From the NCBI RefSeq assembly GCF_002205845.1, contig NZ_NISI01000001.1:496001-560000 (forward strand): DNA of 64,000 nt, given 5' to 3'. Numbering within the stretch: the stretch's first letter is position 1; every line of letters starts with the position of its first letter. Position numbers and translations under genes: made by a program. The stretch comes from Roseateles puraquae. Its GTDB lineage: Bacteria; Pseudomonadota; Gammaproteobacteria; Burkholderiales; Burkholderiaceae_C. This document shows, piece by piece, positions 1-64,000 of the stretch. Below the pieces are notes generated by a model. It was not told where the DNA came from and ran no database searches. It was given only the letters and a program-made list of their open reading frames with translations.

Positions 1-2825
1 CTCACCTGGGCGGCCCAGTTCTTGGAGTCGCCGGTATCGGCTCGGCTGTCGGTGATGCCGTCGCCCTCGGTGACGAGCAGGTCCACATTCAGGCTCAGGC
101 CGGTCTGTCCGGCAAAGGCCATCTCGCAGGCCGCGGCCCACAGGCCGCCGTCGGATCGGTCGTGGTAGGCCAGCAGCTTGCCGGCGGCACGCAGCTCGTT
201 GATGGCGTTGACCAGGGCCACGAGTTGCTGCGGGTCGTCGAGGTCGGGCACCTCGTTGCCGAACTGGTTGAGCGTCTGCGCCAGGATGGACCCGGCCAGG
301 CGGTGCTTGCCCTGGCCGAGGTCGACCAGGATCAGGCAGGAGTCTTCTCGCTGCCACTGCGGCGTCAGCGTGCCGCGCACGTCGGCAATGCTCGCAAAGG
401 CGCTGACGATCAGCGACACCGGCGCGGTGACCTGCTGGTCATCCCATTTGGTGCGCATCGACAGGGAATCCTTGCCCACCGGGATGGACACACCCAGCGC
501 CGGGCAGAGTTCCATGCCCACGGCCTTGACGGTGTCGAAGAGCGCCGCGTCTTCGCCGGGCTCACCGCAGGCGGCCATCCAGTTGGCGCTGAGCTTCACG
601 CGCGACAGTTCAAACGGCGCCGCCAGCAGGTTGGTGATGGCCTCAGCCACGGCCATGCGGCCCGAGGCGGGCGCGTTGACGGCTGCCAGCGGCGTGCGCT
701 CGCCCATGCTCATGGCCTCGCCCGCGAAGCCGCTGAAGTCGGCCAGCGTGACCGCGCAGTCCGCCACCGGCACCTGCCAGGGGCCGACCATCTGGTCGCG
801 ATGGTTCAGGCCGCCCACGGTGCGGTCGCCGATGGTCACGAGGAAACGCTTGCTGGCCACCGTCGGGTGACGCAGCACGTCGAATGCCGCCTTCTCCAGG
901 CTCACGCCCGTCAGGTCCAGCGCGCCGCCATCGCGTGCCACGCGGGTCACGTCACGCTGCATCTTGGGCGGCTTGCCCAGCAGCACGTCCATCGGCATGT
1001 CGATCGGATGGTCGTCGCCGGCCAGCTCGTCGACGAGCTGCAGCTGGCGCTCTTCGGTCGCGACGCCGATCACGGCAAATGGGCAGCGCTCCCGCTCGCA
1101 CAAGGCCTTGAACAGGTCCAGGCTCTGCGGCGCGATGGCCAGCACGTAGCGCTCCTGGCTCTCGTTGCACCAGATTTCCTTGGGCGCCAGGCCGCTCTCT
1201 TCCAACGGCACCTTGCGCAGGTCAAAGCGCGCACCGCGGCCGGCGTCGTTCACCAGCTCCGGGAAGGCATTGGAGATGCCGCCCGCGCCCACGTCGTGGA
1301 TGGCCAGCACCGGGTTCTCGGCGCCCAGGCCCCAGCAATGGTTGATGACTTCCTGCGCACGGCGCTCGATCTCGGGGTTGCCGCGCTGGACCGAGTCGAA
1401 GTCCAGGTCGGCCGTGTTGGTGCCCGCCGCCATCGACGAGGCGGCGCCGCCGCCCATGCCGATGCGCATGCCCGGGCCGCCGAGCTGGATCAGCAGCGTG
1501 CCGGCGGGAAACTCGATCTTGCGGGTCTGGTCGGCACGGATGGTGCCCAGGCCGCCGGCGATCATGATGGGCTTGTGATAGCCGCGGCGCACGCCGGCCA
1601 CGGTCTGCTCGAACACCCGGAAGTAGCCCGCCAGGTTGGGCCGGCCGAACTCGTTGTTGAAGGCGGCACCGCCCAGCGGGCCGTCGATCATGATCTGCAG
1701 CGCCGACGCGATGTGCGCCGGCTTGCCCACGGGATGCTGCTCCCAGGGCTCGCTCAAGCCCGGCAGGTGCAGGTTGGACACCGAGAAGCCAGTCAGGCCC
1801 GCCTTGGGCTTGGAGCCGCGGCCGGTGGCGCCTTCGTCGCGGATCTCGCCGCCCGCGCCGGTCGAGGCGCCCGGGTGGGGCGAGATGGCCGTGGGATGGT
1901 TGTGCGTCTCCACCTTCATCAGCACCTGGGCCTGCTCAGGGCGCGCCACATAGGCCGAGCCCGGCCGCGGTGCGGGCATCCAGCGCTCGATCGCGTGGCC
2001 TTCCATGATGGCCGCGTTGTCCGAGTAGGCCACCACGGTGTGCTGAGGGTTGAGCTTTTCGGTGTTGCGGATCATGCCGAACAGCGACAGCGGCTGCGCT
2101 TCGCCGTCGACCGTGAAGGTCGCATTGAAGATCTTGTGCCGGCAATGCTCGCTGTTGGCCTGGGCGAACATCATCAGCTCGACGTCGCTCGGGTTGCGGC
2201 CCAGCTTCTTGAAGTTGGTGTCGAGGTAATCAATCTCGTCGCCGGAGAGCGCCAGGCCGAACTCGACATTGGCCTTCTCCAACGCCGCGCGGCCCTGGCC
2301 GAGCACGTCGACATGGGCCAGCGGCTCGGCCGTGCGCTCGTCGAAAAGGTGCGCGGTGTCGTCGCGGCTGAAGCACACCGACTCGGTCATGCGGTCATGC
2401 AGCAGGGCGGCACACGCCTGCAGTTCCTCGGTCGTCAGCGGCTTGGCACCGCCCAGCAGGCCCGACTTGGTGGCGATGCGGTACTCGACCACCCGCTCCA
2501 CGCGCTTGAGCGTGAAGCCACAGTTGCGGGCGATGTCGGTCGCCTTGGACGCCCAGGGGCTGACGGTGCCAAAGCGCGGCGTGACGACGACGAGATCGCC
2601 CTTGGCCTCGGCCGCGGCGGGCTCGCCGTAGGTCAGCAGCGCGGCGAAGCGCTCGCGAGTGGCGGCCTCCAGAGGCGCATCGGTCCAGACCCAGTGCACC
2701 GCACGGGCCGTGATGCCGGTGATGCGGTCGCTGACCCCCTGCAGCCCGGCCAGCAAGGCCTTGGCGCGAAAGTCGGAAAGGGCGTTGCCGCCCTCGAAAG
2801 CGGTCAGGTGCGGGGTCTGGGCCAT
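1..2825 (-). CDS. purL: Phosphoribosylformylglycinamidine synthase, 3' end cut by window edge
   Basis: Fourth step of purine synthesis: the large single-chain FGAM synthase makes FGAM from FGAR, glutamine and ATP in the cytoplasm. The visible 941 residues begin [10 protein letters not shown] and hold the N-terminal PurS-like and linker parts and both AIR-synthase-like halves. The hallmark [11 protein letters not shown] is at about residues 225-233, followed by [16 protein letters not shown] and later [13 protein letters not shown] and SVGKDSLSM-type sequence. The family is about 1,300 residues, so the C-terminal glutaminase domain lies left of the window. The ATG was chosen because the conserved N-terminus starts there and no in-frame upstream codon extends homology. 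Antisense frames across it are long only because of the GC-rich codon bias. Confidence 0.97.
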
Positions 2826-3023
2826 GGAGTCCGAAGGGAAGCTGGGCGCGAGTCGAAGCTCGCGGTTCTCGGGAAGGCGCCGCCCTGAGAAGACGGGACG
2901 ACGTGCGGCGCCCGGGATTCTACTGAGGCCCCCGTGCGCGCCTCGGCAAGCCACGCGCGCACACCCGCAGCGCCCAGCGCATCCACGGGGAAGTACGGAG
3001 CAGGCGGCTCAGGCGAGCAGGTA

Positions 3024-3037
3024 GGATAGCGCTATCC
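3024..3037. promoter_or_regulatory. LacI-type operator in front of the gluconokinase operon
   Basis: Perfect 14-bp palindrome GGATAGCGCTATCC with the central CG typical of LacI-family operators. It ends 33 bp before the gluconokinase ATG. The same sequence recurs before the TonB receptor, and a one-mismatch copy lies before the LacI gene. A TAGGAT hexamer at 3022-3027 could be the -10 element, so bound regulator would block RNA polymerase. Recurrence is seen directly; regulator identity is inferred from proximity. Confidence 0.8.
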
Positions 3038-3070
3038 AAAACGTCGATCTTCTCGCGCCAGCCCCGTCCA

Positions 3071-3568
3071 ATGCCCCCTTCGCCTCCTTCCCTCGTCGTC
3101 ATGGGCGTTGCCGGCAGCGGCAAATCGACTCTCGCCGCCCTGCTGGCCACGCACCTGCAGCGCCCCTGGCTGGAAGGCGATGCCTTCCATACCGAGGCCA
3201 GCCGCCGCAAGATGGCGCAGGGTGAACCGCTCACCGACGGCGACCGGGCCAGCTGGCTCGCCAGCCTCTGCGACCGCCTCCGCCTGGAAGCCGGCGTCAT
3301 CCTGACCTGCTCGGCGCTCAAGCGCAGCTACCGCGAGCAACTGCGCGCTGCAGCGCCGGGCCTGCGTTTCGCTTTCCTGGACATCGACAAGGCCGAGGCC
3401 GACCGGCGGGTGCGCACCCGCGGTGGCCACTTCTTTTCAGCCAGCCTGATCGACAGCCAGTTCGACACCCTCGAACCACCACGGGATGAGCCCGGCGTGC
3501 TGCGCCTGGACGCGCTGCGCCCGCTTTCCGCCCTGCAGGCCGAGGTGGCCGAATGGCTGGCGGCGTGA
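3071..3568 (+). CDS. gntK: Gluconokinase (GntK/IdnK family)
   Basis: Phosphorylates D-gluconate to 6-phosphogluconate with ATP, feeding the Entner-Doudoroff and pentose-phosphate routes. The 165 residues match the usual size of this small kinase. A Walker A loop GVAGSGKS is at residues 12-19, followed by LEGDAFHTEASRRKM (substrate region), LTCSALKRSYR and the C-terminal SQFDTLEPP motif, all typical of GntK. It is the first gene of an operon under the LacI-type palindrome; the next gene starts inside its last codons. Paired with the GH94 phosphorylase downstream, it would consume the gluconate released from an aldonic disaccharide. Shikimate kinase is a distant relative, but the SQF.TLE tail argues for gluconokinase. 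Confidence 0.93.
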   Translation: MPPSPPSLVVMGVAGSGKSTLAALLATHLQRPWLEGDAFHTEASRRKMAQGEPLTDGDRASWLASLCDRLRLEAGVILTCSALKRSYREQLRAAAPGLRFAFLDIDKAEADRRVRTRGGHFFSASLIDSQFDTLEPPRDEPGVLRLDALRPLSALQAEVAEWLAA

Positions 3569-4914
3569 GCGGGCGGCTGACCCGCCGCGAGGTCGTCGGC
3601 TACGGCCTGGGGGACATGGGGTTCAACTTCTACTGGACCAACATCTCCACCTTCCTGCTGATCTTCTACACCGACGTGTTCGGCATCAGCGCCGCGGCCG
3701 CCGCGTCCATGCTCTTCGTGGTGAAGATCTTCAATGCCTTCACCGACCCGCTGATCGGCGCCGCCGCCGACCGCACCCGCACACGCTGGGGCAAGTTCCG
3801 GCCGTTCCTCCTGTTCGGCCCGCTTCCGCTGGCGGCCGTGGGGGTGCTGGCTTTCTGCACGCCCGATCTCGGGCCGAGCGGCAAGCTGATCTGGGCCTGC
3901 GGCACCTACCTGCTGCTGATGACGACCTACACCAGCGTCAACCTGCCCTACAGCGCCCTGTCGGGCGTGCTGTCGGGCGATGCCCGCGAACGCAATGCCA
4001 TCAATGCGTCGCGATTCGTGGCGGGCTTTGCCGGCGGCACCGTGGTCACTGCGGCCTCGCCGCGGCTGGTGCAATGGCTCGGCGGCGGCGACCCGACGCT
4101 CGGCTGGCCGCTCACCATGCTGTTCTGGGGGCTGGCCGCGGCCGTGATCTTCGCGATCAGCTTCAGCACCACCACCGAGCGCGTGCAGCCACCGCAGGCA
4201 CAGCCGGCCAGCATCTGGCAGGACCTGGCCGACCTGCGCAGCAACCGGCCGTGGATCCTGCTCTTCTTCCTGGCGCTCATCATCATGGGCAGCATCACGC
4301 TGCGCATGACCAGCACGGCCTACTACTTCAAGTACGTCGTGAACCGGCCCGAGCTGCTCGCCAGCTTCATGCCGGCGTATCTGCTGGCGGCCGCCGCGGG
4401 CACGGCGCTGACACCGCTGCTGACCCGCTTCATCGACAAGCGCAAGCTCATGATCGGCCTGATGCTCGCCTCCACGCTGCTGTCCGGCGCCTTTCTGCTG
4501 GTGCCGAGCGACAACATCACGATGATGTACGCGCTGCAGATCGGCCTGGGCCTGGCACTCGGGCCGAAGTCGCCGCTGTCGTTCGCCATGCTGGCCGACA
4601 GCGCCGACTACAACGAATGGCGCCACGGCCGCCGCGCCACGGGCATGACCTTCGCGGCAAGCTCGTTTGCCCAGAAGCTGGGCACCGCGCTGGCCGTGGC
4701 CGTCATCGGCGCGATCTTCTCGGCGCTGGGCTATGTGCCCAACGCGGCCCAGTCGGCCGACTCACAGGCCGGCATCGTCTGGCTGATGTCGGTCATCCCG
4801 GCCGCGTTCACCTTGATGGCGGCAGGCCTCATGGTGTTCTACACCCTCGACAACCCCACCATGGCGCGCATCCAGGCTGACCTCGCAGCACGCAAGCGTC
4901 CACCCTCCCCATGA
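3553..4914 (+). CDS. GPH-family (glycoside-pentoside-hexuronide) cation symporter, MFS
   Basis: Inner-membrane sugar:cation symporter of 453 residues with about 12 hydrophobic segments. The family signature region [13 protein letters not shown] near the N-terminus, [19 protein letters not shown] after helix 2-3, and the second-half [16 protein letters not shown] are characteristic of MelB/XylP/UidB-type carriers. The ATG overlaps the gluconokinase end by 16 nt; an in-frame GTG at 3565 forming a GTGA overlap is an alternative start. Its stop overlaps the next ATG (ATGA), so the three genes are probably translationally coupled. From context the substrate is an aldonic disaccharide such as cellobionate; that is inference, since substrate cannot be read from the sequence. 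Confidence 0.9.
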
Positions 4915-7241
4915 TCGAACACCACGACAACGGCGCGCGCTGCGAGCTGACCAGCCCCACCGCCCTGCCCCTGGCCGGCGGCTTTCTGTGGAACCGCCGC
5001 ATGATGATCCAGGTGACCTGCCGCGGCTATGCCACCGCCCAGTTCATGCAGCCCGAACCCGCCAAGTACGCGCATGCGCCGAACCTGGAGGCCAAGACCT
5101 TCATGCAGCCGGAGCAGGCCTACTACGCCCACCATCCCGGTCGCTTCGTCTACGTGAAGGACGAGGACACGGGCGCCCTCTTCTCGGCCCCCTACGAGCC
5201 GGTCCGCGCGCCGCTGGAGCACTTTCGCTTCACGGTCGAACGCGACGCGCTGGGCTGGACGGTCGAGCACCTGGGCCTGCGCGTGCAAATGCGCCTGAGC
5301 CTGCCCACCGACGACGTGGTGGAACTGTGGACGGTGCAGGTCAGCAACCTCTCGGGCCGCCCGCGGCGCATCAGCGTCGTGCCCTATTTCCCGTTCGGCT
5401 ACATGTCGTGGATGAACCAGTCCGCCGAATGGCGGGCTGACCTCGGCGGCATCGTCGCCAGCAGCGTGACGCCCTACCAAAAGGTGGCCGACTACTTCAA
5501 AAATCAGCATCTCAAGGACAAGACCTTCCTGCTGTGCGAGCGCCCGCCCGATGCCTGGGAGGCCGGCCAGGCGGCCTTCGAAGGCGAAGGTGGCCTGCAT
5601 GCCCCGAGCGCACTGCAGTCCGACCAACTGGCCGGTGGCGATGCACGGTACGAGACGCCGGCCGCCTGCGTGCAGTACCGCCTCGCGCTGGCGGACGGCG
5701 AGAGCCAGACCTACCGCTTCCTGTTCGGCCCGGCGCTGGACGATGCCGAGATCGCCCAGCGGCGCGAGCGCTACCTCAGCGAGGCCGGCTTCGCGAAGGC
5801 GCGTGCCGACTACACCGCCTACGTGAACAGCGGCCGGGGCTGCCTGCGCATCAGCTCGCCCGACCCCGACTTCGACCGCTTCGTGAACCATTGGCTGCCG
5901 CGCCAGGTCTTCTATCACGGCGATGTGAACCGCCTGAGCACCGACCCGCAGACGCGCAACTACCTGCAGGACAACCTGGGCATGGCGTTCATCCGGCCCG
6001 CGGCGACCCGCAGCGCGCTGCTGCATGCCCTCAGCCAGCAGGCGGACAGCGGCGCCATGCCCGACGGCATCCTGCTCGTGGAAGGCGCCGAGTTGAAGTA
6101 CATCAACCAGGTGCCGCACACCGACCACTGCGTCTGGCTGCCGCTGTGCCTGCAGGCCTACCTGGCCGAGACCGGCGACTTCGGGCTGCTGGACGAGGCC
6201 GTCAACGGCCGCACCGTGGCGGAACGCCTGGACGCCGCCATGGCCTGGCTGCACCAGGACCGCGATGCCCGCGGCCTGAGCTACATCGCGCAGGGCGACT
6301 GGTGCGACCCGATGAACATGGTGGGCTACCAGGGCCGGGGTGTGTCCGGCTGGCTGACGGTGGCGGCCGCCTACGCCATGAAGCTGTGGGCGAGCCTGTG
6401 CACCGATGCCGGCCGGATCGATGCCGCGGCCCGCTGGCTGCGGGCAAGCGACGAACTCAACCTGGCGGCCAACCAGCACTTGTGGGACGGCGACTGGTTC
6501 GCGCGTGGCATCACCGATGCCGGGGTCGTGTTTGGCGTCAAGGCCGACACCGAGGGCTGCCTCTACCTGAACCCGCAGACCTGGGCGATGCTGTCCGGCG
6601 CAGCGAGCGCCGTGCAGCGCGAGCGCCTGCTCGCCGCCATCGATGCCCAACTCGAAACGCCCCACGGTGTGGCCATGTTCAACCCGCCGTACTCGCGCAT
6701 GCGCGACGACGTCGGCCGGGTCACGCAGAAGCACCCCGGGTCAGCGGAGAACGGCGCCGTCTACAACCACGCTGCTGCGTTCTATGTGCATGCGCTTTAC
6801 GAGATCGGCGATGCCGACCGGGCCTTCAGCGCCTTGCGCCGCATGATCCCGGGGCCGGATGACGCGGACCTCAGGCAGCGCGGCCAGTTGCCGGTGTTCA
6901 TCCCGAACTACTACCGCGGTGCCCACCAGCAGTTCCCGCGCACGGCGGGCCGATCCAGCCAGCTGTTCAACACCGGCACCGCCGCCTGGGCCTACCGCAG
7001 CATCATCGAAGGCCTGTGCGGCTTGAAGGGCTGCGCCGAAGGCCTGCGGGTGCAGCCGCAACTGCCCTCAGGCTGGCGGGATTTCAGCGCGGAGCGCGAG
7101 TTCCGCGGCGCCCGCTTCGTGATGCGCGTAAAGCGCACCGGTCAGGCCCGCGTGACCCTGGACGACCGCCCCCTGCCCGATGGCCTCGTACGAGACATCG
7201 AACCGGGGCGGCACTACCGGCTGGACGTCGAGCTAGCTTGA
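4911..7241 (+). CDS. GH94 phosphorylase, probable cellobionic acid phosphorylase
   Basis: Family GH94 inverting phosphorylase, 776 residues, cytoplasmic (no signal peptide). The N-terminal beta-sandwich starts with the family pattern [10 protein letters not shown]. The (alpha/alpha)6 barrel holds the catalytic-acid motif GDWCDPMN (G462-D466; D466 the likely proton donor) and FIPNYYRG near residue 664. GH94 includes cellobiose, cellodextrin, chitobiose and cellobionic acid phosphorylases. As I recall, Saccharophagus CBAP binds the gluconate carboxylate with Arg609 and Lys613. Here R603 and K607 sit in GRVTQKHPG, with the same spacing from the catalytic Asp (472 there, from memory; 466 here). 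With a gluconokinase in the same operon, cellobionate + Pi to glucose 1-phosphate + gluconate is the best reading. The last 9 nt overlap the convergent LacI gene. Confidence 0.88.
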
Positions 7242-8279
7242 GGCGCGCTTGACGACCTGGAAACCCAGGTCGAGATGCGGCGTCTCCACCGGCTGGCCGC
7301 GCATGAGCTGCATCAGCATCTGCGCGGCCTGGCGCCCGATCTCGCGCCGGGGCGTGGCCACCGTCGTCAAGGGCGGCACCATCTGGTCGCTGCCCGGCAG
7401 GTCGTTGAAGCCGGCCACCGCCACGCGAGCCGGCACCGCCACGCCCAGCCGCAAGGCGGCCAGCAACGCGCCCTGGGCCAGGTCGTCGTTGCAGAAGAAG
7501 ATCGCGTCCGTCTGTGGCGCCTCGCGCAGCACGCGCTCCAACAGGGCTCCGCCCAGGGCCATGGACGAGGGCTCGGCGCTCAGCACCTGGTTCACCCGAT
7601 CCCCCAGCCCGGCCGCCTGCAACTCCGCCACATAACCCTCGCCCCGCTGCATCGTGCGGGGGTCCAGCTGCGCGGCGACATAGGCGATATGGCGCCGCCC
7701 CGTGTCGAGCAGGTGCCGCGTGATCGCCCGGCCCGCGTCTTTCTGCGAGAAACCCACGCTGTAGGCGCCGGCGCCCTCGCCCACTTCCATCAGGCGCACG
7801 CAGGGCACGGCGCTGCCCTCGATCATGGCCTCCGCCGCGGGGCTGCGGTCACTGCCGGTGACGATGAGTCCGGCCGGGCGATGGGCCAGGAAACTGCGCA
7901 GGACGGCCTCTTCTTCGGCCGCGTCATAGTGGGTCACACCGATCAGCGTCTGGTAACCCGCTGGAACCAGGCTGGTCTGCACGGCATCCAGCAACTCGAC
8001 GAACAAGGTGTTGCTGAGCTTGGGAATGAGCACCGCGACATGCGAGCTGCGGCTGGACGCCAGGGCCCGGGCCGCGGGGTCGGGCACGTAGCCCAGGGCG
8101 GCCGCAGCGGCCTGCACGCGCTCCACCAGCTCCGGCGCCACCGCCCGTTCGCCGCGCAGGGCCCGGGACACGGTGATGGGGCTCACGCCGGCCGCCTCGG
8201 CCACATCGGCCAGCGTGACGCGGCCGGTGGCCCGGGTGCGGCGCGTCGGCACGGCGGGGTCGGACTTGGAAGACGGCAT
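7233..8279 (-). CDS. LacI-family transcriptional regulator (GntR/GluR-like)
   Basis: Sugar-responsive repressor of 348 residues. The N-terminal helix-turn-helix [21 protein letters not shown] (about residues 21-41) and hinge helix are followed by a periplasmic-binding-protein-like effector domain beginning [16 protein letters not shown], close to E. coli GntR. The longer reading frame extends through the upstream palindrome, so the ATG at 8279, which gives a normal LacI N-terminus, is preferred. It converges on and overlaps the GH94 gene by 9 nt and is divergent from the TonB receptor. Three near-identical palindromes in front of the operon, the receptor and this gene make it the likely local, autoregulated controller. 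Gluconate or cellobionate is the inferred effector. Confidence 0.93.
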
Positions 8280-8323
8280 GGCTAGAGAGTATCCCCCATA
8301 CCCGCTCGGGACTCGGGCACTTA

Positions 8324-8337
8324 GGATAGCGCAATCC
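8324..8337. promoter_or_regulatory. LacI-type operator copy near the lacI-type gene
   Basis: GGATAGCGCAATCC matches the two perfect palindromes at 13 of 14 positions. It lies 44 bp upstream of the regulator ATG in the divergent intergenic region, which suits autoregulation. A TAGGAT hexamer overlaps its left edge, as at the gluconokinase operon. Confidence 0.7.
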
Positions 8338-8436
8338 CAAAAGGAAACCGGCTGTACCGCTGCCGGTTCCGAAGGGGGCCGCAGCTGCGCCATGACCTCC
8401 GGCGTAGCCCCCGGCCTCCCTTTTTTTCACCAAGCA

Positions 8437-8450
8437 GGATAGCGCTATCC
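8437..8450. promoter_or_regulatory. LacI-type operator in front of the TonB receptor
   Basis: Perfect palindrome GGATAGCGCTATCC, identical to the copy before the gluconokinase operon and at almost the same distance (35 bp) from the downstream ATG. It follows a T-rich run (8421-8427). The site puts outer-membrane uptake under the same control as the cytoplasmic enzymes. Confidence 0.8.
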
Positions 8451-8485
8451 AACCCAACAACAACCCGGACGCACAGGAGACAACG

Positions 8486-11446
8486 ATGCGCCAGCCCTCC
8501 CCCCGCCGCTTGATCCATCTCGCCGCCCTCACCGCCTGCTCGAGCCTCGCCCTCGGCGCGCAGGCGCAAGGCCAGTCCCAACCGGCCGAGCCAGCCCCGC
8601 CTGCCGCAGAGGCCGCCTCCGCGCCCGCGGGCAACGTGCTGAGCCCCGTTGTGGTGTCGGGCTCGCGCATCCAGTCCCGCGGCTTCACGCAGCCCACGCC
8701 CACGACCCGCCTGGTGGCCGCCGATCTGGACAAGACCGCCAAGCCCAACCTCTTCAATGCCATCGCCGAACTGCCGGCCCTGCAAGGCAGCACCGGCCGC
8801 ACCACCAGCACCAACAGCACGAGCAGCGGCATCCAGGGCCTGAGTTCACTCAGCCTGCGCGGCCTCGGGCCGATCCGCACCTTGACCCTGCTGGACGGCC
8901 AGCGCGTGGTCGGCGCCAATGTGACCGGGGTGACGGACGTGAGCCAGTTCCCGCAGTTGCTCGTGCAGCAGGTGGATGTGGTGACGGGCGGCGCGTCGGC
9001 CTCCTACGGCTCGGACGCCGTCGGCGGCGTGGTGAACTTCATCACCGACAAGCGCTTCACCGGCTTCAAGGCCAACATCGAGGGCGGCCAGACGAACTAC
9101 GGCGACGACGAGAACGCCACCCTGCAGGCCGCCTGGGGGCGTGGCTTCATGGCTGGCCGTGCGCACCTGACGGCCAGCGTCGAGTACAGCCGCGAGCGCG
9201 GCGTGCCGTCGCCCCGCTTTGGCGGTGCCGGCGCCAACGGCCGCACCTGGTTCAAGAACCCGGCTTTCCAGGTGCGCCCCATCAGCCAGACGGGCGACGG
9301 CAAGCCGCAATACACCTTCATCGAGAACGCGCAGCAGTTCCAGTACTCGAAGTACGGGCTCATCACGAACGGGCCGCTCCAGGGCACTGCCTTCGGCAAG
9401 GACGGCGTGCCGTACACCTTCCAGTACGGCTCCAACGGCGTACCGACCGGGACCGGGGCCGTCACCGGTTGCGTGACGCCCTTTTGCGTGGGAGGCGACC
9501 TGAGCGGCACGGTCGGCGGTGGCACCACGCTGGGCATGAACATGACGCGCCAGGTGGCCTACACCCGCGGCAGCTTCGAACTCAACGACGACCACGAGGT
9601 CTTCTTCAGCCTGAACTACGGCAAGGTGGACTCGCGCTTCACGCCCAACCCGGGCGCGGCCAAGAACGGCAACCTCACCATCCAGTGCAGCAACCCGTTC
9701 CTGCCGGCCTCCATCGTGGCGGCCTGCGCTGCCAACAACATCACCAGCTTCGCGTACGGCGTGGCCAACGCCATCTTCCCCAAGGACATCGAGGTCAATC
9801 CGGTACGCACCCAGCTCCGCGCCGTGGTGGGTGCCAATGGGCGCTTCAGCGCGCTGGGCAAGGACTGGACCTACGACGGCTACGCCGCCCACGGCCAGAA
9901 CACCATCGACCTGCGCGTGGCCAACATGACGCTGAACGCGCGCTACAACGCCGCCATCGATGCGGTGCGAGGCCCGAACAACACCATCGTCTGCCGCAAT
10001 GCCGCGGCAGCCGCCTCAGGCTGCGTGCCGTTGAACATCATCGGCGACGTGCCCATCGACCCTGCAGCCTGGGCCTACATCGCACCCGCCAACGGCCCGT
10101 TCCAGCATTCACGCCAGCGGCAATCAGTGGCCGGCATCAACGTCAATGGCGAGCCCTTCTCGCTGTGGGCAGGCCCGGTGGCCGTGGCCGTCGGTGCCGA
10201 AGCCCGGCGCGAGCAGTATTACGTGCTGGCCGACCCTTACGGCAACGGCGTGACGGCGGACAGCCCCAACTCGGCCGCCTATCCGGCCGACCCGCTGCTC
10301 AACACCAGCGTCGGCAACAACTGGTACGCCGGCAACTACCACAACGCCCGTGGCGCCTACCACGTGAAGGAAGCCTACCTCGAACTGAACGCGCCGATGT
10401 TCAAGTCAAGCCAGTTCGGTGAAGGCAGCCTCAACCTCGCAGCGCGGCACACGAACTACAGCACCTCCGGCAACATCGACAGCTGGAAGCTCGGCGGCCT
10501 CTGGAAAACCGGGCTCGATGGCCTGCGCCTGCGCGCGGTCACCTCCAAGGACGTGCGCGCCCCCAACCTCAGCGAGCTCTACGCGGCGCCCGTGGTCATC
10601 AACAACACGGTCAACTACCAAGGCACGACCCTGACCGTGCAGCAGCGCACCATCGGCAACACGCAGTTGCGCCCCGAGACCGGCCGCAACACCACCTTCG
10701 GCCTGGTGCTGGCCCAGCCGAAATGGGCACCGGGCTTCAGCGCCTCCATCGACTACTTCGACATCAAGGTCAACGACGTGATCTCGTCGCTGAACGCGCA
10801 GCAGCTGGTCGACCTCTGCGTGGCCGGCAACCAGGAGGTCTGCGCCGCGATGGATCTGGTCAGCCCCACCAAGTACGTGACGGTGCAGGCCTTCAACCTC
10901 GCCTCGATGCGCAACAAGGGCTTCGACCTGGAGGCGGTCTACCGCTTCGGCCTCGCCGGCCTCGGCCTCCCCGGCAACATGACCTTGCGCGGGCTGGCGA
11001 CGAACACGCGCAGCTTCAAGACCAACTCCGGCGTCGTGGGCACCATCCCGACCGAGGCGGCCGGGGTGAACCTGGGCAACACGCCCAAATGGAAAGGCCA
11101 GTTCTCGCAGTCCTGGGAGACCGACACCGCAAGCCTGACGCTGTCACAGCGCTGGATCAGTGACGGGGTCTACAGCAACGAGTTCATCGAATGCCAGACC
11201 AACTGCCCTGTCTCGACGCTCACGCACCCGACCATCCTGAACAACCAGATGAAGGGCGCGCTGTACTGGGACATCGGCGGCTCGTACAGGGTCTCCAAGC
11301 AGGTGACGGTCTACTTCAAGGTCGACAACCTGACCAATGTCGACCCCGTGGCCGCACCGCAGACCGGTACCGGCTATGGGATCAACCCGTTCCTGTATGA
11401 CGTGCTCGGGCGCCAGTACCGCGTCGGCGCCCGACTGGCGTTCTAG
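8486..11446 (+). CDS. TonB-dependent outer-membrane receptor, probable oligosaccharide importer
   Basis: Outer-membrane active transporter of 986 residues. A signal peptide (basic MRQPSPRR, then a hydrophobic stretch ending AQAQG, about residues 1-28) precedes an alanine/proline linker. The plug domain begins at PVVVSGSRIQS and contains SLRGLG, LLDGQRV and GGASASYGSDAVGGVVNF. The large beta-barrel ends with the aromatic C-terminus RVGARLAF needed for barrel assembly. It belongs to the long carbohydrate-type receptors rather than the shorter siderophore group. An ACAGGAGACAACG ribosome-binding stretch precedes the ATG. The shared palindrome links it to the GH94 operon, so it probably brings cellobionate or related oxidised oligosaccharides across the outer membrane; the substrate is inferred. 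Confidence 0.93.
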   Translation: MRQPSPRRLIHLAALTACSSLALGAQAQGQSQPAEPAPPAAEAASAPAGNVLSPVVVSGSRIQSRGFTQPTPTTRLVAADLDKTAKPNLFNAIAELPALQGSTGRTTSTNSTSSGIQGLSSLSLRGLGPIRTLTLLDGQRVVGANVTGVTDVSQFPQLLVQQVDVVTGGASASYGSDAVGGVVNFITDKRFTGFKANIEGGQTNYGDDENATLQAAWGRGFMAGRAHLTASVEYSRERGVPSPRFGGAGANGRTWFKNPAFQVRPISQTGDGKPQYTFIENAQQFQYSKYGLITNGPLQGTAFGKDGVPYTFQYGSNGVPTGTGAVTGCVTPFCVGGDLSGTVGGGTTLGMNMTRQVAYTRGSFELNDDHEVFFSLNYGKVDSRFTPNPGAAKNGNLTIQCSNPFLPASIVAACAANNITSFAYGVANAIFPKDIEVNPVRTQLRAVVGANGRFSALGKDWTYDGYAAHGQNTIDLRVANMTLNARYNAAIDAVRGPNNTIVCRNAAAAASGCVPLNIIGDVPIDPAAWAYIAPANGPFQHSRQRQSVAGINVNGEPFSLWAGPVAVAVGAEARREQYYVLADPYGNGVTADSPNSAAYPADPLLNTSVGNNWYAGNYHNARGAYHVKEAYLELNAPMFKSSQFGEGSLNLAARHTNYSTSGNIDSWKLGGLWKTGLDGLRLRAVTSKDVRAPNLSELYAAPVVINNTVNYQGTTLTVQQRTIGNTQLRPETGRNTTFGLVLAQPKWAPGFSASIDYFDIKVNDVISSLNAQQLVDLCVAGNQEVCAAMDLVSPTKYVTVQAFNLASMRNKGFDLEAVYRFGLAGLGLPGNMTLRGLATNTRSFKTNSGVVGTIPTEAAGVNLGNTPKWKGQFSQSWETDTASLTLSQRWISDGVYSNEFIECQTNCPVSTLTHPTILNNQMKGALYWDIGGSYRVSKQVTVYFKVDNLTNVDPVAAPQTGTGYGINPFLYDVLGRQYRVGARLAF

Positions 11447-11486
11447 CGGCGAGCCGCTCAGCCTCGCCCGCGTGCCGCGGGGCGAG
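11445..11486. terminator. Two hairpins between the receptor and the deaminase gene
   Basis: AGCGGC-GA-GCCGCT overlaps the receptor stop codon, and a second stem (CTCGCCC GCG paired with CGC G GGGCGAG, one bulge) follows at 11463-11486. Neither has a convincing T-run, so this is at best a weak bidirectional terminator separating two convergent genes. Confidence 0.35.
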
Positions 11487-11501
11487 ACTGGGCGGCGCAC
11501 C

Positions 11502-12815
11502 TCATTTCTCGGCCTTCATGCGCTCCACCATCTCGCGCACTTCGCCCAGCAGGGCTGGCACGTCGATGGTGGTGGTCTGGCGGTCGCGCAGCACCTGGCG
11601 GCCGCCGACCCAGACGTTGCTGACATGCTCGCGGCCCGCCACGTAGACGAGCTGTGCCGCGGCGTTGTAGACCGGCTGGCACTCGGGGCTGTCCAGCGAC
11701 ACCGACACCACGTCAGCCAGCTTGCCCACTTCCAGAGAACCCAGGTCGTCAGCCCGGCCCATGGCCTTGGCGGCACGAAGGGTGGCCATCTCCAGCGCCG
11801 TGCGGGCCGAGGCCACGGTCGGGTCACCCGTCACGCCCTTGGCCAGCAGCGCGGCTGAGCGGATCTCACCGAACATGTCCAGCCGGTTGTTGGACGCGGC
11901 GCCGTCGGTGCCCAGGATGGTGTTGACGCCCGCAGCTTCCAGTGCCTTGAGCGGCATCACGCCCGAGGCCAGCTTGAGGTTGGAGTTCGGGTTGTGCACG
12001 AGGTGCACGCCCTTCCTGGCCATCAGCTCGATCTCCGCCTCATCGAGGTGGACCATGTGCACGGCGATCATGCGCTCGCTGAAGAGGCCGAGCTTGTCCA
12101 GCCGCGTGATCGGGCGAACGCCGTGCGCCTTCAGGCCATCGCTCACCTCACCCGCGGTCTCGTGGATGTGGCAATGCATCTGGATGTCGAGCTTCTCGGC
12201 CAGGTCGCGCAGCTTGATGAAGGTCTCGTCCGAGACCGTGTAGGGCGCATGCGGCGCGCTGGTCCAGTCCAGCAAGGCTTCACCCTTGTATTGCTCGTAG
12301 GCGGCCACGCCCTTGGCGATGTAGTCGTCCGGGCCTGAGGCGTAGCCCGTGGGGAAGTCGATCACGTTCATCGACACGGCGGCCCGCACGCCCGAGTCGA
12401 TGGCGGCACGTGCCATCGCGGTCGGGAAGAAATACATGTCGTTGATGTAGGTCGTGCCGCTGCGCAGGCCTTCGGCGGCGGCGAGCTTGGAGCCGAGGTA
12501 GGTCCAGGCTTCGCTGACCCACTTGCGCTCGAGCGGCCAGATGTGGTTTTGCAGCCAGTCCATCAGCGGCACGTCGTCAGCCACGCCGCGCAGCAGCGTC
12601 ATGGCCGAGTGCGCGTGGCCGTTGATCAGGCCAGGGATGAGGATCTGCTCGGGCAGTTCGACGCGGGCGGCCTGCGGGTACTGGGCCAGCAGCGCCTCGC
12701 GCGGCCCGACGGCGGCGATGCGCTCACCGTCGATCAGCAGCGCATGGTGCTCCAGCGTGTCTTCGCCGGGCTTCATGGTCAAGATCCAGCGGGGCAGCAG
12801 CAGGGTTTGGGACAT
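11502..12815 (-). CDS. mtaD: TRZ/ATZ-family amidohydrolase, probable MTA/S-adenosylhomocysteine deaminase
   Basis: Cytoplasmic metal-dependent deaminase of the amidohydrolase superfamily, 437 residues. Metal ligands are visible as NGHAHS (H67, H69), HCHIHET (H216), HMVHLD (H253/H256) and GTDGAASNN (D304). The family deaminates 5'-methylthioadenosine or S-adenosylhomocysteine to the inosyl compound; atrazine and ethylammeline chlorohydrolases are close relatives, so the substrate is uncertain. An AAGGAGA ribosome-binding site sits 7 nt before the ATG. It follows a ribokinase gene by 20 bp on the same strand, and the two are probably co-transcribed, suggesting nucleoside/ribose salvage. Confidence 0.82.
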   Translation of the reverse strand: MSQTLLLPRWILTMKPGEDTLEHHALLIDGERIAAVGPREALLAQYPQAARVELPEQILIPGLINGHAHSAMTLLRGVADDVPLMDWLQNHIWPLERKWVSEAWTYLGSKLAAAEGLRSGTTYINDMYFFPTAMARAAIDSGVRAAVSMNVIDFPTGYASGPDDYIAKGVAAYEQYKGEALLDWTSAPHAPYTVSDETFIKLRDLAEKLDIQMHCHIHETAGEVSDGLKAHGVRPITRLDKLGLFSERMIAVHMVHLDEAEIELMARKGVHLVHNPNSNLKLASGVMPLKALEAAGVNTILGTDGAASNNRLDMFGEIRSAALLAKGVTGDPTVASARTALEMATLRAAKAMGRADDLGSLEVGKLADVVSVSLDSPECQPVYNAAAQLVYVAGREHVSNVWVGGRQVLRDRQTTTIDVPALLGEVREMVERMKAEK

Positions 12816-12835
12816 CGCTTGTTCTCCTTGTGGGT

Positions 12836-13759
12836 TCAGTTCGCCTGCGCGAGGCGTTGTTCGACTTCGGCGCGGCGGGGCATCGCATCCTGCACGCCGG
12901 CGCGGGAAACGGCCAGTGCCGCGGCAGCCTGGGCGAAAGCCAGGGCCTGGTCGATGGCTTGGCCCTCGGCCAGTGCGGTGACGAGAGCCCCGACGAGGGT
13001 GTCGCCCGCACCAACCGTGTCGACCGCCTTCACGGGCAGCGCGGGCACGCGGCGGGTGGCCTGGTCATCGACCCAGCACAGGCCCTCCGCACCGAGCGAC
13101 ACCAGCACCGCGGACGGGCCGTGCGCGCGCAGTGCCTGGGCCAAGGCCTCCGGCTCGGCCGCACGGCCACCGAGCGTGGTGACCAGGGCCTGCGCTTCCA
13201 GGGCGTTCACGACGAGCACGTCGGCATGCCGCAGCAGGGCTTCGCAGCCGGCGCGGTAGGGCGCGGCATTCAGCAGCGTCTTGACGCCGGCCGCGCGGGC
13301 GCGCTGGAAGGCACGGGCGACGCTCTCCAGCGGCAATTCCTGCTGGGCAACCAGCCAGCGCAGGCCGGCCACCTCCAAGGCCTCGACCTGCGCCAGCGGC
13401 AGCGTGCCGTTGGAGCCCGCCACGGTCACGATCTGGTTCTCCGCGTCCTCGGCGCCGACAACGATCAGGGCCACGCCCGGCACCTCGTCCGCCGGCTGCG
13501 CAATCGCACGGGTGTCCACGCCCTCGGCCTGCAACTGCGCCACCATGGACGCGCCGTTCTCCAGCAGGCCCACCCGCGCAGCCAACGCCACGCGCGCGCC
13601 CAGGCGCGCCGCCGCAACGGCCTGGTTGGCGCCCTTGCCCCCCAGGCATGAACCGAAACGCTGGCCGCGCAGGGTCTCGCCCGGGAGCGGCAGGCGCGGC
13701 GCATGCACGATCAGGTCACGGTTGACGCTGCCAAGGACGAGGATCTCTGGTGCGGACAT
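12836..13759 (-). CDS. rbsK: Ribokinase (PfkB family)
   Basis: Phosphorylates D-ribose to ribose 5-phosphate; cytoplasmic. The 307 residues show the PfkB signature 1 region GGKGANQAVAAARLG (about 40-54) and signature 2 VDTVGAGDTLVGAL with catalytic base D253. N-terminal VLGSVNRDLI is typical of RbsK. ATG 13759 is preferred over the adjacent in-frame TTG because GGAG lies 5 nt upstream of it. No ribose transporter is adjacent; its only partner is the downstream deaminase. The gene begins only 18 nt beyond the gltA terminator stem, leaving little space for its own promoter. Another PfkB sugar kinase specificity is possible, but the motifs fit ribokinase best. Confidence 0.87.
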   Translation of the reverse strand: MSAPEILVLGSVNRDLIVHAPRLPLPGETLRGQRFGSCLGGKGANQAVAAARLGARVALAARVGLLENGASMVAQLQAEGVDTRAIAQPADEVPGVALIVVGAEDAENQIVTVAGSNGTLPLAQVEALEVAGLRWLVAQQELPLESVARAFQRARAAGVKTLLNAAPYRAGCEALLRHADVLVVNALEAQALVTTLGGRAAEPEALAQALRAHGPSAVLVSLGAEGLCWVDDQATRRVPALPVKAVDTVGAGDTLVGALVTALAEGQAIDQALAFAQAAAALAVSRAGVQDAMPRRAEVEQRLAQAN

Positions 13760-13777
13760 CAAGGCTCCGAAATGAAA

Positions 13778-13804
13778 GAACCCCTCGGGGCTGCCGAGGG
13801 GTTC
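13778..13804 (-). terminator. Rho-independent terminator of gltA
   Basis: Perfect 11-bp stem GAACCCCTCGG / CCGAGGGGTTC around a 5-nt loop, followed on the minus strand by TTTCATTT. It lies just downstream of the gltA stop and directly before the rbsK start, so any gltA-rbsK read-through must pass it. Confidence 0.85.
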
Positions 13805-13832
13805 GCTGAGGCGAGGGCCGATCGGCCGTCGA

Positions 13833-15143
13833 TCAACGCTGGCCGATGGGCTTCACGTCGCGCGGGGCGGCGCCCACGAACAGCTGGCGCGGGCGGCCGA
13901 TCTTGTACTCGGGGTCGCCGATCATCTCATTGAGCTGGGCGATCCAGCCGACCGTGCGGGCCAGCGCGAAGATGGCGGTGAACAGCGGCACCGGGATGCC
14001 GATGGCGCGCTGGACGATGCCGGAGTAGAAGTCGACGTTCGGGTAGAGCTTGCGGGCGACGAAGTACTCGTCTTCCAGCGCGATCTTTTCCAGCTTCATG
14101 GCGAGTTCGAACAGCGGGTCGTTCTGCAGGCCCAGTTCGTTCAGCACTTCGTGGCAGGTCTCGCGCATCAGCTTGGCGCGCGGGTCGTAGTTCTTGTAGA
14201 CGCGGTGGCCGAAGCCCATCAGCTTGACGCCGGAGTTCTTGTCCTTGACCTTGCTGATGAAGTCGCCAATGCGAGCCACGCCGCCCTGCTTCTGGATGTC
14301 GCCCAGCATGTTCAGGCAGGCCTCGTTCGCGCCGCCGTGAGCCGGACCCCACAGGCAGGCCACGCCGGCTGCAATCGCCGCGAACGGGTTGGTGCCCGAC
14401 GAGCCGCACAGACGCACGGTCGACGTGGAGGCGTTTTGCTCGTGGTCGGCGTGCAGCGTGAAGATGCGGTCCATGGCGCGCACCAGCACTTCGTTGGGCT
14501 TGTAGTCCTCGCACGGCGTCGCGAACATCATCCGCATGAAGTTGCCGGCGTAGCTCAGGTCGTTCTTCGGGTAGATGTAGGGCTGGCCGATGGTGTACTT
14601 GTAGGCCATGGACACGAGCGTCGGCATCTTGGCGATCAGGCGGATCGCCGCGATCTCGCGGTGCTCGGGGTTATTGATGTCGGTGCTGTCGTGATAGAAG
14701 GCCGACATCGCGCCCACCAGGCCCGTCATGACGGCCATCGGGTGGGCGTCACGGCGGAAGCCGCGCAGGAAGAACTGCATCTGCTCATTCACCATCGTGT
14801 GGTGCATGACCTTGTATTCGAAGTCAGCCTTCTGGCTTTCGTTCGGCAGCTCTCCGTACAGCAGCAGGTAGCAGGTCTCGAGGTAGTCGCAGTTCACCGC
14901 GAGTTGCTCGATGGGGTAGCCGCGGTAGAGGAGCTCACCCTTGTCACCGTCGATGTAGGTGATGGTGGAATTGCACGACGCCGTCGACAGGAAGCCCGGG
15001 TCGTAGGTGAACTTGCCGGTCTGGCCGTACAGCTTGCGGATGTCGATCACATCCGGGCCGATGGTGCCCTTGTACAGGGGCAGGTCCATCGAGGGGCTGC
15101 CGTCGGAGAACGACAGGGTGGCTTTCACGTCGGACGGGGTCAT
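13833..15143 (-). CDS. gltA: Citrate synthase, type I hexameric
   Basis: Condenses oxaloacetate and acetyl-CoA to citrate, the entry step of the TCA cycle. The 436 residues are close to the E. coli GltA length. Catalytic residues are present: H269 in [11 protein letters not shown]313 in [15 protein letters not shown] and D371 in DFYSG. The N-terminal beta-rich region ([19 protein letters not shown]) is that of the NADH-sensitive Gram-negative type. It is the last gene of the sdhCDAB-sdhE-gltA run, 28 bp after sdhE, and ends at a strong terminator. Confidence 0.98.
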
Positions 15144-15171
15144 GGTTCAGTCCTTAGGGTTTTGAAAAGCA

Positions 15172-15447
15172 TCAGGTGCGCAGGTCGGCGAGGACCTGGC
15201 GCACCGCGGCGGTGTCGATTTCACCACTGGGTTCCTTGCGACGGAGCAACAAATCGAGGAGATCGTTGTCCGCCAGGTCCATCAGCATCGTCAGCCCTTC
15301 AGCTTGCGTGATGCTGATGCCGGACTCGGCATGCCGCGTAAAGAATCGTTCAATCAGGAGGTCGTTCTCCAGCAGGCCGCGACGGCAGCGCCAGCGCAGC
15401 TTGGACAGCGCACGCTCGTCGATCAGCGGGGAGGCGACTTCGGTCAT
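15172..15447 (-). CDS. sdhE: Succinate dehydrogenase assembly factor SdhE (FAD flavinylation factor)
   Basis: Small cytoplasmic protein of 91 residues that promotes covalent flavin attachment to SdhA. The diagnostic RGxxE motif is present in RRGLLENDLLIERFF near the N-terminus, followed by the acidic helical remainder typical of the YgfY/SDH5 family. A longer upstream frame lies inside sdhB and has no homology to SdhE, so ATG 15447, 5 nt after the sdhB stop, is chosen. It sits between sdhB and gltA, the usual betaproteobacterial position. Confidence 0.94.
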   Translation of the reverse strand: MTEVASPLIDERALSKLRWRCRRGLLENDLLIERFFTRHAESGISITQAEGLTMLMDLADNDLLDLLLRRKEPSGEIDTAAVRQVLADLRT

Positions 15448-15452
15448 GAGCG

Positions 15453-16154
15453 TCAGACGGCGCGGCGCACCATCAGTTCCTTGATCTTGCCGATCGCCTT
15501 CGTGGGGTTCAGGCCCTTGGGGCAGACGTCCACGCAGTTCATGATGGTGTGGCAACGGAACAGGCGGTACGGGTCCTCGAGGTTGTCCAGGCGCTCATTG
15601 GTGGCTTCGTCGCGGCTGTCGGCGATGAAGCGATAGGCCTGCAGCAGACCGGCCGGGCCGACGAACTTGTCGGGGTTCCACCAGAAGCTCGGGCAGCTCG
15701 TGGAGCAGCTCGCGCACAGGATGCACTCGTACAGGCCGTTGAGCTCGTCGCGCTCCTCGGGCGACTGCAGCCGCTCGGTATCCGGCGGGATGTTGTCGTT
15801 GACGAGGTAGGGCTTGATCGAGTGGTACTGCTTGAAGAACTGCGTCATGTCGACGATGAGGTCGCGCACGACGGGCAGGCCCGGCAGCGGCTTAAGCACG
15901 ATGGTGCCCGGCAGCGTGCGCATGTTCGTCAGGCAGGCCAGGCCGTTCTTGCCGTTGATGTTCATGGCGTCGGAGCCACAAACGCCTTCACGGCAGGAAC
16001 GACGGAAGGACAGGCTGGGGTCGACGGCCTTGAGCTTGTTCAGGGCGTCCAGCAGCATGCGCTCGGAGCCGTCCAGCTCGACCTCGAGGGTCTGCATGTA
16101 GGGCTTGGCGTCCTTGTCCGGGTCGTAGCGGTAAATCTGGAAGGTGCGCTTCAT
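15453..16154 (-). CDS. sdhB: Succinate dehydrogenase iron-sulfur subunit
   Basis: Electron-transfer subunit of complex II at the inner face of the cytoplasmic membrane, 233 residues. The [2Fe-2S] ligands C54, C59, D62 and C74 (CREGVCGSD ... GLAC) match the E. coli pattern with Asp as third ligand. CILCASCSTSCPSFWW and CHTIMNCVDVCPKG supply the [4Fe-4S] and [3Fe-4S] clusters. It follows sdhA by 28 bp and precedes sdhE by 5 bp in the operon. Confidence 0.98.
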   Translation of the reverse strand: MKRTFQIYRYDPDKDAKPYMQTLEVELDGSERMLLDALNKLKAVDPSLSFRRSCREGVCGSDAMNINGKNGLACLTNMRTLPGTIVLKPLPGLPVVRDLIVDMTQFFKQYHSIKPYLVNDNIPPDTERLQSPEERDELNGLYECILCASCSTSCPSFWWNPDKFVGPAGLLQAYRFIADSRDEATNERLDNLEDPYRLFRCHTIMNCVDVCPKGLNPTKAIGKIKELMVRRAV

Positions 16155-16182
16155 GATCTTGGTGTCCTTGCTCGGCCGGCCG

Positions 16183-17973
16183 TCAGAAGGTGCGGACCTT
16201 CGGCGGGATCGATTCGACGGTGAGCGGCTTGAGGTTCACGGGCTTGTAGTCCAGGCGGTTGCCTTCGGAGTACCACAGCGTGTGCTTCATCCACTCTTCG
16301 TCATTGCGGCCATTCGGGTGGGCGGGCGTGTCGCCGTAGTCGTTGACCGTGTGCGCGCCGCGGCTCTCCTTGCGGGCCGCAGCCGACACGATGGTGGCCT
16401 GGGCCGCCTCGATCAGGTTCTCGACTTCAAGCGCCTCGATGCGCGCGGTGTTGAAGACCTTGGACTTGTCCTTCAGCGTGATGTTCTTCACGCGCTGGGC
16501 AATCTCGGCGATCTTGGTCACGCCTTCGTCCAGCATGGCTTGCGTGCGGAACACACCGGCGTGCTGCTGCATGGCGGCGCGCAGGTCGTTGGCGACGTCT
16601 TGCGCGTACTCACCGCTGGTGCTGGCATCCAGGCGGGCCAGGCGCGCGAGCGAGCGGTCAGCGGCATCGGCTGGCAGCGCCTTGTGCGAGCGCTTGCCGA
16701 GATCCGCAGCCACCAGGTGGTTACCGGCGGCACGACCGAACACGAGCAGGTCGAGCAGCGAGTTCGTGCCCAGGCGGTTGGCGCCGTGCACGCTCACGCA
16801 GGCGCATTCGCCGACCGCGTAGAGGCCGTTGATGACTTCGTTGGGGTTGCCGTTTTTCGGCGCGACCACCTGACCATGGATGTTGGTCGGGATGCCCCCC
16901 ATCTGGTAGTGGATGGTCGGCACCACGGGGATCGGCTCCTTGGTGATGTCGACGTTGGCGAAGTTGTGGCCGATCTCCAGCACCGACGGCAGGCGCTTGG
17001 CGATGGTGTCGGCACCCAGATGGGTCATGTCGAGGTTGATGTAGTCCTTGTTGGGACCGCAGCCGCGACCTTCCTTGATCTCCTGGTCCATGCAACGCGA
17101 GACGAAGTCACGCGGTGCCAGGTCCTTCAGCGTGGGGGCGTAGCGCTCCATGAAGCGCTCGCCATTGGCATTGCGCAGGATGGCACCTTCGCCGCGGCAG
17201 CCTTCGGTCAGCAGCACGCCAGCGTTGTGCACGCCGGTGGGGTGGAACTGCCAGAACTCCATGTCTTCCAGCGGGATGCCGGCGCGCGCCGCCATGCCCA
17301 GGCCGTCGCCCGTGTTGATGAAGGCATTGGTGGAGGCCGCGAAGATGCGGCCAGCGCCGCCGGTCGCCAGCAGGACGGTCTTGCCCTGCAGGATGTGCAC
17401 GTCGCCGGTTTCCATTTCCAGCGCGGTCACGCCCACCACGTCGCCTTCGGCGTCGCGGATCAGGTCCAGCGCCATCCACTCGACGAAGAACTGCGTGCGG
17501 GCCTTCACGTTCTGCTGGTAGAGCGTGTGCAGCATCGCGTGGCCGGTCCGGTCGGCCGCGGCGCAGGCGCGCTGCACGGGCTTCTCGCCGTAGTTGGCGG
17601 TGTGGCCGCCGAAGGGGCGCTGGTAGATGGTGCCGTCGGCGTTGCGGTCGAACGGCATGCCGAAGTGCTCCAGCTCGTAGACGACCTTGGGCGCTTCACG
17701 GCACATGAACTCGATGGCGTCCTGGTCGCCGAGCCAGTCGGAGCCCTTGACGGTGTCGTAGAAGTGGTAGTGCCAGTTGTCCTCGCTCATGTTGCCGAGC
17801 GAGGCACCAATGCCACCTTGCGCGGCCACGGTGTGCGAGCGGGTCGGGAAGACCTTGGACAGCACCGCCACGTTCAGGCCGGCGCGGGCCAGCTGAAGCG
17901 AGGCGCGCATGCCGGAGCCACCGGCCCCGACGATGACCACGTCGAACTTGCGGGTCGAAATCTTTGCCGTCAT
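16183..17973 (-). CDS. sdhA: Succinate dehydrogenase flavoprotein subunit
   Basis: Catalytic subunit oxidising succinate to fumarate, 596 residues. It has the Rossmann FAD motif DVVIVGAGGSGMRAS, H47 in TRSHTVAAQGG for covalent FAD, and the substrate loop with HPTGVHNAG and RGEGAILRN. ATG 17973 overlaps the sdhD stop by one nucleotide (TGATG), fixing the start; a longer frame upstream is sdhD in another phase. SdhE, encoded downstream, would flavinylate it. Confidence 0.98.
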   Translation of the reverse strand: MTAKISTRKFDVVIVGAGGSGMRASLQLARAGLNVAVLSKVFPTRSHTVAAQGGIGASLGNMSEDNWHYHFYDTVKGSDWLGDQDAIEFMCREAPKVVYELEHFGMPFDRNADGTIYQRPFGGHTANYGEKPVQRACAAADRTGHAMLHTLYQQNVKARTQFFVEWMALDLIRDAEGDVVGVTALEMETGDVHILQGKTVLLATGGAGRIFAASTNAFINTGDGLGMAARAGIPLEDMEFWQFHPTGVHNAGVLLTEGCRGEGAILRNANGERFMERYAPTLKDLAPRDFVSRCMDQEIKEGRGCGPNKDYINLDMTHLGADTIAKRLPSVLEIGHNFANVDITKEPIPVVPTIHYQMGGIPTNIHGQVVAPKNGNPNEVINGLYAVGECACVSVHGANRLGTNSLLDLLVFGRAAGNHLVAADLGKRSHKALPADAADRSLARLARLDASTSGEYAQDVANDLRAAMQQHAGVFRTQAMLDEGVTKIAEIAQRVKNITLKDKSKVFNTARIEALEVENLIEAAQATIVSAAARKESRGAHTVNDYGDTPAHPNGRNDEEWMKHTLWYSEGNRLDYKPVNLKPLTVESIPPKVRTF

Positions 17974-18332
17974 CACAGTCTCCACAGCACCTGGATGGCC
18001 CAGCCGGCACAGCCGAGCAACCACACGATCGAAAACACTTGCAGGGCCAGTCGGATGCCGACCGGCTTGATGTAGTCCATCCAGATGTCGCGCACGCCCA
18101 CCCAGGCGTGATAGGTCAGCGACAGGATGGTGACGAAGGTCAGGACCTTCATCCATTGCTGGGAGAAGATGGCCGCCCAGCGGTCATAGCCCAGGGCGCC
18201 GGGCATCAGCACCTGCACCAGCAGAGCCACCGTGAAGAGGGCCATCAGCACGGCCGTCACGCGTTGGGCGAGCCAGTCGCGCAGGCCGTAGTGCGCGCCC
18301 ACGACGAGGCGCTTGGAACCGAAAGTGCTCAT
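17973..18332 (-). CDS. sdhD: Succinate dehydrogenase membrane anchor subunit D
   Basis: Hydrophobic anchor of complex II with three transmembrane helices in 119 residues. The conserved loop TYHAWVGVRDIWMDYI contains the heme/quinone-site residues (H75, D82, Y87 region). The ATG is 23 bp after sdhC and yields the normal short basic N-terminus MSTFGSKRLVVG; upstream extension would run into sdhC. The stop overlaps the sdhA start. Confidence 0.95.
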   Translation of the reverse strand: MSTFGSKRLVVGAHYGLRDWLAQRVTAVLMALFTVALLVQVLMPGALGYDRWAAIFSQQWMKVLTFVTILSLTYHAWVGVRDIWMDYIKPVGIRLALQVFSIVWLLGCAGWAIQVLWRL

Positions 18333-18355
18333 TTCTAGTTGTCCTTCGGGAGAGA

Positions 18356-18784
18356 TCAGTACAGACCGAACAGCTTGGCGCCGAGCGCCAGCGTCAGCAG
18401 CACGCTCAGGGCGAGCGTGATGACGGCCGAGCTGTGGCCCTGGGCCTTGCTGACGCTGTGCGTCGCGTCCATCCAGAGGTGGCGCACGCCGGCGATGAAG
18501 TGGTGCAGATAGGCCCAGATCAGGCCCAGCGTCACCAGCTTCACGAACCAACCGGGCAGACCCGCCGCGCCCGCGACGAACACGTTGGTGAACGCGTCGT
18601 ACGAGATCTCAGAGCTGAGGCTGTTGTCCAGCATCCAGACCACGAAGGGCAGGAGCAGGAACATCACCACGCCGCTGATGCGGTGGAGGATGGAGACAAT
18701 GCCGGCAGGCGGGAGGCGGTAGCTGACGATTTGCGTGACGTGGATATTGGTGAAGACCGGGCGGGTCTTTGCTCTGTCCGTCAT
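18356..18784 (-). CDS. sdhC: Succinate dehydrogenase cytochrome b556 subunit
   Basis: First gene of the complex II operon; 142-residue membrane subunit with three helices. SILHRISGV (quinone-site Ser/Arg region) and HHFIAGVRHLWMD are the family signatures. H95 corresponds by spacing to the E. coli heme ligand H84. Transcription of sdhCDAB-sdhE-gltA probably starts in the short region between it and the GntR gene, where a 13-bp palindrome is found. Confidence 0.95.
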   Translation of the reverse strand: MTDRAKTRPVFTNIHVTQIVSYRLPPAGIVSILHRISGVVMFLLLPFVVWMLDNSLSSEISYDAFTNVFVAGAAGLPGWFVKLVTLGLIWAYLHHFIAGVRHLWMDATHSVSKAQGHSSAVITLALSVLLTLALGAKLFGLY

Positions 18785-18819
18785 GGTCGAAGCCTGCGTA
18801 ATCAGTGTGAAACCGAAAG

Positions 18820-18834
18820 ATTCTAGGGCCTAGA
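18820..18834. promoter_or_regulatory. Palindrome and -10-like element upstream of sdhC
   Basis: TCTAGG-G-CCTAGA (18822-18834) is a perfect inverted repeat about 40 bp upstream of the sdhC start. On the minus strand a TAGAAT -10-like hexamer (18825-18820) overlaps it. A repressor bound here would cover the promoter, and the neighbouring GntR/HutC-type regulator is the obvious candidate. No good -35 was recognised and no second copy was found before mdh. Confidence 0.45.
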
Positions 18835-18878
18835 TCAATGCCGAGCTTCGCGGTTGCTGCACTGCGGCATTGTCAGAT

Positions 18879-19595
18879 TCAGTTCAACTGGTTGCGGTAG
18901 TGGTCCGCTTCCGTGTGGTAGAGGCCCCGGCGGAGTTCGACCGGTCGGTCCCCGTACGTGAAGGCCACGCGGTCGACGCTGAGCAGAGGGGCGCCCCCTT
19001 GCAAACCCAGCAGCGATGCGGCCTCCGCACTCGCGGCCACGGCCCGAAGCTTCTCTTCGGCCCGCACCATGTGGACACGATACCTCTCCTCGAAAAGCGC
19101 GTAGAGCGTACCGGGGTATTCGTTGATGATCTCGGCGCTCAGCCCGGCGAAGTGGCGCTCCGGCAGCCAGAGGTCATCGAGCACCACCGCGCGCTCGCCA
19201 CGCAGCAGCAGCCGGCGCACCTCGATGACCGGCTCCGACGTGCGCAGATGCAGCGCCCGCGCCGTCTCGGCACTGGCCCGCGCCCGGCGGCAGTGCACCA
19301 ACTCGCGCCGAAAGCCCACGGTGCCGTCGTCCGCGACAAGGCGCAGGAAGCGGTAGGCATCGCGCGGCGCGGTATGCGTCGCAACGAAGGTGCCCGCACC
19401 CTGACGGCGCTCCACCACGTGCGCCGCCGTCAGCTCGTCCAGCGCACGGCGCACGGTGCCAGGGCTTGCGTGGAAGCGCTCGGCCAACGCCGCCTCGCTG
19501 GGCAGCGCATCGCCCGGGCGCCACTCGCCCTCGGCCAGCGCGGCGACGATCAGTTGGCGGATTTGCTCGTACAACGGCGCGGCGGACTTGGGCAT
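18879..19595 (-). CDS. GntR-family regulator, HutC subfamily (UTRA domain)
   Basis: Effector-responsive DNA-binding protein of 238 residues. The N-terminal winged helix ([19 protein letters not shown] ... [22 protein letters not shown]) is followed by a UTRA-type ligand domain ending [22 protein letters not shown] 19595 ([11 protein letters not shown]) gives the normal HutC N-terminus; the frame extends 11 residues further without recognisable sequence. It lies between sdhC (same strand, downstream) and mdh (divergent). This placement recurs in Burkholderiales and suggests control of the flanking TCA genes. The ligand is unknown, and a histidine-utilisation role is not supported by its neighbours. 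Confidence 0.88.
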
Positions 19596-19686
19596 GCGCG
19601 CATTGCAGCACAGGGTATGCCCGTACACTCAGCAGGATTCGCCCAGAATTTCCCCAAGTTTCTCAACTGCCCCTTCGGAGACTTCC

Positions 19687-20673
19687 ATGAGCAAGAAACC
19701 CGTTCGCGTCGCCGTCACCGGCGCTGCTGGCCAGATCGGCTACGCCCTGCTGTTCCGCATTGCTTCCGGCGAAATGCTGGGCAAGGACCAGCCCGTCATC
19801 CTCCAGCTATTGGAGATTCCTGACGAGAAGGCTCAGAACGCGCTGAAGGGCGTGATCATGGAACTCGAAGACTGCGCCTTCCCGCTGCTGGCCGGCATCG
19901 AAGCCCACAGCGACCCGATGACCGCCTTCAAGGACACCGACTACGCCCTGCTCGTCGGCGCCCGCCCGCGCGGCCCCGGCATGGAGCGCGCCGACCTGCT
20001 GGCCGCCAACGCCCAGATCTTCACGGTGCAGGGCAAGGCCCTGAACGCGGTGGCCTCGCGCAACGTCAAGGTGCTGGTGGTGGGCAACCCCGCCAACACC
20101 AACGCCTACATCGCGATGAAGTCGGCGCCGGACCTGCCAGCCAAGAACTTCACCGCCATGCTGCGCCTGGACCACAACCGCGCCGCCTCGCAGATCGCAG
20201 CCAAGACCGGCAAGGCCGTCGGCTCGATCGAAAAGCTGGCCGTGTGGGGCAACCACTCGCCGACGATGTACGCCGACTACCGCAACGCCACCATCGACGG
20301 GCAGCCCGTCAAGGCGCTGATCAACGACGAGCAGTGGAACCGTGAGGTCTTCCTGCCCACGGTGGGCAAGCGCGGCGCGGCGATCATCGCCGCCCGCGGC
20401 CTGTCGTCGGCCGCCTCGGCCGCCAACGCCGCCATCGACCACATGCGCGACTGGGCCCTGGGCACCAACGGCAAGTGGGTCACGATGGGCATCCCGTCCG
20501 ACGGCTCCTACGGCATCCCGAAGGAAGTCATGTTCGGTTACCCCGTCACCTGCGAAGGCGGCGAGTACAAGATCGTGCAGGGCATCGAGATCGACGCCTT
20601 CTCGCAAGAGTGCATCAACAAGACCCTGAAGGAACTGACGGACGAGCAGGACGGCGTGAAGCACCTGCTCTGA
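19687..20673 (+). CDS. mdh: Malate dehydrogenase (NAD-dependent)
   Basis: Interconverts malate and oxaloacetate in the TCA cycle; 328 residues. The dinucleotide motif [13 protein letters not shown] is at 11-23, GNPANTNA at 133-140, catalytic D162 in LDHNRA and H190 in WGNHSPTMY. It belongs to the cytosolic-type MDH group common in betaproteobacteria. The ATG with GGAG 8 nt upstream gives the usual [12 protein letters not shown] start; a longer in-frame extension crosses the GntR gene antisense and is spurious. Single-gene transcript ending in a strong terminator. Confidence 0.98.
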
Positions 20674-20723
20674 AGACATTGCCTCCGTGCGGCGCCGCTA
20701 CCATGCGGCCCGAGACGAACGGC

Positions 20724-20753
20724 AAGGGCTGCCCCAGCGGGCAGCCCTTTTTT
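20724..20753 (+). terminator. Rho-independent terminator of mdh
   Basis: 11-bp perfect stem AAGGGCTGCCC / GGGCAGCCCTT with loop CAGC and a run of six T. Its T-run touches the stop codon of the convergent PEP-CTERM gene, so it probably serves mdh mainly and may act weakly in the other direction. Confidence 0.92.
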
Positions 20754-21379
20754 CATGTGCGGCGCGAACGCCGCATCCAGGCGATCACGCCCATGCCGGC
20801 CAGCAGCAAGCCCAGGCTGCTGGGCTCCGGCACGGGGCTGACGACCGAGAAGGTGGCGGTGAACGGATTGGCAGCCGACCCCGACAACTGCTGCCCCGCG
20901 CTGGTGAAGGCGGTGAAGTAGACGTCCAACGTGTGCGTACCCGCCGCGACGCCGGACAGGAAGTTCGGCGCACTCGTGAGGCTCGCCCAGCGCTGGTCAC
21001 CCGCGTTGCCGAAGCTGTTGCCTGCGCGGTCTTGAAACGTGGCGTTGGAGGTGAAGTTGATGGCCACGCTCTGGTAGGCACCTCCGTCGACACGCCAGTT
21101 CAGCACGCCGCCCGTGACGTCGCTGCCGCCGTTCTTCCAGGTGAGCAGCTCAGCACCCGACAGCGTGGCCGTGGCACCCAGCTGAAAGCTGCCCAGGCTC
21201 GCGCCGTTGAAGCTGGTCAGCAGGCTGCTGCCGGGCTGCAGGCCGCCGAACCAGATCGGGGTGGCAGCTCCATCGCCATCGGGGTCGATGGCCAGGTAGC
21301 TGCCGAACACGCCGGTGGCCGCTGCGGCCGGCAGCGCAGCCGCCAACAGCAGGGCGCACAGGCCCAGGGTCTTGTTCAT
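20753..21379 (-). CDS. PEP-CTERM sorting-domain secreted protein
   Basis: Exported protein of 208 residues with unknown function. It has a signal peptide (MNKTLGLCALLLAAALPAAA) and a beta-rich, glycine/serine/threonine-rich body. The C-terminal sorting signal has the VPEPSS motif, a hydrophobic helix and a basic tail RRSRRT, the classical PEP-CTERM arrangement processed by exosortase. ATG 21379 is preceded by GAAACGAGGAGACAGAC-type purine-rich sequence; a longer frame reaches into the isoamylase gene and is not used. It follows the isoamylase by 80 bp on the same strand and may be co-transcribed. No exosortase gene is in the window. Confidence 0.85.
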   Translation of the reverse strand: MNKTLGLCALLLAAALPAAAATGVFGSYLAIDPDGDGAATPIWFGGLQPGSSLLTSFNGASLGSFQLGATATLSGAELLTWKNGGSDVTGGVLNWRVDGGAYQSVAINFTSNATFQDRAGNSFGNAGDQRWASLTSAPNFLSGVAAGTHTLDVYFTAFTSAGQQLSGSAANPFTATFSVVSPVPEPSSLGLLLAGMGVIAWMRRSRRT

Positions 21380-21459
21380 GTCTGTCTCCTCGTTTCTTGT
21401 TTCGTCAGCCTCTGGGGTCGTGGTGCCAGCGCGCGAGGCCAGCCGCGCTGGCTTGCAGG

Positions 21460-23943
21460 TCATCGGGCGATGAACACCGCCAGCGAGCGGGGATTGACGC
21501 GGTAGGTGGCGTTCTCGCCGCCCACGCAGCTGGTGGCAGCGAGGTCCACCTGATTCGGTCCCTCGGCCCAGCTGGCGGTGTCTGTCACGCGGCACCAGGT
21601 CGTCTTGCCGGCACCCGTCCAGGGCAAGGTGAAGCTGCGATTCACGCTCTCGGCGTTGTAGAGCACGAGCACGGTGTCGCCGCCGCCCAGCTCGCTGCCG
21701 TCGTAGCGCCAGGCCAGCGTGCGGTTCTGTCCTGCGGCATCCGGCTGATTCACGGTCGCTTGCCACCAGCTGCTGTCACTGCTGTTGGTGCGGTAGCTCT
21801 TGTCGGCCCCAAACCAATCGAGTGGCGCCATGAAGTTGCCGTTGCCGTCCGCCGTGGCGTAGAAGTTCTCGGGGCGCAGCGCCGGCTGGTTCTTGCGGAA
21901 CTGGATCATGGCCTTCGCAAACGCCCGGAAATTGGCTTGTTCGGTCGTCAGGTTCCAGTTCAGCCAATTGCCGGAGGCGTCCACGTTGTAGGGGTTGTTG
22001 TTGCAGTTCAGCCCACGCAGGAACTCGTCGCCCGCATTGAAGATGGGCACGCCCGCCGACAGCATCAGCAACGCAAAACCGGTGCGCGCCTGCTGGCGCT
22101 GCAGGCTGGCGTCGTTGCCGTTGTCCCAGGAGTCCTCATCGGCGGTGCCGCCGTCGCTCGGCCCCATCGGCCAGCCTTGGCTGATGTTCTGACCATTGCA
22201 GGCATAAAGGTCTTTCAGCGTGAACCCGTCATGCACGTTCAGGAAGTTGACCGAGAACGCGGGCTTGCCACGGCCGTCGCCTGCATCGCCATACAGATCG
22301 GGTGAGCCCGCGATACGCGCCGCCAGCCGTCCGCGAGTGGCATCGGCGTCTTTCACGCCGTACTTGTTCTGCGCACGACGCACGACGTCGCGAAAGCCTC
22401 CGTTCCATTCGCTCACCCCCGCGGGCATCTGCCCCAACTGGTAACCCTGACCGCCGGGCGCCAGGCCCCACGGCTCGCTGGACATGAACACGCCCGGGTT
22501 GGCCGCCACGGCTCGCGCCAGCGCCGTGTCGGCGTTCTGGCGGTCGAAGTAGAAACGCTGGGGATCGTTCGGGCTGCTGTCGTTGTCGTAGGCATTCACC
22601 AAGGCAATGCCCAGGTCAAAGCGAAAGCCGTCCACGCCCAGTCGCTGGCGCTGGTAGGCCAGCGAATGCAGAACCAGGTCCCGAGCCCGCGGATGGCGGG
22701 CATTGAGCGTGTTGCCCGTGCCGGTAATGTCGTAGTACCAGACGCGGTCGGTCGCCGTGCCGGGCGCGCGCGTCAGCAGGTAGTAGGTCGCGTTGTCCAG
22801 GCCCCGCAGGCTCCAGAGGTTGGCCTTGGACGGATCGGTGTTGCTCCAGGTGCCGCCTTCGGCAGTGTGGTTGTAGACCACATCAGTCACGACCTTGATG
22901 CCCGCATCGTGGAACGCCTTGACCATGGCCGCGAACTCCCGCGTGGGCCCGCCGATCGTCTTGTCGCAGGCGTAGCGGCGGTCAGGCGCAAAGTAGTTGA
23001 GGGTCATGTAGCCCCAGTAGTTGTCGCCCTTCGTGGTGGTGGCGGAGCGCTGCGAGGCTGCATCGGTCATGTCGTTGGCGTCGTTGTCGGTTTCATGGAT
23101 CGGCATGAACTCGATCGCCGTGATGCCCAGGTCTCGCAGCTGCGGGATCTTGGCCACCGCGCCCGCAAACGTGCCCCGGCAGGCACCCACGCTGGCGTCA
23201 CCTTGCGTCAAGCCGCGCACATGGGCTTCGTAGATCACGTCGTCTCTGATGGCACGGGGCGGCTTGGTGCCGGTGTCCAGCGCCGCAAAGCCGGCGCCGT
23301 AGGGCATGGCCACCACGCCCTTGGGTGCCACCGCGCCACTGTCCCGGGCGCGATCCCCGGCGCCGGAGGCATAGACCGCGCCGTCCGTCTGCTGAGGCGT
23401 GACGGCGGCCGAGACGTAATCGTGCGTGACCTCCAGCGCGTATGGGTCCAGCAGCAACTTGTTGGGATTGAAGCGGTTGCCCGAGGTGTCGACATCGGCC
23501 AGGAAGCCCGCCTCGCTACCAGGGACCCAGCCGCTGACGTAAGGCCAGTTCGGCCCCCAGGCCCGGTAGCCGTAGAAGATGTTGGTGAAGAGCTTGGCGG
23601 GGTTCAGCGGATCGATGTCGAACCCCAGGTTGCGCAGCGTGGTCACGGGCACCAGCACCTGCCACACCGAGGTGCCAGGCAATCGGCTCATGGCGTAGCG
23701 GGCCACCGGCGGCGCCCCGTAGGACTGCCGGTACAGCGCCACTTCCAGCCGCGTCGCGTTCTGGGAGAACACCCGAAAGCTCACCGTTGTGCCGTTCGCG
23801 GCCAGCTGGCCGCCGAGTTGATCGGCACCACCGGGCGCTTGCGCCAGGGCAGGCCGACCCAGCGCCAAGCTCGCAATCAGCAGACACCCCATCCAGCCCA
23901 TGAGGCGCCAGCACCTTTGCCAACCGGGATCGTGACGATTCAT
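21460..23943 (-). CDS. Secreted isoamylase-type glycogen/starch debranching enzyme (GH13)
   Basis: Hydrolyses alpha-1,6 branches of glycogen/amylopectin. The 827 residues begin with a signal peptide (hydrophobic 11-30, cleavage near ALAQA), then an N-terminal beta-sandwich (CBM48-like) and the GH13 barrel. Conserved regions: I DVVYNH (354-359), II DGFRFDLG with nucleophile D443, III SSEPWG with acid E490, IV FLNVHDG with D572. Length and sequence resemble Pseudomonas isoamylase rather than cytoplasmic GlgX, which has no signal peptide. It is flanked by two PEP-CTERM-type proteins and sits inside an otherwise TCA-type cluster, suggesting an inserted polysaccharide-use block. Confidence 0.92.
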   Translation of the reverse strand: MNRHDPGWQRCWRLMGWMGCLLIASLALGRPALAQAPGGADQLGGQLAANGTTVSFRVFSQNATRLEVALYRQSYGAPPVARYAMSRLPGTSVWQVLVPVTTLRNLGFDIDPLNPAKLFTNIFYGYRAWGPNWPYVSGWVPGSEAGFLADVDTSGNRFNPNKLLLDPYALEVTHDYVSAAVTPQQTDGAVYASGAGDRARDSGAVAPKGVVAMPYGAGFAALDTGTKPPRAIRDDVIYEAHVRGLTQGDASVGACRGTFAGAVAKIPQLRDLGITAIEFMPIHETDNDANDMTDAASQRSATTTKGDNYWGYMTLNYFAPDRRYACDKTIGGPTREFAAMVKAFHDAGIKVVTDVVYNHTAEGGTWSNTDPSKANLWSLRGLDNATYYLLTRAPGTATDRVWYYDITGTGNTLNARHPRARDLVLHSLAYQRQRLGVDGFRFDLGIALVNAYDNDSSPNDPQRFYFDRQNADTALARAVAANPGVFMSSEPWGLAPGGQGYQLGQMPAGVSEWNGGFRDVVRRAQNKYGVKDADATRGRLAARIAGSPDLYGDAGDGRGKPAFSVNFLNVHDGFTLKDLYACNGQNISQGWPMGPSDGGTADEDSWDNGNDASLQRQQARTGFALLMLSAGVPIFNAGDEFLRGLNCNNNPYNVDASGNWLNWNLTTEQANFRAFAKAMIQFRKNQPALRPENFYATADGNGNFMAPLDWFGADKSYRTNSSDSSWWQATVNQPDAAGQNRTLAWRYDGSELGGGDTVLVLYNAESVNRSFTLPWTGAGKTTWCRVTDTASWAEGPNQVDLAATSCVGGENATYRVNPRSLAVFIAR

Positions 23944-24091
23944 AGATGTAGTTCCGCTACTTTTTGATAAGCCAGAGACTGCCCGCCAGCCATAAACAAC
24001 CCCGCTTTTAGTGGTGCGACGGCCGTTTCAGTCGTGAATGCCACACTTTGGTCGCCCTTCACAAAAACTAGTTTTACTAGATGAGCCGGCC

Positions 24092-24799
24092 ATGACACCT
24101 CTCCACCCAATAGCGGGGATCTCCGCCCTTGCCCTCGGTCTGCTGCTGGCCGCGACGCCTGCCGCGGCCGTGACCGTCACCGAAGCCGAGGGCGACACCG
24201 CCGCGCAGGCCCCGATGGGGAGCAGCAGCTACAGCCGCTTTGACACCGACTGGTTGAGTGACGCCACGCTCGCGTTGTTCGCCACCGGTGGCACCAGCCC
24301 GCTGTTCGCGACGAGCAGCACGGTTGAGGTGCGCTACCTGGGCACCCAGGCGACCCGCGAAGCCAGCTTGTCCTTCCAGGGGCCTGCGCTGTTCGACACC
24401 CGCAGCGGCTGCAACTTCGCCACGGCGCTGGTGGACGAGTTCTGCCTCATCGACAGCATCGGCACGGCGCGCACGCTGGGCGACCTGGCCACCGGCACCA
24501 CGCTGGACTTCACCTTGACCGCACAGCCCCAACCCCTGGGCAGCCCAATCGATCAGCGCGCCTCGGCCGAGAGCTTTTCCAGCCTGGCCTCCGCCCGCTG
24601 GATCGATCTCGGCGGCGGCCAGTACCTGCTCGGATTCGAGGAAGGAAACGACGCGAGCTACAACGACATGGTCTTCCTGGTGAGCGGCGCGACGGCCACG
24701 CTGCCGTCGCCCGCCCTCCCCGTGCCGGAGTTGCCGACGGGCTGGCTGCTGGCCGCGGGCCTGGCCGCGCTGGCTTGGCGCCACCACACCCGGCGCTGA
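24092..24799 (+). CDS. Secreted protein with variant PEP-CTERM-like tail
   Basis: Exported protein of 235 residues, function unknown. Signal peptide about residues 1-28 (ISALALGLLLAATPAAAV). A region near residue 190 reads FEEGNDASYNDMVFLVSG, resembling the YNDMV segment of DUF4114-type proteins. The C-terminus VPELPTGWLL...RHHTRR has the architecture of a PEP-CTERM signal (short Pro/Glu motif, hydrophobic helix, Arg-rich end), but with PELP in place of PEP. ATG 24092 leaves a complete signal peptide. It is divergent from the isoamylase; the region between has an inverted repeat CTAGT-TTT-ACTAG at 24068-24080. Confidence 0.7.
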   Translation: MTPLHPIAGISALALGLLLAATPAAAVTVTEAEGDTAAQAPMGSSSYSRFDTDWLSDATLALFATGGTSPLFATSSTVEVRYLGTQATREASLSFQGPALFDTRSGCNFATALVDEFCLIDSIGTARTLGDLATGTTLDFTLTAQPQPLGSPIDQRASAESFSSLASARWIDLGGGQYLLGFEEGNDASYNDMVFLVSGATATLPSPALPVPELPTGWLLAAGLAALAWRHHTRR

Positions 24800-24812
24800 G
24801 TAAAGTGGCGCC

Positions 24813-25817
24813 ATGAGCGCCCTGCCCCCGCACCCTCGCCAGGCCCTGTTCGGCCACACCGACCTCCGCCCGCTGCTGCCCGCAGTCGACCACTACTGTG
24901 GCGTTGAGGCCCGCATGCGCAAGAGCCTGGCGCTGCAGGCCGAACTGGGCCCGGTCTTCGACATCACGCTGGACGCGGAAGACGGCGCCCCCGTGGGTGG
25001 CGAAGCCGAACACGCCGCACTCATCGCCGAACTGGCGACCAGCGAAGCCAACCGCTTCGGGCGCGTCGGCGCACGCGTGCACCCCTGGGGCCATGCCGCC
25101 TTCGAGGCCGATGTCGACACCTTGATCGGCCAGGCCGGCCACCGCCTGGCCTACTTGATGATTCCCAAGCCCGACAGCGCCGACGACGTCGAACGCGCCG
25201 TCGCCGCCATCGATGCGGCCTGCGCCCATCACGGCCGGCCGCCACTGCCACTGCAAGTGCTGATCGAGACCCACGGCGCCCTGCGCGACGTGTTCCGCAT
25301 CGCCGCCCACCCGCGCATCGAATCCCTGTCTTTCGGCCTCATGGACTTCGTGTCGGCGCATGGCGGCGCGATTCCGAAGATGGCGATGGAGCTGCCCGGG
25401 CAATTCGAGCATCCGCTCGTCGTGCGCGCGAAGCTGGAAATCGCGGCCGCTGCGCATGCCTACGGCAAGGTGCCGTCCCACTGCGTGGTGACCGAGTTCC
25501 GCGACACCACCCGGCTGGCTGCGGCCGCACGGCGTGCCGCGCATGAGTTCGGCTACACGCGCATGTGGAGCATCCACCCCGACCAGATCCGCCCCATCCT
25601 GGAGGCCTTCGCCCCGGGGGCCGACGAAGTGGCAGAGGCTGCCGAGCTGCTGCTGCAGGCCCAGGCCGCGCAGTGGGCGCCGATCTCCTTCCATGACCGA
25701 CTGCACGACCGCGCCAGCTATCGCTACTTCTGGACGGTCCTGGAGCGTGCCCAGCGGACCGGGCGGGCGCTGCCGGCGGCGGCCCAGCAGGCTTTCTTTA
25801 CGGGCAGCTCCGGGTAA
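24813..25817 (+). CDS. HpcH/HpaI-CitE family CoA-ester lyase
   Basis: Cytoplasmic TIM-barrel lyase of 334 residues in the citrate-lyase beta / malyl-CoA lyase superfamily. Conserved pieces include FDITLDAEDGAPVG (acidic Mg-binding region), VGARVHPWG, LQVLIETHGALRDV (the metal-ligand Glu) and FGLMDFVSAHGG, with a long C-terminal helical part (WSIHPDQIRPI). The fold is clear; the CoA substrate (malyl-, methylmalyl- or citramalyl-CoA) is not decidable here. In related Burkholderiales a gene of this type sits between mdh and acnB, as here apart from the intervening block, which ties it to the TCA cluster. Confidence 0.82.
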   Translation: MSALPPHPRQALFGHTDLRPLLPAVDHYCGVEARMRKSLALQAELGPVFDITLDAEDGAPVGGEAEHAALIAELATSEANRFGRVGARVHPWGHAAFEADVDTLIGQAGHRLAYLMIPKPDSADDVERAVAAIDAACAHHGRPPLPLQVLIETHGALRDVFRIAAHPRIESLSFGLMDFVSAHGGAIPKMAMELPGQFEHPLVVRAKLEIAAAAHAYGKVPSHCVVTEFRDTTRLAAAARRAAHEFGYTRMWSIHPDQIRPILEAFAPGADEVAEAAELLLQAQAAQWAPISFHDRLHDRASYRYFWTVLERAQRTGRALPAAAQQAFFTGSSG

Positions 25818-25973
25818 AGCACGGGGTAAACCCACCCACGCCGCGCAGACAATCGACACACCTGCTCACCGACAAACGCCGGCTGCAACGCCATGATGCA
25901 GTGCTGGCCGCGGCTCGGTAACTCCGTTTCACGCGGCTGCCTGCACTTACCTCCAACTCTCGCGCCCACCCCG

Positions 25974-26549
25974 ATGTCCACCTTCACGCTCCGCGGCTGC
26001 ACCGCCGCCATCGTCCTCTGCGCCGCCCTGCCCGCCCTGGCCCAGACTGCGCCGGCCAAGCCCGCCGCCAAGTCGGCCGCGAAGGCCGCTGCCAAGCCGC
26101 TGGCTGCTGCCAAGAAGACGCCGCCCCCGCCGCCCGAGCCGGTGCTGACCGATGCCGACGAAACCCAGCTCGCCGCGGCCGAACGCGCCTACCTGGGCGA
26201 GTACGCCTGCGAGTTCAAGGAATCGGTCAACATCGAGAAGCACCCGAAGGTGGCCGGCTACATCAACGTCGCCTGGAAGAAGCAGGTCATCACGATGAAG
26301 CCCGTGCTGTCGTCCACCGGCGCACTGCGGCTGGAGGACGTCACCGGCCGCACGCTGATGATCCAGATTGCCAACAAGTCCATGCTGCTGGACACCAAGA
26401 TCGGCCAGCGCCTGCTGGACGACTGCGTCCACCCCGAGCAGGCCAAGCTGATGGCCGCCGCCAAGGCCGCCAAGCTGGCCGACCCCGAGGGCGATGCCGC
26501 CGCCCAGGCGCGCAATGGCCTGGGCATCACGCCCACCGGCAGCAAGTGA
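25974..26549 (+). CDS. Conserved periplasmic protein of unknown function
   Basis: 191 residues; not assigned to a named family. A signal peptide (MSTFTLRGCTAAIVLCAALPALAQ) is followed by an Ala/Lys/Pro-rich linker (about 25-55) and a globular domain with two cysteines that could pair (YACEF near 80 and DDCVHP near 152). The frame extends 27 codons upstream to another ATG, but that leader interrupts the signal peptide, so ATG 25974 is used. Located between the CitE-like lyase and vapBC, upstream of acnB. Confidence 0.7.
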   Translation: MSTFTLRGCTAAIVLCAALPALAQTAPAKPAAKSAAKAAAKPLAAAKKTPPPPPEPVLTDADETQLAAAERAYLGEYACEFKESVNIEKHPKVAGYINVAWKKQVITMKPVLSSTGALRLEDVTGRTLMIQIANKSMLLDTKIGQRLLDDCVHPEQAKLMAAAKAAKLADPEGDAAAQARNGLGITPTGSK

Positions 26550-26559
26550 GTCATCTCGG

Positions 26560-26612
26560 TTGAAACCCGCGGATCGGGTATGTAGAATGAATGCATACTT
26601 TCTGATGCATAC
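26560..26612 (+). promoter_or_regulatory. vapBC promoter with repeated operator half-sites
   Basis: TTGAAA (26560-26565), a 17-bp spacer and TAGAAT (26583-26588) form a very good sigma-70 promoter. ATGCATAC occurs twice (26591-26598 and 26605-26612), and a GTATG (26578-26582) makes an inverted repeat with the first CATAC. Such dyads over the promoter and start site are what toxin-antitoxin autoregulation needs. Autoregulation is inferred. Confidence 0.7.
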
Positions 26613-26656
26613 CTGAGCCGCACCGCCTCTGGCGCGCCTCAGCCGCTGGAGGCGCC

Positions 26657-26932
26657 ATGGAAGCCACCGTTGCCGAACGCGGGCAGATCACCCTGCCCAA
26701 AGCCGTCCGAGACGCCCTCGGCCTGACCAAGGGCACGACGCTCAAGGTCGAGCTTGACGGTGGTCGCATCATCCTGCGCAAGAACGTCGACGACGCCCTC
26801 GCCAAGCTGCGCGGTCGCTTCAAGCTCGATGGCTTCGCCAGCACCGACGACGCCATGCGGGCCATCCGCGGCCACGCGCCGGGCGACCCCTACCTCCCCC
26901 CTGAATCCGAGCCGGAAGGCGACGCGCCTTGA
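26657..26932 (+). CDS. vapB: AbrB/MazE-type antitoxin (VapB)
   Basis: 91-residue antitoxin and DNA-binding repressor. The N-terminal swapped-hairpin AbrB fold is visible as EATVAERGQITLPKAVRDALGLTKG (residues 2-26) and continues LKVELDGGRIILRK. The C-terminal half, acidic and proline-rich at the end, would occupy the toxin active site. A GGAGG ribosome-binding site stands 4 nt before the ATG. Its stop codon overlaps the start of the PIN toxin gene, and the promoter has repeated half-sites. Confidence 0.88.
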   Translation: MEATVAERGQITLPKAVRDALGLTKGTTLKVELDGGRIILRKNVDDALAKLRGRFKLDGFASTDDAMRAIRGHAPGDPYLPPESEPEGDAP

Positions 26933-27336
26933 TCGCTGCCGACTCCTCGGTGCTGATCGACGTCATTGCCGGCAGTGATGACGCAAGCGCCGCCTCGGCC
27001 GAAGCCGTGCGCCAGGCGCTGCGGGTCGGCCCGGTCGTGCTCAGCGAAGTCGCCCTGGCCGAGATCTGCACGGCCTTCCAGGGCGGCTCCGAGGTGCTGC
27101 GCTTTCTCGAAGACCTCGGCATCCGCTTCGACGCGATGGAAGCCAAGTCGGCCCTGCGCGCGGGCGAGATGCAACGGCGCTACCGCCAGCGCGGCGGCAA
27201 CCGCAGCCGCACCGTGGCCGACTTCCTCATCGGCGCACACGCCATGATGCAGTGCGATGCACTCATCACCCGCGACGCCGGCTTCTACCGCGACTATTTC
27301 AAGGGCCTGCGGATCATCGTCCCGGCCCACCCCTGA
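26929..27336 (+). CDS. vapC: PIN-domain ribonuclease toxin (VapC)
   Basis: 135-residue endoribonuclease toxin. The PIN acidic residues are D5 (AADSSVLID), E40 (VLSEVALAE), D98 (TVADFLIGAHA) and D116 (TRDAGFYRDYF). The start appears to be TTG, overlapping the antitoxin stop as TTGA: D5 must be included and no ATG or GTG lies between it and the antitoxin end. A GGAAGG stretch is about 9 nt upstream. Coupled translation behind vapB fits the need for antitoxin excess. The acnB ATG follows after 21 bp. Confidence 0.88.
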   Translation: MIAADSSVLIDVIAGSDDASAASAEAVRQALRVGPVVLSEVALAEICTAFQGGSEVLRFLEDLGIRFDAMEAKSALRAGEMQRRYRQRGGNRSRTVADFLIGAHAMMQCDALITRDAGFYRDYFKGLRIIVPAHP

Positions 27337-27357
27337 GTTGTTTCACTGGAGAACTCC

Positions 27358-29955
27358 ATGCTCACCGCCTACCGCCAACACGCCGCCGAACGCGCCGCCC
27401 TCGGCATCCCGCCCCTGCCCCTGGACGCCAAGCAGGTGGCCGAGCTGATCGAGCTGATCAAGAACCCGCCGGCCGGTGAAGACGCCTTCCTGCTGGACCT
27501 GCTCACGCACCGCGTGCCCCCGGGCGTGGACGATGCCGCCAAGGTCAAGGCCAGCTTCCTGGCGGCCGTGGCGCACGGCGACCTGAAGGTGGGCCTGATC
27601 TCCAAGGCCAAGGCCACCGAGCTGCTGGGCACCATGGTGGGCGGCTACAACGTGCATCCGCTGATCGAGCTGCTGGACGACGCCGAAGTCGCCGGTGTCG
27701 CCGCCGAGGGCCTGAAGAAGACCCTGCTGATGTTCGACTACTTCAATGACGTCGCCACCAAGGCCAAGGCTGGCAACGCCAAGGCGCAAGAGGTGATGCA
27801 GAGCTGGGCGAACGCCGAGTGGTTCACCACCCGCCCCGAAGTGCCCAACAAGATCACCGTCACCGTCTTCAAGGTGCCGGGCGAGACGAACACCGACGAC
27901 CTGTCGCCCGCGCCCGATGCCTGGAGCCGCCCGGACATCCCGCTGCACTACCTGGCCATGCTGAAGAACACGCGGCCTGATGCTGCCTTCAAGCCCGAGG
28001 AAGACGGCAAGCGCGGCCCGATGCAGTTCATCGAGGACCTCAAAAAGAAAGGCCACCTGGTGGCCTACGTGGGCGACGTGGTGGGCACCGGCTCCAGCCG
28101 CAAGTCCGCCACCAACAGCGTGATCTGGGCCACGGGCCAGGACATCCCGTTCGTGCCGAACAAGCGCTTCGGCGGCGTGACGCTCGGCGGCAAGATCGCG
28201 CCGATCTTCTTCAACACCCAGGAAGATTCCGGCTCGCTGCCGATCGAAGTCGACGTCTCCAAGCTGGAGATGGGCGACGTCATCGACGTGCTGCCCTATG
28301 ACGGCAAGCTCGTGAAGAACGGCGAGACGGTGGCCGAGTTCAAGCTCAAGAGCGACGTGCTGTTCGACGAAGTGCGCGCCGGCGGCCGCATCAACCTCAT
28401 CATCGGCCGCTCGCTGACCGCCAAGGCGCGTGAGTTCCTGGGCCTGCCCGCCTCGACGCTGTTCCGCCTGCCGCAGGCCCCGGCGGCGTCCAACGCCGGC
28501 TTCACGCTCGCGCAGAAGATGGTCGGCCGCGCCGTCGGCCTGCCCGAGGGCCAGGGCGTGCGCCCGGGCACCTACTGCGAGCCCAAGATGACCACGGTCG
28601 GCTCGCAAGACACGACCGGCCCGATGACCCGCGACGAGCTGAAGGACCTGGCCTGCCTGGGCTTCTCGGCCGACCTGGTCATGCAGTCCTTCTGCCACAC
28701 CGCGGCCTACCCCAAGCCCGTGGACGTGAAGACCCACCGCGAGCTGCCCGCCTTCATCAGCAACCGCGGCGGCGTGTCGCTGCGCCCGGGTGACGGCGTG
28801 ATCCACAGCTGGCTGAACCGCCTGCTGCTGCCCGACACGGTCGGCACCGGTGGCGACTCGCACACCCGCTTCCCCATCGGCATTTCCTTCCCCGCTGGCT
28901 CGGGCCTGGTGGCCTTCGGTGCCGCCACGGGCGTGATGCCGCTGGACATGCCCGAGTCGGTGCTGGTGCGCTTCAAGGGTGAGATGCAGCCTGGCGTCAC
29001 GCTGCGCGACCTGGTGCATGCCATCCCGCTGTACGCCATCAAGGCCGGCCTGCTGACGGTCGCCAAGGCCGGCAAGAAGAACATCTTCTCGGGCCGCATC
29101 CTCGAGATCGAGGGCCTGCCGGACCTGAAGGTCGAGCAAGCCTTCGAGCTGTCGGACGCCTCCGCCGAGCGCTCCGCCGCCGGCTGCACGATCAAGCTCA
29201 ATCCCGAGCCGATCAAGGAATACCTCACCAGCAACGTCGTGCTGATGAAGAACATGATCGCCGACGGCTACGCGGACGCGAAGACCCTGCAGCGCCGCAT
29301 CGAGAAGGTCGAGGCCTGGCTGGCCAAGCCCGAGCTGCTGGAAGCCGACAAGGACGCCGAGTACGCCGCCGTCATCGAGATCGACCTGGCCGACATCAAG
29401 GAACCCATCGTCTGCTGCCCGAACGACCCGGACGACGCCAAGTTCCTGTCCGACGTCGCCGGCACCAAGATCGACGAGGCCTTCATCGGCTCATGCATGA
29501 CCAACATCGGCCACTTCCGCGCTGCGGCCAAGCTGCTGGGCGGCCAGCGCGACATCCCGGTCAAGCTGTGGGTCGCGCCGCCGACCAAGATGGACCAGAG
29601 CGAGCTGATCAAGGAAGGCCACTACGCCGCCTTCGGCACGGCCGGTGCCCGCACCGAGATGCCGGGCTGCAGCCTGTGCATGGGCAATCAGGCGCAGGTG
29701 CGTGAAGGCGCCACCGTCATCTCCACCTCCACCCGCAACTTCCCGAACCGCCTGGGCAAGAACACCAATGTGTTCCTGGGCTCGGCCGAGCTCGCCGCCA
29801 TCGCGTCGCGTCTGGGCCGTCTGCCGACCAAGGAGGAGTACCTGAAGGAGATGGGCGTCATCGATGCCGACAAGGCCAGCGTCTACCGCTACATGAACTT
29901 CGACCAGATCGAGGAATACGCGGAAGCCGCCAAGGCCACCGCGCCGGCCTGCTGA
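27358..29955 (+). CDS. acnB: Aconitate hydratase B / 2-methylisocitrate dehydratase
   Basis: Isomerises citrate and isocitrate in the TCA cycle, and in many proteobacteria also rehydrates 2-methylaconitate. The 865 residues equal the usual AcnB length. The HEAT-like N-terminal domain is followed by the swivel domain and the catalytic core. [4Fe-4S] ligands are C713 (GSCMTN), C771 and C774 (CSLCMGN), matching the E. coli positions closely. A TGGAGAAC ribosome-binding site precedes the ATG. It closes the TCA cluster and ends at a very strong terminator; promoter position is unclear because vapC ends 21 bp upstream. Confidence 0.98.
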
Positions 29956-29978
29956 AGCTGAGCAGCGCTGCTGCCCGC

Positions 29979-30012
29979 GAGCCCGCCAGGCGCAAGCCTG
30001 GCGGGCTCTTTT
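29979..30012 (+). terminator. Rho-independent terminator of acnB
   Basis: A 13-bp perfect stem GAGCCCGCCAGGC / GCCTGGCGGGCTC with a GCAA tetraloop, followed by TTTT. It separates acnB from the convergent ankyrin gene. Confidence 0.93.
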
Positions 30013-30036
30013 CATCGGCGCCTGCGCCGCGCAGCA

Positions 30037-31014
30037 TCAGCCTGGCGGCAGGAGGTCCAGCAGGTCGGCATGGCCCTGGTCGAGGGCGTGGTCGACGGCG
30101 CGCCAGCCCTTGGCATCGCGGTCCGCCGGGCGCGCACCTTCAGCCAGCAGCAGCGCCACCAGCGCCCGCGAGCCGCCACGGGCCGCCAGCATCAAGGCCG
30201 TGCGGCCCTGCGGGTCGCGGGCGTGCACCGACACGCCCGCCTGCACGGCGGCACGCACGCCGGTGATGTCGCCGCGGGTGATCGCCTCCAGCAGGGCCGC
30301 GGGACCGGGCTGCACGTCTGATCCAGCCGCCTCGGGGATGGCGGGGGACGCGGCCAGGCTGTTGGCGAAGCTCGACGCCTTGGCCCGCGCATGCCATGCA
30401 TTCGACCGCTCCGCCAGTGGCGCCGGCAGGACCGCAGCCGGGGCCGCAGGAGCTGAAGTGACGGGTGCAGCGGGCGCCGCAGCGGTGGGCGTCTCGGCAC
30501 TTGCCACCAGCCCGCCAGCGGGCGGCGGCGCTGCGTCTGCAATGACCACCGGCGCGGCGGGCGCGGTCCGCGCCGGCTGATCTCGCCGCGGCGCGGCCTT
30601 GGCCGCTGCAACGGGTCTGTCCCGGCGAGCTGCAACGGGCGGCGCCTCCGTGCGTTCGGCCTGCGCCACGACGACCGCGCTCGGCGCCGCCGATGCCGCG
30701 GGCGCCGAAGCCCCCGCCACGAGGCGTGGGTCGGGCCCCGATGACGCGCCGGTGCCCCGGCCCTTGAGCACGACAAGAACGGTCAGCATCAACCCCGTCG
30801 CCACCAGCGCCCAGACCCACGTCGACGCCCACGGCGTGGCCGCGTTGGCCAACACGTTCGGCGCCACGACGCTCGGTGCCGCAGCGTCGGGCCGCGGCAG
30901 GGCCGCCATCAACCGCGCCCGGCGGGCATCGCGGCCGGCGTCGTCGGCCAGCAAGGCCTCGCGGTAGGCGGCCTCGGCGCGTTCATCCAACGGGCTCGGC
31001 ACCGGGTCAACCAT
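30037..31014 (-). CDS. Membrane-anchored ankyrin-repeat protein, candidate anti-sigma factor
   Basis: 325 residues. A short cytoplasmic N-terminal region with an acidic/arginine-rich helix (about 10-40) precedes a single transmembrane helix (about 63-84), a long Ala/Pro-rich linker (about 90-215) and two to three C-terminal ankyrin repeats (TRGDITGVRAAVQAG, DPQGRTALMLAARGGS, DAKGWRAVDHALDQGH). The start overlaps the end of the sigma-factor gene (ATG 31014 or GTG 31017), so the two are translationally coupled. That arrangement and the topology suggest the N-terminal part binds the sigma factor while the ankyrins sense something outside the membrane. This is inference; no zinc anti-sigma motif is visible. 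Confidence 0.6.
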   Translation of the reverse strand: MVDPVPSPLDERAEAAYREALLADDAGRDARRARLMAALPRPDAAAPSVVAPNVLANAATPWASTWVWALVATGLMLTVLVVLKGRGTGASSGPDPRLVAGASAPAASAAPSAVVVAQAERTEAPPVAARRDRPVAAAKAAPRRDQPARTAPAAPVVIADAAPPPAGGLVASAETPTAAAPAAPVTSAPAAPAAVLPAPLAERSNAWHARAKASSFANSLAASPAIPEAAGSDVQPGPAALLEAITRGDITGVRAAVQAGVSVHARDPQGRTALMLAARGGSRALVALLLAEGARPADRDAKGWRAVDHALDQGHADLLDLLPPG

Positions 31015-31576
31015 CACGCCAGGCCCTCAGGCGATGCCGCAGCGCGTCCCGCGCATAGCGCAGGCGGGTCTTGGCGGTTTCCAAGGGCGCTTGCGTCACC
31101 TCCGCCAGTTCGGCCAGGCTCAGTTCCACCACGGTGAACAGCACAAAGGCCTCGCGCTGCTCCACCGAAAGCGCCATCAACTCGCGCTCCACGGCTTCCA
31201 CGAGGCGCTTGCCGGCCAGGGCCCGCTCGGGCGCGAGCACCCCCGAGGCGAGCCCGTCGGGGTCGACGTCGTCGTCTCCCGCCGGGCGCGACGGGCGCCC
31301 CCGGAGATGATCCAGCACCTGGTTGCGCAGCACCGTGTAGAGCCACGTCGAGAAGCGCGCCTTGCCCGGCGCAAAGCTCGAGGCCTTGGCAGCCACCGCG
31401 AGCCAGCCGTCCTGGTGGAGGTCCTCCACCGTCGCGCGGTCCGTCGGGTGCAGCATCTGGCGCACGAAGGCGAAGGTCTTGCGGTCATGGCGGCGGTACA
31501 GGCGGTCGAACGCCCCCACATCGCCGCGCAGATAGCTGGCGATGAGGGCTTCATCGGCGGGTTCGCTCTCGGCCAT
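31007..31576 (-). CDS. ECF-like sigma-70 family RNA polymerase sigma factor
   Basis: 189 residues with only regions 2 and 4, as in ECF sigma factors. Region 2 includes YRRHDRKTFAFVRQML, DLHQDGWLAVAAKA and FSTWLYTVLRNQVLDHLRG; region 4 includes LSVEQREAFVLFTVVELSLAELAEVTQAPLETAKTRLRYARDALR in broken form across 135-180. Two regions are joined by an acidic linker (DDDVDPDGLAS). It overlaps the ankyrin protein gene downstream and follows a secreted-protein gene by 50 bp. Its regulon cannot be deduced here. Confidence 0.9.
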   Translation of the reverse strand: MAESEPADEALIASYLRGDVGAFDRLYRRHDRKTFAFVRQMLHPTDRATVEDLHQDGWLAVAAKASSFAPGKARFSTWLYTVLRNQVLDHLRGRPSRPAGDDDVDPDGLASGVLAPERALAGKRLVEAVERELMALSVEQREAFVLFTVVELSLAELAEVTQAPLETAKTRLRYARDALRHRLRAWRDG

Positions 31577-31626
31577 GCGGCGCGGATGCTACGCCGGCGG
31601 ACACGGTGGCTTCATCGGGCGCAGCC

Positions 31627-32475
31627 TCACCAGCGCGCCGGCGGGTCAGGTACATAGCCACCCCGGCTGTCCGGGAAGGCCCGCGGCAGCGTGGCCACCG
31701 TACGCGGCATGATGCCCGCGGCCACGAGATTGGCCTGGCTGTCATAGAGCACCTCCAACAGCTGCTCGGGCCGCGTCGTGCGGCGTCGGAAATCGACACG
31801 GGTGATGGGCGCCCATTCCGCCGCGCCATGGCCCGTGCCCAGTTTGGCCCGGGCCGCGTTCTCGGCCAAGGGCGCCGCAGCGTCAGCCGCCGCGCTGCGG
31901 CCCAGGGGTGCCAGCGGCGCGAGCGGGCTCGGCATGGCAGGCATCGCCGACACGGGCGGCGGCGGCGCCTCGGGCACAGCCACCGGTGGCGCGGGCGGCA
32001 CTTCGCGGAACACGGCCGCCCCCACGACGCCGACGTTCGCCGGCCGGCCCGTGCGCGCTGCGTACGAGTCGCCCAGCGATGTGAACTCGAAGGCCGCGAT
32101 GCGATCGTCACTCTTGCGCCAGCCGGCAATGTCCGTCGTCTCCCACGGGCCGAGCACGTAGCCGGTCTGGCCGAAGCTGGCGGTGTCGCCCGTGATGGCG
32201 TTCACCCCGTCGACCGACAGCACCACCAGCACCCGCTCGCCGGTGCGGTTGCTCAACCGGATGGCGTAGCGCGCCCCTGGGCTGCCGGGGCTGTAGCGCC
32301 GGCCGGCGCTGGCGTACTGCGCCAGCACGCTGCCGCTGTCACGGTCCACCAACTGGAGGTCCAACAGCGGCGGCATGGCCGCCGTGGCGCAGCCGGCATG
32401 CAGGCTGGCGAGCAGGGAAACGGCCGCCAGCTGACACAGGGCGGCGCGGCGAGGGAGAGAGACCGGTGAGCGCAT
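31627..32475 (-). CDS. Secreted Pro/Ala-rich protein of unknown function
   Basis: 282 residues, no family recognised with confidence. An N-terminal signal (PRRAALCQLAAVSLLASLHAGC) could be a poor lipobox (HAGC lacks the usual Leu at -3) or an ordinary signal peptide. A beta-rich domain (about 35-150, with YAIRLSNRTGERVLVVLSVDG and GPWETTDIAGWRKS) is followed by a proline-rich linker (about 155-200) and a short C-terminal domain (ITRVDFRRRTTRPEQLLEVLYDS). It is 50 bp upstream of the sigma-factor gene on the same strand, possibly the same transcript, and may be part of an envelope-sensing module. Confidence 0.55.
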   Translation of the reverse strand: MRSPVSLPRRAALCQLAAVSLLASLHAGCATAAMPPLLDLQLVDRDSGSVLAQYASAGRRYSPGSPGARYAIRLSNRTGERVLVVLSVDGVNAITGDTASFGQTGYVLGPWETTDIAGWRKSDDRIAAFEFTSLGDSYAARTGRPANVGVVGAAVFREVPPAPPVAVPEAPPPPVSAMPAMPSPLAPLAPLGRSAAADAAAPLAENAARAKLGTGHGAAEWAPITRVDFRRRTTRPEQLLEVLYDSQANLVAAGIMPRTVATLPRAFPDSRGGYVPDPPARW

Positions 32476-32568
32476 GGCGATCCTTCGCAGGGTGTGGGGT
32501 CCTCTGCTTGTACGCAGCCGCCGTCAAAACAGGGTGATCAAGGCAGCGCGCCGTCGGCGCCGGGCAAA

Positions 32569-32590
32569 GAAAAAGCGGCCCAGGGCCGCT
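32569..32590 (-). terminator. Rho-independent terminator after the flagellar-rod-like gene
   Basis: Stem AGCGGCC / GGCCGCT around a 3-nt loop, read on the minus strand into TTTTTCTTT. It lies 22 bp beyond the stop of the small rod-like gene. Confidence 0.82.
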
Positions 32591-32612
32591 CGTTCATCGC
32601 ACGCCGGGCCGC

Positions 32613-32885
32613 TCAGGCCTTGATGTCCAGCAAGGCGCCCGTGGTGTTGAGCTGGGTCTGGAGCACCTTCAGGTTGGCCACGAACGCATAGGCGGCCGAC
32701 TGCTGCTCCACGATCTCATTGGCCGGGTTGATCTCGCGCGCCGGCACCTTGTCGACATTGGTCGGCTCCACGCTCTCGCGAGACTGGCTGCTGGCGGCCA
32801 TGTTGGCGATGTTGGACGCCGACGCGCGCAAACGCTCGTTCGCGGCCGAGATGCCGGACAGGGCGGTGGAGATGGCGACGTTCAT
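32613..32885 (-). CDS. Orphan mini flagellar basal-body rod-like protein
   Basis: Only 90 residues, yet it has both ends of the rod/hook family. The N-terminus AISTALSGISAANERLRASASNIANM matches the flagellar basal-body rod signature (ASxxNIAN). The C-terminus NPANEIVEQQSAAYAFVANLKVLQTQ resembles the FlgC/FlgG C-terminal helix (VEEMVxxxxAxRAYEAN). The central domain present in normal FlgB/FlgC (about 135 residues) is missing. No other flagellar gene is nearby. It has its own terminator and seems a complete gene, not a remnant. Its role is unknown; an accessory or non-flagellar helical assembly is possible. Confidence 0.6.
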   Translation of the reverse strand: MNVAISTALSGISAANERLRASASNIANMAASSQSRESVEPTNVDKVPAREINPANEIVEQQSAAYAFVANLKVLQTQLNTTGALLDIKA

Positions 32886-33000
32886 CGGGGTTCAGTTCAG
32901 CAGCGCTTGAGCCGTACATCGGCAGGCGGTGGCCGAACTTTAGAACAACCGGCGAAAAAACCCGCATTTCGGGGGATGGGTACCCCCGCGGTTCGTGAAA

Positions 33001-33933
33001 TCAGCCCGCCAGCTCTTCGTAACCGCCGGCCGAGACGAAGACGCGCACGCTGTCGCCGCCGGCCGCCTTGGCCTCGGTGCAGGCCAGGGCGGCGGCGCCG
33101 AGCACCGCATCCACGCTGGTCAGCGAGGGCTGGATCTGCACCACGCCCAGCGACGCCTTCACCCGAGTGCGGTGCAGGCCCCAGCGCAGGCGGTAGCTGG
33201 CCACGGCGGAGCGCACCTTCTCGGCAATGATGTGGGCGTAGTGCTGGTCGCAATCAGGCAGCAGGATGGCGAAGTGGTCGTCTTCCAGGCGCGCCACCAG
33301 GTCCGACGCCCGCACCTTGCCGATCAGCATCTGGCCCAGGCCGTACAGGAAATGGTCGCCCACCTCGGGGCCCATGCCCTGGATGACCTCGCCGAACTTG
33401 TCGACATCCAGCCACAGGATCGACACCGGCTCGTTGCGACGGCTGCCGACATGCTCGGCCAGGCGGCGCTCGAACTCTCGGCGGTTGGCCAGTTCGGTGA
33501 CCGCATCATGCTTGGCCGTCCAAGTCGGCTGCAGACGCTGGGCGCGGGCTGCCGTCACGTCTTCCACGATCCAGAGCGCCTCGCCCTGCGGCGCCTCCCA
33601 GTGCACGGGCGTCGCCTGCAGGCGGCCCCAGAAGCGGTGGCCGTCGCGCTTCACGTACTCGATCTCTTCGTCCAGCGGCCGGCCCGCGGCAAAGGCGGCA
33701 GCGGCACGCTCGTTCAGGCCCGAAAAGGCCAGGTCGGTGGTGTGCACGACACGGGTGGACTGGCCGGCCAGGTCGGCGTCATCGCCGAAACCGAACAGGT
33801 GATTGAACTCTTCGCTGACCACCTCGAAGCGCTGGCCGGCCACGAAGGCCACCGCAGTCGGGGCCCGAACCATCAGGGCGCGCAGGCGGGCAGCCGTGGT
33901 GTCGTTGGGGGAGGCAGGGGCGGCGCTGTTCAT
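33001..33933 (-). CDS. PAS - degenerate GGDEF domain protein
   Basis: 310 residues: a PAS-like sensor domain (about 15-128, [15 protein letters not shown] ... [28 protein letters not shown]) followed by a GGDEF-fold domain (about 140-305, [26 protein letters not shown]). The active-site loop that should read GG(D/E)EF reads EDDHF (217-221), so diguanylate cyclase activity is very unlikely. It may bind GTP or c-di-GMP, or act through protein contacts. ATG 33933 is favoured; an in-frame start 17 codons upstream adds sequence without homology. It stands alone, divergent from the amidohydrolase operon. Confidence 0.82.
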
Positions 33934-34057
33934 TCGGGTCTCCAGGGTCAGTCTCCTACACCCGACTATCGCAGGAGTCATCACTTTCGGCCATGACGCA
34001 CGTCACGCCGTTAGAGTCCGTGACTTCGCCAGACCTGGCGTCACAAGAGACGGTCCG

Positions 34058-37000
34058 ATGCGCGTGTTCCCGATCTCCCTCCTGGCGCTGCTCGCGGGCA
34101 TCACCCATGCCCAGCAGCTCAGTGAAATCCCTCAGGGCTTGCGGGATGCCACCCCGCGATGGCACGCCCTGACCGGCGCTCGGCTGGTGCTGGCGCCGGG
34201 CCAGGTCATCGAGAACGGCACGCTGGTGATGAAGGATGGCGTCATCGTGGCCGCCGGCGCCGACGTCAAGCCACCGGCCGGCGCGCGCATCTGGGCCCTG
34301 CCCGGCCGCACCGTCTACGCCGGCTTCATCGATGCCGCCAGCCCGCTGGGCCAGGGCCGGGTCGACATCTCCAAGGCCAAGTCACTGACGCCCGGGCAAC
34401 GCTGGGTGAAGGCCGACTTCCACCAGGCCGCCGCGCTGGAGTTGAAGGCCGACGACCTCAAGGCCGCGCGCGAGCAAGGCTTCACCGCCGCGCTGTCGCT
34501 GCCGCCGGCCAGCGGCGTGTTCCGCGGCCAGAGCGCCCTCATCAGCCTGCGCGACGGCGCCGATGCCCGCAGCCTCGTGCTGGCGCCCGACGTCGCCCAG
34601 CATGTGGCGCACGACTACCAGGCCTTCGACTTCGAGTCGGGCGGCCGCACCGGCGTCGTGACCTACCCGACTTCGTTGATGGGCAGCGTGGCCCTGATGC
34701 GCCAGACCTGGCTCAACGCCCGCTGGGCGGCCGGCCAGCCCCCGGCCGGCGAGCGACGCGAGTTCAACGCTTCGCTGGCCGCACTGGCACCCGCCGCCGC
34801 GGGCCGCCAGGTCGTCATCCACGAGGCGCTGGACGAGCAGGACCTGCCCCGCATCGCCCGCACCCGCGACGAGTTCGGCCTCAAGGTGCTGGCCCTGGGC
34901 ACCGGCCACGAATACCGCATCGCCGCCCGGCTCAAGGCGCTGGACCTGCCCGTCATCGTGCCGCTGGCCTACCCGCCCGCGCCCGAGGTGGAGCAGCCCG
35001 AGAGCGCCCTCGACGTGCCGCTGCACCAGCTCCAGCACTGGGAGCGCGCGCCCGGCAATGCCGCCGCACTGCAGGCCGCGGGCGTGACGTTCGCCCTGTC
35101 CACCCAGGGCCTCAAGGACCTGCGCCGCGACTTCTGGCCCCGGCTGCGCCAAGCCGTGCAGCGCGGCCTGGCGCCAGAGGCGGCGCTGGCGGCCTTGACC
35201 ACCACGCCTGCACGGCTGCTGAACCAGCCACGCCTGGGCCGCCTGGCGCCGGGTCATCTGGCGCATGTGGTGGTGGCCAACGGCGACCTGTTCACCAACG
35301 ACCAGGCCGAGGTGGAACTCGCCTTCGTCGACGGCCAGCCGCTGCCCACCGAGGCCTGGGACCGCTTCGACGCCCGCGGCCGCTGGACGGTACGACCGGC
35401 CGGCGGGCCGGAGCAGACCTGGCAGATCGCCGGCACCCGGACCCGCCCGACGCTGCAGGTCGACGGCAAGGCCTGCGAGCTGCAGCAACGCGGCCATGAG
35501 CTGCTGCTGCGCTGGCCCTGCGAGGGCTCCGAGCGCGAGAGCCTGCGCCTGCAGGGCCAGGGCGCGAACATGACCGGCGCGCTGACGCTGGCCGACGGCC
35601 GCACCCAGGCCTGGACGGCCCAGCGCGTGGCGCCGCATCAGCCGCCGGTAGCGGCGAAGGTCAATCCGCCGCCCCCGCCAGCCGCCACCTTCCCAGCCGG
35701 CGTCTACGGTCGTACCGCGCCGCCGGAGCGGCCGGCCACGGTCCTCGTGCGCAATGCCACGGTCTGGACCAGCGCCGCCGCCGGCAACCTGACCGGCACC
35801 GACCTGCTGGTGCGCGACGGTCGCATCGCAGCCGTCGGCAAGAACCTCGCCGCTCCTGCCGGCGCGGCCGTCATCGACGCCACCGGCAAGCACGTCACGC
35901 CCGGCCTGATCGATGCGCACTCGCACACCGCCATCCAGCGTGGCATCAACGAGTTCGCGCACTCGGTCACGGCAGAAGTGCGCGTAGGCGACGTGGTCGA
36001 CCCGACCGACATCAGCCTGTACCGCCAACTGGCAGGCGGCGTGACGAGTGCCAATCTGCTGCACGGCTCGGCCAATGCCATTGGTGGGCAGAACCAGGTC
36101 ATCAAGCTGCGCTGGGGCATGGACGCCGAGGCGATCAAGTTCGAGGGCGCCAAGCCCGGCATCAAGTTCGCGCTGGGCGAGAACGTCAAGCGCGCCAACT
36201 TTCCCGCGACCGAGTCCGACCCCCGCTACCCCACCACCCGCATGGGCGTGGAGCAGGTCATGCGCGACGCCTTCCTGGCGGCGCAGCGCTACCGCGAGCA
36301 GCGCAAGGCCGACCCGACCACGCGCCGCGACCTGCAGATGGACACGCTGGTGGAGCTGCTGGAGAAGAAGCGCGTCATCCACATCCACAGCTACCGCGCG
36401 GATGAAATCCTGATGTTCGTCGCTCTGGCCAAGGAGTTCGGCCTGGAGGTCGCCACCTTCCAGCACGTGCTGGAGGCCTACAAGGTGGCGCCCGAGATCG
36501 CCTCGCTCGGCGCCGGGGCGTCGGGCTTCTCGGACTGGTGGGCCTACAAGGTCGAGGTGCAGGATGCGATTCCGTACAACGGCGCGATGACCCACAAGGC
36601 CGGCGTGGTCACCAGCTTCAACTCCGACAGCGACGAACTCGCACGACGCCTGAACACCGAAGCGGCCAAGGCCCTGCGCTACGGCGGCAAGGCCTGGGGC
36701 ATGACCGAGGCCGACGCGCTGAAGTTCGTCACCCTCAACCCGGCGAAGCAGTTGCGCATCGAGGCCCGCGTCGGCTCACTGGAGGTGGGCAAGGACGCCG
36801 ACTTCGTCATCTGGAGCGCCAACCCGCTGTCCAGTGCCGCCAAGGCGGAGCAGACCTGGATCGACGGCCGGCGCTACTTTGACCTCACCGAAGACGCCCA
36901 GTTGCGCGAGCGCGACCGGGTCGAGCGGGCGCGACTGGTGGCAGCGGCCCTGCCCGAACGGGCCAAAGCCGGCACGCCCGCCGAGGGGCGCCCCGCCTCC

Positions 37001-37120
37001 CCCGTGACCGCCGCACTGGACCAGCTGGACATGCAGCGCTGGCTGCACGCCATGAACCGCGACCGCCAGAGCTACTTTGGTGGCGACGCCTGGCATGAAT
37101 GCACTCTGGATGCGTACTGA
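34058..37120 (+). CDS. Secreted tandem amidohydrolase (two amidohydrolase-like halves)
   Basis: 1,020 residues with a signal peptide ([18 protein letters not shown]). The N-terminal half (about 20-450) has the amidohydrolase frame but reads [14 protein letters not shown] where metal ligands are expected, so it lacks HxH. The C-terminal half (about 560-960) has [14 protein letters not shown] with an intact HxH, plus HIHSYRADE and [14 protein letters not shown], so it should bind metal. The nearest recognised relatives are imidazolonepropionase/prolidase-like periplasmic amidohydrolases. ATG 34058 gives a clean signal peptide; the frame runs further upstream without it. The next amidohydrolase gene starts after one nucleotide. 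Substrate unknown; a dipeptide-like or cyclic amide compound is plausible. Confidence 0.82.
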
Positions 37121-37121
37121 C

Positions 37122-38453
37122 ATGAAGCCTGCTCTGCTCACCTGCCTGCTGTCGCTCACCCTGGCGGCGCCCTGGGCGCTGGCCACCCCCAACACGCCAC
37201 CGCCGCCCCAGCGCGAGCCGCTGCTGCTGCGCAATGCCACGCTGCACCCCGTCACGGGCCCGGTCGTCGCCGGGGGCAGCCTGCTCATCGAGGGCGGCAA
37301 GATTCGCGCCCTCGGCGGCAGTGACCTGGCCGCGCCGGCCGGCGCCCGCGTCATCGACCTCGGCGGCCGACACGTGTACCCCGGCATGGTGGCGGCCAGC
37401 ACCAGCCTCGGGCTGGCCGAGATCCGCGCGGTCAACGCTTCTACCGACACCGCGGAGACCGGGCCGCTCAGCCCCAATGCGCGCGCGCTCGTGGCCTTCA
37501 ACGCCGACAGCGAACTGCTGCCGGTCACGCGCGGCGGCGGCGTGCTGACCGCGCTGTCCGTGCCCGAGGCCGGCCGCACCGGGCTGATCGCCGGCACCTC
37601 CGCCCTGCTGCAGCTGGAAGGCTGGAACTGGCAGGACATGGCCCTGGTGCCCGAGTTCGGCCTGCACATCGTCGTGCCGCGGATGCGCCTGAACAGCGCC
37701 CTCTTTCCCACCCAGCCCGAAGCCCGCCTGGCCGAGATCCGCCGCTCGACCGAGCTGCGCCTGAAGCTGCTGGACGACGCCTTCGAGTCGGCCAAGGCCT
37801 ATGCGCTGGCCCGCGCGGCCGATCCAGCCACCCAGGTCGACACCCGCTGGGAAGCCATGCGCCCCGTCTTGCCGGCCAGCGCCGGCGCCACGCCCGCACG
37901 GCCCGTCGTCATGCACGCCGACGACCTGGCGCAGATCCGCTTCGCGCTGGACTTCGCCGCCCGCCACGGCCTGAAGCTCATCATCAACGGCGGCGCCGAC
38001 GCCTGGCGCGTGGCCGACACGCTGCGCGAACGCAACGTGCCGGTCATCATCGACGGCCTGCTGCGCCTGCCCATGCGGCGCGATGACCCGCCCGACGCGC
38101 TGTTCAGCCTCCCGGCCAAGCTGGCAGCCGCCGGCGTGCGCTACTGCATCGCCGAAGGTGGGCGCGACTCGTCCAACGCCCGCAACCTGCCCTTCGAGGC
38201 CGCGCATGCTCGGGCCTTCGGCCTGTCGGACGATGAGGCCCTGAAGTCGGTCACGCTCTACCCCGCGCAGATCCTCGGCGTGGCCGACAAGCTCGGCTCG
38301 CTGGAAGTCGGCAAGCTCGCCACGCTTTTCGTCGCCGATGGCGACCCGCTGGAACCCAGCACCCGGATCGAGCGCGTCTTCATGCAGGGCCGCGAGGTCG
38401 AACTGACAGACCGCCAGACGGCGCTGAGGGACAAGTACCTGAAGCGGCAATGA
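37122..38453 (+). CDS. Secreted amidohydrolase paralogue lacking the HxH metal motif
   Basis: 443 residues with a signal peptide (MKPALLTCLLSLTLAAPWALA). It shows amidohydrolase framework strands (LLLRNATLHPVTG, VIDLGGRHVYPGMV, LGSLEVGKLATLFVADGDPL). The expected PGxIDxHxH is PGMVAASTSLGLAE, similar to the N-terminal half of the preceding protein. It therefore probably does not bind metals in the standard way and may pair with the larger protein. Start chosen one nucleotide after the upstream stop. The following membrane-protein gene overlaps its stop (ATGA). Confidence 0.8.
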   Translation: MKPALLTCLLSLTLAAPWALATPNTPPPPQREPLLLRNATLHPVTGPVVAGGSLLIEGGKIRALGGSDLAAPAGARVIDLGGRHVYPGMVAASTSLGLAEIRAVNASTDTAETGPLSPNARALVAFNADSELLPVTRGGGVLTALSVPEAGRTGLIAGTSALLQLEGWNWQDMALVPEFGLHIVVPRMRLNSALFPTQPEARLAEIRRSTELRLKLLDDAFESAKAYALARAADPATQVDTRWEAMRPVLPASAGATPARPVVMHADDLAQIRFALDFAARHGLKLIINGGADAWRVADTLRERNVPVIIDGLLRLPMRRDDPPDALFSLPAKLAAAGVRYCIAEGGRDSSNARNLPFEAAHARAFGLSDDEALKSVTLYPAQILGVADKLGSLEVGKLATLFVADGDPLEPSTRIERVFMQGREVELTDRQTALRDKYLKRQ

Positions 38454-39217
38454 GGCTTGCTGGGCTCGACGGTTGGCACAGGGCCCTGCTGGCGCTCTGT
38501 GCGGCCGGGCTGGCCCTGTTCGGCGGCCTGCTCTTCGTCTCCTATGCCGCGCCGCTGACCATTGAACGCCTGGCACGCGATGCGATCCAGCTCGAGGTCG
38601 AGCGCCGTGTCGGCGCACGCATCGACGCCCTGTCGGACACCCGACTTGCAGGCCTCGCACGCAAGGCGCTCGAAAAGACCTCCGCCGAGGCAGCCGCTGC
38701 CGAAGCCGCGTTGCGACAACAGGTGCCCCGACGCGTCGCCAACCTGGTGGCCGACATGCTCAAGGCCGACTGCGAGTGCCGAAAGCGACTCGCACGCAGG
38801 CTTCAGGAAGCGGCTGAAGCTCACCTCGACACGCTCCGGGACGCCGAAGCACGGCTGACCGACTGGATCGAGCATGGCTACGCCACGACGCGGGCGCAAC
38901 TGCTGCAAGAGCTGCGCATCTTCTCGGCCGTGAACGCGCTCTGCTTGCTTCTGCTGGGCAGCCTGTGCCTCTGGCGCCGCCCGACGACACCCCAGCTCAT
39001 GCTCGTTGCTGCCACGGTACTCAGCGCTGCCGTGGTCGTTGGCGGGTTCTACCTGTTCAAGCAGGACTGGCTGCACACGCTGGTGTTCGGCACCTACGTC
39101 GGCTGGGGCTACGCCGCCTACCTGGCCGCCGTGACGGGGCTGTTTGCCGACATCGCCTTCAACGAGGCTCGCATTTCGGCCAACCTGCTGAATGCGATTG
39201 CCGTGCCGACCTGTTGA
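38450..39217 (+). CDS. Integral membrane protein of unknown function
   Basis: 255 residues, no family recognised. Predicted by eye: one N-terminal transmembrane helix (about 12-32), a long charged, helical and probably coiled-coil segment (about 40-150, rich in Ala/Glu/Arg with a CECRKR cysteine pair near 107-109), then three closely spaced helices (about 155-175, 180-202, 212-232). The ATG overlaps the amidohydrolase stop as ATGA, so it belongs to that operon. It could be a membrane partner of the secreted amidohydrolases; this rests only on gene order. Confidence 0.6.
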   Translation: MRLAGLDGWHRALLALCAAGLALFGGLLFVSYAAPLTIERLARDAIQLEVERRVGARIDALSDTRLAGLARKALEKTSAEAAAAEAALRQQVPRRVANLVADMLKADCECRKRLARRLQEAAEAHLDTLRDAEARLTDWIEHGYATTRAQLLQELRIFSAVNALCLLLLGSLCLWRRPTTPQLMLVAATVLSAAVVVGGFYLFKQDWLHTLVFGTYVGWGYAAYLAAVTGLFADIAFNEARISANLLNAIAVPTC

Positions 39218-39232
39218 GCGCCCCGTCGCTCA
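39215..39232. terminator. Small hairpin containing both convergent stop codons
   Basis: TGAGCG-CCCCGT-CGCTCA: the left arm starts with the stop of the membrane-protein gene and the right arm ends with the stop (complement) of sbcB. Six base pairs and no T-run, so terminator function is doubtful. Confidence 0.3.
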
Positions 39233-40666
39233 GGGCGCAATCTGCTCCGCATAGTCGTACAGCGCCCCAAGGATCTCCTGGCTGCGCTCGTCCTCGGCGG
39301 TCTCGCCGAGCTGGTCGATGCGCTCCATGAAGACGGCCAGCGTCTGCGCACCGCCCTCGCCTTCGTGCAGGCGGGCGGCGCAGTGGGCCTGCCAGCGCTC
39401 GGCCTCCTCGGCCGACAGGCTGGCCGGGAAGTTGCGCGCGCGCCAGCGGAAGACCAGTTCATCCAGCCGGGCGTCCTGGAAGGCCAGCTTGCCCTGGCTC
39501 GCGCGCTCGGTGAGCTGCTCGGGCGTCATGCCGCGCACGCGGTTCAGCGAGCGGCGGTCTTCGGTGCCGATGAATCCGCCGTACAGGTCTTCGTCGACGT
39601 CCGAGGCCTCGAAGGGCTCGCGCTGGAACACTTCAGGCCACAGACCGTCCAGCAGGCGCCCCTTGTCGGCCAGCGCACGGGCATGGGCCAGCTGGGCCTC
39701 CAGGTCAAAGCCCCAGCGCTCGGCCATCGCCGGGCTGAGCGTCTTGAGGTTGCCGATCACGATCGGGCTCTTGTTGACGTGGATGGTCTTGATGGGCAGC
39801 CGTGTCACGCCTTCCGGGAGGGCGTCCTGCTTGGTGAACATGCGCTCGCGGATGGCGGCGGCGTTCAACGTGAGCAGCTCGTCGGGCGCGCTGGCGCAGT
39901 CCCAGACGATGAGCTCGTTCTTGTTTGTCGGGTGCGGCGCCAGCGGCCACACGAGCGCGATGCAGCCGCGCTCCGGGCCGTACATGCCGGATATGTGCAG
40001 GAAGGGCTTGCCCACGCCGATCTCGTCCCACACGGCCTGCTTGCTGCGCAGCTTGAGGCAGAAGTCCCAGAGTTTGGGCTGGGCGTTGCGCAGCTTGCGC
40101 GCCAGGGCGACGGTGGCGCGCACGTCCGACAGGGCATCGTGCGCCGCCTCGTGCGCCAGGCCGTTGGCGGCGGTCAGGTGTTCGAGCTTGAAGCTGGGGC
40201 GGCCGTCGTCGTGCTTGGGCCATTCGAGGCCGTCAGGACGCAGCGCATAGGCGCAGCGCACCACGTCCAGCAGGTCCCAGCGCCCGCAGCCGTTCTGCCA
40301 CTCGCGGCCGTAGGGGTCGATGAGGTTGCGCCAGAAGAGATGACGCGTGACCTCGTCGTCGAAGCGGATGGAGTTGTAGCCCACACCCACGGTGCCCGGC
40401 AGCGCCAGCACGGTCTCGATGGCGGCGGCGAACTCATGCTCGGGCACGCCGCGCTCCTGGCAGTGCTGGGGCAGGATGCCGGTGAGCAGGCAGGACTCGG
40501 GGTCAGGCAGGTAGTCCGGCGAGGGTTGGCAATACAGCATCAACGGCTCGCCGACCTCGTTCAGTTCGGCATCGGTGCGCAGGCCGGCGAACTGGGCGGG
40601 GCGGTCGCGGCGGGGCACGCGGCCGAAGGTTTCGTAGTCGTGCCAGAAGAAGCTCAGTTCACTCAT
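39230..40666 (-). CDS. sbcB: Exodeoxyribonuclease I
   Basis: 3'-5' single-strand DNA exonuclease in recombination and mismatch repair, 478 residues like E. coli ExoI (475). The DEDDh exonuclease site begins with D10 and E12 in FWHDYETFG. Further conserved pieces are GYNSIRFDDEVTRHLFWRNL and AHDALSDVRATVALAR (Asp of ExoIII), then the ExoI C-terminal domains (LTNxxA-like helices, NFPASLSAEE). ATG 40666 gives the standard MSELSFFWHDYETFG start; an upstream in-frame start 13 codons away has no homology. Convergent with the membrane-protein gene. Confidence 0.95.
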   Translation of the reverse strand: MSELSFFWHDYETFGRVPRRDRPAQFAGLRTDAELNEVGEPLMLYCQPSPDYLPDPESCLLTGILPQHCQERGVPEHEFAAAIETVLALPGTVGVGYNSIRFDDEVTRHLFWRNLIDPYGREWQNGCGRWDLLDVVRCAYALRPDGLEWPKHDDGRPSFKLEHLTAANGLAHEAAHDALSDVRATVALARKLRNAQPKLWDFCLKLRSKQAVWDEIGVGKPFLHISGMYGPERGCIALVWPLAPHPTNKNELIVWDCASAPDELLTLNAAAIRERMFTKQDALPEGVTRLPIKTIHVNKSPIVIGNLKTLSPAMAERWGFDLEAQLAHARALADKGRLLDGLWPEVFQREPFEASDVDEDLYGGFIGTEDRRSLNRVRGMTPEQLTERASQGKLAFQDARLDELVFRWRARNFPASLSAEEAERWQAHCAARLHEGEGGAQTLAVFMERIDQLGETAEDERSQEILGALYDYAEQIAP

Positions 40667-40796
40667 GGGGCGGCACGATAGCGCAAGGCCTGATGCAGGC
40701 GTCACGATCCCGACCTGCCCGACCGCCCCCGTGAGGCGGCGCCTTGGCTAGAGTCGCAGCACAACGCCAACGCGCCGCGCGCAACGGGAGACGACC

Positions 40797-41585
40797 ATGA
40801 AAGCCTGGACTGCCCTCCTCTGCCTGCTGCTGGCCCTGCCTCGGCTGGCCAGCGCCGAAGATGAGCCGATCGCCACCGACCGGCCGGACTTCGTGGAGTC
40901 GAGCGACGTGGTCGGCAAGGGCCGCGTGCAGCTGGAAACCAGCCTGGCCTGGGCGCGCGACCGCCAGGGCAGCCTGAAGACGCGCGAGACCAGCACGCCC
41001 ACCCTGCTGCGCCTGGGCATCGCCGATGCCTGGGAGCTGCGCCTGGAGACCGACGGCCGCATGCGGTTGACCACCGACGACGGCAGCGCGCGCACGCGCG
41101 AGCGGGGCTGGTCGGATCTGTCCTTCGGCCTGAAGTGGCACCAGCGCGATGGCGACGAGGCCACGGGCACGCCGGGCCTGGGCTGGCTCTTTCACCTGGA
41201 TGCCGACACCGGCTCGGGGCCGTTTCGTGGCCAGGGCGTGCGGCCTTCCCTGCGCATGGTGGCGGAATGGGAGTTCGCCGGGGGGTGGTCGCTGGGCGTG
41301 ATGCCCGGCCTGTACCGAGACCGCGACGAGGCCGGCCGGCACTTCACCGGCGGCATCCTGGCGGCCGTGGTGGGCAAGTCGCTGGGCGACCGCACGCGGG
41401 TGTTCGTGGAATTGTCCGGCGAGCAGCTGGCCGCTGCCCGTCATGGCGGCAGCGTGACCACGCTGGACATGGGCATCGCCTACCTGCTGTCCAACGATGT
41501 GCAGATCGATGCCGCCGTGTCGCGCGGCCTGAACCGCAACGCGCCCGACTGGTCGTGGACCGTCGGGCTCTCGCTGCGTTACTGA
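40797..41585 (+). CDS. Outer-membrane beta-barrel protein, phenol-degradation MetA-like
   Basis: 262 residues with a signal peptide (MKAWTALLCLLLALPRLASA). The mature start EDEPIATDRPDFVESSDVVGKGRVQLETSLAW is typical of the transporter-like family related to MetA of phenol degradation. The alternating-pattern strands end in an aromatic residue (SLRY), as expected for an outer-membrane barrel. Substrate unknown. A GGGAGACGACC ribosome-binding stretch precedes the ATG. Stands alone, convergent with the FabH-like gene; their stop codons share a hairpin. Confidence 0.75.
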   Translation: MKAWTALLCLLLALPRLASAEDEPIATDRPDFVESSDVVGKGRVQLETSLAWARDRQGSLKTRETSTPTLLRLGIADAWELRLETDGRMRLTTDDGSARTRERGWSDLSFGLKWHQRDGDEATGTPGLGWLFHLDADTGSGPFRGQGVRPSLRMVAEWEFAGGWSLGVMPGLYRDRDEAGRHFTGGILAAVVGKSLGDRTRVFVELSGEQLAAARHGGSVTTLDMGIAYLLSNDVQIDAAVSRGLNRNAPDWSWTVGLSLRY

Positions 41586-41604
41586 GCCGCGAGCGCGCGG
41601 CTCA
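41583..41604. terminator. Bidirectional hairpin containing both convergent stop codons
   Basis: TGAGCCGCG-AGCG-CGCGGCTCA, a 9-bp perfect stem. The left arm begins with the stop of the barrel gene and the right arm ends at the stop of the FabH-like gene. No T-run follows on either strand, so it may limit convergent transcription or protect 3' ends rather than terminate on its own. Confidence 0.45.
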
Positions 41605-42735
41605 GCGCTTCTTGACGACGACGCTGCCGATCGAATAGCCGGCGCCGAAGGAGCAGATCACGCCCGCATCGCCCGGCTGCAGGTCGGCACGGTGATGGTG
41701 GAAGGCGATGATGGAGCCGGCGGACGCGGTGTTGGCGTACTCGTTGAGGATGAGCGGCGCCACGTCGTCGCCGGCATCGGCGCCCACGAGCTTCTTGATG
41801 ACGAGCTGGTTCATGCCCTGGTTGGCCTGGTGCAGCCAGAAGCGGCGCATCTGCGTCGGCTCCAGGCCCAGCTTGCCGAGGTGGGTCTCGATGTGCGCGG
41901 CGGCCATGGGCACTACCTCCTTGAAGACCTTGCGGCCCTCCTGGTAGAAGGTCAAGTCACGGGCTTCGGGGTCGCGGTCTTCGGCGCGGTTCATGAAGCC
42001 GAAGTTGTTGCGGATGTTGCTGCTGAACTGCGTCGCCAGCTGCGTGCCCAGGATCTCCCACTGGTCCGGACCCGTGGCGGTGTCGGCGCGCTCGACGATG
42101 AGCGCCGTGCACACGTCGCCGAAGATGAAGTGGCAATCGCGGTCACGCCACTCCAGGTGGGCTGAGGTGATCTCGGGGTTGACCACCAGCACGCACTTCG
42201 ACGCCCCGGTGCGCACGGCGTTGAAGGCCTGCTCCAGCGCAAAGGTGGCCGATGAACAGGCCACGTTCATGTCGAACCCGTAGCCGCCGGCGCCCAGCGC
42301 CTGCTGGATCTCGACCGCCATGGCGGGGTAGGCGCGCTGCATGTTGGCACTCGAACAAAGCACGGCGTCGATGTCGGCGCCGGTCTTGCCCGCCTGGGCC
42401 AGCGCCTTCTGCGCGGCATCGACCGCGATCTCGGCCATTAGCGACAGCTCGTCATCGCCACGCGGCTTGAAGCGCGGGTACATGCGCGCCGGGTCCAGCA
42501 CGCCGTCCTTCTCGATGACGTAGCGCTGCTTGATGCCGGACGCCTTCTCGATGAACTCGACGCTGGAGTGCGTCATCGGCTGGCGCTCGCCGCGGGCGAT
42601 GGCGTCGGCATGGGCGGCGTTCTGCTGGTCGGCGTAGGCGTTGAAGGCCGCCACCAGCTCCGCGTTGGTGATGACGTGCGGCGGCTGGTACAGGCCGGTG
42701 CCGCTGATGACGACGGCTGGGAATGATGTTTGCAT
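41602..42735 (-). CDS. Beta-ketoacyl-ACP synthase III-like enzyme (FabH/FabW type)
   Basis: Thiolase-fold condensing enzyme of 377 residues, about 60 longer than E. coli FabH. Catalytic triad: C160 in NVACSSATFALEQA, H302 in WLHQANQGMN and N335 in NEYANTASAG. The extra length comes from an insertion near residues 30-60 and 75-95 (ERQPMTHSSVEFIEKASGIKQRY region). Such long FabH relatives occur in betaproteobacteria next to canonical FabH, for example the FabW type described in Ralstonia. No fab genes are adjacent. Function is probably initiation of fatty-acid or a specialised acyl chain; substrate unknown. Confidence 0.8.
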   Translation of the reverse strand: MQTSFPAVVISGTGLYQPPHVITNAELVAAFNAYADQQNAAHADAIARGERQPMTHSSVEFIEKASGIKQRYVIEKDGVLDPARMYPRFKPRGDDELSLMAEIAVDAAQKALAQAGKTGADIDAVLCSSANMQRAYPAMAVEIQQALGAGGYGFDMNVACSSATFALEQAFNAVRTGASKCVLVVNPEITSAHLEWRDRDCHFIFGDVCTALIVERADTATGPDQWEILGTQLATQFSSNIRNNFGFMNRAEDRDPEARDLTFYQEGRKVFKEVVPMAAAHIETHLGKLGLEPTQMRRFWLHQANQGMNQLVIKKLVGADAGDDVAPLILNEYANTASAGSIIAFHHHRADLQPGDAGVICSFGAGYSIGSVVVKKR

Positions 42736-42850
42736 GGTGTCGGCGACAAGCCGCCGCTGCTGATGTACGAAGGCTGCCAGTTTATCGACCCACGCTGGTG
42801 CAGGCGCCAGGCACTAGCCTGGGGCCCCAGCCACCGCCAGGCCCCACGCC

Positions 42851-44158
42851 ATGCACGAAGACCATCTCCTGCCGCCGGACGACCCGCTGCGCTTGGCGCT
42901 GCACAACGAAGTGCACGCCCGGCCGCCGGCCCGTATCCGCCTGCCGGCGCTGATCGTGCATGTGGCCGTCCTCAACGACGGCGTGAGCCGGGCCGACGAG
43001 CATGCCCACCTGCGCCGCCTCCCAGGGCAGCACGACCTGGGCGCGGAGGCCCTGCAGGCCAATTTCCTGCGCCTGCGCTGCGGCGAGTTCTCGCTGAAGT
43101 GGGAGCGGCATGCCGAGTTCACGCGCTACGCGGTGGTGCAGTCGCTGCCCGCCGATGCCGAGCCCGGCGCCCAGACGCTGGATAGCCTGGCCCTGCGCGT
43201 GGCGCCCGACTGGCTCGCGCGCATCCCGGGGCGCACCTTTGCGGCGATCAAGCTGGTGATGATCGAGCGGCCGCTGACGTTTGCGCCCAGCGCGCTGGCC
43301 GAGGCCCGGGCCTGGTTCGGCGAGCATGCCGTGGTGGCCTCCACCATGGGTGGGCATTCGCTGGTGGTGACCGACTTCTGCCTGCGTGCCTCGGGCTTCG
43401 AGCACCTGGTGGTGCTGGCCGAGCCCGGCACGCCGCAGACACGCGCCGGCCGCATCTGCCAGCGGCTGCTGGAGCTCGAAACCTACCGGTTGATGGCCCT
43501 GCGCGGCCTGCCCGTGGCCAAGATGCTGGCGCCGACGCTCGCGGAGGTCGAGTCCCGTCTCGCCACCATCACAGCCCGGCTGGAGCAACGCGGCGCGTCG
43601 GAGGCGGAGCTGCTGGACGACCTGATCTCCACCGCGGCCCGCATCGAACACGCCACGGCCGAGCATCAATACCGCTTCACCGCCACCCAGGCCTACCACG
43701 CCATCGTGCAGGCCCGGCTGGACGAGCTGCACGAGGGCAAGGTGGCCGGCACGCAGACCCTGGGCGAGTTCATGCAGCGGCGGCTGTCGCCCGCCATCGC
43801 CACCGTGCAGGCCACCGCGCAACGGTTGGCCGGGCTGTCCCAACGCATCTCACGCGCCAGCGCCTTGCTGCGCACCCGGGTGGACATCGCCACGGAGACG
43901 CAGAACCAGCAGCTGCTCGCCCAACTCAGCGACGGCCAACGCACCCAGCTGCGCATGCAGGCGACCGTGGAGGGCCTGTCGATCGCGGCCATCACCTACT
44001 ACGTGGTCAGCCTGCTGCTGTATGCCTTCAAGGCCCTGAAGACCGAGGGCTGGCTGCCGGTGCAGCCCGAGCTGGCGGCGGGCGCGGCGATCCCGCTCGT
44101 GCTGGGCGGCGTGTGGTGGACGACCCGGCGCATCCACCGGAAGTTCTTCGGGCACTGA
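42851..44158 (+). CDS. DUF3422 family membrane protein
   Basis: 435 residues. It begins with the family signature LALHNEVHARPPARI and has a mostly soluble alpha/beta N-terminal two thirds, a helical coiled region (about 215-370) and two C-terminal transmembrane helices (about 377-395 and 408-425) with a basic end. Function unknown; the family is widespread in proteobacteria. ATG 42851 is chosen because the HNEVHARP motif follows closely. Divergent from the FabH-like gene with 115 bp between; a terminator follows. Confidence 0.85.
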   Translation: MHEDHLLPPDDPLRLALHNEVHARPPARIRLPALIVHVAVLNDGVSRADEHAHLRRLPGQHDLGAEALQANFLRLRCGEFSLKWERHAEFTRYAVVQSLPADAEPGAQTLDSLALRVAPDWLARIPGRTFAAIKLVMIERPLTFAPSALAEARAWFGEHAVVASTMGGHSLVVTDFCLRASGFEHLVVLAEPGTPQTRAGRICQRLLELETYRLMALRGLPVAKMLAPTLAEVESRLATITARLEQRGASEAELLDDLISTAARIEHATAEHQYRFTATQAYHAIVQARLDELHEGKVAGTQTLGEFMQRRLSPAIATVQATAQRLAGLSQRISRASALLRTRVDIATETQNQQLLAQLSDGQRTQLRMQATVEGLSIAAITYYVVSLLLYAFKALKTEGWLPVQPELAAGAAIPLVLGGVWWTTRRIHRKFFGH

Positions 44159-44183
44159 CCGGCTTGCCCGCGTAGAATCGGGC

Positions 44184-44216
44184 ACCGGGCCCAAATTTTG
44201 GTGTCCGGTTTTTTTT
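44184..44216 (+). terminator. Terminator-like hairpin with T8 run before guaC
   Basis: ACCGG/CCGGT outer stem, a small internal loop, inner CCAA/TTGG, and eight T. It can end transcription of the DUF3422 gene. A GCCCG...CGGGC repeat (44166-44183) enclosing TAGAAT lies just upstream; if that is a promoter, the hairpin would sit in the guaC leader and act as an attenuator. Confidence 0.7.
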
Positions 44217-44314
44217 GGTCTCTCGTCGCCCCGAGGACCGGCCGGAGCCAAGTCAAGCGCTCGCAGACCAGGCGCGCACTGCTCCAACGCGCGCCGATCA
44301 ATGCGACCTGGACC

Positions 44315-45292
44315 ATGGAAATCTTCGACTACGACAACATCCTGCTGCTGCCCCGCAAGTGCCGCGTGGAAAGCCGCTCCGACTGCGACACCTCGGTGCA
44401 GTTCGGCCCCCGCCGCTTCAAGCTGCCGGTGGTGCCTGCCAACATGAAGACGGTGGTGGACGAACCCATCACCGAGATGCTGGCGCGGGAGGGCTACTTC
44501 TACGTCATGCACCGCTTCGACCTGGACAGCCTGGCCTACGCCCGGTCCATGCGCGCCAAGGGCCTGCTCGTCAGCTTGAGCGTGGGCGTGAAGCCGGCCG
44601 ACTATGCGCTCGTCGACCAACTCGCCGCCGAGGGCATCGGCGCCGACTACCTCACCATCGACATCGCGCACGGCCATGCCGAAAGCGTGCAGCGCATGAT
44701 CGCCCACATCAAGCAGCGCCTGCCCGACGCCTTCGTGATCGCCGGCAATGTGGGCACGCCCGAGGGCGTCATCGACCTCGAAAACTGGGGCGCTGACGCG
44801 ACCAAGGTGGGCGTGGGCCCGGGCAAGGTCTGCATCACGCGGCTCAAGACGGGCTTTGGCACCGGCGGCTGGCAGCTGTCGGCGCTGAAGTGGTGCTCGC
44901 GCGTGGCGACCAAGCCCATCGTGGCCGACGGCGGCATCCGCCACCACGGCGACATCGCCAAGAGCGTGCGCTTCGGCGCCAGCATGGTGATGATCGGCTC
45001 GCTGTTCGCGGGCCATGAAGATTCACCGGGCCAGACCGTCGAGGTCGACGGCAAGCGCTACAAGGAGTACTACGGCTCCGCCAGCGACTTCAACAAGGGC
45101 GAGTACCGCCACGTGGAAGGCAAGCGCATCCTGGAGCCCGTGAAGGGACGCCTGGCCGACACGCTGCGCGAGATGCAGGAAGACCTTCAGAGCTCGATCT
45201 CCTACGCCGGCGGCACGCAGCTGGCCGACCTGAAGAAGGTGAACTACGTGATCCTCGGCGGTGAGAACGCCGGCGAACACCTCTTCATGTGA
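44315..45292 (+). CDS. guaC: GMP reductase (GuaC type 2)
   Basis: Deaminates GMP to IMP with NADPH, balancing guanine and adenine nucleotides. The 325 residues equal the length of GuaC2 proteins. The IMPDH/GMPR barrel has catalytic C173 in [11 protein letters not shown], then [14 protein letters not shown] (the GMPR-type loop; IMPDH would have a CBS insert, absent here), and [17 protein letters not shown] 44315 ([15 protein letters not shown]) is the family start; the frame continues upstream through the terminator hairpin and is not coding there. The amidase gene begins at or just after its stop. Confidence 0.95.
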
Positions 45293-45306
45293 CGAGCCCC
45301 AGCGTC

Positions 45307-46806
45307 ATGGACTTTGACGCCTACCGGCGCTGCGACGCGACTGCGCTGGCCGAGGCGGTCGCGGCCGGCCGCGTCACCCCCGACCGGCTGCTGGATCTGG
45401 CGCTGGCGCGGCTGCAGGTGGTGCAGCCGCGGCTCAACCCGGTCTGCCGGCTGCTGGAGGGCCAGGCCCGCGCCCAGGTGGCGGCGGGCGTCAAGCCCGG
45501 CCCACTGGCCGGTGTGCCCGGCCTGATCAAGGACGTGACCCAGGACTACGCCGGCGTGCCCACCAGCTACGGCAGCCGCGCCCTCGCCAGCCTGCCGCCA
45601 CCGCGCCAGCACGCGCACACCGTGCGCCGGCTGCTGGCGGCGGGTTGGGTCGTCTTCGGCAAGACCAACACGCCGGAGCTGGGCCTCAAGGGCGTGACCG
45701 ACCCGGCAGCGTTCGGCCGCACGAGCAACCCCTGGGACCCGAGCCGAACGCCCGGCGGCAGCAGCGGCGGTTCGGCCGCGGCCGTGGCGGCTGGTGTCGT
45801 CCCTATGGCAGCCAGCAGCGACGGGGGCGGCTCCATCCGCATCCCCGCGGCCTGTTGCGGACTGGTGGGCCTCAAGCCCTCGCGTGGCCGGGTCTCGGCC
45901 GGGCCGGCTCAAGGGGAGGTCTGGTTCGGCGCCTGCACCGACGGCGTGATCTCACGCAGTGTGCGCGACACCGCCCTGGCGCTGGACGTGCTGAGTGGCC
46001 CCGAACCGGGCGACCCGTTCGCCCTGCCCCAGCCCGCCACACCCTTCCTGGCCCGCATGCGCGCGCCGTTGAAGCGGTTGCGCATCGCGTGGAGCGCCGA
46101 CTCGCCCATCGGCGAGCCCGTCCATGACGAAGCCCGACTGGCGGTGGAACGCAGCGTCGAGTTGCTGCGGCGGCTGGGCCATCAGGTGGAGCCCGCCAAG
46201 CCTGACCTGGACGGACGCGCACTCGCGCACAGCTACCTGCACATCTACTTCGGCCAGGTGGCAGCCACGATCCGCCAGGCCACGGCGCAAGGCGCCCGCC
46301 TGCGTGACTTCGAGCCGCTCACCCGGCTGATCGGCACACTGGGCCGTGCGACCAGCGCCGAGGCCATGACGCTGGCGCTGCTGCGCGGCAACGAAGACAA
46401 CCGCGCCCTGGGCGCGCTGCATGCCCGCTACGACCTCTACCTGACGCCCACCCTGGCCTCACCGCCCGTGCTGCACGGCACAGGCGACCCACCCGCGCTG
46501 CAGCTCGCAATGCTGGACCTGCTGCGCGCCACCGGTCTCATCACGCTGCTCAAGCGGGCCGGCCTGCTGGAGGGCGTGATCCGCAAGATGGCGAACGACA
46601 GCCTGCGCCACGTGCCCTTCACGCAGTTGGCCAACCTGACGGGCACACCTGCCATCTCCTTGCCCCTGCACTGGACGGCAGACGGCTTGCCACTGGGCGT
46701 GCAGTTCCATGCCCCAGCCGGCGGCGAAGGCCTGCTGCTGCAACTCGCGGCCGAGCTGGAAGAAGCCCAGCCCTGGTTCAACCGGGTGCCGCCCGAGCTG
46801 GCCTGA
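45307..46806 (+). CDS. Amidase, amidase-signature family
   Basis: Hydrolyses an amide bond; 499 residues, probably cytoplasmic. The Ser-cisSer-Lys triad is visible: K75 in GLIKDV, the serine of PGGSSGGSAA (about 152) and S176 in SSDGGGSIRIPAACCG. ATG 45307 (MDFDAYRRCDATALAEAV) resembles typical amidase starts; a GTG at 45289 overlapping the guaC stop (GTGA) is an equally possible coupled start. The cysteine pair in PAACCG is common in this group. Substrate cannot be inferred from neighbours. Confidence 0.85.
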   Translation: MDFDAYRRCDATALAEAVAAGRVTPDRLLDLALARLQVVQPRLNPVCRLLEGQARAQVAAGVKPGPLAGVPGLIKDVTQDYAGVPTSYGSRALASLPPPRQHAHTVRRLLAAGWVVFGKTNTPELGLKGVTDPAAFGRTSNPWDPSRTPGGSSGGSAAAVAAGVVPMAASSDGGGSIRIPAACCGLVGLKPSRGRVSAGPAQGEVWFGACTDGVISRSVRDTALALDVLSGPEPGDPFALPQPATPFLARMRAPLKRLRIAWSADSPIGEPVHDEARLAVERSVELLRRLGHQVEPAKPDLDGRALAHSYLHIYFGQVAATIRQATAQGARLRDFEPLTRLIGTLGRATSAEAMTLALLRGNEDNRALGALHARYDLYLTPTLASPPVLHGTGDPPALQLAMLDLLRATGLITLLKRAGLLEGVIRKMANDSLRHVPFTQLANLTGTPAISLPLHWTADGLPLGVQFHAPAGGEGLLLQLAAELEEAQPWFNRVPPELA

Positions 46807-46828
46807 GCGGCTCAGCCCGGCCGCCGGA

Positions 46829-48070
46829 TCACCCGCCGGTGGGCTCGCCCTTGGCCGGCTTCGGGTACCGCCGGTTGATGTCGATGCGCTCGGCGAACGG
46901 CGAGTTCCAGAGCTGCTCATGCAGCGCGGCCACGCGGGCCGCCATGGCCTTGTCGCGCAGCACCACCTCCAGGTTGCGCGAGTTGTTCAGGTAGCCGCCC
47001 ATCCAGTTGCTGGTGCCCACCCAGGCGAGTTCGCCGTCGATGGTCATGGCCTTGGTGTGGATGACGCGCGCGAACGGGATGAAGCCGCTGGACGCGCGGG
47101 GCAGCGTGACGATGCGGATCTCGACCTCCGGCAGCAGAGCCAGGCTCTGCAGGTGATGGATGGCGGGTTCCTCGGTGTTCCAGTTCGACACCATCAGCTT
47201 CACCTGCACGCCCCGCGCCGCTGCCGCCCGCACCGCGTTGTCGATGACGGCGTAGAAGGGCCGCCGGCCACTCGCGTAACTCAACGGCGCGTAGTCGAGC
47301 AGCTGCACCCGCACTTCACGCTGCGCCTGGGCCAGCAGGCGCGGCAGCGCCTCTTCCGAGTCGCCCACGCCCGGCGGGTTGAAGGCGCGCGGGCTGGCCA
47401 GTAGGAAGGCGGGGCGATTCAGGTCGACCGGCGCGGAGGCAGCCGCCTGTGGCGGCACCGGCTGGCCCGCAGCCAGCAGCGCCTGCGCGCGCCAGTCCTG
47501 CTCGAAGATGGCCTGCACTTGCGCCACCACGGTCGCGTCCGTGATGCGCAGGCCCGTCTCGTGGATGTGCTTGAGGGCACGCCAGTCGAAGTTCTGGCTG
47601 CCGACGAAGGCCTCTCGGCGATCCACGACGAAGTACTTCGCATGGATGATGCCGCCCGGTTGCAGCCGGCCGAACTCCAAGATGCGGAACTCCAGCCCCC
47701 GGATGGCACGCAGCCGCGCCAAGGTCGCGGCGTCGGAGATCCGCTCACCCCGCGCCTCCATCAGGAACCGGATGCGAACCCCGCGCGCAGCAGCCGCCTC
47801 CAGAGCTTCGATCACCGTGTCCAGCGGCTCGCCCGGCTGGCCAGCCACGTAGAACTGGCCGATGACGATCTCGTCCTTGGCCGCGTCGAACATCTGCCGC
47901 CAGACCTTGACCGGCTCGCGCAGGTCCGGCGTGGCCAGGGGCGTCTCCACCGGCACGGTATGCACCAGCTCGAAGCCAGGGATGGCGAACTCAGCCCGCG
48001 AGGCTGGCGTGACGAGGAGGCCGAAGGCCGCGAGCAGCGCCGCCAGGGCGCGTGTAGGCAGGAAGGGCAT
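46829..48070 (-). CDS. Secreted phospholipase D-like (double HKD) protein
   Basis: 413 residues with a signal peptide (about 1-26, ending ASRAEF). Two HKD motifs: H143xK145 ... D150 with GSQNF, and H338xK340 ... D345 with GTSNW, so both half-sites of a PLD catalytic core are intact. It could act as a phosphodiesterase or transphosphatidylase in the periplasm (the group includes cardiolipin-synthase-like and nuclease-like proteins); substrate unknown. ATG 48070 supplies the signal peptide; longer frames upstream overlap the valS leader. Convergent with the amidase and divergent from valS. Confidence 0.85.
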
Positions 48071-48180
48071 GGCAGCGAAAGCAAGGGGTGGACGCGGCAC
48101 GCAATGTAGCGGCCGCGGCCACCGCGTGCCGGCGGTCACCCCGGCGCCCCTAAAATCGCGGCCCACCTCCCGACGACCCT

Positions 48181-48198
48181 GCTCCGCGCGCGCGGAGC
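48181..48198. repeat. Perfect 18-bp palindrome in the valS leader
   Basis: GCTCCGCGCGCGCGGAGC ends 17 bp before the valS GTG. In RNA it would form a very stable stem close to the ribosome-binding region. Function unproven. Confidence 0.5.
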
Positions 48199-48215
48199 CA
48201 GCCGAGATCCCGCCT

Positions 48216-51032
48216 GTGACCGAACTCGCCAAGTCCTTCGAACCCGCCGCCCTGGAAGCCCACTGGGGCCCCACGTGGGAATCCGCCGGCCTGTACGCGC
48301 CGACGCTGGACCCGGCCAAGCCCTCCTTCAGCATCCAGCTGCCGCCGCCCAACGTGACCGGCACGCTGCACATGGGCCACGCCTTCAACCAGACGGTGAT
48401 GGACTCGCTGACGCGCTACCACCGCATGCGCGGCCACAACACGCTGTGGGTGCCTGGCACCGACCACGCCGGCATCGCCACCCAGATCGTCGTGGAGCGT
48501 CAGCTGCAGGCCGCGGGCCAAAGCCGCCACGACCTGGGCCGCAAGAACTTCGTTGCCCGGGTGTGGGACTGGAAGCAGGAGTCCGGCAACACCATCACCA
48601 GCCAGATGCGCCGCCTGGGCGACTCGGTAAGCTGGAGCCACGAGTACTTCACCATGGACGACAAGCTGTCCAAGGTGGTGGTCGAGACCTTCGTGCGCCT
48701 GTTCGAAGAAGGCCTCATCTACCGCGGCAAGCGCCTGGTGAGCTGGGACCCGGTGCTGCAGTCCGCCGTGTCCGACCTGGAGGTGGCGAGCGAGGAGGAA
48801 GACGGCTTCCTCTGGCACATCCGCTACCCGCTGGTGGACGGCTCGGGCGAAGTCGTGGTGGCCACCACCCGCCCCGAGACGCTGCTGGGCGACGTGGCCG
48901 TCATGGTGCACCCCGAGGACGAGCGCTACACGGCGCTCATCGGCAAGCGCGTGAAGCTGCCACTGACGGGCCGTGACATCCCGGTCATCGCCGACGACTA
49001 CGTCGACCGCGAGTTCGGCACCGGCGTCGTCAAGGTCACGCCCGCGCATGACACCAACGACTACGCGGTGGGCCAGCGCCACAACCTGCCGATGATCTCG
49101 GTGCTGGACCTGCAGGCCAAGATCAACGAGAACGCCCCCGAGGTCTACCGCGGGCTGGACCGTTTCGTCGCCCGCAAGAAGATCGTCGCCGACCTGGAGG
49201 CCCAAGGCCTGCTGGTGGAGGTCAAGAAGCACAAGCTGCAGGTGCCGCGCTGCGAGCGCACCGGCCAGGTCATCGAGCCGATGCTGACCGACCAATGGTT
49301 CGTCGCCGTGACCAAGCCCGGCGCGGACGGCAAGAGCATCGCTGACAAGGCCATCGCCGCGGTCGACACCGGCGCGGTGAAGTTCCATCCGGAGCAGTGG
49401 GTCAACACCTACAACCACTGGATGAACAACCTGCAGGACTGGTGCATCTCGCGCCAGCTGTGGTGGGGCCACCAGATCCCGGCCTGGTACGGCACGGGCG
49501 GCGAGCTGTTCGTGGCGCGCAGCGAGGACGAAGCCCGCGCCAAGGCCAAGGCGGCCGGCTACCTTGGCGAGCTCACCCGCGATCCGGACGTGCTCGACAC
49601 CTGGTACTCCTCCGCCCTGGTGCCCTTCTCCACGCTTGGCTGGCCCGAGCAGACGCTGGAGCAGGAGCTCTTCCTGCCCTCCTCCGTGCTGGTCACGGGC
49701 TACGACATCATCTTCTTCTGGGTCGCCCGGATGATCATGATGACGACCCACTTCACCGGCAAGGTGCCGTTCAAGGACGTCTACATCCACGGCCTGGTGC
49801 GCGACTCGCAAGGCCAGAAGATGAGCAAGTCCGAGGGCAACGTGCTCGACCCGGTCGACCTCATCCAGGGCTGCGACCTCGACACGCTGACCGCCAAGTC
49901 GACGGTGGGCCTGCGCAAGCCCGAGACGGCACCCAAGGTGGCCGCGCGCGTGAAGAAGGAGTTCCCGGAGGGCATGCCGGCCTATGGCGCCGACGCCTTG
50001 CGCTTCACGATGGCCAGCTACGCCACGCTGGGCCGCAACATCAACTTCGACACCAAGCGCTGCGAGGGCTACCGCAACTTCTGCAACAAGCTCTGGAACG
50101 CGACCCGCTTCGTGCTGATGAACACCGAAGGCCACGACTGCGGCCTGGCGCACGAACAGGGCGTCTGCCCGCCCGGCTACAACACCTTCAGCCAGGCCGA
50201 CCGCTGGATCACCAGCGAGCTGCAGCGGGTGGAAGCCGCCGTCGCCCAGGGCTTTGCCGAGTACCGCCTGGACAACGTCGCCAATGCCATCTACAGCTTC
50301 GTCTGGGACGAGTACTGCGACTGGTACCTGGAAATCGCCAAGGTGCAGATCCAGACCGGCGACGAAAGCCAGCAGCGCGCCACGCGCCGCACGCTGATCC
50401 GCACGCTCGAAACCACGCTGCGCCTGCTGCACCCGATCGCGCCGTTCATCACCGAAGAGCTGTGGCAGGCCGTGGCCCCCATTGCCGGCCGCAAGACGGT
50501 GGACTTCATCGGCCAGGCGCCCTACCCCGTGGCCCAGCCCGAGCGCATCGACGCCGCGGCTGACGCCTGGGTGGCGCAGCTCAAGGACGTCGTCGGCACC
50601 ACGCGCAGCCTGCGCAGCGAGATGGGCCTGAGCCCGGCCGAGCGCGTGCCGCTGCTGGTGGGCGGCGACCTGTCCTTCCTGACCGAAGCCGCCGCTGTGC
50701 TGAAGGTGCTGGCCAAGCTCAGCGCCGTCGAGCTGATCGCCGACGAGGCCGAGTTTGCGAAGCAAAGCGCCACCTCACCCGTGCTGGTGCACGGCGCGGC
50801 CAAGTTGGCCCTGAAGGTGGAGATCGATGTCGCGGCCGAACGCGCCCGCCTGACCAAGGAGATCACGCGCCTGGAAGGCGAGATCACCAAGGCCGAGGCC
50901 AAGCTCGGCAATGAGAGCTTCGTGGCCCGCGCCCCCGCGGCCGTGGTGGAGCAGGAACGCGCCCGCGTGACCGGCTTCAAGGAGACGGTGGCCCGGCTGC
51001 AGGAGCAGCTCAAGCGGCTGCCGCCTCAGTAA
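48216..51032 (+). CDS. valS: Valyl-tRNA synthetase
   Basis: Charges tRNA-Val; 938 residues, class I synthetase. HIGH motif as HMGH (52-55) in [20 protein letters not shown] at 535-539 in [14 protein letters not shown], and an editing domain between with [17 protein letters not shown]. The C-terminal anticodon-binding region ends in a coiled coil ([24 protein letters not shown]). The start is GTG 48216 ([18 protein letters not shown]); no suitable ATG exists near and the longer frame upstream is not homologous. A TAAAAT -10-like hexamer lies at 48151 and an 18-bp palindrome is in the leader. Confidence 0.97.
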
Positions 51033-51045
51033 GGCCTGGCCGGCT

Positions 51046-51993
51046 TCAGTAGAAGTCGATCACCGGCTCGCTGCCCAGGCCCTTGGCCTGGGTGGGCGCA
51101 CCGAGCAGTTCGTCGATGGCCCGCGCCACGGCCCAGGCCGCACGCACCCGGGACTCACGGGTCGTCCCCGCCAGCCGCGGCGTGACCTGCAACGATCCAA
51201 TGCCATGCAGGGGGCGGCCCGACTCCAGCCAGCCCGGCTCCAGGCAGTCGAACCAGGCCGCGCGCAGCTTGCCCGTGCGCAGCGCGCGGGCCAGCGCCAG
51301 CTCGTCCACCAGGCCCGACTGGCTCAGGCTCACCAGCACCTGGCCAGGCCGTGCCGCCTCCAGCTGGCGCTCGCCCAGCAGGCCGCGATAGCGTTCGTAG
51401 TAGGGCAGCATCAGCACGACGCCGTCGGCCTGTTCCATCAGCTCGGACAGGCTCACCACCTCGATGCCCCAGCGCGCCCAGATGCCGTCGTTCGGGTGCA
51501 GCGAGGGGTCGTAGCCGATGACCCGCGTGCCAAAGGCCTGGAGCAGCTGGGTGGTGACCCGCGCGGCGGGCGCCAGGCCGAGCAGACCGATGGTCGAGCA
51601 TCCCAGTTCGCGCCCCACCTTCAGGCCGTCGCTGCCCTCGATGGGCACGCGGCGCAACAGGCTCAGCAGCGCGCCGATGGCGAACTCCGCTTCCGCACCG
51701 GCCGTCGAGGCCTGCGAGCGCACCACTTCCACCCCCGCCTTGCGGCAGGCCTCGGCATCGATGTTGTCAGCCCCGCCGCTGGCCCGGCCGATGGCGCGCA
51801 GCCCGCGCGCACGGCGCAGCAGCTCGGCATCCACCGTCACCTCCGGCGGCGCAATCAATGCCCGCACGCCCCGCAGCGAGGCCGCCAGGGCCTCGGTATC
51901 TCCCACCAACTCGGGCGCGAAGCGCGCATCGTGTCGCTCAGCCAGCCACTGCACGACATCGGCTTCCAGGGGTTCGAGGATCAGGACGGTCAT
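51046..51993 (-). CDS. D-2-hydroxyacid dehydrogenase homologue without catalytic Arg/His
   Basis: 315 residues with the two-domain formate/phosphoglycerate-dehydrogenase fold: N-terminal RASGGADNIDAEACRKAGVEV and C-terminal VDELALARALRTGKLRAAWFDCLEP. Key residues differ from the family. The catalytic His of TPHxxGxT is Arg (TPRLAGTT, R273), and the catalytic Arg of the ASRG motif is Gln (LSQSG, Q225); only the Glu equivalent (E252) remains. The NAD loop GxGxxG reads GLLGLAPAAR. Redox activity of the usual kind is improbable, so it may be a sensor, a carbonyl binder or a changed enzyme. Divergent from galU. Confidence 0.8.
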   Translation of the reverse strand: MTVLILEPLEADVVQWLAERHDARFAPELVGDTEALAASLRGVRALIAPPEVTVDAELLRRARGLRAIGRASGGADNIDAEACRKAGVEVVRSQASTAGAEAEFAIGALLSLLRRVPIEGSDGLKVGRELGCSTIGLLGLAPAARVTTQLLQAFGTRVIGYDPSLHPNDGIWARWGIEVVSLSELMEQADGVVLMLPYYERYRGLLGERQLEAARPGQVLVSLSQSGLVDELALARALRTGKLRAAWFDCLEPGWLESGRPLHGIGSLQVTPRLAGTTRESRVRAAWAVARAIDELLGAPTQAKGLGSEPVIDFY

Positions 51994-52080
51994 GGGTTGA
52001 ATGTAGGGGGGCGTCCTACGCAGACACGTCATACCCACATGACAGAATGACCGCGCATTTCGCCAAACGAGTTTACGTTC

Positions 52081-52965
52081 ATGACCCCCTCGCCCAAGTC
52101 GCCCATCACCAAGGCCATCTTCCCGGTCGCGGGGCTCGGCACACGCTTCCTGCCGGCCACCAAGGCCCAGCCCAAGGAGATGCTGCCGGTGGTCGACAAG
52201 CCGTTGATCCAGTACGCCGTCGAGGAGGCCTACGCCGCCGGCGTGCGCGAGATGATCTTCGTGACCGGCCGCCACAAGCGGCCGATCGAAGATCACTTCG
52301 ACATGACCTTCGAGCTCGAGGTCGCGCTGGAGCAGGCCGGCAAGCAGGAACTGCTGGATGTGGTGCGCAGCGTCAAGCCTGACGACATGGAGTGCATCTA
52401 CGTCCGCCAGGCGCAGGCCCTGGGCCTGGGCCATGCGGTGCTGTGCGGTCAGCGCCTGGTGGGCAACGAGCCCTTCGCCGTGCTGCTGGCCGACGACCTG
52501 ATGGTGGGTGAAACGCCCATCCTGAAGCAGATGGTCGAGCAGTTCGCCGACTGGCGCGCCTCCATCCTCGCGGTGCAGGAAGTGCCGGCCGAGCACACCC
52601 GCCGTTACGGCATCGTCGCCGGCACCCAGGTCAATGACCAGTTGATGGACGTGAACCGCATCGTCGAGAAGCCCGCGCCTGAAGTCGCGCCGTCACGCCT
52701 GGGCGTGGCGGGCCGCTACATCCTGACGCCGGGTGTCTTCCACGAGATCGCCAACCAGCCGCGTGGCGTGGGCGGTGAAATCCAGCTCACCGATGGCATC
52801 GCCGGCCTGCTGCGCCGCGAGAAGGTGTTCGCCTACCGCTACGACGGCAAGCGCTACGACTGCGGCAGCAAGGAAGGCTTCCTGCAGGCCAACGTCGAGC
52901 TGGCGCTGGCTCACCCGCAACTGGGCCCGGGCTTCCGGGAGTTCCTGCAGGGTCTCTCGCTCTGA
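52081..52965 (+). CDS. galU: UTP-glucose-1-phosphate uridylyltransferase
   Basis: Makes UDP-glucose from glucose 1-phosphate and UTP for envelope sugars and trehalose/glycogen-like uses. The 294 residues match GalU. Signature sequences: [28 protein letters not shown] in the nucleotide loop (residues 14-41, cited in parts), [15 protein letters not shown], and [10 protein letters not shown] near the C-terminus. ATG 52081 gives [18 protein letters not shown], standard for the family. Divergent from the dehydrogenase homologue; convergent with the TusA-like gene. Confidence 0.97.
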
Positions 52966-52972
52966 GGCGTGC

Positions 52973-52990
52973 GGCGGCCGGCAGGCCGCC
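52973..52990. terminator. GC-rich hairpin between galU and tusA-like gene
   Basis: GGCGGCC-GGCA-GGCCGCC, 7-bp stem between two convergent genes. No T-run, so it may act as a partial terminator or only as a 3'-end stabiliser. Confidence 0.4.
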
Positions 52991-52994
52991 ATGC

Positions 52995-53222
52995 TCAACG
53001 CCGGCGCAGCACGTGAATGAACTCGTCGCCCCGGGTTTCCTGGGCCACGAGTTCATTGCCCGTCTGGCGGGCGAAGGCCTGGAAGTCGCGGGTGGAGCTG
53101 GGGTCGGTCGCGACCACGCGCAGCAGGTCACCACTTTGCAGCTCGGCGAGCGCCTTCTTCGCCTTGAGGATGGGCAGCGGGCAGTTCAGCCCCCGGGTGT
53201 CGATCTCGCGTTGGACGTCCAT
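52995..53222 (-). CDS. TusA-family sulfurtransferase-like protein
   Basis: 75-residue sulfur-carrier protein fold. The N-terminal motif TRGLNCPLPILKAKKAL contains the CPxP cysteine (C14) that carries persulfide. It then shows the two-layer alpha/beta pattern ending ELVAQETRGDEFIHVLRRR. ATG 53222 starts just 10 bp after the Nudix gene stop; an in-frame longer frame lies inside the Nudix gene. Its operon neighbours are Nudix and cysM (cysteine synthase), so a role in sulfur transfer near cysteine metabolism is plausible. Confidence 0.88.
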   Translation of the reverse strand: MDVQREIDTRGLNCPLPILKAKKALAELQSGDLLRVVATDPSSTRDFQAFARQTGNELVAQETRGDEFIHVLRRR

Positions 53223-53232
53223 CGCCGGATTC

Positions 53233-53766
53233 TCACTCTTTCTGTTCGAGCCATTTGGGCTCGATGCCGCGGCTGCGCAACCAGGTGGCCAGCGCCTGGC
53301 CCGTGCCCTGCGGCCAGCAGCGCACGTCTTCGGGGGCCAGCAGCTTGTATTCCGCCAGCTCAGGCGACAGCCGGATCTCGCCGCGCGCCTGGGCGTGGTA
53401 GGCAATGATGATCTGGTTCATGCGCTGGAAGTCCCAGACGCCCAGCAGTTGCACCGCATCCACCGCCAGCGAGGTCTCCTCGGCGATCTCGCGGCAGATG
53501 CCCTCCTCCGGCGTTTCACCCGCCTCCATGAAACCGGTGATGAGTCCGAAGAAGCGCCCTGGCCAGGCGGCATTGCGGGCCAGCAGCACCCGCCCGCCCT
53601 GGTCCACGCATTCGATGACTGCAGCCAACACCGGCGTCGGGTTGTTCCAATGCGTGAAGTCGCAGGCCGGGCAGCGCAGGCGGGCCTTGTCCCCGCCATC
53701 CTCGGCCGCGGTGATCCAGGCCAGCGGCGTGGCGCAGACCGGGCAGAACTTGTAGTCCACCGTCAT
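53233..53766 (-). CDS. Zinc-ribbon Nudix hydrolase (NudC/NADH pyrophosphatase-like)
   Basis: 177 residues. Four cysteines in CPVC (8, 11) and CPAC (32, 35) form an N-terminal zinc ribbon. The Nudix box occupies about 78-100 (GFMEAGETPEEG ... REIAEET) with the final G changed to S (EETSL). Substrate is probably a dinucleotide or nucleoside diphosphate derivative; exact specificity is unknown. Its ATG overlaps the cysM stop (ATGA), so it is co-translated with cysM, and the tusA-like gene follows 10 bp later. Confidence 0.88.
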   Translation of the reverse strand: MTVDYKFCPVCATPLAWITAAEDGGDKARLRCPACDFTHWNNPTPVLAAVIECVDQGGRVLLARNAAWPGRFFGLITGFMEAGETPEEGICREIAEETSLAVDAVQLLGVWDFQRMNQIIIAYHAQARGEIRLSPELAEYKLLAPEDVRCWPQGTGQALATWLRSRGIEPKWLEQKE

Positions 53767-54659
53767 GCGGGGAAGACGCCCGTGGACAGGTAGCGATCGC
53801 CCCGGTCGCACACGATGAAGGCAATCGTCGCGTTCTCCACGCGCCGGGCGATCTGCAGCGCCACCCAGCAGGCGCCCGCGGCCGAGATGCCGGCGAACAG
53901 ACCTTCTTCACGGGCCAGGCGCCGGGCCATGTCCTCGGCATCGCTCTGGCTCACCAGCACCAGTTCGTCCACGCCGCTCGGGTCGTAGATCTTGGGCAGG
54001 TAGGCCTCGGGCCACTTGCGGATGCCGGGGATGCGCGAGCCTTCGGCCGGCTGGGCGCCGATGATGCGCACGGCCGGGTTCTTCTCCTTCAGGAATCGGG
54101 AAGTGCCGGTGATGGTGCCGGTGGTGCCCATGGCGCTCACGAAGTGCGTGATCTGGCCGTTGGTGTCCTTCCAGAGCTCTGGGCCCGTGGTTTCGTAGTG
54201 CACGCGCGGGTTGTCGGCATTGGCGAACTGGTCGAGCACCCGGCCCTTGCCCTCGCGGGCCATCTGCTCGGCCAGGTCGCGGGCGTACTCCATGCCACCG
54301 GTGCGGGGCGTGAGGATCAGCTCGGCGCCGAAGGCCTTCATGGTCTGGGCCCGCTCGATGGACAGGTCCTCCGGCATGATCAACACCATGCGGTAGCCGC
54401 GGATGGCGGCGGCCATCGCCAGCGCGATGCCGGTGTTGCCGGACGTGGCCTCGATGAGGGTGTCGCCGGGCTTGATCTCGCCGCGCTCCTCGGCGCGCTT
54501 GATCATGCTGATGGCCGGCCTGTCCTTCACCGACCCGGCCGGGTTGTTGCCCTCCAGCTTGGCGAGCACCACATTGCCGCGGGTGTCGTTGCCGAGCAGG
54601 CGCTGCAGCCGCACCAGGGGCGTGGCGCCAATGACGTCTTCGAGGGTCGGGTAGTTCAT
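53763..54659 (-). CDS. cysM: Cysteine synthase B (O-acetylserine/O-phosphoserine sulfhydrylase)
   Basis: PLP enzyme making L-cysteine; 298 residues. The cofactor lysine is K45 in AGSVKDRPA, with the asparagine loop TSGNTGIALA and phosphate-binding GTTGTITGTSRFL. The CysM type is favoured over CysK by ARRTGGMEYARDL-like and EGSRIPGIRKWPEAYLPK segments. Its ATG is the first codon of the cysM-nudix-tusA run; further upstream on the opposite strand lies tRNA-Leu. A longer frame upstream crosses the tRNA and is not coding. Confidence 0.95.
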   Translation of the reverse strand: MNYPTLEDVIGATPLVRLQRLLGNDTRGNVVLAKLEGNNPAGSVKDRPAISMIKRAEERGEIKPGDTLIEATSGNTGIALAMAAAIRGYRMVLIMPEDLSIERAQTMKAFGAELILTPRTGGMEYARDLAEQMAREGKGRVLDQFANADNPRVHYETTGPELWKDTNGQITHFVSAMGTTGTITGTSRFLKEKNPAVRIIGAQPAEGSRIPGIRKWPEAYLPKIYDPSGVDELVLVSQSDAEDMARRLAREEGLFAGISAAGACWVALQIARRVENATIAFIVCDRGDRYLSTGVFPA

Positions 54660-54750
54660 GGCGACGATTGTGCCCGCCGGTGCGAACACCCAGGCTTGCT
54701 CGGTGCATAATCCGCCCCTCGCCGTGATGGCGAGCAGCTGTTTCCGACGG

Positions 54751-54835
54751 GCCTCGGTGGCGAAATCGGTAGACGCAGGGGACTCAAAATCCCCCGCCGC
54801 AAGGTGTGCCGGTTCGAGTCCGGCCCGAGGCACCA
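54751..54835 (+). tRNA. tRNA-Leu (anticodon CAA)
   Basis: 85-nt class II tRNA with the acceptor pair GCCTCGG/CCGAGGC, discriminator A and encoded CCA. The anticodon stem GGGGA/TCCCC encloses loop CTCAAAA (anticodon CAA, codon UUG). A long variable arm follows, and the T arm is GCCGG-TTCGAGT-CCGGC. A stable complete cloverleaf can be drawn by eye. Confidence 0.95.
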
Positions 54836-54908
54836 CACGAAACAGCCCCTGCCGCGCGCTGGCATACACTCGATCGAGCAAGCGCCGGCCCCTCCGGCGC
54901 ACCGCCCG

Positions 54909-55514
54909 ATGCCGGGCAACACGCCGACTCCCATGCCCCCGCTGCCCTCGGTCACCAAAGCCTTCCTGCTGGCCTGCGTCGGCTTCTTCTGCCTCTTCGA
55001 GCTCTTCCCCGCCCTCGCCTTCTGGTTCGAGCTGTGGCCGCTGACCTCGGGGGCCTTCATGCCCTGGCAGGTCGTCACCTACGCCTTCCTGCACGGCGAC
55101 TTCACCCACCTGCTGTTCAACATGCTCGGCCTGTGGATGCTCGGCGGCGAGCTGGAGCGGGTGTGGGGCCCGAAGCGCTACACGCAGATCCTGGTGGCCA
55201 GCACGCTCAGCGCGGCCGTGGTGCAACTGCTCTTCACCTGGGCCATCGGCTCGGGTTCCCCGACGGTGGGCGCCTCGGGCGCGATCTTCGGGCTGCTGCT
55301 GTCCTTCGGCATGCTGTTTCCGAACCGCATCATCGTGCCGCTGATTCCGCCGATCCCGATGAAGGCCAAGGTCTTTGTCGCGGTGTTCGGTGGCCTGGAG
55401 CTCATCCTCGGGTTCAGCCGCACCAGCGGCATTGCCCACTTCGCCCACCTGGGCGGCATGCTGGGCGCGTGGTTGCTCATCCGCCACTGGCGCTCGCCGC
55501 GGCGGCGCGGCTGA
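54909..55514 (+). CDS. Rhomboid-family intramembrane serine protease
   Basis: 201 residues with six hydrophobic segments. The catalytic dyad is visible: S123 in GASGAIFG and H180 in HFAHLGGMLGAW; the L1-loop WExxFxxx-like HGDFTHLLFNMLGLWMLG is also typical. It cleaves transmembrane segments in the inner membrane; substrate unknown. Start is either ATG 54909 or the in-frame ATG 54933 (MPPLPSVTKAF); neither has a strong ribosome-binding site. It directly follows tRNA-Leu and converges with the SDR gene after 5 bp. Confidence 0.85.
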   Translation: MPGNTPTPMPPLPSVTKAFLLACVGFFCLFELFPALAFWFELWPLTSGAFMPWQVVTYAFLHGDFTHLLFNMLGLWMLGGELERVWGPKRYTQILVASTLSAAVVQLLFTWAIGSGSPTVGASGAIFGLLLSFGMLFPNRIIVPLIPPIPMKAKVFVAVFGGLELILGFSRTSGIAHFAHLGGMLGAWLLIRHWRSPRRRG

Positions 55515-55519
55515 AGGCG

Positions 55520-56380
55520 CTACAAGCCCTCGCGGGGCGTCGGGTAGCGCAGGCGCAACCGCAGCTCGGCCTTCAGGCGCCGGTTGGCGAGCCGGCGTGA
55601 CTCGCTCCAGAAGCTCAGCTGCATCGGGCTCATGCGCTCGGCGGCTTCTTCCCGCGTGATGCGCTGCGGCGGCGGCAGGCCGGCCAGCTCGGCCGCCAGG
55701 TCGAAGTAGTCGCCCATCAGCAGTTGGCTGTCGTCGCAGACATTGACGGCCCGCTGCGCCCGCCCCCGCAGCAAGGCCAGCACGCAGGCAAGCGCGAGGT
55801 CGTCGGCGTGGATGTGGTTGGTGTACACGTCGTCTTCCCGGCGCAGCACCGGCGTGCCGCGGGCCAGGCGCTCGCGCGGATGCCCGCCGGCACGGTCGCG
55901 GGCGTAGATGCCCGGGATGCGCAGCAGGCTGACTCGCGTGCCGTGGCGCCGCCCGAAGGCTCGCAGTTGCGCCTCGGCATCCACGCGGCGGCGAGCACGG
56001 TCGGTGCCGGGGTTGGGCGCACGCGTCTCGTCAACGAAGGCGCCGCCACAGTCGCCATAGACCCCGGTGGTGCTGGCGTACACCAAGGCCTCGGGCGGCC
56101 GCTGTGCGAGCGCGGCAAGCAGGTGCTGGGTCCGACGGTCGCGGGCGCCCTCGGTCGCGGGCGGAGCCAGGTGCAGCACGCGGTCCGCCAAGCCTGCCAG
56201 GCGGCCGAGCGTGGCGGGCTCGTCGAGATTGCCGACCAGCGGGATCGCCCCCGCCGCCCGCAGCTCGGGCGCCCGCGCGGGGCTGGACGTGAGCGCATAG
56301 ACGCGCCAGCGCCCCTGCAGCAGCTTCAACACGCGCAGGCCGACGTCGCCGCAGCCAATGATCAGCAGTCTCGGGGTCAT
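55520..56380 (-). CDS. SDR-family NAD(P)-dependent epimerase/oxidoreductase (YeeZ-like)
   Basis: 286 residues. A Rossmann motif at the very N-terminus, RLLIIGCGDVGLRVLKLL, lacks the usual GxxGxxG and reads GCGDVG, as in atypical/extended SDRs of the YeeZ group. YASTTGVYGD supplies the active-site Ser-Thr-Tyr region, and HADDLALACVLALLRG and NVCDDSQLLMGDYFDL are typical of sugar-nucleotide epimerase relatives. Substrate unknown. ATG 56380 gives the family start. Divergent from the ferredoxin-reductase gene. Confidence 0.85.
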   Translation of the reverse strand: MTPRLLIIGCGDVGLRVLKLLQGRWRVYALTSSPARAPELRAAGAIPLVGNLDEPATLGRLAGLADRVLHLAPPATEGARDRRTQHLLAALAQRPPEALVYASTTGVYGDCGGAFVDETRAPNPGTDRARRRVDAEAQLRAFGRRHGTRVSLLRIPGIYARDRAGGHPRERLARGTPVLRREDDVYTNHIHADDLALACVLALLRGRAQRAVNVCDDSQLLMGDYFDLAAELAGLPPPQRITREEAAERMSPMQLSFWSESRRLANRRLKAELRLRLRYPTPREGL

Positions 56381-56456
56381 CTCGGGGTACGGCAAAATGC
56401 GGCGCAGTCTACGGCCCCGGCGCACTCCTGCGGGGCCGCTGCCATTTCGGGAACCC

Positions 56457-57485
56457 ATGTCCTTCCAGATCACCATCCAACCCGCCGGCCGCGTCTACAC
56501 GACCGAGGCTGACGACACCCTCCTGGCTGCCGCCATCCGCAACGGCGTGGGCCTGCCCTACGGCTGCAAGGACGGCGCCTGCGGCTCCTGCAAGAGCAAG
56601 CTGCTCGAAGGCGCGGTCATGCATGGCAACCACCAGCCCAAGGCACTGTCCGCGGAAGAAGAAGCCGCTGGCTTCGTGCTGACCTGCTGCGCCCGCCCGC
56701 AGACCGACTGCACGCTCGAAGCCCGCACCGTGCCCGGCGCCGGCGAGTTCCCCGTGCTCAAGCTGCCCACCCGCGTCAGCGCCATCCTCAAGCCCGTGCC
56801 CGATGTGGCGGTGCTGACGATGCAGCTCGCGGCCAACCAGAACTTCCAGTTCCGCGCCGGCCAGTACGTCGAGTTCATCCTGCGCGACGGCTCGCGCCGC
56901 AGCTACTCCATGGCCAACGCGCCGCACACGCTGCCGGGCCAGATCGAACTGCACATCCGCCACATGCCCGGCGGCAAGTTCACCGACCATGTATTCGGTG
57001 CGCTCAAGGAGAAAGACATCCTGCGCATGGAAGGCCCCTTCGGCAGCTTCTTCCTGCGCGAGGACTCCGACAAGCCGGCCGTGCTGCTGGCCAGTGGCAC
57101 CGGCTTCGCACCCATCAAGGCCATCATCGAACGCGCCCGCCACATCGAGTCGACCCGTCCCTTCGTGCTGTACTGGGGGGCCCGCAAGCAGGCCGACCTG
57201 TACCTGAGCGACTGGGCCGCGCAGGTGGCCGCCGAATGGCCGCAACTGCGTTACGTGCCCGTGCTGTCCGAACCCGATGCGGGCTGGACCGGCCGCACGG
57301 GCTTCGTGCACCGTGCGGTGATGGAAGACCTGCCCGACCTGTCCGGCCACCAGGTCTATGCCTGCGGCGCGCCCATCATGGTCGAGTCGGCACAGAAGGA
57401 CTTCGTCGCCCAGTGCGGCCTGCCCGAGGATGAGTTCTACGCCGACGCCTTCACCTCCGAAGCCGACAAGCACGCGGCCGGCTGA
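56457..57485 (+). CDS. [2Fe-2S] flavin reductase, CDP-6-deoxy-glucoseen-reductase-like
   Basis: 342 residues: an N-terminal plant-type ferredoxin domain (C37, C42, C45 and C77 in PYGCKDGACGSCKSKLL ... LTCC) followed by a ferredoxin-NADP reductase module (RSYSMANAPH for FAD, GTGFAPIKAIIERA for NAD(P)). Proteins of this type transfer electrons from NAD(P)H to a partner; AscD/DdhD in deoxysugar synthesis and oxygenase reductases are the namesakes. No deoxysugar genes are here, but a 2-oxoglutarate dioxygenase follows after 5 bp, so its partner is uncertain. Burkholderiales often have this gene as a general reductase. Confidence 0.82.
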   Translation: MSFQITIQPAGRVYTTEADDTLLAAAIRNGVGLPYGCKDGACGSCKSKLLEGAVMHGNHQPKALSAEEEAAGFVLTCCARPQTDCTLEARTVPGAGEFPVLKLPTRVSAILKPVPDVAVLTMQLAANQNFQFRAGQYVEFILRDGSRRSYSMANAPHTLPGQIELHIRHMPGGKFTDHVFGALKEKDILRMEGPFGSFFLREDSDKPAVLLASGTGFAPIKAIIERARHIESTRPFVLYWGARKQADLYLSDWAAQVAAEWPQLRYVPVLSEPDAGWTGRTGFVHRAVMEDLPDLSGHQVYACGAPIMVESAQKDFVAQCGLPEDEFYADAFTSEADKHAAG

Positions 57486-57490
57486 GCGCG

Positions 57491-58219
57491 ATGTTTGAGC
57501 CGCCCTGGACCGATCCCGCCGACGTCGTCGGCGCCCTGCAGCGCAGCGGGGAGGCGGTGCTCGCCCCCGCATCCCTGGGCGTGCTCGGCGTGAGCGCGGC
57601 CGAGCTCGACACCCTGCGCCCCTGCTGGGACGACCTGCCGCCTGACGGCTACCTGCGTGACGGCGGCCGCTACCGGTTCCGCCGGCACGGCTGCTTCGTG
57701 GCCGACGGCAACACGCTGACCGCCAGCCCGCACCGTGCCCACTGGCAGCCCGTGGACTACAACGCGCTGCATGGCGGCATCCAGCGCTGGTATGTGCCGC
57801 TGGCCCAGGAGATGGTCGCCTCACCCGCATGGACGGCCTTGCTGCTGGGTCTGGCGCGCGTCACCTCGGCCTTCAAGGGCGAGCAGCCCTGGTTCATCGA
57901 GGCGCATCCGTTTCGCATCGACACCAGCGACGGCATCGGCCGCCCCACACCCGAAGGTGCTCACCGCGACGGCGTCGACCTGGTGGCCGTGCTCATGGTG
58001 GGCCGCCACCAGATCAAGGGCGGCGAGTCGCGCGTGTTCGAGGCCCACGGGCCGGCGGGCCAGCGCTTCACCATGACCCAGCCTTGGACCACGCTGCTGC
58101 TGGATGACGAACGGGTGATCCACGAAACCACGCCCATCCAGCCGCTGGAGGCGGGCGAGCGGGGCTGGCGAGACACGCTGGTGATCACGCTGCGAAGCGG
58201 CGGTTTCCAAGGCCCGTGA
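57491..58219 (+). CDS. 2-Oxoglutarate/Fe(II) dioxygenase, L-isoleucine-dioxygenase-like
   Basis: 242 residues of the 2OG-Fe-Oxy_2 (PF10014) type, which includes the L-isoleucine 4-hydroxylase IDO. The iron triad is H158, D160 (AHRDGVDLV) and H211 (VIHETTPI); R227 in RDTLVITLR should bind 2-oxoglutarate. Start ATG 57491 is 5 bp after the reductase gene, suggesting one transcript. Downstream come a leucine-dehydrogenase-like gene and the liv branched-chain transporter, which suggests an amino-acid side-chain hydroxylation role; this is inference. Free amino acid rather than protein substrate would fit the family. Confidence 0.82.
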   Translation: MFEPPWTDPADVVGALQRSGEAVLAPASLGVLGVSAAELDTLRPCWDDLPPDGYLRDGGRYRFRRHGCFVADGNTLTASPHRAHWQPVDYNALHGGIQRWYVPLAQEMVASPAWTALLLGLARVTSAFKGEQPWFIEAHPFRIDTSDGIGRPTPEGAHRDGVDLVAVLMVGRHQIKGGESRVFEAHGPAGQRFTMTQPWTTLLLDDERVIHETTPIQPLEAGERGWRDTLVITLRSGGFQGP

Positions 58220-58252
58220 CCTGCGCGGAAAGCGCCTCCGTAGAATCCTGAG

Positions 58253-58278
58253 CGGCCACGCCACAAGCGTGGCCGTTC
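58253..58278 (+). terminator. Hairpin between the dioxygenase and dehydrogenase genes
   Basis: CGGCCACGC-CACAA-GCGTGGCCG (9 bp) followed by TTCTTCTTT. It probably ends the reductase-dioxygenase transcript. A TAGAAT hexamer at 58241 lies just before it, so if that is a promoter the hairpin would sit in the next gene's leader. Confidence 0.65.
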
Positions 58279-58314
58279 TTCTTTCACTGCCGCGCCCACA
58301 AAGCGCCCACCGTC

Positions 58315-59370
58315 ATGACTCCGACCTCCCTCTTCGGCCTGCCCGAGCAAGCTGCCCATGAGCGCGTGCTGCTCGCCACCGACCCGGCCACCGGCCTCAA
58401 GGCCATCCTCGCCGTGCACAGCACCGCCCGTGGCCCCGCCTTCGGCGGCTGCCGCTTCTGGCATTACGACTCCGAGCTCGCCGCGCTGAACGACGCGCTG
58501 CGACTGTCCCAGGGCATGAGCCTGAAGAACGCCCTGGCCGACCTGCCCTTCGGCGGCGGCAAGGCCGTCATCCTGAAGCCCGAGGGTACGTTTGACCGCC
58601 CCGCCCTGTTCGCCGCCTTCGGGCGCGCCGTGCAGTCGCTCCAAGGCGCCTACATCACCGCCGAGGACGTGGGCACCACCACGGCCGACATGCGCGGCAT
58701 GCAGGCCGTGACGCCCTTCGTCAGTGGCATCCCGCGCGAAGGCGCCTTCGGCGGCGACCCCAGCCCCAAGACGGCCTGGGGCGTGTTCGTGTCCATCCAG
58801 GCCGGTGCCCGCCTGGTGCTGGGTCGCTCGTCGCTGGAAGGCGTGCGCGTGGCCCTCCAAGGCCTGGGTGCAGTGGGCTGGCATCTGGCGGAGTTCCTGC
58901 ACCAGGCCGGCGCCAAGCTCGTGGTGGCCGATGTGGACGCCACCAAGGTCGAGCGCGCCGTCGCCCAGTTCGGCGCGCGTGCGGTGCACGTGGCGGAGAT
59001 CCTGGCCGCGGAGGTCGACGTGCTGGCCCCCTGCGCGCTGGGCGCCTCGCTCAACCAACAGACGGTGCCGGGCATCCAGGCCAAGCTGATTGCCGGTGCC
59101 GCCAACAACCAGCTCGCCACGTCGGCCGATGGCGACGCCCTGCAGCGCCGAGGCATCTGCTACCTGCCCGACTACCTCGTGAATGCCGGCGGCATCATCA
59201 GCGTGGCCCGCGAATACCGCGGCGAAGGCGAAGAGACCGCCGTCATGGCCGAGGTCAGCAAGATCGCCGAGCGCGTGGAAGAGCTGCTGCAGCGCGTGCA
59301 AACCGCCGACTCGACGCCCGCCCGCGTCGCCGACGATTGGGCACGCAGCAAGCTCGTTCGGCTGGCTTGA
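58315..59370 (+). CDS. Leucine-dehydrogenase-type Glu/Leu/Phe/Val dehydrogenase
   Basis: NAD-dependent oxidative deamination of a branched-chain or related amino acid; 351 residues as in LeuDH. The glycine-rich GGCRFWHYDS and lysines K71 (MSLKNALA) and K83 (GGGKAVILKP) match the catalytic pair of Bacillus LeuDH (K68/K80) by spacing. The NAD motif is VALQGLGAVGWHLAEFL. Leucine versus phenylalanine or valine cannot be separated by eye. It lies between an IDO-like dioxygenase and livFGMH, in keeping with branched-chain amino acid use. A perfect terminator follows. Confidence 0.88.
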   Translation: MTPTSLFGLPEQAAHERVLLATDPATGLKAILAVHSTARGPAFGGCRFWHYDSELAALNDALRLSQGMSLKNALADLPFGGGKAVILKPEGTFDRPALFAAFGRAVQSLQGAYITAEDVGTTTADMRGMQAVTPFVSGIPREGAFGGDPSPKTAWGVFVSIQAGARLVLGRSSLEGVRVALQGLGAVGWHLAEFLHQAGAKLVVADVDATKVERAVAQFGARAVHVAEILAAEVDVLAPCALGASLNQQTVPGIQAKLIAGAANNQLATSADGDALQRRGICYLPDYLVNAGGIISVAREYRGEGEETAVMAEVSKIAERVEELLQRVQTADSTPARVADDWARSKLVRLA

Positions 59371-59380
59371 AGCCAAATTA

Positions 59381-59407
59381 CAAACGCCTGGCTTGCCCAG
59401 GCGTTTG
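59381..59407 (+). terminator. Terminator of the amino-acid dehydrogenase gene
   Basis: 11-bp perfect stem CAAACGCCTGG / CCAGGCGTTTG with loop CTTGC, ending TTTG then TTCC. Strong stem with a short T-run. Confidence 0.82.
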
Positions 59408-59486
59408 TTCCTCCAGCGGCTGCCGAGGATCTGGCTCTGCCAGGCCGACGGCGCTGCCAAGGCCAGAGGCCTTGTCCTTCGCCAGG

Positions 59487-59560
59487 CACAAACAGTCCTC
59501 AGGACTGTTTGTGTCCGGGCTCAGCCCCCTTTGAGGGGGCCGGCGAAGCCGGTAGGGGGT
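59487..59560. repeat. Array of hairpins before livF (possible intergenic repeat unit)
   Basis: Three stems in a row: CACAAACAGTCC-TCA-GGACTGTTTGTG (12 bp, 59487-59513), GCCCCCT-TTG-AGGGGGC (59524-59540) and CCGGC-GAA-GCCGG (59540-59552), then AGGGGGT, which can pair alternatively with the CCCCCT arm. It occupies the space between two convergent genes and may terminate livF transcription. The composite resembles intergenic palindromic elements seen in related genomes, but this window has only this copy. Confidence 0.55.
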
Positions 59561-59567
59561 GGTCGCT

Positions 59568-60290
59568 CTACTCGCCGAGGTAGGCGGCGCGAACCTTGGG
59601 GTCGTTCAGCAGCGCCTGGCCTTCGCCGTCCATCGTGACCTCGCCCGACTCCATCACGTAGCCGCGATTGGCGAGTTGCAGCGCGCGGCTGGCGTTCTGC
59701 TCCACGAGCAGGATGGTGACGCCCTGCTGATGGATGTCGTTCACCACCTCGAAGATCTTGTCGACCATGATGGGCGACAGGCCCATGGACGGCTCGTCCA
59801 GCAGCAGCACCTTGGGCCGGGCCATCAGCGCACGGCCCATGGCCAGCATCTGCTGCTCGCCGCCGGACATGGTGCCGGCCAGCTGCTTGGCGCGTTCCTT
59901 CAGGCGCGGGAAGAGGCCGAAAACCTTGTCCATGTCCGCCTGGATCTCGCCATCGTTGCGGTTGTAGGCGCCCATCTGGAGGTTTTCGATGATGGTCATG
60001 CGCGTGAAGGTGCCGCGGCCTTCCGGCACCATCACCAGACCCTTCTTGGCCAGGTCCCAGGCACCCTTGCCCTTGATGGACTCGCCGAGGTAGCTGACCT
60101 CACCGGCGGCAATGGGTTGCAGGCCGGTGATGGCCTTCATCGTGGTGGTCTTGCCCGCGCCGTTGGCGCCGATCAGCGAGACGAGTTCGCCCTCGCGCAC
60201 CTCGAAATTCACGCCCTTGACAGCCTGGATGCCGCCGTAGGCCACCTTCAGGCCGCTGACCTTGAGCAGGGTTTGCTTTGCTTCTGCCAT
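59568..60290 (-). CDS. livF: Branched-chain amino acid ABC transporter ATP-binding protein LivF
   Basis: 240-residue ATPase of the high-affinity branched-chain amino acid importer. Walker A GANGAGKTT, the ABC signature MSGGEQQMLAMGRAL and Walker B LLLDEPSMGLSP are intact, with the LivF-typical VPEGRGTFTRMTI. ATG 60290 follows the livG stop by 8 bp. Last gene of the livHMGF operon, ending at the hairpin array. Confidence 0.95.
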   Translation of the reverse strand: MAEAKQTLLKVSGLKVAYGGIQAVKGVNFEVREGELVSLIGANGAGKTTTMKAITGLQPIAAGEVSYLGESIKGKGAWDLAKKGLVMVPEGRGTFTRMTIIENLQMGAYNRNDGEIQADMDKVFGLFPRLKERAKQLAGTMSGGEQQMLAMGRALMARPKVLLLDEPSMGLSPIMVDKIFEVVNDIHQQGVTILLVEQNASRALQLANRGYVMESGEVTMDGEGQALLNDPKVRAAYLGE

Positions 60291-60298
60291 GTGCGTGC

Positions 60299-61084
60299 TC
60301 AGTGTGTTTTGTGACCGGCGCCGAGGTAGGCCTCGATCACCTTCTCGTTGCTCTGCACCTCGGCCGGCGTGCCTTCGGCGATCTGCTTGCCGTAGTCGAG
60401 CACGGTGACGCGGTCGCACAGGCCCATGACCAGCTTCACGTCGTGCTCGATGAGCAGGATGGTGCGGCCGTCGTTGCGGATGCGGTCGATCAGCTCGCGC
60501 AGCACGACCTTCTCGGTCGCGTTCATGCCGGCGGCGGGCTCGTCCAGCGCGATCAGCTGGGGGTCGGTGGCCAGGGCGCGGGCGATCTCCAGGCGGCGCT
60601 GGTCGCCGTAGCTCAGCGTGCGGGCCTTGAACTCGGCGAACTGGCCGATGCCGACGTAGTCCAGCAACTCCTGGGCGCGTGCCTTGATGGCGGCTTCCTC
60701 GGCTTTGAAGGACGGCGTGCGGAAGACCGCACCAACCAGGCCCGACTTCGTGCGGATGTGCCGGCCGACCATCACATTCTCCAGCGCCGTCATCTCGGCG
60801 AACAGGCGGATGTTCTGGAAAGTGCGCGCGATGCCGGCCTTGGCCACCTGGTGCACCGCCTGCGGGGTGTAGGGCGTGCCGCCGAGCGAGAAGCTGCCGC
60901 CGTCGGGCGTGTAGAGCCCGGTGATGACGTTGAAGAAGGTCGTCTTGCCGGCGCCGTTGGGGCCGATCAGGCCATAGACCTGGCCGCGCTGGATCTGGAT
61001 GCCGACGTCGGAGAGGGCCTGCACACCGCCGAAGCGCTTGGAGGCGCCGCTGACGTTCAGAACGATGTTGTCGTTGTTGCTCAT
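60299..61084 (-). CDS. livG: Branched-chain amino acid ABC transporter ATP-binding protein LivG
   Basis: 261-residue ATPase partner of LivF. Walker A GPNGAGKTTFFN, the signature LSYGDQRRLEIARAL (degenerate LSGGQ, as usual in LivG) and Walker B LIALDEPAAGMN. RTFQNIRLF is the LivG-specific piece. Start 13 bp after livM. Expected to form a heterodimer with LivF on LivHM. Confidence 0.95.
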   Translation of the reverse strand: MSNNDNIVLNVSGASKRFGGVQALSDVGIQIQRGQVYGLIGPNGAGKTTFFNVITGLYTPDGGSFSLGGTPYTPQAVHQVAKAGIARTFQNIRLFAEMTALENVMVGRHIRTKSGLVGAVFRTPSFKAEEAAIKARAQELLDYVGIGQFAEFKARTLSYGDQRRLEIARALATDPQLIALDEPAAGMNATEKVVLRELIDRIRNDGRTILLIEHDVKLVMGLCDRVTVLDYGKQIAEGTPAEVQSNEKVIEAYLGAGHKTH

Positions 61085-61097
61085 GGTGCTCCCCTCC

Positions 61098-62180
61098 TCA
61101 CTTCACGGGCTTGGGCGCGGCCTTGCCGTGCTCCGGCGCGGGCCACAGGCCGCGCGGGCGGGCCAGCATGATGCCGATCATGGCGAGCGCCACGAGCAGC
61201 TGGCGCAGGATGGATGCGTCCAGGCGGCCATCGGTCATCTGCTGCAGCGGCCCGGCCACGTAGCGCAGCACCTCGGGCAGAGCCGACAGCATCAGCGCGC
61301 CGAGGATGACGCCCGGGATGTGCCCGATGCCGCCGAGCACGACCATCGCCACGATCATGACCGACTCCTGCAGGCTGAAGGACTCGGGCGACACGAAGCC
61401 CTGGAAGCTCGCGAACATCGCGCCCGACACGCCGCCGAAGGTGGCGCCCATGCCGAAGGCCAGCAGCTTCAGGTTGCGGGTGTTGATGCCCATGGCCTTG
61501 GCGGCGATCTCGTCTTCGCGGATGGCCATCCAGGCGCGGCCGATGCGGGAGTTCTCCAGGCGGTAGCAGATCACCACGCCGGCCACGACGAGTGCGAGGA
61601 AGAGGTAGTAGTACAGCGTGACCGACGGCAGCGTGAAGCCGAAGACGTCCAGCGACTTGCCCAGGTCCACACCGAAGACATGGAAGGAATCGATCTGGCC
61701 GATGCCGCGCGGGCCGTTGGTGATGTTGAGCGGGTACTCCAGGTTGTTCATGAACACCCGGATGATTTCGCCGAAGCCCAGCGTCACGATGGCGAGGTAG
61801 TCGCCGCGCAGCTTCAGCGTCGGCGCACCGAGCAGCACGCCGAACAAGGCCGCGAGCGCCGCGCCGGCCGGAATGACGATCCACAGCGGCGAGTGCAGCC
61901 CGTTCGGGAACATGGCCTGGAAGGCCTCGAAGTTCTCGCTCAGGTGGGGGCTGGCCAGCAGGGCGAACATGTAGGCGCCGACCGCGTAGAACGCGACGTA
62001 GCCCAGGTCCAGCAGGCCGGCGTAGCCGACGACGATGTTCAGGCCCAGTGCCAGCAGCACGTAGAGCAGCGCCAGGTCGATGATGCGCACCGGGCCGTTG
62101 CCGAGCTGCTGCGCGAACAGGGGCACGACCAGCAGGCCGATGGCCGCGGCGAGGAAGGTGATGAGTTTCTTGCTGTCCAT
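61098..62180 (-). CDS. livM: Branched-chain amino acid ABC transporter permease LivM
   Basis: 360-residue inner-membrane permease with about 9-10 helices. LALGLNIVVGYAGLLDLGYVAFYAVGAY-type sequence at 45-70 and the coupling-helix region RIGRAWMAIREDEIAAKAMGIN at about 233-254 are family hallmarks. The C-terminal tail is short and proline/lysine-rich. ATG 62180 is preceded by GGAGACCCGAC and follows livH by 13 bp; an upstream in-frame start lies within livH. Confidence 0.94.
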   Translation of the reverse strand: MDSKKLITFLAAAIGLLVVPLFAQQLGNGPVRIIDLALLYVLLALGLNIVVGYAGLLDLGYVAFYAVGAYMFALLASPHLSENFEAFQAMFPNGLHSPLWIVIPAGAALAALFGVLLGAPTLKLRGDYLAIVTLGFGEIIRVFMNNLEYPLNITNGPRGIGQIDSFHVFGVDLGKSLDVFGFTLPSVTLYYYLFLALVVAGVVICYRLENSRIGRAWMAIREDEIAAKAMGINTRNLKLLAFGMGATFGGVSGAMFASFQGFVSPESFSLQESVMIVAMVVLGGIGHIPGVILGALMLSALPEVLRYVAGPLQQMTDGRLDASILRQLLVALAMIGIMLARPRGLWPAPEHGKAAPKPVK

Positions 62181-62193
62181 GTCGGGTCTCCGT

Positions 62194-63117
62194 TCAGGCA
62201 CGGTCGGCCACGCGCTCACCCAGCAGGCCGGAGGGCCGCAGCGTCAGCACCAGGATGAGGGCCACGAAGGCGAAGATGTCGGCGTAATGGCTGCCCAGCA
62301 CGCCGCCGGTCAAGTCACCGAGGTAGCCGGCGCCGATGGCCTCGATCAGGCCCAGCAGCACACCGCCCACCACCGCGCCGGCGAGGTTGCCGATGCCGCC
62401 CAGCACGGCTGCCGTGAAGGCCTTGAGGCCTGGCATGAAGCCCATGGTGTGCTGCACCGTGCCGTAGTTGGCCGCCCACATCAGGCCCGCCACGGCGGCC
62501 AGCGCGGCGCCGATGACGAAGGTGGTGGAGATGATGAAGTCGGGCTTGACGCCCATGAGGCCGGCCACGCGCGGGTTCTCGGCGGTGGCCCGCATCGCAC
62601 GGCCGAGCTTGGTGTGGTTCACCAGGTACATCAGCGCCGCCAGGATGACCACCGTGAGGCCGAGGATCAGGCACTGCGTGACCGTGATCACCGGGCCGCC
62701 CAGGTCGAAGGGCGTGGTGGGCAGCAGCAGCGGGAAGGGCTTGGGGTTGGGCTTCCAGATGATCATGGCCAGCACCTGCAGCAGCAGCGACATGCCCATG
62801 GCCGTGATCAGCGGCGCCAGGCGCGGCGCGTTGCGCAGCGGCCGGTAGGCGACCTTCTCGACGGAGTAGTTCAAGACCGCGCAAACGACGATGGCCACCG
62901 CCAGCCCGATCAGCATCAGGGCCCACCCGGGCAGGCCGGCATCGGCGAGGAAAGTGACGACGGTCCAGCTGACCATGGCGCCGACCATCAGGATCTCGCC
63001 GTGCGCGAAGTTGATGAGGTTGATGATGCCGTAGACCATCGTGTAGCCCAGGGCGACGAGGGCATACATGCTCCCCAGCACCAGGCCGTTGATGATCTGT
63101 TGAATCAGAGTCTCCAT
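62194..63117 (-). CDS. livH: Branched-chain amino acid ABC transporter permease LivH
   Basis: 307-residue inner-membrane permease, first gene of the operon. The N-terminus METLIQQIINGLVLGSMYALVALGYTMVYGI and the following INFAHGEILMVGAM are canonical LivH. The coupling motif RAMRATAENPRVAGLMGV is at about 190-207. ATG 63117 gives the family start; a longer frame of 29 residues has no homology. The substrate-binding protein gene (livJ/livK) is not in the window, so it must be encoded elsewhere or supplied by another system. Confidence 0.95.
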   Translation of the reverse strand: METLIQQIINGLVLGSMYALVALGYTMVYGIINLINFAHGEILMVGAMVSWTVVTFLADAGLPGWALMLIGLAVAIVVCAVLNYSVEKVAYRPLRNAPRLAPLITAMGMSLLLQVLAMIIWKPNPKPFPLLLPTTPFDLGGPVITVTQCLILGLTVVILAALMYLVNHTKLGRAMRATAENPRVAGLMGVKPDFIISTTFVIGAALAAVAGLMWAANYGTVQHTMGFMPGLKAFTAAVLGGIGNLAGAVVGGVLLGLIEAIGAGYLGDLTGGVLGSHYADIFAFVALILVLTLRPSGLLGERVADRA

Positions 63118-63415
63118 GAGGGCTCCAGAAGATTTCGTTGGGCGCAGCATGCGCCACGCGACTCGGTGCAGATCGCAACCCTCGTGCCAATGACGGCGTT
63201 TCAAGGGTATTCACCGACGGGTTCACGGGGCCGACCGTTTGATCCGTCCCACGGGGGCCGGGCTGGTCAGATTTCACGAGTGTCGGGCAGCCCAAACTGG
63301 GCGGAAATCCGCACAAACCGCACGCGCGCCGGGCGGTTCTCCGCCAACACCGAAAAAACCCTGGCCAGACCTGTCCTGCCCCGCGCCGCATGGGCACACT
63401 ACACGGCCCTTCGCC
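63118..63415. other. Divergent intergenic region livH / sensor kinase
   Basis: 298 bp without a convincing gene. It must hold the livH promoter and that of the sensor kinase. Two small inverted repeats are adjacent: GCCCA-AAC-TGGGC (63290-63302) and GCGGA-AA-TCCGC (63301-63312). They could be operator half-sites; no promoter hexamers were recognised with confidence. Confidence 0.4.
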
Positions 63416-64000
63416 ATGGTTGTGCACGATCTCTCCCGCCCCCGCGCGCCGCGCCTGCCCCGGTGGCTTGGCCGCCCGGGCTTTCATGTCTTCCTGACCG
63501 GCCTGCTGATGGTGCTCGGCTTCATGCTCGCGCACCGCCTGAGTGAGCGCAGCGGCCGCGACCAGCTCTCGGCGCTCAGCACCGAGCGGCTGGAGTTGTA
63601 TGCCTCCAACCTCGCTGCCGAACTGGGCCGGCACGCTTCGCTGCCCAGCCTGCTGGCCATCGCCCCGACGCTGCAGACCCTGATGCAGGCGCCAGGCGAC
63701 GAGGCTGCGCGGCGCGCCGCCAGCCAGATGATGGCGCGGGTGAACGTGCGGGCCGGCACCCACCAGATCTTTGTCGCCACGCCGCAAGGCGAAGTGCTGG
63801 CCGCCAGCGAAACGCTGACCCCACCCCCGCGCCTGGCCGAAGCGGTGGCGCAGGGGCGTGTGCACTTCTTCGCCGCCGACCCGAGCACCGGCAGCACGGA
63901 CTTCTACCTGCTGCACCCGCTGCGCCAGGGCGGTGTCACCGGGGGCGTCATCGTCGTGCGCTTCAACCTGGCGCCCCTGGAGGCCACCTGGGTCGACCTG
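63416..64000 (+). CDS. DctB-like sensor histidine kinase, N-terminal part only
   Basis: 195 residues before the window ends. The N-terminal basic region leads to a transmembrane helix (about 22-40, GFHVFLTGLLMVLGFMLAH) and then a periplasmic double-PAS/CACHE-type sensor. ERLELYASNLAAELGRHASLPSLLAIAPTLQTLM is the pattern seen after the first helix in DctB C4-dicarboxylate sensors, cited here in parts. The kinase domains must lie to the right. The divergent neighbour is livH, so the natural ligand could be a dicarboxylate or another small acid. ATG 63416 begins shortly before the helix. Confidence 0.7.
   Translation, partial: MVVHDLSRPRAPRLPRWLGRPGFHVFLTGLLMVLGFMLAHRLSERSGRDQLSALSTERLELYASNLAAELGRHASLPSLLAIAPTLQTLMQAPGDEAARRAASQMMARVNVRAGTHQIFVATPQGEVLAASETLTPPPRLAEAVAQGRVHFFAADPSTGSTDFYLLHPLRQGGVTGGVIVVRFNLAPLEATWVDL

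Follow-up and report, generated by a model that had tools for sequence, protein, structure and literature searches.

A candidate locus for the uptake and phosphorolysis of cellobionic acid in Roseateles puraquae

Introduction

Does a five-gene set in Roseateles puraquae encode a route by which cellobionic acid is taken up and split by phosphorolysis? Oxidised cellulose products arise where lytic polysaccharide monooxygenases (LPMOs) work, and phosphorolysis costs the cell one ATP per disaccharide, hydrolysis two. How cellobionic acid enters the cell is described as still unknown in the accessible part of a paper on E. coli (PMC4403981). A literature search found no bacterial cellobionate transporter or receptor, and the accessible text of the sources names a fungal protein alone. 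From sequence analysis, we put the probability that the locus takes up and phosphorolyses cellobionic acid at about 0.8. The locus makes a test of a bacterial cellobionate transporter possible: the pairing of a GPH symporter with a cellobionic acid phosphorylase (CBAP) offers a candidate importer together with a comparison of genomes with and without the pair.

Locus organization

The genome comprises 6.06 Mb, and the set occupies positions 3024-11446 of the window, which is the whole 64-kb stretch of DNA that was analysed. ORF calls place the genes for gluconokinase, GPH symporter and GH94 phosphorylase in one overlapping operon (16 nt between the first two, ATGA between the second and third). 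The regulator gene is convergent to the GH94 gene and overlaps it by 9 nt. The features are as follows.

3024..3037, no strand: GntR operator palindrome upstream of gntK, exact GGATAGCGCTATCC, 33 nt before the gntK ATG
3071..3568, plus strand: gntK, GntK/IdnK-type gluconokinase, 165 aa (TIGR01313, 164.4 bits, cut-off 113.75)
3553..4914, plus strand: GPH-family cation symporter, 453 aa, probable cellobionate importer (TIGR00792, 380.4 bits; gene association)
4911..7241, plus strand: GH94 protein of 776 aa, predicted cellobionic acid phosphorylase (1151 bits against 4zle chain A; residues; tree)
7233..8279, minus strand: gntR, LacI-family gluconate repressor of Pseudomonas type (NF052440, 528.7 bits, cut-off 400)
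8324..8337, no strand: GntR operator upstream of gntR, GGATAGCGCAATCC, 1 mismatch
8437..8450, no strand: GntR operator upstream of the TonB receptor gene, exact GGATAGCGCTATCC, 35 nt before the ATG
8486..11446, plus strand: TonB-dependent outer-membrane receptor, 986 aa, substrate unassigned (PF00593, PF07715)

An earlier note on this DNA had described the overlapping operon, the gluconokinase, a regulator of LacI type in convergent orientation and a TonB receptor sharing the operator. All four were recovered here, the gluconokinase as the sole TIGR01313 match in a profile search of the genome and the shared operator as exact copies before gntK and the receptor gene. The third operator, before gntR, was missing from that note. 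No sigma-70-like promoter came out of a promoter scan (shuffled mean 0.5), and the 4 terminator-like sites of a terminator scan did not exceed the shuffled mean of 4.0.

The GH94 protein

The best PDB match of the GH94 protein was SdCBAP of Saccharophagus (solved structure 4zle), aligned near full length (residues 6-774 of 776 against 6-783 of the 796-residue SdCBAP chain) with 1151 bits, whereas the other 19 PDB sequences matched reached at most 180 bits. By class, the scores were ≤ 174 bits for chitobiose (ChBP), ≤ 140 for cellobiose (CBP) and ≤ 27 for cellodextrin phosphorylases (CDP), so that the protein groups with CBAP and with none of these. The catalytic and supersandwich domains of GH94 are present at full length (PF17167, 187.1 bits, cut-off 27; PF06165, 87.9 bits). 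SdCBAP (Sde_0906, PDB 4ZLE) is a characterised CBAP, as is XCC4077 of Xanthomonas campestris, according to the accessible text of PMC8950772; mutual identity of CBP, ChBP and CBAP is below 30% in that of PMC5309861.

The positions of Q190, Q347, R609 and K613 of SdCBAP are identical in 81 of 81 aligned proteins (the window and 80 loci). Q190, R603 and K607 of the window protein equal the subsite +1 residues Q190, R609 and K613 of SdCBAP, which in the 2015 work of Nam et al. reportedly bind the gluconate carboxylate. Judged by eye, the R609 and K613 positions are F/V and L/Y in two chitobiose phosphorylases and Y/Y in NdvB. SdCBAP and the window protein are thus alike in full length, in sequence (61.9% identity) and in the four compared residues and differ in host and gene setting only, in a comparison made by sequence with SdCBAP.

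A quick tree set 43 CBAP rows, SdCBAP and the window protein among them, apart from 13 NdvB-type rows with an SH-aLRT value of 100. Of 96 rows collected, it holds 56 (40 of the 80 loci, the window, SdCBAP, locus L098 and the 13 NdvB-type rows); long branches meet between its halves, and its sole outgroup is of NdvB type, without cellobiose or chitobiose phosphorylases. The tree places the window protein among the CBAPs, and no more.

Cellobiose, chitobiose, cellodextrin and laminaribiose phosphorylases were ruled out by scores more than sixfold below that of CBAP, the chitobiose enzyme also by the subsite +1 residues. An NdvB-type glucan synthase was ruled out as well; for that type the genome has its own open frame of 2861 residues. 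Assignment of the predicted enzyme to the CBAP class is well supported. This upholds the reading of the earlier note, which had named a grouping with cellobiose or chitobiose phosphorylases as the point to check: PDB scores, site residues and the NdvB-outgroup tree all put the protein with CBAP. CBAP is already known as an enzyme type, and the locus adds another member.

The GPH symporter and its association with CBAP

The symporter scored above the cut-off of TIGR00792 (231.35), which places it in the GPH family, and reached up to 149 bits against MelB structures. Neighbourhoods were counted in the best 80 of 482 relatives, so the counts are valid for the nearest relatives. Among these, CBAP is immediately preceded by a GPH relative in 76 of the 79 loci with upstream sequence and has none next to it in the other three (L005, L021 and L082). 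The adjacency extends to a Verrucomicrobiota MAG and a Planctomycetota MAG. Six of the 76 matches have 42-49% identity and fall into two pieces (L042, L067, L070, L073, L076 and L079); the CBAP-adjacent GPH is therefore not one close lineage throughout.

Within the genus, a GPH orthologue is present in 12 of 13 other CBAP-positive genomes and in 0 of 6 CBAP-negative ones. Two CBAP-less congeners, G080 and G077, keep gntR, the operator and gntK, while GPH, CBAP and a receptor of the window type are absent from the stretches fetched. The permease that follows gntK in G080 is of aldonate type and belongs to the MFS, its best model being TIGR00893 (D-galactonate transporter), below cut-off. The apparent swap thus rests on two genomes, with the permease seen in G080; the other four CBAP-less congeners are without the exact operator.

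Given the adjacency, the distribution in the genus and the joint lack of GPH and CBAP in G080 and G077, the GPH protein is likely the cellobionate importer, on the basis of gene association. We also lean towards the view that GPH-CBAP is a mobile bacterial cassette which replaced a gluconate permease in a gntR-operator-gntK regulon, with GPH as the cellobionate transporter.

Recurrent neighbours of CBAP in other genera are partly housekeeping genes (IMP dehydrogenase, GMP synthase, CTP synthase and DAHP synthase); they were typed from one scanned member per gene cluster and carry no weight as evidence.

The GntR regulator and its operators

The regulator exceeds the cut-off of the GntR equivalog NF052440, and gntK and the receptor gene each have an AGCGCT-centred operator upstream, as in a GntR of Pseudomonas type; the AGCGCT core agrees with published Pseudomonas GntR operators. 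GGATAGCGCTATCC is a palindrome of 14 bases, and the third copy, GGATAGCGCAATCC, retains 13 of the 14 and carries the variant AGCGCA. Allowing ≤ 2 mismatches, the palindrome was matched 3 times in the window (shuffled mean 0.05) and 7 times in the genome, namely at the three sites of the locus (0, 0 and 1 mismatches) and at four sites with 2 mismatches. The reversed palindrome, used as control, gave 10 genome sites at the same limit, hence the sites with 2 mismatches are no better than chance. A genome-wide GntR regulon was ruled out, sites with ≤ 1 mismatch being confined to the locus.

ATG 8279 is very likely the true start of the regulator (348 aa), since a start at 8393 would put the operator inside the ORF and the GntR profile is matched from residue 54 of 386 onwards. 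From the operator at 8324-8337, we infer that gntR may regulate itself. The effectors of P. aeruginosa GntR are gluconate and 6-phosphogluconate, as given in the accessible part of PMC5902321. As a member of the gluconate GntR family, the regulator should probably sense the product side here too, that is, gluconate or 6-phosphogluconate.

Of the 66 loci with a GntR relative (best 80 of 482 relatives), 8 have a looser form of the operator pattern close to the start of gntR, and all eight are among the 11 nearest loci. The operator of this locus recurs in two of the six congeners without CBAP and is therefore a sign of gluconate control, not of cellobionate as such.

Proposed route and alternative explanations

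In the route proposed, the TonB receptor would take cellobionate, or else short cello-oligosaccharides oxidised at one end, across the outer membrane to the periplasm, and the GPH symporter, judged by its gene association, would carry cellobionate with a cation into the cytoplasm. CBAP would then convert cellobionate and inorganic phosphate to glucose 1-phosphate and gluconate, and gluconokinase would form 6-phosphogluconate for possible entry into the Entner-Doudoroff pathway. GntR, going by its family, would repress gntK-GPH-CBAP, the receptor gene and its own gene until released by gluconate or 6-phosphogluconate, so that the pathway would be switched on by its own product.

The earlier note had taken the five genes as a complete route from the outer membrane to the cytoplasm. 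Kinase, symporter, CBAP and an operator-linked receptor bear this out, and the TonB step is its weaker and least certain part. The receptor is present in 8 of the 11 nearest loci, truncated in one and absent from the fetched stretch in two, and its family occurs near CBAP in just 10 of 80 loci (best 80 of 482 relatives). Cellobionate is small enough for porins. A less favoured reading is that cellobionate enters through porins and that the receptor alone stands outside the route, importing something else under the shared operator. Against this, the exact operator copy before the receptor gene is one of three genome sites with ≤ 1 mismatch, and L023 and L046, two loci of Massilia, carry a receptor relative with 62-63% identity next to gntK. 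Moreover, a different family, typed as a TonB receptor by one scanned member, lies between gntK and GPH in L016, L017, L018 and L026.

Two further explanations concern the substrate itself. The locus could mainly serve gluconate, with gntK, gntR and the operators devoted to it, GPH as gluconate importer and CBAP as an accessory. Regulator and kinase are indeed of gluconate type (GntR and gluconokinase), two CBAP-less congeners have the same operator between gntR and gntK, and the genome, which has no GntP match, would need another importer if gluconate is used. However, G080, which lacks CBAP, has a different permease, of the MFS, and no GPH match in its genome at E 1e-60; GPH tracks CBAP across the genus (12/13 against 0/6); and GPH adjoins CBAP in 76 of 79 loci, whereas a relative of gntK turned up in 53 of 80 (flanks ≤ 10 kb, best 80 of 482). 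We consider a gluconate locus improbable. Slightly less probable still is a CBAP-like enzyme that acts in nature on a related acid, for example glucosyl-glucuronic acid or a different glucosyl aldonate. SdCBAP is said, again in the 2015 work of Nam et al., to accept glucuronic acid too, in synthesis, and glucuronide carriers are among the relatives of the GPH protein (NF007353 at 273.9 bits, under the cut-off of 528). Nevertheless, SdCBAP has the same residues at the four sites compared, and a regulon that includes gluconokinase and GntR suggests that gluconate is the second product.

Source of the substrate

The genome has 0 matches to PF03067 (AA10 LPMO), none to the membrane glucose dehydrogenase model TIGR03074 and none to GntP permease. 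Self-made cellobionate via an AA10 LPMO or membrane glucose dehydrogenase is thus without support. Matches to PF00150 (GH5) and, for the downstream pathway, an edd gene (920.8 bits) are present. In the light of the missing AA10 LPMO match, cellobionate probably comes from other organisms, and the presence of GH5 matches without one for AA10 LPMO suggests that the bacterium uses cellobionate released by others. By inference, the locus would be linked in this way to LPMO activity.

Comparison with known systems

The following comparisons refer to the accessible text of the papers cited. The Pseudomonas GntR regulon (PMC5902321, PMC12195362) has the regulator family and the AGCGCT-centred operator in common with the locus; unlike there, GPH, CBAP and the TonB receptor lie inside the regulon here, in a genome without GntP permease. 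The ong cluster of Pseudoalteromonas for oxidised chitin (PMC9537276) likewise combines a TonB receptor, an inner-membrane symporter, a kinase and a repressor, but it works by periplasmic hydrolysis with an SSS symporter and a MurR/RpiR-family repressor, with no phosphorylase named. In Neurospora crassa (PMC4537572), CBT-1, CAP and gluconokinase form the same sequence of transporter, phosphorylase and gluconokinase; its importer CBT-1 is a fungal MFS protein, whereas the symporter of the locus described here is of GPH/MelB type and is accompanied by a receptor in the outer membrane and a bacterial gluconate repressor.

Gene layout and operator

The five genes and the common palindrome described in the earlier note were found where it had placed them, and its main point, a candidate locus for uptake and phosphorolysis of cellobionic acid, was right.

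3024, palindrome, exact copy
3071-3568 (+), gluconokinase gene gntK
3553-4914 (+), GPH cation symporter
4911-7241 (+), GH94 cellobionic acid phosphorylase (CBAP)
7233-8279 (-), regulator gene gntR
8324, palindrome, third copy with one change, upstream of the regulator gene
8437, palindrome, exact copy
8486-11446 (+), TonB receptor

The palindrome, GGATAGCGCTATCC, was assigned to a Pseudomonas-type GntR regulator. A pattern search allowing up to two mismatches gave three matches in the window versus a shuffled mean of 0.05. Only these three sites had 0 or 1 mismatch in the whole genome of 6,057,990 bases; four further sites with two mismatches each were left uncounted, since the reversed pattern, used as control, gave 10 genome sites at that level.

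Identity of the GH94 enzyme

The window protein scored 1151 bits (61.9% identity) against the solved structure of Saccharophagus degradans CBAP (SdCBAP, PDB 4ZLE). None of the 19 further PDB hits scored above 180 bits, the value for NdvB; chitobiose phosphorylase reached 174, cellobiose phosphorylase 140, laminaribiose phosphorylase 46 and cellodextrin phosphorylase 27 bits. The equivalents of SdCBAP Q190, Q347, R609 and K613 were unchanged in all 81 sequences aligned, i.e. the window and 80 loci of relatives. Q190, R609 and K613 reportedly hold the gluconate carboxylate. In PMC5309861, Q347 is placed at subsite +2. Two chitobiose phosphorylases and NdvB carried different, uncharged residues at the R609 and K613 positions, as judged by eye from alignments which did not include cellobiose phosphorylases. 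A quick tree of 56 rows split 43 CBAP rows, including SdCBAP and the window, from 13 NdvB-type rows with an SH-aLRT of 100. The score and residue comparisons were given more weight, because the tree was built without cellobiose and chitobiose phosphorylases and its inner branches are long. The own genome has a further GH94 domain, distinct from CBAP and probably belonging to a cyclic beta-1,2-glucan synthase:

G000:C37:317308-318945, outside the window, NdvB-type GH94 domain in a 2861-residue open frame

GPH symporter beside CBAP

Named bacterial and archaeal genomes were scanned for CBAP, and the best 80 loci of 482 relatives were kept. A GPH relative on the same strand, ending at most 400 bases upstream of CBAP, was present in 76 of the 79 loci with upstream sequence (L032 being truncated); in six of the 76 the match was distant (42-49% identity, two pieces). 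Among the 79 loci, no such relative was found in L005, L021 and L082. In L005 (9479-12328), gntK lies directly upstream of CBAP, with no adjoining GPH gene.

Two CBAPs from other phyla also had a GPH relative upstream:

L066:3332-5680, CBAP of a Verrucomicrobiota MAG
L078:2910-5258, CBAP of a Planctomycetota MAG

Both fell inside the proteobacterial part of the quick tree, near SdCBAP, which hints either that the GPH-CBAP pair moved from one phylum to another or that the MAG contigs were mis-binned.

Comparison within genus and family

Among 19 further genomes from the genus, 13 had CBAP (in two cases split in two across separate contigs) and six lacked it. No CBAP-level match was found in 16 genomes from the family's other genera or in 24 from other families within the order; the matches there had 27-37% identity and lay in NdvB-type frames of 2800 residues, except for one 911-residue frame. 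The GPH orthologue (E ≤ 1e-60) occurred in 12 of the 13 CBAP-positive and none of the six CBAP-negative genomes. By its contig position, the one CBAP genome in which a search at this threshold gave no GPH match (G093) corresponds to L005, the near locus lacking GPH.

With the window's own genome included, 14 genomes carried CBAP, and all of these but G090 (13) had the exact operator, as did two of the six without CBAP (G080 and G077). There it lies between a gluconokinase gene and a GntR gene whose product is 58-59% identical to the window's, and no GPH, CBAP or receptor match was found in stretches of 16 kb and 14 kb, respectively (only 3 kb on one side in G077). In G080, the gene after that for gluconokinase encodes an MFS permease, for which the closest model is a D-galactonate transporter (283.9 bits, below the cut-off of 395). 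The simplest reading of these two genomes is an exchange within a gluconate regulon that already existed, with the GPH-CBAP pair replacing a gluconate permease or the permease replacing the pair.

Proposed route and substrate source

Cellobionate would cross the outer membrane via the TonB receptor or porins and, as the gene association suggests, the inner membrane via GPH. CBAP, assigned by sequence to a class whose activity is known for relatives, would phosphorolyse it to glucose 1-phosphate and gluconate, and gluconokinase would convert gluconate to 6-phosphogluconate. Energy would be gained because glucose 1-phosphate needs no ATP. TIGR01313 has a single match in the genome, the window gntK, and edd is present. 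According to a review, Pseudomonas aeruginosa GntR is released by gluconate and 6-phosphogluconate, so induction of the locus by product is expected.

CBAP and the phosphorylase-gluconokinase route are already known. The new candidates are GPH as the bacterial partner, its proposed exchange for a permease, and a TonB receptor under GntR control. A literature search covering mainly titles and abstract openings, with the key structural paper outside it, met no bacterial cellobionate transporter.

Genome searches gave no match for AA10 LPMO, the TIGR03074 membrane glucose dehydrogenase or a GntP permease. PF00150 (GH5) had seven matches, one of them weak; GH5 includes enzymes besides cellulases. 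Roseateles puraquae probably uses cellobionate produced by fungi or other bacteria. Three of the PF00150 matches lie side by side outside the window (G000:C39:205705-209199).

Other neighbours of CBAP

Among the best 80 of 482 relatives, 53 loci had a gntK relative and 66 a GntR relative (identity 35% or higher), both in part several kilobases off. Relatives of the window TonB receptor occurred in 10 loci, namely eight of the 11 nearest (L004-L014) and two of Massilia (L023 and L046), where they adjoin gntK. In L016, L017, L018 and L026 another family (cluster 56) lies between gntK and GPH; Pfam classes the one member scanned (L017:5961-8393) as a TonB receptor. Twenty loci, every one from Oxalobacteraceae and 12 from Duganella, have a gene following CBAP that encodes a GH3 glycosidase in the one member scanned (L031). 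One gene family is convergent with CBAP in six loci (L050, L051, L058, L059, L061 and L072), of which five are titled Massilia and the sixth Oxalobacteraceae sp.; the family's scanned member (L058:12330-14285) has a CBM56 module and also matches, weakly, a beta-glucan synthesis-associated domain.
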